From a virus, in IMG/VR virus record IMGVR_UViG_3300045784_000003, positions 1-35,381 of that record: a stretch of 35,381 nt of DNA. One strand, given 5' to 3'. Both the position numbers and the translations under genes were made by a program. This document shows, one piece after another, positions 1 to 35,381 of the stretch (position 1 is its first letter; each line of letters starts with the position of its first letter). The notes beneath the pieces were generated by a model, which was not told where the DNA came from, did not search any database, and worked only from the letters and a program-made list of their open reading frames with translations.

Positions 1-72
1 TCCGGCGATATGGCGAGTGCCAGGTTTTTGCATCGCGCTAAGTATCGCCTTTTCAATAGCTTTGTATTTCAT
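1..72 (-). CDS. Small unknown protein, 3' part outside the window
   Basis: Reading leftward from position 72, 24 codons (MKYKAIEKAILSAMQ...) run off the window edge without a stop. An in-frame ATG at 81 sits directly against the AGGAG at 86-82, which is too close, while the ATG at 72 has about 9 nt spacing, so 72 is preferred. It lies downstream of the small HTH gene at 146-271 and is probably co-transcribed with it. No family can be named from 24 residues. Confidence 0.5.
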   Translation of the reverse strand, partial: MKYKAIEKAILSAMQKPGTRHIAG

Positions 73-145
73 GGTTTTCATCTCCTGTACTCATCAATCC
101 TTGCATGATGTGCCGGTTATGCTGCGTCAATTTGCAACTTCCATA

Positions 146-271
146 TCAAAGCCCAAGATCGTCCAGAATACCCTGTACCATGCGTTCATTCATGCCGATC
201 TCGGCCGCTATTTCGTGCGATGTACGGCCAGCAAGCCAAAGCCTTTTGATTCTGCGCTCAGTCTGCGTCAT
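146..271 (-). CDS. 41-aa helix-turn-helix miniprotein
   Basis: A complete 41-residue frame starting MTQTERRIKRLWLAG and ending with DDLGL. The stretch IKRLWLAGRTSHEIAAEIG followed by MNERMVQGIL has the spacing of the resolvase/Sigma-70 region 4 type HTH (first helix, turn 'AGRTSHEIA', recognition helix). It has a GGGAGA ribosome site 5-6 nt upstream and a good minus-strand promoter behind it (304-335). Probably a small DNA-binding regulator, transcribed away from the rest of the phage genes; the role is inferred from the HTH pattern only. Confidence 0.6.
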   Translation of the reverse strand: MTQTERRIKRLWLAGRTSHEIAAEIGMNERMVQGILDDLGL

Positions 272-303
272 AGTTTCTCCCGTTCGAAAATCACTTACAG
301 ATA

Positions 304-335
304 CATTATTGCGCTAAACGGTGAAACGCTGTCAA
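304..335 (-). promoter_or_regulatory. Sigma-70-like promoter for the leftward genes
   Basis: On the minus strand a perfect TTGACA (335-330) is followed 18-19 nt later by CAATAAT (311-305). It lies about 35 bp upstream of the start of the HTH gene at 271. This is the only strong minus-strand promoter seen. Confidence 0.55.
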
Positions 336-498
336 GCATAAAATGATGCGGACGTGAAAATAAATAGGTGCATAGGAATATCGGCACTATATATAAGGAT
401 AAAGGCCAGCGCAAGGGACCGCTGAAAGCCCGTAACGCGCTAGGACACATTAAAGACTCTTCTAAGGGAATAACCCCCTAAGGGTAGGGTAAGGCTCT

Positions 499-517
499 CC
501 GCCCCCGTAGGGGGTGG
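499..517. repeat. GC-rich hairpin
   Basis: CCGCCCCC, loop GTA, GGGGGTGG form an 8 bp stem with one G-T pair. No T-run follows on either strand, so it is not a standard intrinsic terminator. Confidence 0.5.
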
Positions 518-543
518 GAAGGATTCCCGCACGCGCATCATTA

Positions 544-682
544 TTTATTCCGCCCTCGATTGTTCGTTTATTCGACTGCCGGTATTTATTCACAGATCGT
601 TTGCCTGATTATTCTCTGTTCGATTATCCCGCCCGCCTTTTATTCGATGTTTATTTGTACATGGCAACGGCATTTATTTATT
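544..682. repeat. AT-rich TTTATT repeat block
   Basis: TTTATT occurs at 544, 567, 585, 639, 650, 673 and 677, several times next to TTCGA. CCGGTATTT occurs here (579-587) and again at 802-810. The clustering of short AT-rich repeats next to longer repeats resembles a DNA-unwinding element, but no replication initiator gene is recognised in the window. Confidence 0.4.
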
Positions 683-730
683 GAGGGAGTGAAGCCTTTT
701 TTCCTACCAGAGACATTTACCTGTCACCGG

Positions 731-867
731 CCCCCAAACCTGGCGCATTATCGGCGTAAATAGGGTGCAGATCGGTAAATGGTCCATTTTCGGGCAGATT
801 CCCGGTATTTGCGGGCATAGCTCGCCAGGTTGGGGGAGTATCGGCGCGGGGGTGCAATAGATTGATC
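731..867. repeat. Imperfect repeat pair with inverted arms
   Basis: CCCCCAAACCTGGCG (731-745) is nearly the reverse complement of CGCCAGGTTGGGGG (823-836). After each arm comes a direct repeat: TATCGGCG (749-756 and 839-846), then GGGTGCA (763-769 and 849-855), then GATCG. Between them lies the palindrome AAATGG-T-CCATTT (777-789). The arrangement suggests protein-binding sites. Confidence 0.5.
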
Positions 868-1123
868 GTTAATCCTACCCAATTGGTGATATTCGTCAGG
901 AACATGTAATAATAGCCAGTATTTATGGGTTATGTTGGTAAGTTTGGACCCTTAGTTGCTTACGTCTGCTTACGTCTGCGGAGTTGTCCAAGTCGGTACC
1001 TCTATGGATGTCTACGACGCCTTTGGTTGTTCTAGGTATAGGCATATCAAAACAAAAAGCGCAGTATCTAAAAAATAAATATATAAAAATTTCTAGAGGA
1101 AAGCGCAATTTTTGAAATAATAG

Positions 1124-1152
1124 TTGCAATAATCTAGTTTATATGATAGTAT
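1124..1152 (+). promoter_or_regulatory. Promoter for the rightward HNH gene
   Basis: TTGCAA (1124-1129), 17 bp spacer, TAGTAT (1147-1152) preceded by TG at the extended -10 position. The predicted start point is about 25 nt upstream of the ATG at 1183. Confidence 0.5.
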
Positions 1153-1182
1153 AAATTTAAGTAATTATGGAGGTGGTAGATT

Positions 1183-1791
1183 ATGGCGCAAAGAGATAAA
1201 TTTCACAGTGAGTTCAAAAAAATACGTCCAAGCATTTTGATTAGGGACGAAAACAGATGTGCAAAGTGTGGATCGGATTTGTCTTTAGAGGTTCATCATA
1301 TTGACGGGTACGATAATAATTCTTCTGAGTGTTTGGTGACGCTTTGCTATTTGTGTCACGCGGTAGCACCGATGGGGAAAGACTTATTCTCGCAGTGGCT
1401 TCTTTTAGGGAGAAGCGGCATTGAGGAAGTTCAAACCGAAATAAAAGGGAAGAAAATACCGAGGATGACAAAGGCGCAGATCGTAGAATTCTGCCGCGTT
1501 CTTTTGAAGTTCAATATTGATCTTGCCAAGGAAAGGATGAAGGCTGCGAGAGACAGGATGCGTGGGAATGGTACGTATAAAGAGGGAAGAAAGCCTTATG
1601 GTGAGAAACCAGGGGAGGCTGCGGTCTTGGAGCGGATGCTTAAAATGAGGGAAATCGGAAAACATTATTATCAAATTGCAGATGAATTAAACGCTGAAGG
1701 AATTCCATGCCGCAGGAGCGATGCGGGGAAGATATGGAGTGGTAATACCATCCAGAAAATACTGGCGCGAAAAAGCGCAGAAAAGGCTTGA
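1183..1791 (+). CDS. HNH nuclease domain joined to a serine-recombinase accessory domain
   Basis: 202 residues. Residues about 15-65 form an HNH/treble-clef nuclease core: CAKCG, then EVHHIDGYDNN, then CYLCH, with both CxxC pairs and the HH catalytic motif present. Residues about 135-198 resemble the 'Recombinase' region downstream of large serine recombinases: GRKPYGEKPG, then a helical HTH-like part with IADELNAEGIPCRR and a WSGNTIQKIL motif. The N-terminal resolvase catalytic domain is absent. The start has a strong GGAGGTGG site. It probably binds and cuts DNA, perhaps as a free-standing homing-type endonuclease that borrowed a recombinase DNA-binding module. The domain reading is solid for HNH and moderate for the recombinase part. 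Confidence 0.8.
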   Translation: MAQRDKFHSEFKKIRPSILIRDENRCAKCGSDLSLEVHHIDGYDNNSSECLVTLCYLCHAVAPMGKDLFSQWLLLGRSGIEEVQTEIKGKKIPRMTKAQIVEFCRVLLKFNIDLAKERMKAARDRMRGNGTYKEGRKPYGEKPGEAAVLERMLKMREIGKHYYQIADELNAEGIPCRRSDAGKIWSGNTIQKILARKSAEKA

Positions 1792-1816
1792 CAATGTTGG
1801 TATGGTATGCGAGTAT
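1775..1816 (+). promoter_or_regulatory. Promoter with CAGAAAA-N3-TTGACA box
   Basis: GCGCAGAAAAGGCTTGACA (1775-1793), 17 bp, then a weak -10 GAGTAT (1811-1816). It lies over the 3' end of the HNH gene and serves the ribbon-helix-helix gene at 1844. A second box, GCGCAGGAAAA, lies at 1834-1844 over the translation start. The same -35 block recurs at 9657 and 11989. Confidence 0.55.
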
Positions 1817-1843
1817 GTAAATCGAAAGGGAGAGCGCAGGAAA

Positions 1844-2206
1844 ATGAAAATGAGGCCACAGTTTAATTTGCGAATGAGGGATACGGATCAGTTTTCGGAT
1901 GTAGCGTGTCTGGCGGATCAGGAGGGAATATCTTCGAATGAGTGGATATTGCGCCAGATGGAGAAGCATCCGGTGTTGTTGGGTGCGAGATTGACGGAAA
2001 AGATGGAAAAGTCTGGTGTGAACGCGGCAGGCGCAGAAGTGGCATCGGCCAAAAAAATTCCGAACAAGCGCCCGCCGTCCACGTATAAAAAGGTGTGCGC
2101 CCCCGAAAATCCGATAGAGACTGATGCGGTAGGGACGCAGGGGTGCAAGGTGACGGTGAGTAGGACAATGAGTTGCGCCCCCGAAAATTCGAAGGATAAT
2201 AAATGA
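1844..2206 (+). CDS. Arc-like ribbon-helix-helix DNA-binding protein
   Basis: 120 residues. The N-terminal part, RPQFNLRMRDTD then SSNEWILRQMEKH, fits the Arc/MetJ pattern: a beta strand with alternating residues followed by two helices. The C-terminal half is unstructured, basic and Pro-rich, and ends with two copies of a CAPEN motif. Arc-like proteins are dimeric repressors or activators, so this is a candidate phage regulator. An upstream ATG at 1802 is open, but AGG at 1838-1840 favours 1844 or 1850. It has its own promoter and a repeated box over its start, which would suit autoregulation. Confidence 0.65.
   Translation: MKMRPQFNLRMRDTDQFSDVACLADQEGISSNEWILRQMEKHPVLLGARLTEKMEKSGVNAAGAEVASAKKIPNKRPPSTYKKVCAPENPIETDAVGTQGCKVTVSRTMSCAPENSKDNK
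2096..2190 (+). repeat. Direct repeat TGCGCCCCCGAAAATYCGA
   Basis: Two near-identical 19-nt copies in the 3' end of the ribbon-helix-helix gene encode the repeated CAPEN residues. They may be a trace of slippage or recombination next to the truncated methyltransferase. Confidence 0.5.
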
Positions 2207-2379
2207 AACCATATTATGAGCACGCTGGAATCACCATCTCCCACGGCGATTGCCGTGAGATTCTTCCGACCCTACCCAAGTTGGACCTGCTGCTGACTGA
2301 CCCCCCGTATGGGATTCTTGCCGAGAGCGGATCTGCAGCAACCCGCCGAAGTGAGCGAATAGAAAGAAATGAGCAATAA
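2203..2379 (+). pseudogene. N-terminal stub of a DNA methyltransferase (N4/N6 type)
   Basis: Only 58 residues remain. They contain the typical opening of phage DNA methylases: HAGITISHGDCREILP, then KLDLLLTDPPYGI. DPPY is catalytic motif IV of amino-methyltransferases. After DPPYGI the frame continues with unrelated residues (LAESGSAATRR...) and stops. The AdoMet-binding FxGxG motif and target-recognition parts expected in a roughly 200-300 residue enzyme are missing, so it cannot be active as encoded. It still overlaps the previous stop as ATGA. A deletion has probably fused the first part to downstream sequence at about 2320-2345. Confidence 0.8.
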
Positions 2380-2554
2380 AGTTCTGTACACGATTCAATG
2401 CAAGAAGCAGGACGGCAAGCGGTGGCTGTCAGCGCGCTTTTGGCTACCGGATCAGAAGCCAACACATTCTTGGGCTGTAGCGCAGAAAGCCATGGATGAA
2501 GCGTACAGTCAATTTCCTAATGCTAAGTATCGAATCAGGGAGGCAAAGAGATGA
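2369..2554 (+). CDS. Unknown 61-aa protein
   Basis: Starts MSNKVLYTIQCKKQDGKRW and contains SARFWLPDQKPT and a helical C-terminus ending in REAKR. It overlaps the methyltransferase stub by 11 nt and the next gene by ATGA. The ribosome site is weak (AGAAAGAA), so it may depend on coupling with the stub upstream. No family recognised. Confidence 0.6.
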   Translation: MSNKVLYTIQCKKQDGKRWLSARFWLPDQKPTHSWAVAQKAMDEAYSQFPNAKYRIREAKR

Positions 2555-2742
2555 GAGGAACTGTTTTTGAATACGACGGCATGAGGTTTAAAGCGCAGGA
2601 TGATGAAATCTGTTCATTGCTTTCCGACGCCGCGATTTTAGAGAAGATTGGATCTTGCAATCTTAAAACAGCGATTCGTGTTGCGCTCGAATGTCAGAGA
2701 ATTACTTTGGCTGACCTTCCTGTGCCGGTGGGGTGCGTGTAA
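2551..2742 (+). CDS. Unknown 63-aa protein
   Basis: Overlaps the previous stop as ATGA; the purine-rich GGGAGGCAAAGAG upstream acts as the ribosome site. MRGTVFEYDGMRFKAQDDEI then a helical middle. No recognisable domain or membrane segment. Confidence 0.6.
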   Translation: MRGTVFEYDGMRFKAQDDEICSLLSDAAILEKIGSCNLKTAIRVALECQRITLADLPVPVGCV

Positions 2743-2912
2743 TGATTAGGGCGAGGATAGCTTTGTTCCTAATGGGGCGTAGGAATCGTCAGATATTGGA
2801 CGATATGACCAGCGTGGTGTGCGGAACGAAGAAAAACTACGAACTAAAAGTTGATGGGCCATTGATCGATCTTTTGATTAGGAGATGGCTCCACAATGAG
2901 GATGTACGATGA
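2742..2912 (+). CDS. Unknown 56-aa basic protein
   Basis: A complete frame whose start overlaps the previous stop by one base and whose stop overlaps the next start as ATGA, the same packing as its neighbours. MIRARIALFLMGRRNRQIL, then a middle part and a C-terminal LLIRRWLHNEDVR. Not recognised; placed by gene packing. Confidence 0.55.
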   Translation: MIRARIALFLMGRRNRQILDDMTSVVCGTKKNYELKVDGPLIDLLIRRWLHNEDVR

Positions 2913-3190
2913 CCGACCGCCCAATGTCGAAACGAATGCAGGACGTTCTAGCAACCATAGCAGACGCCAAGAGCGGAGAAATAAGAGGATGGTCCATTGC
3001 AACATGGCTGCTACAGCGTCAGCATCCTGAAGGCATAAGGGAATCGCTGAGGGCGCTTGTCAACAGGGGGTTGATCGCGATGCGCCCGATGGACGATACG
3101 AGAGACGAATGGCAAAAGGCATTTCCTGACCGCCTCAAGGCGATGTACTCGATTGCCAAACAGGACGGTCCTGAAGTTCAAGTAGGATAA
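2909..3190 (+). CDS. Unknown 93-aa protein, possible winged helix
   Basis: GAGGA 6 nt upstream of ATG. After a 25-residue lead, the pattern GWSIATWLLQRQHPEGIRESLRALVNRGLIAMRP fits a helix-helix-wing: substrate selection of the 'conditional helix, recognition helix, wing' type seen in phage wHTH regulators. Function is inferred from the pattern only. Confidence 0.6.
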   Translation: MTDRPMSKRMQDVLATIADAKSGEIRGWSIATWLLQRQHPEGIRESLRALVNRGLIAMRPMDDTRDEWQKAFPDRLKAMYSIAKQDGPEVQVG

Positions 3191-3192
3191 AA

Positions 3193-3555
3193 ATGAGCAG
3201 TGAAAGGGGAATGATGATGAGCGGATTGAAAAGATTATTTCGGAGAACAGATTGGAAACACTTCTTTGACAAAAACGGTGTTGGGGAAATTGTATGGCTA
3301 AAAGAAAGAGGATGGTTAGAACATCCAAACTGTTTTAGCACTAGCGTTTTCTATGTTAGTGGAAAAATTAAAGGTGGATTTCGAGGAGAAGGGTTTTTCA
3401 CTGTACGGTCTGTGGATTACGAAGACAATCAAGATGCAAGAAATTTTTTATCCGAGGAGGCTGTTTCACGCCTTAAATCCTATGCGCTTCCTAATTGTCG
3501 ATGCCGAATGGGACTCCATTGGAAGTGCGGAATTCACCACAACTGGATAGGATAA
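3193..3555 (+). CDS. Unknown 120-aa protein with Cys-rich C-terminus
   Basis: Starts at ATG 3193 (AGGA 5 nt upstream), but AAAGGGGA at 3203-3210 would suit ATG 3217 (MSGLKRLFRR) equally well. It has an aromatic-rich body (DWKHFFDKNGVGEIVWLKERGW) and a C-terminus with CRCRMGLHWKCGIHHNW, a C-x-C...C...HH cluster that might bind zinc. No family recognised. Confidence 0.6.
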   Translation: MSSERGMMMSGLKRLFRRTDWKHFFDKNGVGEIVWLKERGWLEHPNCFSTSVFYVSGKIKGGFRGEGFFTVRSVDYEDNQDARNFLSEEAVSRLKSYALPNCRCRMGLHWKCGIHHNWIG

Positions 3556-3585
3556 AGCGATTCGGATGAGGAAGGAGGATGCGCG

Positions 3586-3765
3586 ATGAAAACAAGGAAT
3601 TGTGATTGGTGCGAAGCTGATTTGGGACCGGGTGGGGAGCACGACACGCGGGAGCCTGAAGCGTGCTCAGAACGGGAGTGTCAGCGAGAAGTAAGGAACC
3701 TTTACCGCGAGATGCAAGAGGAACGTGAAGATCGGGCGCGGGAAGACAATTACGAACGGTACTAG
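3586..3765 (+). CDS. Zn-finger-like 59-aa acidic miniprotein
   Basis: An AAGGAGG site lies 7 nt upstream. The N-terminus has NCDWCEADL, followed by ACSERECQREV, so two Cys pairs about 23 residues apart could form a small zinc site. The rest is a charged helix (YREMQEEREDRAREDN). It sits just before another Cys-rich gene (3775). Function unknown. Confidence 0.65.
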   Translation: MKTRNCDWCEADLGPGGEHDTREPEACSERECQREVRNLYREMQEEREDRAREDNYERY

Positions 3766-3774
3766 GGGTGAGGA

Positions 3775-4329
3775 ATGGGAGCGGGGAGAACAATAAAGAT
3801 CAAGTGCGCGTGGTGCTGCAAGAGCTTTCCTAAAGCTGTTGGAGCATATAATCGCGCCATGAAAATAAAATCCCCTTTGTATTGCAGCCAGAAGTGCTCT
3901 GGCCTAGCACGCCGAAAAAATAAATCGGTTAAGGAAAAGAAGAGGCTTAAGGCAGATTATGATAGGAATAGACGAACAGAAAAATCCGATGAGTTGAAGG
4001 CTAAAAAGAAGGCAGCGTATGCAATCTGGGGTCCGATTCATCGGGAAGAGGAACGTCAAAAGCGCAAGGAGGGGATGCCAAAGCATGTGGAGTATTGCCG
4101 CCAACCTGAATACAAGAAAAAGAAGAAAGATTATGATCGGAAAGTTCGGGTTGCGGAGTACGGCGAGTTTGCAGAATCTTATGAGCTTTTAGAGGAATTG
4201 GTGAAAGAAATCAAGCGCCAGATGCCAGACCGATTCGAGCGTTATGCTCAGTCTGGAAGACAACAATGGAACCCAGTTAACCAACAAAGGAGAAGGAATG
4301 CAAGGACAAATGGGATTGACAGCAAATAG
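3775..4329 (+). CDS. Treble-clef zinc-finger protein with long basic helix
   Basis: 184 residues. Residues 8-45 read IKCAWCCKSFPK ... YCSQKCSGLARR, a CxxC...CxxC pattern with the 'YCSxxC' knuckle common in phage HNH-like zinc fingers. No HNH catalytic His is evident, so it may be a DNA- or RNA-binding protein. Residues 48-130 are an extended Lys/Arg/Glu-rich helix. The C-terminus is Gln/Asn/Arg-rich. GGGGTGAGGA lies before the ATG. It overlaps the next gene by 32 nt. Confidence 0.6.
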   Translation: MGAGRTIKIKCAWCCKSFPKAVGAYNRAMKIKSPLYCSQKCSGLARRKNKSVKEKKRLKADYDRNRRTEKSDELKAKKKAAYAIWGPIHREEERQKRKEGMPKHVEYCRQPEYKKKKKDYDRKVRVAEYGEFAESYELLEELVKEIKRQMPDRFERYAQSGRQQWNPVNQQRRRNARTNGIDSK

Positions 4330-4537
4330 CCTCAGAGAAGCATTGTGGGCAACACTTAACCAAGTCAAGGCAAAGAAGATGCTGCCAGGACATGCAGACG
4401 CTATTGCAGCGCAGGCAAGGGAAATCCTTCGCACGGTAAAAGTTCAGCTTCAGATTAGCGGACAAACGGCTCGTCCTGTGCCAGTTGAGGTCGTGGAATT
4501 CTCAGAAGGTAAGAATAAGAGGGCGATCAAGAAGTGA
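4298..4537 (+). CDS. Unknown 79-aa helical phage protein
   Basis: Start chosen at 4298 because AAAGGAGAAGGA lies directly in front. TANSLREALWATLNQVK, then HADAIAAQAREILRTVKVQLQIS has the feel of a small family found in many phages near regulatory genes, made of two helices (an 'LRE.LW.TL..' helix and an 'AIA.QAREI..TVK' helix). No activity is known to me. Confidence 0.65.
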   Translation: MQGQMGLTANSLREALWATLNQVKAKKMLPGHADAIAAQAREILRTVKVQLQISGQTARPVPVEVVEFSEGKNKRAIKK

Positions 4538-4758
4538 TCGACTTCCGCACAAGGTTCCGCGATTTTGATAATCCCCTCCATCCCTTCCAAAAGTGGTGGA
4601 GGGAGCATGGACAGTTCATGTTCTCTGGCGGCGGTAGGAATCAAATGATGTGGGCTGCTCGTGGATGGATAGCGAGAGAGCAGATGAGTGATGGGGTAGA
4701 GGTAACGGGGGAGTCGATGAACGAGAAGCGTCCGCATCGGAAATGGGGAGAGAAATGA
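4534..4758 (+). CDS. Unknown 74-aa protein
   Basis: GTG start overlapping the previous stop (GTGA). Rich in aromatic and Arg residues: FRTRFRDFDNPLHPFQKWWREH then MMWAARGWIAREQ. Its stop overlaps the next start. Not recognised. Confidence 0.6.
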   Translation: MIDFRTRFRDFDNPLHPFQKWWREHGQFMFSGGGRNQMMWAARGWIAREQMSDGVEVTGESMNEKRPHRKWGEK

Positions 4759-5003
4759 AAGATTGGGCTGTCAGAGATTTGCCTAAGCCATCGGCATTTA
4801 TTCAATGGAAGGGTACTGATGTCTGCATGGACTGTTATTGTTTATGTGGGAAAAGTTTTCATATTGATGCCGGATTTGCTTATGCTGTGACGTGTCCTCA
4901 CTGTAATCGTAGATATGAAATGTCTGCGGTTATTGAAATGCGCGAGATTCATGATGACGAAGTATGGGATGGGTGTATTATTGAAGCGGAGGATGCTAAG
5001 TGA
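4755..5003 (+). CDS. Zinc-ribbon miniprotein
   Basis: 82 residues from ATG 4755, which overlaps the previous stop as ATGA; an earlier ATG at 4743 is also open. CMDCYCLCGKSF ... VTCPHCNRRYEMS gives four or more Cys in two knuckles, a rubredoxin/Com-like zinc ribbon. Such phage proteins often bind nucleic acid or act as small translational regulators; the role here is open. Ends in an acidic tail. Confidence 0.65.
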   Translation: MKDWAVRDLPKPSAFIQWKGTDVCMDCYCLCGKSFHIDAGFAYAVTCPHCNRRYEMSAVIEMREIHDDEVWDGCIIEAEDAK

Positions 5004-5260
5004 ACGAAGTCGAATGGAGAATCAGTCCGCAGGTATTCAGTGATTTGCACAGCATTATATCCAAACATGGAATGGGTATTCCTCAACTTGACGATGACAT
5101 GCGCAAGGAACTGTTTGGAGATCGTCTTATTGGTCCTGACGCTGCGGCAATGGAGATTGTTGAAAAATATGGATTGCGCGTAGGAATATCGTTAAGGATT
5201 GTAGTAGACTATAAGTTAGATGGGTACGAGAAACCCAAGTACGAGTACGGGGATAACTGA
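5000..5260 (+). CDS. Unknown 86-aa protein
   Basis: GTG start overlapping the upstream stop. MNEVEWRISPQVFSDLHSII, then a helical middle and an acidic/Tyr-rich tail (KLDGYEKPKYEYGDN). No domain recognised. Confidence 0.6.
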   Translation: MNEVEWRISPQVFSDLHSIISKHGMGIPQLDDDMRKELFGDRLIGPDAAAMEIVEKYGLRVGISLRIVVDYKLDGYEKPKYEYGDN

Positions 5261-5277
5261 GGGGAGAAGATAAGGTA

Positions 5278-5739
5278 GTGAAACTCGTATTCCTTGAAGT
5301 CCACGGCGTTCTCATGATGCCTATTTGTGAGAACGTAGCAAGACTCCTGCAAGAACCTGTGAAGGCGTTTAAGCCTGCCGTAGATGCTTTGAACTTTATC
5401 ACTAGAACCACGGGAGCGAAGATTGTTATCACGAGCGCATGGAGGAATGCGGGAATATGGGTATTGGAGGAAAAGTTCAAGGAGTGGGGAGTAGAGGGGA
5501 AGATTATTGACGGTACTCCTATCGGTTTAGGAAAATCGGACGAAATCAATAAGTATTTGGTGTGGGCTATAGAACCTGAATCCTACGTGGTAATTGATTG
5601 TGAGAACATCGAGGATACTAACTATGCTGATTTATCAAAACATCTGGTGATAACCAACCCTAAAGAGGGTGGATTAACTGAGAATTTGGCGCAAAGGTCG
5701 GTAGAGATTCTTAACAAGATGAGAGAAAAGGAGAAGTAA
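5278..5739 (+). CDS. HAD-like phosphatase with lost catalytic aspartates
   Basis: 153 residues, GTG start after GGGGAGAAGATAAGG. The fold markers of the HAD family seen in phage and RNA-repair proteins are all in order: KLVFLEVHGVL (residues 2-12), VITSAWRNAG, GKSDEINKYL, YVVIDCEN, LVITNPKEGGLTE. In active members the first is FLDxDGVL, where both Asp are essential. Here they are Glu and His (codons GAA and CAC), and motif IV has IDCEN instead of a DD pair. It is therefore probably not a phosphatase and may have kept only binding. The family assignment is from motif order and is fairly sure. Confidence 0.7.
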   Translation: MKLVFLEVHGVLMMPICENVARLLQEPVKAFKPAVDALNFITRTTGAKIVITSAWRNAGIWVLEEKFKEWGVEGKIIDGTPIGLGKSDEINKYLVWAIEPESYVVIDCENIEDTNYADLSKHLVITNPKEGGLTENLAQRSVEILNKMREKEK

Positions 5740-5942
5740 TGTACACAAACATTGAGTTGGAAGTTTCTCGCGGTACGCAGGTAGGCGGATCAGCACAAAA
5801 AGGTAAATACTCTGTAATATACGGAGGAAATGAAACCGTATTAACGATAACTGGTCCGTACAAAACGCTGCGCAAGTTGTTGGTGGAGTCAATAGAAGTG
5901 ATTGACGAAATGCACGAATCGCAAAAGGAAATGAATAAGTAA
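5739..5942 (+). CDS. Unknown 67-aa protein
   Basis: Starts on the previous stop (TAATG) with GGAGAAG upstream. Beta-rich N-terminus (NIELEVSRGTQVGG, KYSVIYGGNETVLTITG) and a charged C-terminal helix. Not recognised. Confidence 0.6.
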   Translation: MYTNIELEVSRGTQVGGSAQKGKYSVIYGGNETVLTITGPYKTLRKLLVESIEVIDEMHESQKEMNK

Positions 5943-5956
5943 CGGAGGGGTAGAAG

Positions 5957-6457
5957 ATGGCTGATAAGGTTGTAGTACCGGATGAAATGAGGATCGCGGC
6001 AGGAATGGCGAGCACTGGATATGATCCTGACGGGTATTTTTTGTACAATTCACTTGAAGGTGCTCTTAACTGGTTGGATGAAAAGATAAAGGGTTTGAAA
6101 AGGGGAGATACGTATCTTGGGCGTAGGTTATACAACAATGCGATTGAAGATGTTCGCCGGATGTACCTTGCGCCTGATTCGGAAGTTGGGACTGCTGCTA
6201 AGAATGTAATCCAAAGCATGATGGGATGCACATTTACCCCCACAGAAGCCAATGAAATAGTAAAACATTTGGGCTATGCTTCTCACGGATGGATTCCTTC
6301 CTGCCCCCCTAAAGAAGAATCTACTGAGCCAGAAGTTCCAGAGGCAATCAAGGGCCTGATTGAATTTGCAATCGGGAAGAAAACAATTCCGCCTCCGTAT
6401 TATGCTGATGCCGTTATCGAAGCCTTCCGTCGCGGACAGAAATCGGTAATCAAATGA
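5957..6457 (+). CDS. Member 1 of a four-copy phage paralog family
   Basis: 166 residues. It shares with the genes at 12539, 17861 and 19807 an opening DKxVVPDEM, a middle EDVRRMYLAPDSEV, a PEVPEAIKGL segment and an ending EAFRRGQKS. In this copy the APEPEVPEEIK segment is split by an insert of about 50 residues with Cys and His (SMMGCTF...SHGWIPSCPP). The spacing between shared blocks varies among the copies while the blocks stay fixed. The family is unknown to me; it is mostly helical and has no catalytic motif I can see. Strong GGAGGGG site. Confidence 0.7.
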   Translation: MADKVVVPDEMRIAAGMASTGYDPDGYFLYNSLEGALNWLDEKIKGLKRGDTYLGRRLYNNAIEDVRRMYLAPDSEVGTAAKNVIQSMMGCTFTPTEANEIVKHLGYASHGWIPSCPPKEESTEPEVPEAIKGLIEFAIGKKTIPPPYYADAVIEAFRRGQKSVIK

Positions 6458-6645
6458 CCGAACACACAGCACTTGAGAAACGGGTTAAATCGAAAGTAAA
6501 AAGACTAAGCAACATGACAGAACACAAGGTTCCAACACTGTCAAAGCAATGTACTCGCGGTCAAGTGATAAATGGATGCTCTAACTGCTTCAAGAAGGAT
6601 TGTCCGTGCGACTGCCATAGACGCGTAGGACCGGAAAGGAACTAA
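6454..6645 (+). CDS. Cys-cluster miniprotein with repeated MTEH start
   Basis: 63 residues starting in an ATGA overlap. MTEHTALEKRVKSK then MTEHKVPTLSKQ: the second MTEH (6514) could be an internal start. The C-terminus GCSNCFKKDCPCDCH has five Cys and a His, a likely metal site. Unknown function. Confidence 0.55.
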   Translation: MTEHTALEKRVKSKVKRLSNMTEHKVPTLSKQCTRGQVINGCSNCFKKDCPCDCHRRVGPERN

Positions 6646-6649
6646 AGGG

Positions 6650-6808
6650 ATGAGTTGTAGGGGAGATAGGCGAGAGGAAAAGAATAGGTTTTACGATAGG
6701 GTAGACGAGATACTTGATTTTGGCAAGTACCGTCGTTCTCTTATGGCGCTAAAATGGACTATGTGGGAGCTTCAGCGGTTGGTTAGTGCGGAGCAAGGGG
6801 AGGAATGA
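6650..6808 (+). CDS. Unknown 52-aa basic protein
   Basis: Complete small frame between two genes. MSCRGDRREEKNRFYDRVDEIL then YRRSLMALKWTMWELQRLVS, mostly helical and Arg-rich. It ends inside the next start (ATGATG). Supported by packing and by absence of any other frame here. Confidence 0.5.
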   Translation: MSCRGDRREEKNRFYDRVDEILDFGKYRRSLMALKWTMWELQRLVSAEQGEE

Positions 6809-7572
6809 TGGGGAACGAATATAATCCGACAGAGGAATCATTTTTGAATGATGTGTCAAAACACTCGATGGAAATCCTTCTTGATAATGGCGTTTATCGC
6901 CATCTACGTTTTACGAATAACGGTTCTAACGTGATGAGATTCGACATTGTGACTTATCCTGGCCATCTTGTCTACTCTGGCGATATGGGAAGTTTTGTAT
7001 TTTCTCGTCTGAATGATATGTTTGAGTTCTTCAGAACGGGCAATCGAGTAGATGGAAAACTAAGCATAAATCCTGGATACTGGAGCGAGAAACTGGAGGC
7101 TGTTGATCGATGTGACTCTACGCAAGGAAATGGATTCAAGGAGTATTCTTCGGATAAATTCAAGAACAAAGTCAACGAACATGTTGACGAATGGATCAAA
7201 GAATACGCTGAAGAATTCAACTCTGATTTTGAAGATAGTTTGCGACATTGGTTGGAACGCTCTGAAGAGGCTAAGAAACAGGGCGTATGCCACACGAACA
7301 AGGAATGCAAACTGATGTATTCAGAGATTCCCCAAGAGCGGAAGGACGCGGCGGTAAAAGCGTTTAGGGAGAGCGACTATGCTCCGTCTTTTCCAGAGAT
7401 CAGAACTGCAATAGCCAATGATCCTGAAGGATGGAACATCCCTTATCATAGTTTTTGGGGTATGGGAGTAAGGAATTTCTTCCGAGGAAAGGGATTTGGA
7501 GAAGATTACTTCGGAATTGACAATTTGGATTGCATTTACGTCCAATTAGTAGAGGATGCCGTTAAAGCATAG
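6808..7572 (+). CDS. Conserved phage protein of unknown function (254 aa)
   Basis: ATGATG at 6805 and 6808; the GGGGAGG at 6797-6803 gives good spacing to 6808. The body has MRFDIVTYPGHLVYSGDMGS, FSRLNDMFEFFRTG and INPGYWSEKLEAV. The C-terminal block WGMGVRNFFRGKGFGED followed by IDNLDCIYVQLVEDAV looks like a second domain. I recognise this pattern as a hypothetical protein widespread in tailed phages and plasmids, with no established role. Acidic linker residues 120-175 are Lys/Glu-rich. It precedes ssb. Confidence 0.75.
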   Translation: MGNEYNPTEESFLNDVSKHSMEILLDNGVYRHLRFTNNGSNVMRFDIVTYPGHLVYSGDMGSFVFSRLNDMFEFFRTGNRVDGKLSINPGYWSEKLEAVDRCDSTQGNGFKEYSSDKFKNKVNEHVDEWIKEYAEEFNSDFEDSLRHWLERSEEAKKQGVCHTNKECKLMYSEIPQERKDAAVKAFRESDYAPSFPEIRTAIANDPEGWNIPYHSFWGMGVRNFFRGKGFGEDYFGIDNLDCIYVQLVEDAVKA

Positions 7573-7588
7573 GGTTTGAAAGGTAAAA

Positions 7589-8023
7589 ATGAGTAAATCT
7601 GTCAATAAAGTGTTTTTGCTAGGAAATGTGGGAAAGAATCCTGAGATTCGTACTTCACCTTCAGGAACAGTGGTAGCGAACTTCAGCATAGCGGTATCGG
7701 ATAGGGAGAAGGACTCGTCTGGAAACTGGACAGACAAGACAACGTGGATAGATTGCGTCTGCTTTAAGAAGACAGCGGAGATCGTGCAGAGTTACGTCAC
7801 AAAGGGAAGCAAGATATTTGTTGAGGGCAAGATTACAAACCGTTCGTGGGACGATAAGAAGACAGGGGAGAAGCGCTACAAGTCGGAAATTATTGTCAAC
7901 GACATAACGCTTCTATCAGGCAAGGAAGAGTCTGGTGGGCGTCAGGAAGAGAGCGCTCCTTCTCCAGTGAAGCGTGCGACGTTTCAAGAAGTGCTAGACG
8001 ATCCTAACGAGATACCTTTTTAG
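7589..8023 (+). CDS. ssb: Single-stranded DNA-binding protein
   Basis: 144 residues. OB-fold in order: NKVFLLGNVGKNPEIR, SGTVVANFSIAVSDR, TTWIDCVCFKKTAEIV, YVTKGSKIFVEGKI, KSEIIVNDITLL. A Ser/Glu-rich linker leads to a C-terminal tip DDPNEIPF, the acidic/hydrophobic tail that recruits replication and repair partners. It coats single-stranded phage DNA. It lies in the early accessory region, not beside a polymerase or primase in this window. Length and tip fit a complete Ssb. Confidence 0.97.
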   Translation: MSKSVNKVFLLGNVGKNPEIRTSPSGTVVANFSIAVSDREKDSSGNWTDKTTWIDCVCFKKTAEIVQSYVTKGSKIFVEGKITNRSWDDKKTGEKRYKSEIIVNDITLLSGKEESGGRQEESAPSPVKRATFQEVLDDPNEIPF

Positions 8024-8033
8024 GAGAGAAACG

Positions 8034-8423
8034 ATGTCTAAGAAGAAATACAATCACGCTGAAGCGTTCTGTGTGATGACCTACCAATCCGATGACGGAA
8101 CAATCACAGAGCAGTTGTGGAACAGTCGAGACGGTGTGACTCCGTTCATGATTATGTCGAGGAATGGAGGTAGAGAACTCCGTCATATCGATTGGGGTAA
8201 GGATTATCCTCAGCCTAATTACAAACCTCTTCCGGGAAAGAGAATATTCGTTGACGCAACCAGAGAACTCGTCACTCCAAAAATGAATGAATATGTGGAG
8301 AAGATATTCACAGAGCACGACGGAGGGTACTGGAAGACGCGAGAGGAAGCGTTTGAGGCGTTGCTTCCTGGGTGGCTGCGTAACGGAGAAGAACCTTGGA
8401 TTATAGTAGTTGGGGTGGAATAA
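8034..8423 (+). CDS. Unknown 129-aa protein
   Basis: GGAGAG then ATG. HAEAFCVMTYQSDDGTITEQLWNSRDGVTPFMI fits a beta-sheet N-terminus, the middle has HIDWGKDYPQPNYKPLPGKRIFVD, and the C-terminus is helical (YWKTREEAFEALLPGW). It resembles uncharacterised phage proteins; no activity is known. Confidence 0.65.
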   Translation: MSKKKYNHAEAFCVMTYQSDDGTITEQLWNSRDGVTPFMIMSRNGGRELRHIDWGKDYPQPNYKPLPGKRIFVDATRELVTPKMNEYVEKIFTEHDGGYWKTREEAFEALLPGWLRNGEEPWIIVVGVE

Positions 8424-8444
8424 CAGATGAAAAGGGAGGAATAA

Positions 8445-8657
8445 ATGTCAACACCGAGATTGCAGTTGCTTCACAGTGAAATTGGCCAGAAACTAGGAAA
8501 TATAGCGGATTTGTTGCCGTCAGAGTACAAACTTACCTTAATTGCAAGGAATCCAGACAACGACCAAGCGCATATCGTTATGGGAGACGACGTGGATACG
8601 GAAGCTATAGTGTACGTGCTTCAGCATCCTGAACTGACGCCAATTGAAACGAAGTGA
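8445..8657 (+). CDS. Unknown 70-aa protein
   Basis: GGGAGGAATAAATG start. Helical opening, then YKLTLIARNPDNDQAHIVMGDDVD and ending in VLQHPELTPIETK. It looks like a compact alpha/beta fold of the kind common in phage small proteins. No function assigned. Confidence 0.65.
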   Translation: MSTPRLQLLHSEIGQKLGNIADLLPSEYKLTLIARNPDNDQAHIVMGDDVDTEAIVYVLQHPELTPIETK

Positions 8658-8670
8658 AGGGGAGAGTGTA

Positions 8671-9096
8671 ATGTCATATCCAAATCCACCGTACATATCC
8701 GGCGAAGAGGCTGAGAGTGTTGTGTTAGAGAAACTGCAACTAGCTTTTTGGAACACGATGCCAGCGATAGGAGAGAATGCGGAAGTAGACATTCGCCAAC
8801 TGAGCGATTCTTTTGATAGGGTACTACTGTCTGTAAGAAGTTGGATTCTTGATGGTCATAAGGTAGACAGGTTGGAATCGGAGTCATTTGATTTTCCTGC
8901 AACGCCTTGGGATTTTTGGAAACAAGAATATGCGCCGAAATGGTTTTTGGATCGTTGGCCAGTCAAGTACAAAACGACTGTAGTGACAAAGGCTATCCAT
9001 AAGCACTATGTATGCCCCCACATTAACACTCCAAAGAATGATAATAGGATTCAGCACATTGAGTGGATGTACAAGAATAGTGGGCAGGACAAATGA
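8671..9096 (+). CDS. Unknown 141-aa protein
   Basis: Start at 8671 after AAGGGGAGAGTG. An earlier in-frame start at 8644 lies inside the previous gene and has no site. The C-terminal half, PATPWDFWKQEYAPKWFLDRWPVKY and HYVCPHI, is aromatic-rich with a Cys and His in the last 35 residues. The segment WDFWKQEYAPKWFLDRWP recalls phage proteins of unknown role. Overlaps the next start as ATGA. Confidence 0.65.
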   Translation: MSYPNPPYISGEEAESVVLEKLQLAFWNTMPAIGENAEVDIRQLSDSFDRVLLSVRSWILDGHKVDRLESESFDFPATPWDFWKQEYAPKWFLDRWPVKYKTTVVTKAIHKHYVCPHINTPKNDNRIQHIEWMYKNSGQDK

Positions 9097-9281
9097 CGAC
9101 AAAATGGGACGAGTACATAAAAACTGAAGGGTGGAAGGACTTCTACATCATCGAGGCATATCAATACATTCCAGATGAGGTAGATAGGGACGTAGCGATC
9201 ATGAAGATCGAGGCGTCACAGACAGCGGAAGAAGCAAAAGATGTAATCGCTAAGGCGAGAGAGGGGAAACATGAGTTTTAA
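9093..9281 (+). CDS. Unknown 62-aa protein
   Basis: ATGA overlap with the previous gene and 11 nt overlap with the next. WDEYIKTEGWKDFYIIEAYQYIPDEVDRDVA and an Ala/Glu/Lys-rich helical end. Not recognised. Confidence 0.6.
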   Translation: MTTKWDEYIKTEGWKDFYIIEAYQYIPDEVDRDVAIMKIEASQTAEEAKDVIAKAREGKHEF

Positions 9282-9666
9282 GGACGAATGCAAGAGAATG
9301 GGAATCAAGACTACACCGCAACAGCGTCGTGCAGCTTTGTTCCTTGAGAACTGTGGATACATATTCTGCGCAGACTTTGGATGGGGAAATGCGGAAGAAG
9401 TTGCACGAAGAGACTTTGGATTTCGCGTTGCCGATCCCGACATAAAGACATTGAATGGAAAGGTAATTCGTCTCCTACGCGATCACCAATACTGGACTCC
9501 ATGGGATTTGTGCGACAACATTTTGGCAAAGTACGCAATTTTGGTTAGCGATGCGAGCGTCACCAGTAGAATACGCGATCTACGCAAGCCAAGATTTGGT
9601 GCTCACATCATTGATAAGCGTAGGATTGTAGATTCAAACGCCTACGAATATCGTCTCAGAAAATAG
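9271..9666 (+). CDS. Winged-helix DNA-binding protein, 131 aa
   Basis: GAGGGGAAAC then ATG. Residues 60-131 fit a winged helix: LNGKVIRLLRDHQYWTPWDLCDNIL, then SDASVTSRIRDLRKPRFGAHIIDKRRI and SNAYEYRLRK (wing strands). The 'VTSRIRDLRKxxFGxHxI' pattern is the recognition helix and wing of a domain common in phage regulators. The N-terminal 55 residues include FGWGNAEEVARRDFGFRVADPDI, perhaps an extra domain. A promoter box lies over its 3' end. Confidence 0.7.
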   Translation: MSFKDECKRMGIKTTPQQRRAALFLENCGYIFCADFGWGNAEEVARRDFGFRVADPDIKTLNGKVIRLLRDHQYWTPWDLCDNILAKYAILVSDASVTSRIRDLRKPRFGAHIIDKRRIVDSNAYEYRLRK

Positions 9667-9693
9667 TTGACAAACTGCGCCGAAGAGCATAAT
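9657..9693 (+). promoter_or_regulatory. Promoter with CAGAAAA-N3-TTGACA box
   Basis: CAGAAAATAGTTGACA (9657-9672) matches the boxes at 1778 and 11992. A -10 CATAAT (9688-9693) is 15 bp further, or ATAATT at 16 bp. The gene at 9714 follows. Confidence 0.55.
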
Positions 9694-9713
9694 TTCTATG
9701 CAAGGGAGAAGAC

Positions 9714-9947
9714 TTGGAACCAGAAACCTCAAACGTAATTATGCAGTCAATCAACCTAGTTGAGTTGATGCGCGAGGCAAAATCACCAGACATTCCAGAC
9801 GGGATAATCTACGAGGACGAGCAAATTCGCGTGGACAAGAAGGATGGGAAAGTGCCTATGACTGGTAAGCCGATCAAAAATCCATTCATCTATAGATTGG
9901 CAAAGGAAAAAGGATGGGCTGATAAGGCGTTAGAGGAAATTAAGTGA
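9714..9947 (+). CDS. Unknown 77-aa protein, TTG start
   Basis: TTG 6-8 nt after AAGGGAGAAGA. SINLVELMREAKSPDIPDGIIYEDEQIRVDKKDGKV then NPFIYRLAKEKGWADKALEEI. The C-terminus is a charged helix. First gene after the promoter at 9657. No family recognised. Confidence 0.55.
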   Translation: MEPETSNVIMQSINLVELMREAKSPDIPDGIIYEDEQIRVDKKDGKVPMTGKPIKNPFIYRLAKEKGWADKALEEIK

Positions 9948-9972
9948 AACCAAATAATTTGGGGGTGAAATT

Positions 9973-10194
9973 GTGAGCAACAGCATCTCATTCAAGACGA
10001 ACAAGCGCGGTGGCGTTTCCATGTCGGCGTCAGGACTAGGAGCAAGGTCATTGTTTAACGCTTTGGTCCCTTCCGATAAGAAGATTCTACGGGATGGAGA
10101 ACCGTGTGGACATCATGGTTGTTTGAAGCATATCAGCCATCCATGTGAGGGGTGCGGCAGGATAGTCGGTAGGAAAGTGGGAGAGAAAATATGA
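9973..10194 (+). CDS. Zinc-binding phage miniprotein, 73 aa
   Basis: GTG start. The C-terminal half reads EPCGHHGCLKHISHPCEGCGRIVGR: Cys and His in the order C-HH-C-H-H-C-C fit one or two zinc sites. A similar 'CGHxGCLxHxSHPCEGCGR' block is, to my recollection, conserved in phage small proteins. The N-terminal half (FKTNKRGGVSMSASGLGARSLF) is basic. Probably binds nucleic acid or a host protein; unproven. Confidence 0.65.
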   Translation: MSNSISFKTNKRGGVSMSASGLGARSLFNALVPSDKKILRDGEPCGHHGCLKHISHPCEGCGRIVGRKVGEKI

Positions 10195-10532
10195 AGGCGT
10201 TAGGACAAGACATATTCGACTTCTATTCAGAGGATGGAAGCTGGCCAAAAGGATTCTACTATGATCCACCGACAGATGAACCTTCCTCGGAGATTACGAA
10301 CGACGACGGAACTATCGCTCTTGATCCGAATGAGAAATACGATCTTGGCCTATTTGAATACGTTTGTTCTGAGGAAGATGACGATACTGTGTCGGTTCCT
10401 TCATTTGCCAAGATGTTTCGAAAATGGAAAGATGCACGGACTTACATGACGGTGACATTGCGAATTCCTAAAGATCAAACCGATAAGGTTCTTGAGATGT
10501 TGACAAGTGCAGGATGCAAGGTATCGAAATGA
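10191..10532 (+). CDS. Unknown 113-aa protein
   Basis: ATGA overlap with the previous gene. Acidic, with YYDPPTDEPSSEITNDDGT and a C-terminal TYMTVTLRIPKDQTDKVLEMLTSAGCKV that looks like a small ferredoxin-like alpha/beta unit. It overlaps the next start as ATGA. Not recognised. Confidence 0.6.
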   Translation: MKALGQDIFDFYSEDGSWPKGFYYDPPTDEPSSEITNDDGTIALDPNEKYDLGLFEYVCSEEDDDTVSVPSFAKMFRKWKDARTYMTVTLRIPKDQTDKVLEMLTSAGCKVSK

Positions 10533-11197
10533 GTAAATTGAGGGAAAAAATGGGAAACGCTAAGGAAGAAAAGATTGTAATGTTTGATAGTCCCGAAGCA
10601 GCACGTCGGGTTGAGCAGTGGGGATGGAAGTCGAGAGACGGTATTTTCTACCCTGGTGATAACGCAAGCAGTGAGCATGGAGCGCGGTGGTCTGGTTGCA
10701 CGCATCAGACGTGTGAATGCGGAAAACCTTACGAGAAGGGGCAAGTACGCTGCCGTTCCTGCCAAGCGAAGAAGGACTCTGAGGAGTATTACGCGCTTCC
10801 GATGGCCAAATGGGACGGTGAAACGCCAACCTGTGACGATGACCGAGACAAGTATTTTTGGGATAAAGCGCAGTTGCTTGACGAAATGTATTGGCAGTTG
10901 GAGGAAGCACAGAAGCGCGGTGAGGAACCGGAGATGCACGTTGTTGTCTGCGAACCCCACTATCTGCATGAAATTGACGGAAGTGAATGGGATGACGATC
11001 TTCCAGATAACGGAGACTATGACGGACTTCCTCATGATGTAGGAGAGGCGATAGATGCTCTCAATAAGGTTATCAAGGAGCAAGGACCGTCGTGCTGGTA
11101 TCCTGGTAAGGAGAGGGTTGATATGGACGCTCTGTGGGCTGAATTGAAGGAGGGGTTGGCAAAGGAAAAAGAGGAATCCAGTGAAATCCAAGCCTAA
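10529..11197 (+). CDS. Cys-rich acidic protein, 222 aa
   Basis: Start at 10529 in an ATGA overlap; an earlier ATG at 10514 is open but poor. The middle has GCTHQTCECGKPYEKGQVRCRSCQAKKD, a plausible C4 zinc ribbon. It is flanked by acidic, Trp/Tyr-rich segments such as MAKWDGETPTCDDDRDKYFWDKAQLLDEMYWQLEEAQ. The C-terminal half (DDDLPDNGDYDG...) is very acidic. I recognise no known family. Confidence 0.65.
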   Translation: MSKLREKMGNAKEEKIVMFDSPEAARRVEQWGWKSRDGIFYPGDNASSEHGARWSGCTHQTCECGKPYEKGQVRCRSCQAKKDSEEYYALPMAKWDGETPTCDDDRDKYFWDKAQLLDEMYWQLEEAQKRGEEPEMHVVVCEPHYLHEIDGSEWDDDLPDNGDYDGLPHDVGEAIDALNKVIKEQGPSCWYPGKERVDMDALWAELKEGLAKEKEESSEIQA

Positions 11198-11543
11198 ACT
11201 TTGGACCAACTCCGATCTGCGCAAGGAGTTCGATAGGCTCAAGAAACTATATTTTGATGAAACGATGCCGAACCCAAGGACCATTCGATTTGAGCCGATA
11301 GACGGGTTAGGTCGCACGTTCAGGTATAGAAATCCGGGAGCGCGTAGGAGCAAAGACGATGATTTCGGAATTCAAATCAGTAGAAAGTTGAGGTATTCAC
11401 GACGTTTGTGGCTAGGGACGCTGGTTCACGAAATGGTTCATCTGGAACAGCGAAACAAGTATAGTTGCGGAATCAGGGGCAAGCGGTTTAACGGAAGGAT
11501 GCGCCAGTTGGCACTGACAGGATGTTTTGATGGCATCTGGTAA
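11181..11543 (+). CDS. SprT-like zinc metallopeptidase, minimal form
   Basis: 120 residues, GTG start 16 nt inside the previous gene. SDLRKEFDRLKKLYFDETMP is the typical first helix of SprT/Spartan-type proteases. LGTLVHEMVHLEQ carries the HExxH zinc/catalytic motif (about residues 83-87). In many members a third ligand lies in an 'HGxxF' segment; here the matching part is IRGKRF, with Arg in place of His. No C-terminal zinc ribbon. Whether it is active is uncertain. SprT family enzymes cleave proteins crosslinked to DNA. Confidence 0.75.
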   Translation: MKSKPKLWTNSDLRKEFDRLKKLYFDETMPNPRTIRFEPIDGLGRTFRYRNPGARRSKDDDFGIQISRKLRYSRRLWLGTLVHEMVHLEQRNKYSCGIRGKRFNGRMRQLALTGCFDGIW

Positions 11544-11557
11544 ATTGGAGGATTGAG

Positions 11558-11983
11558 ATGAACGCGAAAGAACTAGCAGAGAATCTGACAGGAATAGAGT
11601 ATCCATGCGATATTCCTACCGAGTTGACGAAGGAGGCAAAGGCGTCAGGACTGGTAATCGTATACGGTGGTTCTGACGATTTGATGGAGTTTGAGGGAGC
11701 AATTCACGATGAGGTAGGTGCGTATGGTGGAACCACGGTAAAGGTGTACTCTAGTGGTCTGTTGCCTGATTTTGAACAAATCTCGGATGACAAGGACAAA
11801 GACCTGCTTCGAGAGTATTTTCTGCACGAAAACGACGCTAAAGAGATTGAAGCGTTGTGGTGCAATGAAGGCGATTATTCGTGGACATATAAGACGGATA
11901 TTCCTCACAGCACGTTTGAAATTGTTGAGGATGGGGAGCCTTACTGCCGGGGAATTGTGTTTGCATTGAAAGATTGCGCATAA
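11558..11983 (+). CDS. Conserved phage protein of unknown function (141 aa)
   Basis: GGAGGATTGAG then ATG. IEYPCDIPTELTKEAKASGLVIVYGGSDDLMEFEGAIHDEVGAYGG, then WCNEGDYSWTYKTDIPHSTFEIVEDGEPYCRGIVFALKDCA. I recognise this combination ('SDDLMEFxGAIxDEVGAY' and 'IPHxTFxIxEDGExYCRGIVF') as a very widespread phage hypothetical. No catalytic motif is obvious. Compact alpha/beta protein, not secreted. Confidence 0.8.
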   Translation: MNAKELAENLTGIEYPCDIPTELTKEAKASGLVIVYGGSDDLMEFEGAIHDEVGAYGGTTVKVYSSGLLPDFEQISDDKDKDLLREYFLHENDAKEIEALWCNEGDYSWTYKTDIPHSTFEIVEDGEPYCRGIVFALKDCA

Positions 11984-11988
11984 AAATA

Positions 11989-12029
11989 GCGCAGAAAACA
12001 CTTGACACGGCGCAGGAAAAGTTTATTAT
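11989..12029 (+). promoter_or_regulatory. Promoter with two GCGCAG boxes
   Basis: GCGCAGAAAACACTTGACA (11989-12007), spacer of 16 bp, -10 TATTAT (12024-12029). The spacer itself holds GCGCAGGAAAA (12010-12020). The box pair recurs around 1775-1844. It drives the XRE regulator operon from 12039. Confidence 0.7.
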
Positions 12030-12038
12030 GGAGGATAA

Positions 12039-12257
12039 ATGAGTACCCCACTAATGCGAAGCATCGAATCCGAGGACAGATTTAGAGAAAAAGCGGCTTC
12101 CCACGTTCCTCCAATTCCTATGGGGGCGATAGACATGTACATACAGTTGTTGGAATCGGAGCGGCGCAAGACCTTTGCGGCGGCGGTGTCTATCTACGCA
12201 GGAGTGATGCTGCAAACTATGGACAGGAAAGAGGATATTGAAAATGACAAAAAGTAA
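12039..12257 (+). CDS. Unknown 72-aa protein
   Basis: First gene after the 11989 promoter, with GGAGGATAA then ATG. RSIESEDRFREKAASHVPPIPMGAIDMYIQLLESERRKTF and an Ala-rich helix (AAAVSIYAGVML). It overlaps the XRE gene by 14 nt. No domain recognised. Confidence 0.6.
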   Translation: MSTPLMRSIESEDRFREKAASHVPPIPMGAIDMYIQLLESERRKTFAAAVSIYAGVMLQTMDRKEDIENDKK

Positions 12258-12513
12258 ACCTACGGAAGATGAACTAGAGGAACGAATTGCACGCGCACAG
12301 GAGTGGGGGCAATTTCGCCAAGAATTTGGGTTTACGCAGAAATCGCTAGCTGATACACTCAAAAGTATCGATACGGACAAGACGGGAAAGCTGCCAGGAG
12401 TGAGCCGCCGAACAATCCAAATGATCGAGGCTGGTCTTATCAAGCCCCACGCGCACACTTTGGCGTTGTTTGAAGAGTTGAAACGTAGGCATGAGAGAAA
12501 TAAGGATCGGTAG
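12244..12513 (+). CDS. XRE-family helix-turn-helix regulator
   Basis: ATG at 12244 follows GAGG at 12231-12234 with 9 nt spacing; a TTG at 12238 is also in frame. 89 residues: FRQEFGFTQKSLADTLKSI ... VSRRTIQMIEAGLIKPHAHTLALFEELKRR, a classic Cro/C1-type HTH with a 10-residue insert between helix 2 and the recognition helix (DTDKTGKLPG). It likely controls its own promoter, which has a paired box; this is inference. Confidence 0.8.
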   Translation: MTKSKPTEDELEERIARAQEWGQFRQEFGFTQKSLADTLKSIDTDKTGKLPGVSRRTIQMIEAGLIKPHAHTLALFEELKRRHERNKDR

Positions 12514-12528
12514 AGGAAGGTAATAATT

Positions 12529-12536
12529 GGGGGGGG
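12529..12536 (+). promoter_or_regulatory. G8 homopolymer acting as ribosome binding site
   Basis: Eight consecutive G lie 2 nt before ATG 12539. A TTG just upstream (12527) is in frame, so slippage would only change an alternative start. Tract length changes could tune translation of the paralog gene. Confidence 0.4.
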
Positions 12537-12538
12537 CT

Positions 12539-12910
12539 ATGAGTGATAATAAATACGTAGTACCGGAAGGGATGTTGAAGGCTACTTTGGGGCCACTTGC
12601 TGATTTGCAGATGGGATCAGTCCTACAAAAGAATCTTGAAGTTTATCTCCAACGTGCTATCTGCTGGCAGGATGGAGAACTGGCAAAGATGCAGGCGGCG
12701 GTCACGCTTGGTTACAAAGGGGCAGTAATATTTTCGGCTATTGAGGACGTTCGCTGCATGTACCTTGCTCCTGAACCGGAAGTTCCAGAGGAGATAAGGA
12801 GTCTTCAACGTATCCGTCTTGACTGGGTTAAAGACCAAGACGATCTTAATCGATTGGTAACTGAATTAAATGTTGAATCTTTCCGGCGTGGACAGAAATC
12901 AACCAAGTAA
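12539..12910 (+). CDS. Member 2 of the four-copy phage paralog family
   Basis: 123 residues, shortest copy. MSDNKYVVPEGMLKATLG, then RAICWQ, then IEDVRCMYLAPEPEVPEEIRSL, then RLVTELNVESFRRGQKSTK. Blocks match the genes at 5957, 17861 and 19807. The RLVTELNV block is shared only with the 17861 copy. A G8 tract (12529-12536) serves as its ribosome site. Confidence 0.75.
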   Translation: MSDNKYVVPEGMLKATLGPLADLQMGSVLQKNLEVYLQRAICWQDGELAKMQAAVTLGYKGAVIFSAIEDVRCMYLAPEPEVPEEIRSLQRIRLDWVKDQDDLNRLVTELNVESFRRGQKSTK

Positions 12911-12934
12911 CTAACAAAATAAAAGGAGATGTAA

Positions 12935-13366
12935 ATGTCTGGAAATACAGTGGTTACAGGTTTGAGTGGGACGGAAGTTATCGAAGACTTTCTGAATCAC
13001 TTGCGCACTCAACTTAGGCGTGATTGCAATTTGCGCGATTCGGACTCGTATACACGAGGATACAGCGCTACTGCAAGCTACAAACTGAAGCTGTACGGAG
13101 TTGATGTGACTGAAGTTGAATCCGAAGTCGCGGTAGGACTCGATAACCCTGCTGAGACGGAAAAGGTTGAGGTTGAGGATGTAGTCGAAATTCCTCAAGA
13201 GTTGGAACTGAACGCGGTTCGTGAGCGGTCAGGACAAGAAGAGCCGGTCATGACGATTGACACGGAAGGTCGTCCATCGATCAAGAAAAGAAAGTATCAG
13301 CGTCGGATCGTTGCAGAGGCTCCTCCAGAGGGGTTGAGCGGCGGTGCTGTGGAAATAGACGAGTAA
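12935..13366 (+). CDS. Unknown 143-aa acidic protein
   Basis: AAAAGGAGATGTAA then ATG. SGTEVIEDFLNHLRTQLRRDCNLRDSDSYTRGYSATASYKLKLYGVDVTEVESEVAVG looks like a folded alpha/beta domain. The C-terminus is low-complexity with a basic patch (SIKKRKYQRRIV). I recall similar phage hypotheticals just upstream of packaging genes. Function unknown. Confidence 0.65.
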   Translation: MSGNTVVTGLSGTEVIEDFLNHLRTQLRRDCNLRDSDSYTRGYSATASYKLKLYGVDVTEVESEVAVGLDNPAETEKVEVEDVVEIPQELELNAVRERSGQEEPVMTIDTEGRPSIKKRKYQRRIVAEAPPEGLSGGAVEIDE

Positions 13367-13368
13367 GA

Positions 13369-13503
13369 TTGTTCTCCGGGGAGAACATCAACTTCCTGCC
13401 GATCCTAAGTAAAGGTGGACGCCAATCTCAGGGCAACGCCAATGAGTCCGATGTGACACTTGGCAAGCGGCAGGACATAACAATTGAGGGGAGAAGAAAA
13501 TGA
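13369..13503 (+). CDS. Possible 44-aa protein, TTG start
   Basis: An open frame with TTG start, FSGENINFLPILSKGGRQSQG ... VTLGKRQDITIEGRRK, ending at TGA 13501-13503 that overlaps the next start as ATGA. The overlap fits local packing. Against it: the ribosome site is weak and the whole stretch can fold as RNA (hairpin 13371-13386 and closing stem 13394-13475). Either or both may be true. Confidence 0.4.
   Translation: MFSGENINFLPILSKGGRQSQGNANESDVTLGKRQDITIEGRRK
13371..13475 (+). ncRNA. Structured leader candidate before the 13500 gene
   Basis: GTTCTCC-GG-GGAGAAC (13371-13386) is a perfect inverted repeat; with a CGGG tetraloop it gives a 6 bp hairpin. It is followed by an 8 bp perfect closing stem TCCTGCCG (13394-13401) with CGGCAGGA (13468-13475) that encloses GGAC/GTCC (417-420/446-449 in 13-kb numbering). 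No known riboswitch motif matched by eye. Confidence 0.35.
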
Positions 13504-13805
13504 CGAAGTATGAAGTGAAGTTTGAAGATGCAACAGTGGAAACGGTTGAGGCTGAGACGATTGGCCAGTTTGGAAACTTTGTTACCTTTTCTAATGGGAA
13601 AGACGCAGATACTCAAGTGCTTGCGTTGTATCCTATTTCGGATGTAAAATCCGTCAAGAAGGTAGTTGAAGCTCCGGTTGAGGTGTCTACCAAGAAGCCT
13701 CGCAAGAAGCGTAATCTGACAGACGAGGCTCGTAAGGCTATTTCGGACGCTCAGAAGGCGCGTTGGGCGGCAAAGAAGGCCGTAGCAGAAGCACAAACGG
13801 TTTAG
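13500..13805 (+). CDS. Unknown 101-aa basic-tailed protein
   Basis: GGGGAGAAGAAA then ATG. Beta-rich N-terminus (KYEVKFEDATVETVEAETIGQFGNFVTF) and a linker KKPRKKRNL followed by EARKAISDAQKARWAAKKAVAEA, a basic helix of the kind seen in small phage proteins and nucleoid-like tails. Function not known; possibly DNA- or RNA-binding through the tail. Confidence 0.6.
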   Translation: MTKYEVKFEDATVETVEAETIGQFGNFVTFSNGKDADTQVLALYPISDVKSVKKVVEAPVEVSTKKPRKKRNLTDEARKAISDAQKARWAAKKAVAEAQTV

Positions 13806-13915
13806 GTTCTCCCACAAGGAGAAGGCGCGGTGTCGGCCTAGCACGCTGCAATGTTCCTAGTGAACGCACCTGCAAATAGACAACAGACTACATTGGCGAT
13901 AGTCTGCCGCGCCTT
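13806..13915 (+). ncRNA. Candidate three-way-junction RNA
   Basis: P1 is AAGGCGCGG (13822-13830) with CCGCGCCTT (13907-13915), 9 bp perfect. P2 is TGC-AAT-GTTC / GAAC-GCA (13847-13856 / 13862-13868) with loop CTAGT. P3 is CAGACTA/TAGTCTG (13884-13890 / 13900-13906), 7 bp perfect, with loop CATTGGCGA and stacked on P1 with no gap. A 5' hairpin TTCTCC/GGAGAA (13807-13823) overlaps P1 by two bases. It lies 16 nt before the start at 13932, so a regulatory leader is plausible. Confidence 0.5.
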
Positions 13916-13931
13916 AAAGATTGGAGAAGAG

Positions 13932-14084
13932 ATGAAAAACGAATTAACAGATGAAGAGAAAAAGAAGGAATGCGAACGCATCTGCGGTGATTCGGGTAAG
14001 CGTGGCATTCATCGTACCGCTCCCGTTCTATGCCCAGTTCAGGAGGCGTTGTGGAAGAATCCGAAAAAACCACCAATGTATTAG
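13932..14084 (+). CDS. Unknown 50-aa Cys-containing protein
   Basis: Start at ATG 13932, preceded by TTGGAGAAGAG. KNELTDEEKKKECERICGDSGKRGI then VLCPVQEALWKNPKKPPMY, with three Cys. An upstream in-frame ATG at 13851 would run through the predicted RNA and has no ribosome site. It overlaps the next start region. Not recognised. Confidence 0.5.
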   Translation: MKNELTDEEKKKECERICGDSGKRGIHRTAPVLCPVQEALWKNPKKPPMY

Positions 14085-14527
14085 ACGAACCTCTTGATCG
14101 CAAGGACGCGATTTTACGTTTGGCAGAGGCGTTTGAACGTATCGCTGTGGCATTGGAAGGCTTAGATGGAGCAGGAAGAACAGCAGTCACTAAACTCTGG
14201 CCAGAACCAGCAGGACAAAGGGAAGTCATCGTCTCCAAGGTCGAAACGGAAGAAGAGCGTGTCTCAAGAGAGCAAGGTAAAGCAATTCCCAAATCAGGAC
14301 TCAGTGACTGGCTTGCCGAAGATTTTGGGGGAGAGTCAGAACTCGTTGGAGAACGAGAAAGAGAATTCCTCAAGCGTCAAAGAGAAGGACTTGACGCAAA
14401 GCGCTCTACCAGTTCCCAAGGCGCTAAAGGCAGTGGACCGGCAGAGGGAAGCTCTGAAGAGACTTCAGGTGAAGGCGGAGGACTTGGAGAAGGCTCCCAA
14501 GATAACCAACCTACTAAAGAAGGCTAA
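14051..14527 (+). CDS. Phage protein overlapping the putative small terminase frame
   Basis: GTG start 4 nt after AGGAGG (14041-14046). 158 residues. The first half (DRKDAILRLAEAFERIAVALEGL) and the segment KSGLSDWLAEDFGGESELVGERE look like real coding. The last 50 residues are low-complexity Gly/Ser/Glu. From 14166 on, it shares DNA with a second, out-of-frame gene for about 360 nt. Either both frames are expressed or one overlapped part is fortuitous. Confidence 0.5.
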   Translation: MEESEKTTNVLDEPLDRKDAILRLAEAFERIAVALEGLDGAGRTAVTKLWPEPAGQREVIVSKVETEEERVSREQGKAIPKSGLSDWLAEDFGGESELVGEREREFLKRQREGLDAKRSTSSQGAKGSGPAEGSSEETSGEGGGLGEGSQDNQPTKEG

Positions 14528-15071
14528 AGGCGGATTAAAGGCAACACTAGCTGCTATGCGCTTCGTTCAAGGAGACGAGGTGGTAGCAGCTTTTTTGTCT
14601 AAATACGACTCAATTCCTAAAGGTGACAGGGATCACTTGCCTTGGGAGGCGATAGGATTATCGGCGGAATTGGATTTGAGAGCGTTGTTAGGCTCTGCTG
14701 CACTTGCGATTACAAACTATTGTGGAAACGAGTCTAGGATTATAGCAGTAACCAACCATCCTTCAATCACAAGAGCTAGAGTAAGGTTTGGAAAGACGCT
14801 GGTGGGGGCAGAGAAGGACAGGACGGCACTGGATATGATGGTAGGGGCGTTACCGTCCCCGAAGGGTCCGACGTTCATTGGCAAGGCCATATTTGGCTCA
14901 GGAAGCGCACAGAGTACGCCTAGTACGAGCAGCGATTCAGACGATGGAGAGCCAACAGAGATGTTTGGCGCAGAGGATGATTTGGATAGGCTGTTTCCTC
15001 CTGCAAACGCAATGCAAGAAAAACTGATTGGAATTAGGCAGAAACTGCTAACGGCAGATAATGGCGAATAA
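14166..15071 (+). CDS. Putative terminase small subunit or packaging accessory protein
   Basis: 301 residues from ATG 14166 (GGAAGG 5 nt upstream). The first 75 residues are Gln/Ser/Lys-rich and overlap another frame. From about residue 76 the sequence looks folded: ALPVPKALKAVDRQREALKR, KAKGGLKATLAAMRFVQGDEVV, DHLPWEAIGLSAELDLRALLGS, and GPTFIGKAIFG, with an acidic C-terminus. I recall this 'AAMRFVQGDEVV...DHLPWEAI' block upstream of terminase genes in related phages. A TTG at 14391 after AGAGAAGGAC is an alternative start that would avoid most of the overlap. Role assigned by position. Confidence 0.6.
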   Translation: MEQEEQQSLNSGQNQQDKGKSSSPRSKRKKSVSQESKVKQFPNQDSVTGLPKILGESQNSLENEKENSSSVKEKDLTQSALPVPKALKAVDRQREALKRLQVKAEDLEKAPKITNLLKKAKGGLKATLAAMRFVQGDEVVAAFLSKYDSIPKGDRDHLPWEAIGLSAELDLRALLGSAALAITNYCGNESRIIAVTNHPSITRARVRFGKTLVGAEKDRTALDMMVGALPSPKGPTFIGKAIFGSGSAQSTPSTSSDSDDGEPTEMFGAEDDLDRLFPPANAMQEKLIGIRQKLLTADNGE

Positions 15072-15084
15072 TATACGAAACATG

Positions 15085-15149
15085 TGCTATACTAGGGCTG
15101 TCGAGTGTAGAAGCACCCGGCTCACGCCTAATCGTCAAGGAGGACGACC
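15085..15149 (+). promoter_or_regulatory. Own promoter and folded leader of the HNH gene
   Basis: TGC-TATACT (15085-15093) is an extended -10 with no clear -35. The ribosome site AAGGAGG (15137-15143) sits in the loop of TCGTC-AAGGAG-GACGA (15132-15147). It makes HNH expression independent of the packaging operon and possibly restrained. Confidence 0.5.
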
Positions 15150-15701
15150 ATGACAGCCCCTAAAGAAAGTTTAGCACCATTAACGCAGGAACAAGAAAAC
15201 ATATTTTGGTCGAAGGTAGACAAGAATGGACCTGTTGTTCGCGAGGGGTTGACGCCGTGCTGGGTATGGAAAGAGGGAAAAGCAAATACCGGATATGGTC
15301 AATTCACGATAAACCATGTAACGTATTTGGCGCATAGAATGGCTGTTTTTATTGCAAGAGGAACAGATGTGCATGATGGAGAGGCGTGTCATGCTTGCGA
15401 CAATCGACCGTGTGTGAATCCTGACCATATAGTAATTGCAGATCGAACGTACAATATGAGAGATGCGCTCAGTAGAGGTAGAGCTAGGCATATGGTTATG
15501 CGAGGAGTGGAACACCCTAGAGCTAGATTGACAGACGAAATTGTAGCGTCGATTCGAGAAGACGTTAAAAACGGAATCAAAATGAGATTATTGGCTGAAA
15601 AATGGAAGGTTTCTAAATGCACAATTAAGGACATAGTGCATTATCGAACTTGGAAAAATCCCTCATCTGTGAGTGTGGAAGTATGTATTCCCAAAAAATA
15701 A
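15150..15701 (+). CDS. HNH homing-type endonuclease
   Basis: 183 residues. FWSKVDKNG and CWVWKEGKANTGYGQFTINHVTYLAHRMAVFIARG are followed by ACHACDNRPCVNPDHIVIADRTYNMRDALSRGRA, the HNH_3-type nuclease core (H, N and H conserved, Cys for the metal). The C-terminus is a HTH (EIVASIREDVKNGIKMRLLAEKWKVSKCTIKDIV). Such free-standing genes spread by cutting copies that lack them. It lies directly before the terminase large subunit and overlaps its proposed start by 52 nt; its last 10-15 residues (after TWKN) may be a read-out of terminase DNA. Confidence 0.9.
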   Translation: MTAPKESLAPLTQEQENIFWSKVDKNGPVVREGLTPCWVWKEGKANTGYGQFTINHVTYLAHRMAVFIARGTDVHDGEACHACDNRPCVNPDHIVIADRTYNMRDALSRGRARHMVMRGVEHPRARLTDEIVASIREDVKNGIKMRLLAEKWKVSKCTIKDIVHYRTWKNPSSVSVEVCIPKK

Positions 15702-17848
15702 TAAATGCTCGATGTGACGAATTTACCAGACAAAATGGGTGGGAGCCTATTAGGCACTCGTATGAGCAGGTGAAAGAGTTCTCAGCGTACATAGAGACAT
15801 TAGTAAAAAAAGAGAGCAATTCAAAAAACACATATCTTACTATTTCCAAGCCTATAACAGCAAGGAGGGGAAATGAAATTAAGCATTGGATTGAAAATGA
15901 GCAGGTATTGTGTGCATTAGACAGCAGTTACTGGGAACAGAATTATGCTTTTGTATGTGACGAGAAAGGACAAATTTATAAGTTTAGTCCAAGATTGTCA
16001 CAGAGGATTTATGATTCCGTTATTTCAGACTTCGACGAAAAGCAAGTATCTATAGAGTTGCTAATTTTGAAAGGAAGACAATTAGGAATAACTACTCAAA
16101 CAGCATTAAAGTTCATCCATCGTATCATGTTTGTACCCCACACTCAGGCGATTATGGCATCCGTCAAGGCAAGCGCATCGGAACTGATTGAACGCATCCT
16201 TGACACAGCGTACAACCGCTGCCCGTGGTGGCTAGTTCCTAGAAAACTTCCTAAGAGAGCGTTTGATAACGGATCAATCCTTTCTATTCAGTCTGGTATG
16301 CAGGCTACAGGTCTAGCGCAAGGTTGGACCCCGACAAGCGTGCATCTGTCTGAACTTGCAGATGTTCCAGACCCTAAGAGGACTATCGAAGAGGGCCTAT
16401 TTAGAGCTACACACTCATCAAAAAATCTGTTCATGGTTTTGGAAGGAACTGGCGGCGGAAATACCGGCTGGCTTGCCGAGACGTGGCGTGCGTCAAAGGC
16501 TGATTGGCCGAGAGGGCGATCTAGGCTCTGCCCTGTGTTTATTCCGTGGCCAATGTGCCCAGAGATTTATCCAGAGACGGATTGGATTCGTAAATTCCCC
16601 GTAGAGGGGGGTTGGAAGCCTGCTGAAATGACGCGGAAGCACATTATGCGTTGTGAATCATATATTCGCAATACACCATACCTTGCTAAAGTTGCTGGAA
16701 AAGATTGGAGTATGCCAATCGAACAACAGTGGTTTTGGGAATTCAATTATCAATCCGCTTGCAAAAACCATACACAGAAGACGTGGGCTGCTCAAATGCC
16801 CGCCGATGACTTTGAGAGTTTGACGGGACTAAATGATGCGGTATTTGATATAGAAACTACAAATATGATCGACAATGACATATACACAGTCATTGGGTCA
16901 AACGATATAGGAGAGGATACAAAAGTACGCAAAGCTCCACTTCTAGCCTACGGAATCACAGGTCATTCGATACAAGAGAAGTTTAATCCTGACCCGTCTA
17001 CAATTGATTGGGATAGGGAAGCGATACGAATTACGTGGGTATCGAATAGAGATGAGCGGTACGACTGGGAAATGATTCCTCTCCTACCCGTCAATGAGGA
17101 TGTAGAAGCGGAGACGATGGATAAGCTCCTAGTGTATGAGGAGCCTAAGGAGGGGGAAGAATACTCGTGCGGAATCGATACAGCGCACGGTCTAGGAAAA
17201 GAAGACGAAGATAGGACTTGCATATCATTAACCAAGAAAGGAATAAATGCTGGTTACGACGAGCAGGTAGCAGAGTATACCAGTAATAAGTTAAGCCCCG
17301 CACAGACGGTTCCTTTTGCTGCATGTATAGCAGCATGGTACGGAAAGAAGAATAAAGACCCTAGAGGGGTCAAGTTTGCGATTGAGCAGACAATGGGTCC
17401 GGGAGATATTTGCCAGAACCAATTGAAGATTATGGGATTCAACCACCATATAAAGAGTTTTCGTTTGTACGCAAAGAAGATTAAGGATGAGCAGAAGAAT
17501 CGTGAAGGTTTCTACTCTAATAGTGTAACTGTTCCTATTCTGATGGACTTTTACACGGAAGCGGTTGATGGAGGATGGTACAAGCCGAAATCCAAGTGGC
17601 ACATTGAAGAACTGAAGACTCTTGAGCGTCATGTTAAAGATGGTGGTAAGGACCGAATGGAACACCGTCAAGGGCAGCATGATGACAGGGTTAGGGCTGC
17701 TGCAATGAGTTATGTGGCGTTCCATACGTATGACGATCTTGCAGCGAGGTCACAAAGGAGATACGACGCTCCGCAAGGAAAAAAATCGTTGACAAAGGGT
17801 ATTTGCATGGCAAACAGTGTTAGTATTGGAGAGGGTTGGGAAGAATAA
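15650..17848 (+). CDS. Terminase large subunit
   Basis: 732 residues from TTG 15650; ATG 15683 is an alternative, neither with a strong ribosome site. The ATPase has LKGRQLGITT (residues 140-149, Walker A variant) and SVHLSELADVP (230-240, Walker B with Glu), then LEGTGGGNTG (coupling region). The RuvC-like nuclease has CGIDTAHGLGKEDEDRT (Asp510), FAIEQ (Glu579) and HDDRVRAA (Asp678/679). It packages phage DNA into the prohead with the portal at 22944 and cuts concatemers. Length is above the usual 450-600, with an extra 130 residues at the N-terminus. The HNH gene at its 5' end may have disturbed its start. Confidence 0.93.
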   Translation: MEKSLICECGSMYSQKIINARCDEFTRQNGWEPIRHSYEQVKEFSAYIETLVKKESNSKNTYLTISKPITARRGNEIKHWIENEQVLCALDSSYWEQNYAFVCDEKGQIYKFSPRLSQRIYDSVISDFDEKQVSIELLILKGRQLGITTQTALKFIHRIMFVPHTQAIMASVKASASELIERILDTAYNRCPWWLVPRKLPKRAFDNGSILSIQSGMQATGLAQGWTPTSVHLSELADVPDPKRTIEEGLFRATHSSKNLFMVLEGTGGGNTGWLAETWRASKADWPRGRSRLCPVFIPWPMCPEIYPETDWIRKFPVEGGWKPAEMTRKHIMRCESYIRNTPYLAKVAGKDWSMPIEQQWFWEFNYQSACKNHTQKTWAAQMPADDFESLTGLNDAVFDIETTNMIDNDIYTVIGSNDIGEDTKVRKAPLLAYGITGHSIQEKFNPDPSTIDWDREAIRITWVSNRDERYDWEMIPLLPVNEDVEAETMDKLLVYEEPKEGEEYSCGIDTAHGLGKEDEDRTCISLTKKGINAGYDEQVAEYTSNKLSPAQTVPFAACIAAWYGKKNKDPRGVKFAIEQTMGPGDICQNQLKIMGFNHHIKSFRLYAKKIKDEQKNREGFYSNSVTVPILMDFYTEAVDGGWYKPKSKWHIEELKTLERHVKDGGKDRMEHRQGQHDDRVRAAAMSYVAFHTYDDLAARSQRRYDAPQGKKSLTKGICMANSVSIGEGWEE

Positions 17849-17860
17849 AGGAGGAAAGAT

Positions 17861-18529
17861 ATGAGCGAGAAGAAATACGCAGTACCGGATGGAATGCTAG
17901 AAGCGGCTTGGCTGGCAATAGACAGGTCTGATTTTGAAAAGACAATAGGCAAAAAAGGTAAACTGAAAATAGCCCTTGAAGCGGCTATTCGTTGGCAGTC
18001 CAGCAGAAGCCCCAACATTTCTGCTGAACTTCTTGACCTATTGGCTTGTGACGCACACGTAAGCAAGGTCGCCGCATACGACATTGTTGATATTGCGTTG
18101 CGCCGCATTTATCTCGCGCCTGAACCAGAAGTTCCAGAGGATATAAAAGGAATGCAATATATCAATCTTGCTTCGATTGAGAATCAGGCACAGCTTGACC
18201 GTTTGGTGACTGAATTGAATGTGGTTGCGTTTAATCGTGGCGTTGAAGCGGAAAGAGATATAATTATCAACAAAAATGATAAAGAGAAAAAAATGGAATA
18301 TTTATTAAGATTTAACATGGCCAAAGAACTGGAGAACCTGCTTAGTAGAGGAGAAGAAAGAAGCCCGTACACTGACAAACTAATATCCGAATCGTTTTTA
18401 TGCGGTAGGGAATCTGTAGTCTCCATTTTTGAAGAGCAGGAGAAGAGCGGGGAATTTACCAAGGAAGAAATTATCGACGGTATAAAATCAATATGTGAAA
18501 GTAGACACGGTAGAGGAGAGAAGAAATGA
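17861..18529 (+). CDS. Member 3 of the four-copy phage paralog family
   Basis: 222 residues; the longest copy. MSEKKYAVPDGMLEAAW, LEAAIRWQSS, IALRRIYLAPEPEVPEDIKGM, DRLVTELNVVAFNRG, then an extra 80-residue charged helical tail (EKKMEYLLRFNMAKELENLLSRGEE...) with a second 'ISESFLCGRESVV' echo of the AFRRGQKS block. The AAGGAGG ribosome site is strong. The adjacent terminase shows that copies sit in both early and late regions. Confidence 0.75.
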   Translation: MSEKKYAVPDGMLEAAWLAIDRSDFEKTIGKKGKLKIALEAAIRWQSSRSPNISAELLDLLACDAHVSKVAAYDIVDIALRRIYLAPEPEVPEDIKGMQYINLASIENQAQLDRLVTELNVVAFNRGVEAERDIIINKNDKEKKMEYLLRFNMAKELENLLSRGEERSPYTDKLISESFLCGRESVVSIFEEQEKSGEFTKEEIIDGIKSICESRHGRGEKK

Positions 18530-19014
18530 TTGGATTAACGTCTAAATTTCATCGGTTTATAGCGGAAGCAGGACTAGCTGTATCCTCTATTATTGCTCCA
18601 ACGTCTATGCACGCTGAGCCAGTCCAACCTGAAAAGAGGAGAAAGGCTCCATCCAATCGAGACGGCGTTAGGTCGTCAGATTTCATGGAAGATTCCAAGT
18701 GGGAAGGAATCAAATGGTTTGATAGCCGATTGGCAGTGTATACCGTGCTGGACGAGATGGTGAACTTTCAAGCCCCCGACAAGGAAGGTCACTTTTGGAA
18801 GTCCGTTACCTACAAGATAGAAGTGGACGGAGAAGTTTCGTATTGCGTTCTGAGTGGAATAAGGAATGACGGCAAGAGTATTTCAGTCAAGGCGAAGATC
18901 GAAAAAGAGGGCAGCATTGATGAGTTGTTTTATGGACTGTGCAAGGATTTGAATGGTGGAAATTGGAAGAAACCAATATCGAGAATCGTAGGGGTAGATG
19001 GTTTTAGGGGGTAA
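18526..19014 (+). CDS. Unknown 162-aa protein
   Basis: ATGA overlap with the previous gene. GLTSKFHRFIAEAGLAVSSIIAPTSMHAEP is a mildly hydrophobic N-terminus with a short AEP motif that only loosely resembles a secretion signal. The body (KWFDSRLAVYTVLDEMVNFQAPDKEGHFWKSVTYKIEVDGEVSY) is alpha/beta. Not recognised. Confidence 0.6.
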   Translation: MIGLTSKFHRFIAEAGLAVSSIIAPTSMHAEPVQPEKRRKAPSNRDGVRSSDFMEDSKWEGIKWFDSRLAVYTVLDEMVNFQAPDKEGHFWKSVTYKIEVDGEVSYCVLSGIRNDGKSISVKAKIEKEGSIDELFYGLCKDLNGGNWKKPISRIVGVDGFRG

Positions 19015-19018
19015 GACG

Positions 19019-19795
19019 ATGGATAGAATAGAAATTCTCAAGCAAGAACTAGCTGCAATCAAGCAGCAATGCAAGGCAGACGCTCTAGCGATCAAGAAGT
19101 CGAAACAGTGGGTAAGCATTAAGAACGCTCTTCCTGACGCGAACACAAAACGCGCAATTGTGTGGTCGAATAGGAAGATGTATCCATGTTGGTTCTCAGA
19201 TGGCAAGTGGTACGCCTTCAATGGAACGTGGATGCTGACTAAGGATGACGTTATGGATGTTGTCAGCCATTGGATGCCTACCGACTGGATGAACGCTCTT
19301 TATTGGCCTCAGTGCGGACCAGGAATCGTTAACCGTTTGCGTTATCTGTGGCAGAGGGTGACGGATAAGGCGTCGGACATGACGGTTGACCTACGACCGA
19401 AGAGACGGGGAAATGCTCAACTGGGTAGGAAACCAGTGTTTTACACTAACAGTTTAGGTGAAATCACGTCTGGAATGCCAGAGAATGTCCCTGTTCCGCG
19501 AGGATATGAGAAGGTGGTTTGCAATAGTGTCCAAGAGGCAGAGCATTGGAGTGAGCGTCAGAGGCAGTGGGAGAGGGTGAAGCACGGTAAGATTCAAGAA
19601 GACAGGCAGAGGATTGAAGAGCCAATTCATCAAGAAATTAGAAGTGAAATGCACAATAGGATGAGTAATGCTAGGAATAGCGTAAATAGGGAATTCATGC
19701 GACGGGCGATTGAAACTAGCGATGCAAAGCATAGTCCGTGGAAGTACGATAGGGAATCGTATCTACATAGTGAGGCGTTTGAAGATAAGCGTTAA
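19019..19795 (+). CDS. DUF551-like protein fused to a phage C-terminal domain
   Basis: ATG 19019 follows AGGGGGTAAGACG. Residues about 28-92, QWVSIKNALPDANTKRAIVWSN ... WMLTKDDVMDVVSHWMPTD, match the DUF551 pattern (opening W-V-S-x-x-x-x-L-P and ending HWMP). Residues about 120-258 have GRKPVFYTNSLGEITSGMPENVPVPRGYEKVVCNSVQEAEHWSER, then a helix-rich IEEPIHQEIRSEMHNRMSNARNSVNREFMRRAIE and WKYDRESYLHSEAF. I recall this second part as a free-standing phage structural-region protein. The fusion is notable; function unknown. Confidence 0.65.
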   Translation: MDRIEILKQELAAIKQQCKADALAIKKSKQWVSIKNALPDANTKRAIVWSNRKMYPCWFSDGKWYAFNGTWMLTKDDVMDVVSHWMPTDWMNALYWPQCGPGIVNRLRYLWQRVTDKASDMTVDLRPKRRGNAQLGRKPVFYTNSLGEITSGMPENVPVPRGYEKVVCNSVQEAEHWSERQRQWERVKHGKIQEDRQRIEEPIHQEIRSEMHNRMSNARNSVNREFMRRAIETSDAKHSPWKYDRESYLHSEAFEDKR

Positions 19796-19806
19796 GGAGG
19801 AAAGCG

Positions 19807-20463
19807 ATGAGCGACAAGAAGTACGTAGTACCAGATGGGATGTTTAAGTCGGCAACGGATTCATGGGGTTTGGAATCTGATGCTATGCGGAAATGTACGA
19901 AGATAATCCTCGAAGCGGCTCTTCGCTGGCAGTCAGAGAACCCGATTGTGCCGACAGATCGACAATGGTATGAATGCGTCAATGAATCTCAAAAATTAGG
20001 GTATCCATCCAATGAACTGTATGCTCATGCGGCAGCAGAGTGGCAGCGCCGGATGTATCTTGCTCCTGAACCGGAAGTACCAACCTACGAGGAACTTATT
20101 TCCAAGTGGGAGGAGGAAAATAGAAGTGGCGTACCTAATCGCGTGGTGATGAAAGAATCGCAGGAGGCATCGTTTGATCCTCCATTGGAGAGAGCGAAGA
20201 AGACAGAAGCAAATCGTTCGTGTTCAGCTTGCGAACAAGGACAAAGTTCCGAACGGGGAGAAGGGACGCATCTAGAGGGAACGGTTCAGCATCCGGTTGA
20301 TCCTAAAGTACCAGAGAAAATCAAGGACTTGCTCTCAAAGTTTGATGCTGGCGGAAAATATGACCGGCGTGGAATTGTTACAGAGCTTGAGGAAATCAGA
20401 GACGAACACAATGCTGATATTCTCGAAGCCTACCGGCGCGGCAAGAAGGATGGGAAAAAATGA
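19807..20463 (+). CDS. Member 4 of the four-copy phage paralog family
   Basis: 218 residues. MSDKKYVVPDGMFKSAT, LEAALRWQSE, EWQRRMYLAPEPEVPTYEEL, then a long insert with a Cys pair (RSCSACEQGQ) and a second PKVPEKIKDLLSKF block, and an ending LEAYRRGKKDGKK. The doubled 'PEVP..PEKIK' echo resembles the split layout of member 1 (5957). The start has TAAGGAGGAAAG, near-identical DNA to the start of member 3. Confidence 0.75.
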   Translation: MSDKKYVVPDGMFKSATDSWGLESDAMRKCTKIILEAALRWQSENPIVPTDRQWYECVNESQKLGYPSNELYAHAAAEWQRRMYLAPEPEVPTYEELISKWEEENRSGVPNRVVMKESQEASFDPPLERAKKTEANRSCSACEQGQSSERGEGTHLEGTVQHPVDPKVPEKIKDLLSKFDAGGKYDRRGIVTELEEIRDEHNADILEAYRRGKKDGKK

Positions 20464-21038
20464 CAAACTTTAAGGTGAATTTAGCGACTCCAGAGCAGCG
20501 TGAAGCAATTAAACGCATGGAAGACAATATGCCTCCAAAGTGGATATTCGAAAAAGTAGCAAAGGAAATACCTCAACAGGTTCCTGATGGAACGGACAAA
20601 ACCGGATGGAAGTTTGGATCGGCAAGGGTAATTGGTAGAATAGGTGGATTTTCTCCAGATGAGTTTGAGCAAGGTCATAATTTCGATTATGTAAACGATA
20701 AACGTCCATCTCTATCGGATGCTGATTTGTCCGATATTAAATACTGTGCGTTCTGGAGGCAATCTGCGCATACTAAAAGATATGATGAATACAAGAAGGA
20801 TTGTGATCGTAATATAGAACAGGTAGAATTATCACAACCTTCTGAATGGACGGAATATCCTGTAGCGTTCGCTGCTACTATTCCGCTAGGATTCTGTGGA
20901 AAAGTAACTCCCGGTCAGGACGTAAATATAGAAAGATGGATACCCATTGGGACTAGCAATGAAGAGATTGAACGAATGGCAAGAGAATCAATTGTTCGTT
21001 TGCAGGAAGTAGTTAAGGAATACTGGGAGTCGAAATGA
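20460..21038 (+). CDS. Unknown 192-aa protein
   Basis: ATGA overlap with member 4. NLATPEQREAIKRMEDNMPPKWIFEKVAKEI, then SARVIGRIGGFSPDEFEQGHNFDY, then a C-terminal PVAFAATIPLGFCGKVTPGQDVNIERWIPIGTSNEEIERMARESI. No domain recognised. The ending overlaps the next gene. Confidence 0.6.
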   Translation: MTNFKVNLATPEQREAIKRMEDNMPPKWIFEKVAKEIPQQVPDGTDKTGWKFGSARVIGRIGGFSPDEFEQGHNFDYVNDKRPSLSDADLSDIKYCAFWRQSAHTKRYDEYKKDCDRNIEQVELSQPSEWTEYPVAFAATIPLGFCGKVTPGQDVNIERWIPIGTSNEEIERMARESIVRLQEVVKEYWESK

Positions 21039-21313
21039 GAACAAAATTCAGATTTAAGGTAGGCGATAAGGTATGGGTGAGGGACCACGTACATCCATCA
21101 AAGAATAAAGGGTTGGCAAGGAGTATGGGTGGATTCTCTATCGTACAGGCTACGGTCCGTGAACGTCACCAGCATATTGATAGACACCCATTCTATCCCA
21201 ATGGAGAAGGGTACGCTCTAGATGGTGAATTGTGGTGGGACTGCTATCCCGGATGCCGAGTGTTCGCAACGAGGGAAGATGCTGTAGCGGCGAGAATGGG
21301 TGCCATTCGATGA
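21035..21313 (+). CDS. Unknown 92-aa protein, SH3-like
   Basis: ATGA overlap. RFKVGDKVWVRDHVHPSKNKGLARSMGGFSIVQATVRERH, then GELWWDCYPGCRVFATREDAVAARMG. The KVGDKVWVRD opening is typical of small SH3-like beta barrels. Unknown role. Its stop overlaps the start of the broken gene at 21310. Confidence 0.6.
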   Translation: MRTKFRFKVGDKVWVRDHVHPSKNKGLARSMGGFSIVQATVRERHQHIDRHPFYPNGEGYALDGELWWDCYPGCRVFATREDAVAARMGAIR

Positions 21314-21408
21314 GCAATGCTATTCCACCTCGTCTTTGTGAGCGCGTTTGCGATGCGGGCAGGACGGAAATGGAAGCAGAGGATATTCTTAACGAAAAAG
21401 CTCCGTAA
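21310..21408 (+). pseudogene. 5' part of a Zn-binding gene split by the IS element
   Basis: ATGA overlap with the previous gene. The first 28 codons (MSNAIPPRLCERVCDAGRTE...) are phage-derived; the last residues EKAP are read from the element's left end before TAA. CERVC supplies one Cys pair. The 3' part lies at 22693-22872, where a continued frame ends in a second Cys pair. Removing bases 21394-22692 (1299, divisible by 3) rejoins both parts in frame. Confidence 0.7.
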
Positions 21409-21452
21409 ATCCCCTATCTTTAGATATGGGGATATAAGGCGTTCCTTTGCGC

Positions 21453-21481
21453 TTGACTTTTACACTGTGTGGTGTTAAGAT
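21453..21481 (+). promoter_or_regulatory. tnpB promoter
   Basis: TTGACT (21453-21458), spacer of 17, TAAGAT (21476-21481), only 6 nt before the ATG at 21488. The mRNA is nearly leaderless, so translation would be weak; no ribosome site is seen. Confidence 0.55.
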
Positions 21482-21487
21482 TAAACC

Positions 21488-22675
21488 ATGTTGAATGCGA
21501 CCAAAGTCCGTCTCTATCCTACGCCTGAGCAAGAACACTTTCTTGCATGTCAGTTTGGATGTGCGCGGTGGGCGTGGAATTGGGCTTTGGAAAACACACA
21601 AAATACGTACAGGGAAACCGGAAAAGGTCTGACATTTTTTCAAATGATTCCTCTTTTGCCACCGCTAAAAAAAGAACACGAATGGCTTCATGACGCTTAT
21701 TCTCAAGTTCTCCAAGCATCATTACGCAATCTTGCGGCATCGTTTCAAAACTTCTTTGAGAAGCGGGCGCGGTATCCAAGGTTTAAGTCAAAGCACGGCA
21801 AGCAGTCGATTCAGTATCCGCAGAATGTGAAAATTGTAGGAAGTAAGATACATTTTCCCAAGGTAGGAGATGTTGAGGCCGTGATTCACCGTGAGATTGT
21901 TGGACAAATCAAGACGGTTACGGTGAGCAAGAACCCCTGCGGTCACTACTACGCTTCAATCCTAACTGATGACGATATTCCTATGCCTCCGATTTCAACG
22001 AATGGAAAGGCTATCGGAATTGATGTAGGGTTGACACATTTAGCCATTACTAGCGACGGATCGAAGTTTAACAATCCTCGTTTCATTGCCAAGTCAGAAA
22101 AGAATCTCAAGCGTAAACAGCAGTCTTTAAGTCGTAAGAAGAAAGGTTCCAAGTCGCGTAATAATGCACGTTTGCTAGTTGCGCGAGTCCATGAACGTAT
22201 CACAAATCAGCGTCGTGATTATCTTCACAAAGTCTCTCGTAGGATCGTAGACGAGAACCAAGTCATTGTTACGGAAGACTTAAACGTGAAGGGAATGACG
22301 GCCAACCATAACTTAGCAAAAGCAGTATCAGATATAGGTTGGGGAACACTAACAGCATTTATCAAGTACAAAGCAGAGCGCGACGGAAAGGCATTCATCA
22401 AGGTAAGTCGATGGTTCCCGTCAAGCAAAGTATGTTCAGAGTGCGGCTACCAAATAGGCGAGATGCCATTGGATGTACGCTCTTGGACCTGCCCATTATG
22501 CAATACACATCATGACCGCGATATAAACGCGGCAAGGAATATCCGGGACGAAGGTCTACGGATTTTGGCGTCAGGGATTGGCGCTACTGCCGGTGGAGGC
22601 AACATAAGACGAAAGTTGGGACGCAAGTCTTCAACTAACGAAGATGCCGTTGAATCCGGAAGCCCCCGTCTTTAG
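21488..22675 (+). CDS. tnpB: TnpB RNA-guided nuclease
   Basis: 395 residues, the usual length. N-terminal KVRLYPTPEQEHFLACQFGCARWAWNWAL is the family's opening domain. RuvC parts: IGIDVGLTHLAITSD (Asp179), VTEDLNVKGM (Glu263) and HDRDINAARNI (Asp345). Zinc finger: CSECG (316/319) and CPLC (335/338). All catalytic residues are kept, so it is probably active. TnpB cuts DNA guided by an RNA made from the element's right end and following DNA. The stop codon lies in the loop of the right-end hairpin, as is typical. Confidence 0.97.
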   Translation: MLNATKVRLYPTPEQEHFLACQFGCARWAWNWALENTQNTYRETGKGLTFFQMIPLLPPLKKEHEWLHDAYSQVLQASLRNLAASFQNFFEKRARYPRFKSKHGKQSIQYPQNVKIVGSKIHFPKVGDVEAVIHREIVGQIKTVTVSKNPCGHYYASILTDDDIPMPPISTNGKAIGIDVGLTHLAITSDGSKFNNPRFIAKSEKNLKRKQQSLSRKKKGSKSRNNARLLVARVHERITNQRRDYLHKVSRRIVDENQVIVTEDLNVKGMTANHNLAKAVSDIGWGTLTAFIKYKAERDGKAFIKVSRWFPSSKVCSECGYQIGEMPLDVRSWTCPLCNTHHDRDINAARNIRDEGLRILASGIGATAGGGNIRRKLGRKSSTNEDAVESGSPRL

Positions 22676-22710
22676 ACGTGGGGTAATTCACATATACGGC
22701 AGACTTGGCA
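22580..22710 (+). ncRNA. Putative omega/right-end RNA and guide of TnpB
   Basis: In known elements the guide RNA spans the 3' end of tnpB and the right end, and the guide is the DNA just after the element. Here the scaffold would end near 22692 and the guide would start ATATACGG or TATACGG. Coordinates are approximate; no RNA boundary can be seen directly. Confidence 0.45.
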
Positions 22711-22872
22711 AATCAGTACGGAGAATCGTTCATGCTATCTCACCCGTATACGCCTGGATGTGGAACACGTTTTCAGTGGTATTGGGGGATGAATGTTCTC
22801 TGCCCGAATTGTGGACGCTTATATGAATCTAAATTTGAATACCTAAAATCTGGAAAGTACGATCCTAAGTAA
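22693..22872 (+). pseudogene. 3' part of the split Zn-binding gene
   Basis: A frame with no start of its own: YTADLANQYGESF, SHPYTPGCGTRFQWYW, NVLCPNCGRLYESKFEYL, ending DPK. CGT and CPNC give Cys ligands for a zinc ribbon. It is in frame with the 5' part at 21310 when the element is removed, giving about 88 residues. A T7 tract follows the stop. Confidence 0.65.
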
Positions 22873-22886
22873 ATTTTTTTGTAGAC

Positions 22887-22897
22887 GCGCAGGAAAA
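22887..22897 (+). promoter_or_regulatory. GCGCAGGAAAA box upstream of the portal gene
   Basis: Third exact copy of the 11-mer found at 1834 and 12010. It lies 47 nt before the portal frame. The flanking TTGTAG/TATGTT could be a weak promoter, but the match to consensus is poor. Confidence 0.4.
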
Positions 22898-22943
22898 TAT
22901 GTTGTAGGCTGTTCTGAGGGATGAATATAGAACTAAACGCCAG

Positions 22944-25082
22944 TTGGGAGGCTGGTGTACCGAGAAGAACGGAAGTTTCGTGGGGTATATCGACATAAGT
23001 TCAGGAAATGGAACTTCTCGCGTAGAGAGCGACACGGTACGCTGGCAGTGCCCTCCTTTTGAGAGACCTCCCTCTGAGCGCGTCGGGTGGGTTGAGGAAA
23101 TGATTGCCGAGGGTGAGGGTTTTCTTTCCGCCCAAAAATGCTATCAGGAACTAGGAAAAAACCTTCGCGTCTTTGATGCGGCGTTTAGGGACAAGTCCCG
23201 TAGCTCACTGATAACGAACGAATTAAAGTACGATATACGAAAGTTTTGCGAGACCCTTTCTGAAGTAAGAGAGATTGCTGGTTACGCTTCTGATTCCCCC
23301 GCATACAAAAAAATAGCTGAGATGCTTACGAAGGTCTCAAAGTGCGTTTATTTCGAGTCTGATTTTCCTTTCCAAATCCTAAAAGTTCTGCAATACGCAG
23401 CGGTCATGGGTATCGGATACCTGTGGCCTAAAGTCAGTGCGGATGAATATGGATACGGAGAGAGGAAGATGCGCTTCGAGGCTTTGGGACTTTTGGATGT
23501 AGTACCAGTCCAGATTCCGAAGTCGAACGACGTGCAGGATGCTTATGCGGTCACGATCTACGATTATATGCCTATCGCGGAAGCGTTTGGTAGATTTCCT
23601 CTATTCCAAACCAAACTACAAACGGTAGGGCGCAGGAACTACGCAAACCAAGTTCAGGCAAGGCGTCAGGACTTTGCAGAGCATTATCGTTATGGTGACA
23701 ATGGCAGGAGTTTTGGTGACCTGTATACGGAAATACGTTATACATTCATTCGAGATTTGAGGATCAATAATACAGGTTTTGAGCTTCCTATGGGGGACAT
23801 AGGAACATCATGGTTTTACAAGGTTCCTACGGTAGGACAACAGATATTGGGTGGAGTAGAAAACGGTAAACCAGCAAAGCGCACAGCGATACCCGAAGAT
23901 TGTAGAGTGTATCCTAACCTTCGCCTAATCATTACATCTAGCGGATTAGACGAACCGATGTATGACGGTCCTGCGTTCGATTGGGACAGCAAAATGCCAA
24001 TTATTCAATATACGGTTGATGATTGGGCGTGGGAGCCGATGGGACGTTCCTTGGTAGGGGACGTGGCAACAATTGAGACCACGGTTCGTAAGCACGAAAG
24101 GAAAATGGATGCCGTCATTACCGTCAGATTGAACCCCCCTATGGGCTACAACGCCGACGAAAACGGTGGACAAAAGATTGAGCACATGGATTTGTTTGAG
24201 GAAGACGTAAGGATGGGACTGTTTGGTGGTAAGCCAAAGGAAACATTCCAATCCGTTCTTCCAGATGAGGTAAATGTAACGGAAACGAATTTCAAGTTCT
24301 TAGAATATCTCGGCAAGAAGAGAGAGAAGCAATTAGGTCTGCAAGACCTTGGCAACATGGCAAACTTGAAGTTGAATGTTGCCAGCGCAGATGCAATGGA
24401 TAAAGCAATTGAGTCTATTGGTCCTATCGCCAAAGGGATCGCGGCACGAGTAGAGAAGGCCAATAAGGCAGTAGGAAATAGAGTTAAATTCCTGATTCTA
24501 CAATGGTTTGACACTAACAGGATTATGTCCTACGTTGGTCCCGACAATGTTGCGCCAGAGGTATTTGACTACAATCCAAACGATCTCGTTCCTAGCCACA
24601 TGCCAGATGAAATGATAAACGGGAATTTCCCTAATTCGTCATCGGTGTATGACAAGTTGACTAGGGCACGGTGGTTTGCGAAACAGATTAGGCTTCTTCC
24701 TGTGGCTGGGACGTTGCTGAAGTTGACGCAGCAAGCCGAACAATTGAAATTCTTGACGCTGAAGAGAACACCAGATTGCCCAGTAAGCTGGGGAACGGTG
24801 TTTAAGAAGTTGGACATACCCGATCCTGAAGGAGAGATGGAGAAGTATTTCAAGGAGCAAGTACAGTTGACGAAGATGAAGATTATCGCGGCAGCACTTG
24901 CGCAGGAAGAGATGAAGAAGATGGGGATGCAGCCCCCAGAAGACGGTAAGGGGCCAGGACAGAAGAGCGGAGCGCATCCTGGAGGTAGGCCGGGGGGCGA
25001 AGGAAAAAATCCAAAATCTCCACGGTTGGCACAAAAGGGTGGAGCGGGTGGAGAACCAAGGCCGGTAATCAAACAGTCGTAG
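22944..25082 (+). CDS. Portal protein
   Basis: 712 residues with a TTG start; no clear ribosome site, and a small frame starting ATG 22921 could couple to it. A GTG a few codons later after GGAAGTTTC is also possible. GWVEEMIAEGEGFLSAQKCYQELGKN is a portal-like N-terminal helix. LKVLQYAAVMGIGYLWPKV, then DVVPVQIPKSNDVQDAYAVTIYDYMPIAEAFGRFP, then the long helical stem at residues 475-640. The C-terminus is Pro/Gly/Lys-rich. Size (about 80 kDa), position after packaging genes and before scaffold/capsid, and the 'WEPMGRSLVGDVATIETTVRKHERKMDAVI' stem pattern all fit a portal. It forms the DNA entry ring of the head. Confidence 0.85.
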   Translation: MGGWCTEKNGSFVGYIDISSGNGTSRVESDTVRWQCPPFERPPSERVGWVEEMIAEGEGFLSAQKCYQELGKNLRVFDAAFRDKSRSSLITNELKYDIRKFCETLSEVREIAGYASDSPAYKKIAEMLTKVSKCVYFESDFPFQILKVLQYAAVMGIGYLWPKVSADEYGYGERKMRFEALGLLDVVPVQIPKSNDVQDAYAVTIYDYMPIAEAFGRFPLFQTKLQTVGRRNYANQVQARRQDFAEHYRYGDNGRSFGDLYTEIRYTFIRDLRINNTGFELPMGDIGTSWFYKVPTVGQQILGGVENGKPAKRTAIPEDCRVYPNLRLIITSSGLDEPMYDGPAFDWDSKMPIIQYTVDDWAWEPMGRSLVGDVATIETTVRKHERKMDAVITVRLNPPMGYNADENGGQKIEHMDLFEEDVRMGLFGGKPKETFQSVLPDEVNVTETNFKFLEYLGKKREKQLGLQDLGNMANLKLNVASADAMDKAIESIGPIAKGIAARVEKANKAVGNRVKFLILQWFDTNRIMSYVGPDNVAPEVFDYNPNDLVPSHMPDEMINGNFPNSSSVYDKLTRARWFAKQIRLLPVAGTLLKLTQQAEQLKFLTLKRTPDCPVSWGTVFKKLDIPDPEGEMEKYFKEQVQLTKMKIIAAALAQEEMKKMGMQPPEDGKGPGQKSGAHPGGRPGGEGKNPKSPRLAQKGGAGGEPRPVIKQS

Positions 25083-25115
25083 GAACAAAAATAATAAACA
25101 CCATAAGGAGATCGA

Positions 25116-25349
25116 ATGGCGATCAAGATTAAGGCTCAAAGAGACTACCTTTTAACCGAACTTTCCGTTGAAGGAAGTGTTTCGGAGATAGATGATGTTC
25201 TGAAGGCAATCAAGACTAGCGGAAAAACAATTGTGTTATATAACGATGGACACATTCAAGGAATTAACGTAGAACAAAAGACAAAATTGACAGAGGGACA
25301 ATCTAACAAAGTACGGGAGTTATTAAACGTAAAAGATGTGATTTTGTAG
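25116..25349 (+). CDS. Unknown 77-aa protein
   Basis: AAGGAGATCGA then ATG. KIKAQRDYLLTELSVEGSVSEIDDVLKAIKTSGKTIVLYNDGHIQGINVEQKTKLTEGQSNKVRELL. An alternating alpha/beta small protein next to the portal. Not recognised. Confidence 0.65.
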   Translation: MAIKIKAQRDYLLTELSVEGSVSEIDDVLKAIKTSGKTIVLYNDGHIQGINVEQKTKLTEGQSNKVRELLNVKDVIL

Positions 25350-25406
25350 TGTACCACTGCCGTAGGCGCAGTAGTAAATTATTTTCAACTATTTTGAATA
25401 TTTTGC

Positions 25407-25435
25407 TTGACAAGAGTCTTGATTTGCACTATCTC
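25407..25435 (+). promoter_or_regulatory. Promoter of the candidate small RNA
   Basis: TTGACA (25407-25412), 17 bp spacer, weak -10 TATCTC (25430-25435). Its start point would be near 25442. Confidence 0.45.
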
Positions 25436-25441
25436 TTGTAA

Positions 25442-25532
25442 AGACGCAAAAGAATAAGCGGCGTCAAAATATAGTGCGCGGCCCCTTTGGGACAACTGGC
25501 GACTAGGCGAATTTGGCTTAGTCGCCATTTTT
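25442..25532 (+). ncRNA. Candidate ~90-nt RNA between portal and capsid region
   Basis: After the promoter, a GACGC/GCGTC pair (within 25443-25464) and a GC-rich CCC-TTT-GGG element lead into a full intrinsic terminator (25497-25532). The region holds no gene. It can be a free small RNA or an attenuator leader for the structural genes. Confidence 0.4.
25497..25532 (+). terminator. Intrinsic terminator
   Basis: TGGCGACTA (25497-25505) pairs perfectly with TAGTCGCCA (25519-25527), followed directly by TTTTT. It is the clearest rho-independent terminator in the window. It separates the portal block from the capsid block. Confidence 0.85.
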
Positions 25533-25570
25533 CGTTTACTCCAAACGAAGTCAAACCAAAGGAGAACATC

Positions 25571-25693
25571 ATGCCAAAGCGTCATTCGAAGAAGGTTGAA
25601 GCAGGTCTCGTCAAGAAGGTAGCTGCGAAGAAAGCTCGCGGCGTTAAGGGTCGCGCAAAGCGCACCGCTCACAAGCTGGCCATCAAGGGCTAA
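25571..25693 (+). CDS. Lys-rich protein, 40 aa
   Basis: AAAGGAGAACATC then ATG. MPKRHSKKVEAGLVKKVAAK then Ala/Lys/Arg/Gly repeats. Very basic with no acidic cluster, like a histone H1 tail. It may be DNA-binding, or interact with capsid proteins. The same style recurs at 25729, 31225, 31437 and 31627. Confidence 0.6.
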   Translation: MPKRHSKKVEAGLVKKVAAKKARGVKGRAKRTAHKLAIKG

Positions 25694-25728
25694 TCGTTAG
25701 CTATCAACCTGAAAAAAGGAGAAACATT

Positions 25729-25836
25729 ATGAAGCGTACAAAGAAAATCAGCGCCGTTGGCGTTAAGCACCTTCGGAAGGCTTCCCGCAAGAGTAGCCGC
25801 AAGGGTGCATCCAAGAAGACCGTAGTCAAGGCGTAA
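25729..25836 (+). CDS. Lys/Arg-rich protein, 35 aa
   Basis: AAAAAAGGAGAAACATT then ATG. MKRTKKISAVGVKHLRKASR followed by KSSRKGASKKTVVKA. The strong ribosome site supports real expression despite the small size. Highly basic, no predicted fold. Confidence 0.6.
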   Translation: MKRTKKISAVGVKHLRKASRKSSRKGASKKTVVKA

Positions 25837-25843
25837 TTGAACC

Positions 25844-25880
25844 GTTTCCCCACCAGTGGCTAGACTGCCGGTGGGGAAAC
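25844..25880. terminator. Long perfect hairpin, terminator-like without T-run
   Basis: GTTTCCCCACC (25844-25854) and GGTGGGGAAAC (25870-25880), 11 bp perfect. AAATAAT follows, not a T-run, so it may protect mRNA ends or slow RNA polymerase rather than terminate. Confidence 0.5.
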
Positions 25881-25896
25881 AAATAATGGAGACGCA

Positions 25897-26190
25897 ATGG
25901 CTACAGCAGGTACACCAATGCCGCAAGATCAGCAGGGTCAGGGAGCGCCACCGCAGGGTGGAGCACCAGACGCCGGTTCACAGCCACCTCAACAGGGTGG
26001 ACAAGATACAGCTACAGGTTTGCAACAGCTTCTGGCTAAGTGGTATCAGGCGGCTAAGCAGATGAGTCAGTCCGATCCTCGTTTGGCAGCAGGGGCAAAC
26101 AAGGTAGCACAGGGATGTCAAGAAATGCAAGCTGCGCTGATTACACCTCAGCAACCAACACCTCAATCTCAACAACCGATGACATCATAA
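25897..26190 (+). CDS. Pro/Gln/Gly-rich 97-aa protein
   Basis: GGAGACGCA then ATG. A Pro/Gln/Gly-rich N-terminus (MPQDQQGQGAPPQGG...), a helix (LQQLLAKWYQAAKQMSQSDPRLAAGANKVAQGCQEMQAAL) and a Gln/Pro-rich tail. It lies between portal and scaffold, so a head-assembly accessory role is plausible; not recognised. Confidence 0.65.
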   Translation: MATAGTPMPQDQQGQGAPPQGGAPDAGSQPPQQGGQDTATGLQQLLAKWYQAAKQMSQSDPRLAAGANKVAQGCQEMQAALITPQQPTPQSQQPMTS

Positions 26191-26215
26191 CAAACTTCCG
26201 GGAGAAGATGAAACT

Positions 26216-27250
26216 ATGCCAATCACAGCAGGACAAATCGAGCTATTGAAACAGACGGGTTTCACGCAAGAGCAGATCGACGCGCTTGATCCGCGCTTGG
26301 CTAATGTATGGACAGGTATTACGTCTGCCGCCGAGCAAAAGGAAAAGGAAGCCGTAGCAGCAGCAGCAAGGGCGGAAGCAGACCGTAAGGCCGCAGAGGA
26401 ATCAGCGAAGCAGGCTGAAGCAGCAAGAGAAGCCGCAAAAGCCGCACAAGACGCAACGGAACTTGAAAAGCGTTCCAATGTAGAGTTTTACGAAACAAAG
26501 GTTATGCCGGGACTCTTAGGGTTTGAGGAAGAAAAGAAAAATCTGGAGACGGCAAGGATTAACGCAGAGTCGAGAGCAACATTTTATGAGACTCAGGTAA
26601 AGGGATTGAAGGATGCTGGATTCCTTCCTGCTGACGCTCCTGCTTTTGTAGTACCAAACTCTCTACCAGCAAATAACGCAGGAAGCCGTGACGGGCAAGG
26701 ACGATTTGTGGCAGGTACAAACGGAAGTCCAGTTTTCGACCCTAACACGGTGGTTAGCAAAGTTGGGGACGCGTACAACACAATTAACGACATCATGTAC
26801 GAACATCAAATTCTTTTCGGTAAGCCCCTTCCTATCGCCCCAAGCCAATTGATTGCACAAGCAGATGCGTTGAAGTTGAGTCCTGCCGCTTATGCGGAAC
26901 GGACGTTCAACTTTACAGCGAAGAAGCATGAGATGGCAGAAACGGCGAAGAGAGAGCATGACGAACAGATTCGTGCGGCAGAACGCACCGAACAGGAAGC
27001 CAAGTGGAAGGCGGAGCTTGATAAGGTTCGCTCTGAAGCTGAAGCAAGCCGCAAGAAGTTGGCAGAGGGAATGACCGGAAATAACCCTGAAGTTAGGGTA
27101 GCCGTATCATCCAAGATGCCAGAGATTGCCCGTGCAGTTAAGGCGGGAGAACGTCCCGACCCGTTGAAGATGACGGATTCCGCACGCAGACAGGCAACGA
27201 GAACAGCAGTCCACAATAATCTCTCAGAACGTGAACAAGCAGTAGCGTAG
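26216..27250 (+). CDS. Capsid scaffold protein
   Basis: 344 residues. Residues 38-80 are an unbroken Ala/Glu/Lys coiled coil (AAEQKEKEAVAAAARAEADRK...), and about 225-285 is another (TAKREHDEQIRAAERTEQEAKWKAELDK). A mid-part with Pro/Asn linkers (FVVPNSLPANNAGSRDGQGRF) and a conserved-looking SKVGDAYNTINDIMYEHQILFGKPLPIAPSQLI. Directly upstream of the capsid gene, the usual place of a scaffold that guides prohead assembly. Assigned by composition and position. Confidence 0.75.
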   Translation: MPITAGQIELLKQTGFTQEQIDALDPRLANVWTGITSAAEQKEKEAVAAAARAEADRKAAEESAKQAEAAREAAKAAQDATELEKRSNVEFYETKVMPGLLGFEEEKKNLETARINAESRATFYETQVKGLKDAGFLPADAPAFVVPNSLPANNAGSRDGQGRFVAGTNGSPVFDPNTVVSKVGDAYNTINDIMYEHQILFGKPLPIAPSQLIAQADALKLSPAAYAERTFNFTAKKHEMAETAKREHDEQIRAAERTEQEAKWKAELDKVRSEAEASRKKLAEGMTGNNPEVRVAVSSKMPEIARAVKAGERPDPLKMTDSARRQATRTAVHNNLSEREQAVA

Positions 27251-27294
27251 TCGAGAATTAAGAAAACAGCATAAATGCTGAAAGGAAAACTAAC

Positions 27295-28569
27295 ATGCCA
27301 TTTACTCCGCAAGACCCGACCTACAATGAAATTGATTCCACTAACCTAGAGTCTGTAAGACGTGAAGTAGTGTGGAACAATTTCTTCGTTGGGACCCCAT
27401 TTCTTGAGAAGTTACGTGTTGCTGGTGTAGCTGACCCCTATCTTGGCGGCGCTGGCATGACTGAGGGCGTTCTTTACGGGCGTCCGCAGGGTTCCGCTGT
27501 AAGGCCCGGTCAGGACATTACAGTAACTCGCCAGCAGATCGATACCAAGCTGAAGTTCTGGCCGAAGGGCTACGCTGCATGGTTCCCGATGGACGACTGG
27601 GAAATGGACGATGGCTCTGGTCAGGGTGGAGTGATAAACTCTGGTCCATCCAAAATCTGCGACATCTACACCCTATTTTTAGAGGGGCTTACGATGCAGA
27701 TCAATACCATGCTGGAGATGGACTCTTTCAGACATGGTCAGGCATCGTCTAGCACGATTGGTGACAACCGTATTCTGTCATCGAATGGTTTGGATGAAGC
27801 CCTGAATAACGGTATTGACACCTCCCTGTATGGCAACCGCTATACCAGCTACGGAGCGCTGCAAAGGAACGGCAATATCGGCGTTGCCTTGAACGTCACG
27901 CCTCTGTATCTAGGACAGCAGGTAACGGGTGGAACGACCGCTGCTCCTGTAACCAGCAACCCTGGACAGATTGATTTTGGTGCGTTGATGAACCTTTGGA
28001 CCCGTTGTAAGGAAACGGGTGGTCAGCCTACGCTAGGAATCACGGGCGCTTTTGGATTTGCCGCAATTGCTACCGCTTTGGACACGTATCGCAGGGATGT
28101 ATCGAATATCAAGCATGATATTCGTTGGGATGCGCTGTCGTTCAACGGAGTTGATATTTTTGCCGATCCTCTGGCTCCATCTGCACAGGCACAGAACTTC
28201 ATTGCTCTTGGACCGAATGCTGGGGCATCGGGCAACACGAACTTGGTTGACGGTGTTGGATCGAACACGACCACGATTCAGTACCAGACACCTCAGTTCA
28301 CGAATGCAGCGGGCGGTTCAATTAACTTCTCGCCTACCAACTCTGGTTTGCCGTCGAATGCTTTGATTCAGCCTTCGGAAGCTCTTTACTTCCTAGAGCC
28401 TGATAGCTTCAAGCTGCGTACCACGGACAGGCCTGGATGGAACTTTGGCATTCGCAGGACTCAGTTGCCTTACAATGTTAGCGTCGACGCTATCTTTATG
28501 CGTTTGGCTACTAACTTGTACAACTGCCAGCCACGGCACTCTAACTATGCGTTTGGTTTTAGCGCCTAA
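27295..28569 (+). CDS. Major capsid protein
   Basis: 424 residues; AAAGGAAAACTAAC then ATG. NLESVRREVVWNNFFVGTPFLEKLR at the N-terminus, GRPQGSAVRPGQDITVTRQQIDTKLKFWPKGYAAWF and PFSMDDWEMD-like segments, and a C-terminal half with FIALGPNAGASGN and EALYFLEPDSFKLRTTDRPGWNFGIRRTQLPYNVSVDAIFMRLATNLYNCQPRH. The last segment fits the beta-sheet P-domain region seen at the end of phage capsid proteins. Position after scaffold and expression-type leader agree. HK97-type fold is inferred. Confidence 0.85.
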   Translation: MPFTPQDPTYNEIDSTNLESVRREVVWNNFFVGTPFLEKLRVAGVADPYLGGAGMTEGVLYGRPQGSAVRPGQDITVTRQQIDTKLKFWPKGYAAWFPMDDWEMDDGSGQGGVINSGPSKICDIYTLFLEGLTMQINTMLEMDSFRHGQASSSTIGDNRILSSNGLDEALNNGIDTSLYGNRYTSYGALQRNGNIGVALNVTPLYLGQQVTGGTTAAPVTSNPGQIDFGALMNLWTRCKETGGQPTLGITGAFGFAAIATALDTYRRDVSNIKHDIRWDALSFNGVDIFADPLAPSAQAQNFIALGPNAGASGNTNLVDGVGSNTTTIQYQTPQFTNAAGGSINFSPTNSGLPSNALIQPSEALYFLEPDSFKLRTTDRPGWNFGIRRTQLPYNVSVDAIFMRLATNLYNCQPRHSNYAFGFSA

Positions 28570-28622
28570 GCGGAGTATTAAGTCAACGATTTTGTAGCAG
28601 TTGAAGTTAAGGAGAATCTACA

Positions 28623-29462
28623 ATGCCTTTTGTAAATGCACTACCAACATGGCTTGCGTTGAACAATGCCAACTTTACGTCTCCTACCGGGATGACTGAC
28701 GCCGCAACAGGCCAGCCAGAGTACGGTGGTGGTCTGAATGTAGGCGACTACAGCGACTACACAAGCGATCAGGCTAAGACTGCATCCTATACGACTAACG
28801 GAATTCTGTATTCAGGCCGTTATCGTTTTGTGCAGGTTGACTCTGGCGCTACAGCAGCGAACGTGAAGGTGGGAACTGTCGGTTATATGAGGGCAGGATC
28901 AACCGTTAAGACGGTTGTGGTTCTCACACAGGGATCGGGACAGACACCCGGAACCTACCTGATAGGATCGACGGGTGGCGGTGGGACAGGGGCCGTAGTT
29001 CAGGTTGTTGTATCCAGCGCTACTGCCATCACAGCCACAGTTGTAAGCGGTGGTTATGGATATACCTCGCTTCCGACATTCACTCTTGCAACAGGTGGAA
29101 CACCTGGAACGGTTGCTGCTCAGTTGGACTCGACTCCAAACGTGGTAACCAGTTTTGATGTAGGTGTGACAGCAAACGCCGTCGTTCGTCCAGTAGTTTT
29201 CCTGAACTCCATCACCCCAGGAAACTATGGTTTTATTCAAGAAAATGGAATTGCAACAGTCCTTGCAAATGCTGCTCTAACTTCGGCTACCGCTGGCGCA
29301 TGGGTAAACGCAAAAACTAACGGAGCGGGAACCGTAGACACCACCGCAGCTAGTGGAGCTAGTGGTTCTCCTATCGGAAGCACAATTGGACAGGCCATTG
29401 ATATGCCTTATGTATCAGTCTTGTTCAAGTGCTTGCTTGATAATCCAATAGTCCAAGACTAA
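28623..29462 (+). CDS. Virion accessory or decoration-like protein with inserted GSGYT module
   Basis: 279 residues; AAGGAGAATCTACA then ATG. The host part has YRFVQVDSGATAANVKVGTVGYM, then TSFDVGVTANAVVRPVVFLNSITPGNYGFIQENGIATVLANA, a pattern I recall from phage proteins just after the capsid. At residues about 100-168 a second domain interrupts it: GSGQTPGTYLI, GTGAVVQVVV, SGGYGYTSLPTFTLATGGT. This insert recurs at 30579 and 31808. Likely on the capsid surface; not shown here. Confidence 0.7.
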   Translation: MPFVNALPTWLALNNANFTSPTGMTDAATGQPEYGGGLNVGDYSDYTSDQAKTASYTTNGILYSGRYRFVQVDSGATAANVKVGTVGYMRAGSTVKTVVVLTQGSGQTPGTYLIGSTGGGGTGAVVQVVVSSATAITATVVSGGYGYTSLPTFTLATGGTPGTVAAQLDSTPNVVTSFDVGVTANAVVRPVVFLNSITPGNYGFIQENGIATVLANAALTSATAGAWVNAKTNGAGTVDTTAASGASGSPIGSTIGQAIDMPYVSVLFKCLLDNPIVQD

Positions 29463-29474
29463 GGGTTAGAAAAA

Positions 29475-29496
29475 GGGGCGGTTTAACAGCCGCCCC
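29475..29496 (+). terminator. Hairpin between structural genes
   Basis: GGGGCGG (29475-29481), 8-nt loop, CCGCCCC (29490-29496). No T-run follows. It could be an mRNA stability element or partial terminator. Confidence 0.4.
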
Positions 29497-29522
29497 GAAC
29501 GCTCTTGTAATAAGGAGAACCG

Positions 29523-30521
29523 ATGCAACCTACACTGTTGAAGGGCTACCCGGACTTGATTGGAAGACGGCAGGCGTGGACTGAATATGTAAACGGTCCT
29601 GCGTCCTATGTTGCCGGGGGTGATCCTGTAATCCTTCCTTTGTATGGGATTCACATTGACGATGTTTTTGGTCCTGTCTACAGTATGAGCGGAAACTATT
29701 TAGCTACACCTATTCCTTCGGGAGTTGGTCCAAGGAATACGTGGAAATTAAAGTGGGCAGCATCATCCACTTCTTCTTCGGGTGGTTCGTCTGCTGTTAC
29801 GGCTAAACTTGGTAGTGCCGCGAGCTACGCGCTGTTAGCGTACTCAGGAATTACGAATACAGGAGCTACGTTAATTACGGGTGGTAACGCTGGTTCATAT
29901 CCTACCGCTACCATTACGGGATTAACGGCAACAAACTTCTCAGCCCCTGCGGCCATTGATAATGCGGATGCGCAAGCAGCCCAGACAGCATTAGCGGCGG
30001 CAATTACGTACTATCAAGGACTGACTCCTACCCTATCTGGTCTATCGAATTTGAGTACGGGTGGAAATGGCAGCACAGCGGCGACGTACACTCCTGGAAA
30101 TTACTTTTCAGTAGCCGCTTCTAGTTTGACGATGCCAACGGGTATTATTCTAGACGCGCAGGGCAATCCGAATGCACAGTTTGTATTCGTTGCAGGCTCG
30201 ACCATTAACTTAGCGAGTGGACAAACAGTATCATTAGTTAATGGAGCTACGGCAGCTAACGTAGTGTTTGTAGCTGGAAGTTCCTTTACTAGCGTTGCTA
30301 CTTCAACAATGAATGGTAACATCCTAGCAGTAGCAAGTGTCACCTTGGGTGGAGGAATACAGAATGGTCGTGCGCTAGCAAATACTGGAGCGGTAACTAT
30401 TGCGGCGGCAACTACTGTGACTGTCGTATCCTCGATTAACACATCTACAGGAGAGGTACCAGCAGGAACCAATTTATCCGCTGAAGTAATGCAAATTAGC
30501 GGATATTGTGGAGATTACTAA
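29523..30521 (+). CDS. Virion protein carrying a DUF3494 ice-binding-type domain
   Basis: 332 residues; AAGGAGAACCG then ATG. Residues 1-78 (GYPDLIGRRQAW, VNGPASYVAGGDPV, WKLKW) match the neighbour at 30579 at 43 of 78 positions without gaps. Residues about 95-302 are a whole DUF3494 domain: LGSAASYALLAYSGITNTG, ITGLTATNFS, YTPGNYFSVAASSLTMPTG, LDAQGNPNAQFVFVAGSTI, VNGATAANVVFVAGSS, MNGNILAVASVTL, NGRALANTGAVTI. Residues 306-329 (GEVPAGTNLSAEVMQISGY) match the neighbour again. A Ser/Gly linker (81-91) precedes the insert. DUF3494 proteins bind ice or act as adhesins; the role on a virion is unknown. Confidence 0.88.
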   Translation: MQPTLLKGYPDLIGRRQAWTEYVNGPASYVAGGDPVILPLYGIHIDDVFGPVYSMSGNYLATPIPSGVGPRNTWKLKWAASSTSSSGGSSAVTAKLGSAASYALLAYSGITNTGATLITGGNAGSYPTATITGLTATNFSAPAAIDNADAQAAQTALAAAITYYQGLTPTLSGLSNLSTGGNGSTAATYTPGNYFSVAASSLTMPTGIILDAQGNPNAQFVFVAGSTINLASGQTVSLVNGATAANVVFVAGSSFTSVATSTMNGNILAVASVTLGGGIQNGRALANTGAVTIAAATTVTVVSSINTSTGEVPAGTNLSAEVMQISGYCGDY

Positions 30522-30578
30522 CGAGTTTTTGATTTGTGATTCAATCAAGTTTTGGTGGTTAAGAAATAAGGAGAGACA

Positions 30579-31136
30579 ATGCTTTTAACGCTGCTTCATG
30601 GTTATCCAGATTTAATCGGACGCAAATTTGCATGGGTAGGATACGGAAACGGTCCTACGTCCTATGTAACTACTGGCGATCCCGTGTCTCTTCCTCTTCC
30701 GTATACGTATATTGACGCGATCTTTGGGGGAACTATTACAGTAAGTGGTACGTACTATGTAACTCCTTCGATTTCACAAATAGTGACTCGCCCAGCGTGG
30801 AAACTGATATGGAACTACGCTACGGCTGGCAGTGTGGCGAGTGTCGCACAGAACGTAGCTGGTACTGGCATGACAGCAGGAACGTATACCGTAACAGCGA
30901 CTACGGGAACGGCACAGATTACTGTTGTTGTGGCAACTGCTACTACATTAGGCGCAATTACGGTTATCAATCCGGGTTCTGGATATACAACAGCGCCAAC
31001 ATTTACGCTGACCGGAACAGGCGGAACTCCAGCTACACTGACGGCTACGCTTTCTACGATCAATGGCGCTGTACCGGCAGGAGCTAACTTGTCGGCAGAG
31101 AGTATTCAAATCGCAGGGTATGGTGTTCAGAGCTAA
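30579..31136 (+). CDS. Paralog of the 29523 protein with a different insert
   Basis: 185 residues; AAGGAGAGACA then ATG. Residues 1-78 and 161-181 (GAVPAGANLSAESIQIAGY) align with the gene just upstream. Between them, residues about 85-160, lies a GSGYT-type module: AGTGMTAGTYTVTA, AQITVVVATATT, NPGSGYTTAPTFTLTGTGG, PATLTATLS. This is related to inserts in 28623 and 31808, not to DUF3494. Likely a virion protein by position. The pair looks like a duplication followed by domain replacement. Confidence 0.8.
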   Translation: MLLTLLHGYPDLIGRKFAWVGYGNGPTSYVTTGDPVSLPLPYTYIDAIFGGTITVSGTYYVTPSISQIVTRPAWKLIWNYATAGSVASVAQNVAGTGMTAGTYTVTATTGTAQITVVVATATTLGAITVINPGSGYTTAPTFTLTGTGGTPATLTATLSTINGAVPAGANLSAESIQIAGYGVQS

Positions 31137-31170
31137 ACGAGTTTTCACGAAGTCTTCTCCCCGGAGACAC

Positions 31171-31209
31171 AAAGGCGGTTTAAGTGGAGTGATCTGCTAA
31201 GCCGCCTTT
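31171..31209. terminator. Hairpin after the paralog pair
   Basis: AAAGGCGGTTTA (31171-31182) pairs with TAAGCCGCCTTT (31198-31209), 12 bp with one G-T. AATTT follows. Possibly a weak terminator; downstream genes keep strong ribosome sites. Confidence 0.5.
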
Positions 31210-31224
31210 AATTTAGGAGAGATA

Positions 31225-31425
31225 ATGGCAACGAAGAAGCAAAAATCGAACTGGATGGAAGACGGAGACGATGCACACTTCTCCGATAATCCTGCCGTTG
31301 ACAAGAAGACGCGAAAGAAGTGGCGGGCGGAAGAAAAGAATCTCGTAGTCTCATCGGTTAAGGGCCATCCTTCGGCAAAGGCAAAGAAAAAGGGTTCTGT
31401 AAAGAAGTATGCGGTGAAAAAATAA
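31225..31425 (+). CDS. Lys-rich protein, 66 aa
   Basis: TAGGAGAGATA then ATG. An acidic patch (WMEDGDDAHFSDNPAVD) follows the N-terminus; the rest is Lys-rich (KKTRKKWRAEEKN, HPSAKAKKKGSVKKYAVKK). First of three tandem basic genes before the adaptor. Confidence 0.6.
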   Translation: MATKKQKSNWMEDGDDAHFSDNPAVDKKTRKKWRAEEKNLVVSSVKGHPSAKAKKKGSVKKYAVKK

Positions 31426-31436
31426 GGAGAAACATC

Positions 31437-31616
31437 ATGCAGCCAAAATCTACTGGACTTCACAAGGCTTTAAAAGCGAAGCACAACATCCACAAGCATT
31501 CCTCAGCCAAGAAGGAAATTGTGTTGAACAAGACGACGACACATAACCTAAAGGCGGGATTGAAGCACAAGACCAAGAAATCTAATGTGGGCAAAAAGGT
31601 TGCGGTCAAGAAGTAG
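31437..31616 (+). CDS. Lys/His-rich protein, 59 aa
   Basis: AAGGAGAAACATC then ATG. MQPKSTGLHKALKAKHNIHK then repeated HK/KK pairs (LKAGLKHKTKKSN) and ends VAVKK. Ten or more Lys plus several His, no hydrophobic core. No other frame of this size exists here. Confidence 0.6.
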   Translation: MQPKSTGLHKALKAKHNIHKHSSAKKEIVLNKTTTHNLKAGLKHKTKKSNVGKKVAVKK

Positions 31617-31626
31617 GAGAGAATCG

Positions 31627-31755
31627 ATGTCAAAGAAAACGAGCAAATTAAGCGTTAAGACAATCGCGCCATCTGCGAAGCCAGTAGGAATTTTGCACAA
31701 GCAGAGCAAGCGCAAGGGACGCAGCGTAAAGGCAATGGCCAAAAAGTCCTGCTGA
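31627..31755 (+). CDS. Lys-rich protein, 42 aa
   Basis: TAGGAGAGAATCG then ATG. MSKKTSKLSVKTIAPSAKPV then KQSKRKGRSVKAMAKKSC. One C-terminal Cys. Same basic style as its two neighbours. Confidence 0.55.
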   Translation: MSKKTSKLSVKTIAPSAKPVGILHKQSKRKGRSVKAMAKKSC

Positions 31756-31807
31756 CGATAGCGGGACTTCTGGTTACGCGGTAGCGGTAGGAACAGGAGC
31801 AGAAATT

Positions 31808-33043
31808 ATGAGCTTGGGGACAATGATTCAGTCACTTCTCGGAACGATACCAGGGAGTAACTACGGTCTTGTCAAAACAAGTATAAACGATGCCTTCAGA
31901 AAAATACAAGATGAAAATATGTGGTCTTTCCAACTAAAGACTGGAGGTTGGTTAACTCCAAGTTTGTTAGGTGGCCCCAACACTTCATTTCTAAGCCCCG
32001 GAACAATCACAGTAGTACCATTTACAACCACAATCACTGGCGATGCGGTTGCAACGGCTGCATGGACGACTAACGTCCCTTACCCTCCATTGTTGACTCA
32101 GCAGCAAATCAGAGTACCATATTTTGATATATACAACATCATTGCGTTAGGAAATAACGGAACTGTGGCTTCCGCTACAGTCTCTACCGCAGGCGCTTCA
32201 CAAACTCCCGGCGTCTATACTGTCCCCATTCTCGATTCCGCGACGGGCGCTGGTGGAACTGTTTCTATTACTGTAGATGCTAACGGAACAGTGACAAAAA
32301 CCCCGGTATTGTTGAATGCAGGAAGCAACTACACGACTCCGTACATTACGTTCTCAGCGGGTGGAAATCCTGCCACGTTCTCGGTTACTTTAATTGCGAC
32401 GCTGACGATTGATAGACCTTGGACCGCCCCCCCAGCACAGTCTTCAAACTACATGATTTACCAGAGCCTGTATCCCGCTCCCGCTGGTTTTAAGAAGTGG
32501 TTTTATATAAGCGATGTGCAGAATAACTGCGGAATGGATTGGTGGACTAAGACAGAATCGGACTTGGCGAATGATGATCCTGAAAGAACGATCTTTGACC
32601 AACCTTACTACGTATGTGCTTGGGGTCCAGACAATAGGCCGGGAAGCGCAACTGCAGGTCAAATGATGTACGAACTCTGGCCCTCGCCAATTTCTGTTTT
32701 GACCTACTCGTTTGGTTGCTTGTGTAATTATCCTCCACTGGTTAATAACACAGACACAATTCCTTATCCATTAAACGATGAAATCGTTAAGTGGAGAGCA
32801 AGGGAAATACTTTGCCAATGGAAAGAAGGAATGAAGGGTGATAATTTGGAGCGCGGTTCAGGCGCTAACTGGCAGTTCTTAAGTAAGGCAGCACACGAGG
32901 AATACAAGGAATTATTGAAACAGGCAAGGATTATGGATAGCAACCTTGTGAGTTTGTATTTCACCAAGTCTCGTCAGTTACCGCCGTTTGGAGGAGAGCC
33001 TTTTTCCAGTCCTAACGGAAACACAAATATAGGTTTGTTTTAA
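31808..33043 (+). CDS. Head-tail adaptor protein with inserted GSGYT module
   Basis: 411 residues. MIQSLLGTIPGSNYGLVKTSINDAFRKIQDENMWSFQLKTGGWLTPSLL is the opening I recall in phage adaptor or neck proteins. The later part has IDRPWTAPP, YQSLYPAPAGFKKWFYISD, MMYELWPSPISVL, NDEIVKWRAREILCQWKEGMKGD and RGSGANWQFLSKAA. Between IIALG (residue 115) and TLTIDRPW (199) lies a GSGYT-type insert: SQTPGVYTVP, GTVSITVDANG, LNAGSNYTTPYITFSAGGNPATFSVTL. The usual ribosome site is only AGGAGCAG. It joins portal and tail; assignment is from pattern recall and position. Confidence 0.75.
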   Translation: MSLGTMIQSLLGTIPGSNYGLVKTSINDAFRKIQDENMWSFQLKTGGWLTPSLLGGPNTSFLSPGTITVVPFTTTITGDAVATAAWTTNVPYPPLLTQQQIRVPYFDIYNIIALGNNGTVASATVSTAGASQTPGVYTVPILDSATGAGGTVSITVDANGTVTKTPVLLNAGSNYTTPYITFSAGGNPATFSVTLIATLTIDRPWTAPPAQSSNYMIYQSLYPAPAGFKKWFYISDVQNNCGMDWWTKTESDLANDDPERTIFDQPYYVCAWGPDNRPGSATAGQMMYELWPSPISVLTYSFGCLCNYPPLVNNTDTIPYPLNDEIVKWRAREILCQWKEGMKGDNLERGSGANWQFLSKAAHEEYKELLKQARIMDSNLVSLYFTKSRQLPPFGGEPFSSPNGNTNIGLF

Positions 33044-33072
33044 GTAGCAGTAGGAATTGAAGGAGGCAGAGT

Positions 33073-33450
33073 ATGCCATCGTATACGACCCCTGGACAGG
33101 CAAAACTGCTTAGGGACAACACGCAAGGGATTCTATGGGCAGGAGAGAGTGTTCCTGCGTCAACATTGAGTATTGGCTTACTTCTTGAGCGTATTAACCG
33201 TTCGTTCTATCCGTGGGGATTGTCGTTTGAGGTATCGTTCTCAGGCGCACCGGGAACGTTCGAGATAGACTTGATGGCCGCTAACACAGATACGGCAGGT
33301 AGTTATATACAGATAGGAACTATCACAACGGTAAACAGTTCTAACGTAGGACGTTGGGATATGCCAAGCAACATATGGCCTAAGTATGTTGCTGGATATA
33401 TCAAGACGTTGACAAACGCAGTAAACACTACGCTCATTGTAACGAAGTAG
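33073..33450 (+). CDS. Tail or head-completion protein, 125 aa
   Basis: GAAGGAGGCAGAGT then ATG. LLLERINRSFYPWGLSFEVSFSGAPGTFEIDLMAANTDTAGSYIQIGTITTVNSSNVGRWDMPSNIWPKYVAGYIKTLTN. An all-beta-like body of the kind found in phage neck/tail proteins. It lies between the adaptor and the long tail-like gene. Not assigned to a family. Confidence 0.6.
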   Translation: MPSYTTPGQAKLLRDNTQGILWAGESVPASTLSIGLLLERINRSFYPWGLSFEVSFSGAPGTFEIDLMAANTDTAGSYIQIGTITTVNSSNVGRWDMPSNIWPKYVAGYIKTLTNAVNTTLIVTK

Positions 33451-33461
33451 GGAGGAATGCC

Positions 33462-35381
33462 TTGAAAAAGACAATCATTATTTTGATGCTTCTATTTTCG
33501 GTTAAGGCGTTCGCTCAGACGGCGGCATTGCCGGTGTATGCTTGTGTCCAGAACGGAACACAAGCCGTCACCAGCGGTCTGAAGTCAAGCAACTACCAAC
33601 TTGGCGTAGTTCCCTATTGCTCTGTGAGCGTCTACTTGACAGGCACGACCACTATTGCCACTACTACTCCACAGAGTCCGTTTAGGGCGAATAAGGATGG
33701 CTCTATTCCCCCGATTTATGCGGCAGTAAACCAGGGATACGATGTGGTGTTGAGCGGAGGAATTTCGCCTAATACTTATTCATCTCCGGTACCGCTGATA
33801 GACATGTTCCCAGGATTTAGCTTTAGTGGCATCTCCAGACTCATCGCGGGAACGAATATAACGCTTTCCCCACCAGGAGGGACCGGAAACGTCACCATCA
33901 GCGCGACGGGTGGTGCGACGGAAATTGAGGTCAACGGGGTACAAGTTGACGATCCGCCAAACTTCAACGACAGCACGCCCGCGCCGGCTAGTGGGTACAC
34001 CAGCATCAAGTGGCAGCAAAGCGGAAGCAGCGTCAGCGCCGCGGTAGAAATTCCGAGCGCAGCAAGTCAGATAGAAATGCAGGTGGTTCCGCCAGTTTCC
34101 GGGCAGTATGTGATTGTCTATCCGACGACTTACACAGGTAATTGGGCCGGTCAAAGCGCAGTAGGTGGCAGTTGGATTGATCCTCCGACATGTGTTGGAA
34201 CTAGCATGGGAACGGAATCATGGGGAAATCCAGTTCTTCCGAGTTATGTTCTACCTTCGAACGTAACTGCTGTGTATGCGTTTGCATTAACGCGTGAATA
34301 CGTAAACCCTTCAAATGGAAACTGTTTTGGGCAACCCACCACCCCTGCGCCCGCGTCTTTTTCAGTGGGCGCTAGTGGAACATCTTCTGTTTTGACACCT
34401 ACCTCTACTCCAATATGGGCACCAGTTCAGAATGCGGTTCTATTACCCAGTGTAACTGGAGAAAACTTTGCTTCACAAACTTTCAGTGCAAGTTATGGGG
34501 CGTCTACCCCTATTCGTACGGGATCTAGTGGCGTCGTATCTTTGGGATGGATTGTTTATTACACGGGTTCCGCGCCCCCGGCGGACACTGACATCCAAGT
34601 TGAACTGCCTCTTTACTATAATTCTGTGGACAATTCTCTAAGTATAAGTCCGCTATCTGAGTTTCCTGGATCGGCTTTGGTCCCTACCACGGTTGCAAAT
34701 CTTCCGTGGGCTGCGGCCTCAAACGGATGGGTTGTGCCGGTTACGGATGCCTTAACCTCGACATCGTGCGCCATAGGTGGAGGATTCAACTACGTTCAGT
34801 GCAAGAGCGACGGCTCTAACTGGTACCCGCTGCCTAGCTCCCCTGTAGCTTTCGCCCTTACCACGACTGGCACGAGCGGCGTGGCAACATATCAATCTGG
34901 AACTCTAAATATCCCGCAGTATACCAGCTCAACGGTTGCCACATTTGCAACCGGAACGTCCCCTATGGGAATCACAGTGGATAGCTCAGGAAATATATGG
35001 GTCGCCAACAATGCAAGTAGTACCGTCAGAGAATTTACAGGTGGTGGAGCATTTATTCGAGATGTGAGTGTTGGGGAGCCGAACAGTCTGGCTCCCGATT
35101 CATCCGGTAATGTGTGGGTGGTCAATGGCAGCTATTCCAACTCTGTTAGTAAAATATCAAGCACAGGCTCCGTTTCCAGTACGTATGGGACGGGAGATAG
35201 CACGTCCGGTATAGCGCTCGACTCTTCGGGAAACATCTTTGTTGCAAATGACTATGCACAGACGATTATCAAAAGATCGCCCGCCTGGGCTGACCTTGGA
35301 GATTTTTCTATTCCGTGCCAAAATGAAGCGGTGGCTATTGATGCAACCGGAAACGCATGGACACGTTGCCGCAACGGTGTC
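33462..35381 (+). CDS. Secreted tail-like protein with NHL-type repeats, 3' part outside the window
   Basis: TTG start 6 nt after GGAGG; 640 codons open to the end. Residues 1-19 are a textbook Sec signal: KK, then IIILMLLFSV, then KAFAQ with an AxA cleavage site. Residues 20-130 have two Cys and VSVYLTGTTTIATTT, typical of Acidobacteriota phage-linked proteins. IAGTNITLSPPGGTGNVTIS is a collagen-free tail motif, and GTSGVATYQSGTLNIPQY (about 475) is a common phage tail motif. From about 497 there are NHL-type repeats: SPMGITVDSSGNIWVAN, LAPDSSGNVWVVN, GIALDSSGNIFVAN, AVAIDATGNAW, probably a beta-propeller. A tail fibre or an exported phage protein is likely. Confidence 0.8.
   Translation, partial: MKKTIIILMLLFSVKAFAQTAALPVYACVQNGTQAVTSGLKSSNYQLGVVPYCSVSVYLTGTTTIATTTPQSPFRANKDGSIPPIYAAVNQGYDVVLSGGISPNTYSSPVPLIDMFPGFSFSGISRLIAGTNITLSPPGGTGNVTISATGGATEIEVNGVQVDDPPNFNDSTPAPASGYTSIKWQQSGSSVSAAVEIPSAASQIEMQVVPPVSGQYVIVYPTTYTGNWAGQSAVGGSWIDPPTCVGTSMGTESWGNPVLPSYVLPSNVTAVYAFALTREYVNPSNGNCFGQPTTPAPASFSVGASGTSSVLTPTSTPIWAPVQNAVLLPSVTGENFASQTFSASYGASTPIRTGSSGVVSLGWIVYYTGSAPPADTDIQVELPLYYNSVDNSLSISPLSEFPGSALVPTTVANLPWAAASNGWVVPVTDALTSTSCAIGGGFNYVQCKSDGSNWYPLPSSPVAFALTTTGTSGVATYQSGTLNIPQYTSSTVATFATGTSPMGITVDSSGNIWVANNASSTVREFTGGGAFIRDVSVGEPNSLAPDSSGNVWVVNGSYSNSVSKISSTGSVSSTYGTGDSTSGIALDSSGNIFVANDYAQTIIKRSPAWADLGDFSIPCQNEAVAIDATGNAWTRCRNGV

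What the first reader, a model, noticed from the sequence alone, without database searches (positions are those of the whole stretch)
21310..22872. TnpB element splits a zinc-ribbon gene whose frame is restored on removal
The phage gene starts at 21310 in an ATGA overlap and continues at 22693 to TAA 22872. Cutting out 21394-22692 (1299 bases, a multiple of three) joins CERVC and CPNC into one small protein. The right-flank DNA just after the element is also where a TnpB guide would come from, so TnpB would aim at uninterrupted copies of this very gene, favouring retention or spread among co-infecting phages.
Basis: partly seen in the sequence, partly recalled or inferred. Interest (0 to 1): 0.68.

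Follow-up and report, generated by a model that had tools for sequence, protein, structure and literature searches.

The report
TnpB element splitting a phage gene
A small mobile element carrying the RNA-guided DNA cutter TnpB has inserted into a small cysteine-rich gene of a phage, and its guide RNA should match the uninterrupted version of that same gene; this is a clean new example of a known kind of selfish element rather than a new mechanism.

Summary
A tnpB-only IS200/IS605 (IS1341-type) element interrupts a small Cys4 phage gene between the terminase gene and a large gene that is probably the portal.

Real empty sites of related elements in Nostocaceae genomes read TTTAA^flank. The C of "TTAAC" is therefore the element's first base and TTCAC its last five. 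The insert is 21393-22691 (1299 bp), not 21394-22692. Removing it gives GAT ATT CTT AAA TAT ACG GCA (DILKYTA).

Twenty-three homologs in other phage contigs are uninterrupted. The closest (64, 59, 53%) align without gaps across the joint, and the best also reads DILK there. Four cysteines are invariant in 25/25 sequences; the insertion separates the first from the other three.

TnpB is intact (RuvC D/E/D; dN/dS about 0.14). The predicted guide starts at 22692 and matches the inferred intact allele in register beside CTTAA. A studied TnpB with the same TTCAC end accepts NTTAA (PMC11043419).

No TnpA is present. Four other same-species contigs also carry the element, and no element-free allele was found. 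Drive between phages is plausible but unshown. Known mechanism, new instance.

The parts
21310..21392 (+). 5' part of the interrupted small Cys4 phage gene (28 codons incl. first two bases of the joint codon; holds invariant Cys14)
   Evidence: Aligns with uninterrupted homologs L156-L158 and 20 more
21388..21392 (+). Target site and predicted TAM, CTTAA (family form TTTAA/NTTAA)
   Evidence: Empty sites of related elements read TTTAA^flank; NTTAA accepted by SisTnpB7 (PMC11043419)
21393..22691 (+). Inserted tnpB-only IS200/IS605-type element, 1299 bp, first base C, last five TTCAC
   Evidence: Copy comparison of ends and genuine empty sites; gapless fit of intact homologs
21409..21433 (+). 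Left-end hairpin (ATCCCCTATC-TTTA-GATATGGGGAT)
   Evidence: DNA fold; hairpins at the same place in cyanobacterial copies
21453..21481 (+). Promoter-like site TTGACT-17-TAAGAT upstream of tnpB (consensus match only)
   Evidence: 3 found, 3.1 expected by chance; TTGAC and the second box recur in L043/L045
21488..22675 (+). tnpB, 395 aa RNA-guided nuclease with intact RuvC motifs IDVG (178), TEDL (262), DRDI (343)
   Evidence: Pfam; NCBIfam guided_TnpB; PDB 8bf8 E 8.5e-77; residues; dN/dS 0.14
22540..22691 (+). Predicted omegaRNA (reRNA) scaffold; 5' limit approximate, overlapping the 3' end of tnpB
   Evidence: RNA fold z-score -2.9; right-end conservation past the coding part
22662..22684 (+). 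Right-end hairpin
   Evidence: Folds; same place, different sequence in related copies
22692..22711 (+). Predicted guide ATATACGGCAGACTTGGCAA, which is also the first 20 bases of the 3' part of the interrupted gene
   Evidence: Guide follows TTCAC directly in SisTnpB7 (PMC11043419) and comes from the flank in ISDra2 (PMC8612924); not tested here
22692..22872 (+). 3' part of the interrupted gene (invariant Cys51, 65, 68); could restart at ATG 22732 behind GGAGAA
   Evidence: Alignment with intact homologs; restart is a reading of the sequence

Best explanation
A non-autonomous IS200/IS605-type element (tnpB only, 1299 bp) inserted after a CTTAA site inside a small four-cysteine phage gene in the packaging region and split it. 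Shown by sequence comparison: the insertion, its exact ends, and the intact form of the gene in other phages. Inferred from the family: TnpA supplied from elsewhere moved the element; TnpB binds a right-end RNA whose 3' end copies the adjacent gene DNA; TnpB then cuts DNA carrying CTTAA + ATATACGGCAGACTTGG. That target is the junction re-formed after excision, or an element-free allele of the same gene in a co-infecting phage. Repair from an element-bearing copy would keep the element in the population.
For: TnpB identity and intact RuvC motifs; purifying selection; left- and right-end hairpins and TTCAC end shared with related copies; real empty sites TTTAA^flank; uninterrupted homologs with gapless fit; guide position and NTTAA motif match a characterised TnpB with the same end (PMC11043419); retention and drive known for the family (PMC8612924, PMC11870625).
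Against: No TnpA in the window or nine related phage records. No element-free conspecific allele seen, so the predicted target has not been found in nature. No expression or cleavage data. The identity pattern around the element gives no homing signal. Exact ends rest on relatives about 56-57% identical in TnpB.
Confidence: 0.82

Rival explanations
1. A passenger: the element inserted once, TnpB is silent or has no target in nature, and its presence in all sampled contigs merely reflects common descent of closely related phages.
For: All five contigs are near-identical around the element and no target allele is known. No TnpA. Phages L010 and L011 show the gene is dispensable.
Against: TnpB is full length with intact active site and dN/dS about 0.14 against phage relatives; both end hairpins are preserved.
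Confidence: 0.35
2. One reading: insert 21394-22692, empty site TTAAC^TATACGG, guide from 22693.
For: Gives the same length and frame, with joint codon AAC.
Against: The base after TTCAC varies freely among copies. Two independent sites with real empty alleles read TTTAA^flank.
Confidence: 0.05
3. A domesticated RNA-guided regulator (TldR-like) or a self-splicing IStron rather than a nuclease element.
For: Phages do carry TnpB-derived TldR regulators (PMC13418256); restoring the frame on removal would suit an IStron.
Against: RuvC motifs intact; no group I intron or other Rfam match in the window; both transposon ends kept.
Confidence: 0.03

Closest known systems
Sulfolobus islandicus IS605 TnpB7 (PMC11043419)
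   Same: Element ends in TTCAC, guide starts right after it, target motif TTTAA with NTTAA tolerated, TTCAC-flanked own copy spared
   Different: That element is IS605-type in an archaeon and was tested; here there is no tnpA, the carrier is a phage, and nothing has been tested
ISDra2 TnpB of Deinococcus radiodurans (PMC8612924)
   Same: Same protein fold (PDB 8bf8, E 8.5e-77), right-end RNA with guide from the flank, proposed cutting of the junction left after excision
   Different: ISDra2 carries tnpA and uses TTGAT
Cyanobacterial tnpB-only elements (e.g. L078, L085, Nostoc)
   Same: TnpB 56-57% identical; same ends C...TTCAC, same TTTAA target
   Different: Chromosomal and mostly intergenic; this one splits a phage gene at CTTAA
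TnpB gene drive in plasmids (PMC11870625) and phage homing endonucleases (PMC10448857)
   Different: Shown in plasmids, or for homing endonucleases in phages; not shown for TnpB in phages here

Membership tests
IS200/IS605 superfamily, IS1341-type (tnpB only) | TnpB with HTH, RuvC (D, E, D) and zinc-finger TNB domain | tested here: met
   Pfam; NCBIfam; PDB; motifs
IS200/IS605 superfamily, IS1341-type (tnpB only) | Subterminal imperfect hairpins at both ends | tested here: met
IS200/IS605 superfamily, IS1341-type (tnpB only) | Insertion 3' of a short T/A-rich target without target duplication | tested here: met
   Empty sites of related copies; gapless fit of intact homologs
IS200/IS605 superfamily, IS1341-type (tnpB only) | Y1 transposase TnpA (present in some members; isolated tnpB elements are recognised, PMC8612924) | tested here: not met
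   No PF01797 match in ten records; not a defining feature of the tnpB-only type
OMEGA / TnpB RNA-guided nuclease system | Right-end RNA with guide from the flank | tested here: inconclusive
   Scaffold folds (z -2.9), right-end conserved, expression unknown
OMEGA / TnpB RNA-guided nuclease system | RNA-guided cleavage next to the TAM | not testable with these tools
   Needs an assay
TldR (TnpB-derived repressor) | Inactivated RuvC site | tested here: not met
   D/E/D motifs intact
IStron | Group I intron within the element | tested here: not met
   No Rfam match in the window
Zinc ribbon (the interrupted gene) | Four metal-binding cysteines in a ribbon fold | tested here: inconclusive
   Four Cys invariant in 25/25; no Pfam family over its cutoff; AlphaFold pLDDT 82 but no significant PDB fold match

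The most novel reading that the evidence does not exclude
In phages, tnpB-only elements persist by RNA-guided homing alone: TnpB cuts element-free alleles of co-infecting phages and the element is copied in by recombination, without TnpA. Two related phage copies (L043, L045) have lost the left-end hairpin and have a degraded right-end hairpin, yet keep TnpB under purifying selection, as this would predict.
Probability: 0.2. Interest if true: 0.6.

Novelty: new member of a known kind. Interest (0 to 1): 0.32.

Why it matters
It gives a precisely bounded TnpB insertion in a phage gene whose intact form is known from relatives, so the exact target that the guide should cut can be written down and tested. 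If TnpB drives such elements through phage populations, RNA-guided nucleases would join homing endonucleases as forces shaping phage genomes. The mechanism itself is already described in bacteria and plasmids.

Tried and rejected
Boundary 21394-22691 (TTAAC as target), my own first reading from copy comparison: it would have left one extra base and broken the frame. Rejected when real empty sites showed that the C belongs to the element.

A frame-1 reading through the joint (IYGRLGK resembling L036 IIAGKLNG): rejected when closer homologs aligned without a gap.

Co-conversion tract around the element as evidence of homing: rejected, because an identical run of 13.0 kb elsewhere exceeds the 6.3-kb run here.

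Search for an element-free conspecific allele by right-flank 16-mer: only the four element-bearing contigs and six unrelated hits without the TTAA motif.

Rfam: no hit. Flank-ORF test on cyanobacterial copies: inconclusive, most insertions being intergenic. Phage collection search with the joined protein: no real relative. L075 could not fix the exact boundary because 23 bp between two TTAA sites are missing there.

Full report
WHAT IS THERE. The window is a 35,381-base IMG/VR virus record with a phage packaging region: terminase large subunit at 15650-17848 and major head protein at 27295-28569 (PHROGs). The 712-aa gene at 22944-25082 is probably the portal, by position only. Between 21310 and 22872 a small gene is interrupted by a tnpB gene. 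The encoded protein (395 aa) matches OrfB_IS605, the Cas12f1-like TNB domain and the HTH domain in Pfam, guided_TnpB in NCBIfam (369 bits, cutoff 100) and solved TnpB structures (8bf8, E 8.5e-77). The RuvC motifs IDVG, TEDL and DRDI are intact. Against the two next-closest phage copies (82 and 79% identical), dN/dS is 0.14.

WAS THE GENE REALLY WHOLE BEFORE? Yes, as far as relatives can tell. A profile search of viral contigs found 28 loci: four near-identical to the window, with the element, and 24 without it. Of those 24, 23 are single open frames and one (L174) has an in-frame TAG. The three closest, L156 (64%), L157 (59%) and L158 (53%), align with the joined protein without any gap across the joint. 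Four cysteines are invariant in all 25 sequences, and the insertion separates the first from the other three. In the closest relatives the gene also lies upstream of a relative of the 22944 gene. Phages L010 and L011, whose 22944-type protein is 96 and 92% identical, lack the gene at this place, so it appears dispensable.

EXACT ENDS. This is where the finding needed correction. Related elements in phages and cyanobacteria end in TTCAC followed by unrelated sequence, so the right end is 22691, not 22692. On the left, copies share TTAAC before the left-end hairpin, which alone cannot tell whether the C belongs to target or element. I joined the flanks of three cyanobacterial copies and searched 145 genomes of the family for each empty site. 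For L085 and L078 many relatives carry the uninterrupted site, and it reads TTTAA directly followed by the right flank (for example ATGAGTTTACCTTTAA^ATCAGTCC), without the C. The element therefore runs from C to TTCAC: 21393-22691 in the window. The inferred empty allele is GAT ATT CTT AAA TAT ACG GCA GAC, protein DILKYTAD; L156 reads DILKWTAE. That the length is a multiple of three is coincidence, since precise removal of any insert restores a frame.

THE GUIDE. The right end folds into a hairpin at the same place in the window and in most related copies, with different sequences. In Sulfolobus TnpB7 the element also ends in TTCAC, the guide begins with the next base, TTTAA is the TAM, NTTAA works equally well, and a TTCAC-flanked target is not cut (PMC11043419). 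By analogy the guide here starts at 22692 (ATATACGGCAGACTTGGCAA) and would match the inferred intact allele, CTTAA + ATATACGGCAGACTTGG, in register. The element-bearing copy would be spared because there the same sequence follows TTCAC. The closest intact relatives read CTCAAA, TTCAG or TTTAT at this place and differ at many target positions, so only very close relatives could be targets.

WHAT IS NOT SHOWN. No intact conspecific allele was found. An exact 16-base right-flank scan returned only the four element-bearing contigs and six unrelated sequences, and TTAAATATACGGCAGA is absent from all 231 loci held. There is no Y1 transposase in ten phage records, so movement would need TnpA from outside. 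The pair window / IMGVR 3300030044_000029 is mosaic: a 6.3-kb identical run surrounds the element, but a 13.0-kb run without it exists too, so this is no evidence of homing.

HOW IT MOST LIKELY WORKS. Shown: insertion into a gene that is whole in relatives, exact ends, intact TnpB. Inferred: TnpB with the flank-derived guide cuts the junction left after excision, as proposed for ISDra2 (PMC8612924). It may also cut element-free alleles of co-infecting phages, as demonstrated for plasmids (PMC11870625). Whether this happens in phages is open; a silent passenger remains a serious alternative.

COMPARISON AND NOVELTY. The defining features of a tnpB-only IS200/IS605 (IS1341-type) element that could be tested are met. 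The protein is not TldR-like (RuvC intact) and the element is not an IStron (no intron match). TnpB relatives are common in phages: 577 of 50,697 phage records carry one. This is a new, unusually well-bounded member of a known kind.

Noticed in passing
L161:2908-3231, L165:2908-3228, L171:2012-2338: Several uninterrupted homologs of the small Cys4 phage protein begin with a twin-arginine-like signal (e.g. MDQSRRKFFGIGAAAVAAAAIPTGAVA); Pfam TAT_signal E 0.0016-0.007 in two of them, below its cutoff. A phage protein exported by the Tat route would be unusual.
   Followed up: partly
L043:2900-4200, L045:2900-4210: The two closest phage TnpBs (82 and 79%) lack a recognisable left-end hairpin and have a degraded right-end hairpin, but keep the RuvC motifs, the TTCAC end and low dN/dS.
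   Followed up: partly
L174:2575-2841: One homolog of the Cys4 gene has an in-frame TAG inside the conserved GCGTRFRW*FG motif: a mutation, or a phage that reads TAG as an amino acid.
   Followed up: no
29523-30521: Ice-binding-like protein (Pfam Ice_binding, E 1.5e-30) encoded in this phage, after the head genes.
   Followed up: no
17903-19045: This stretch is replaced by unrelated DNA in the otherwise 98-99.6% identical contig IMGVR 3300030044_000029; the pair is a mosaic of identical and diverged blocks.
   Followed up: partly
L075 (Tolypothrix MAG) against L192: At this insertion the 23 bp between two TTAA sites are missing compared with the empty site, suggesting insertion or excision using two neighbouring targets.
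   Followed up: no
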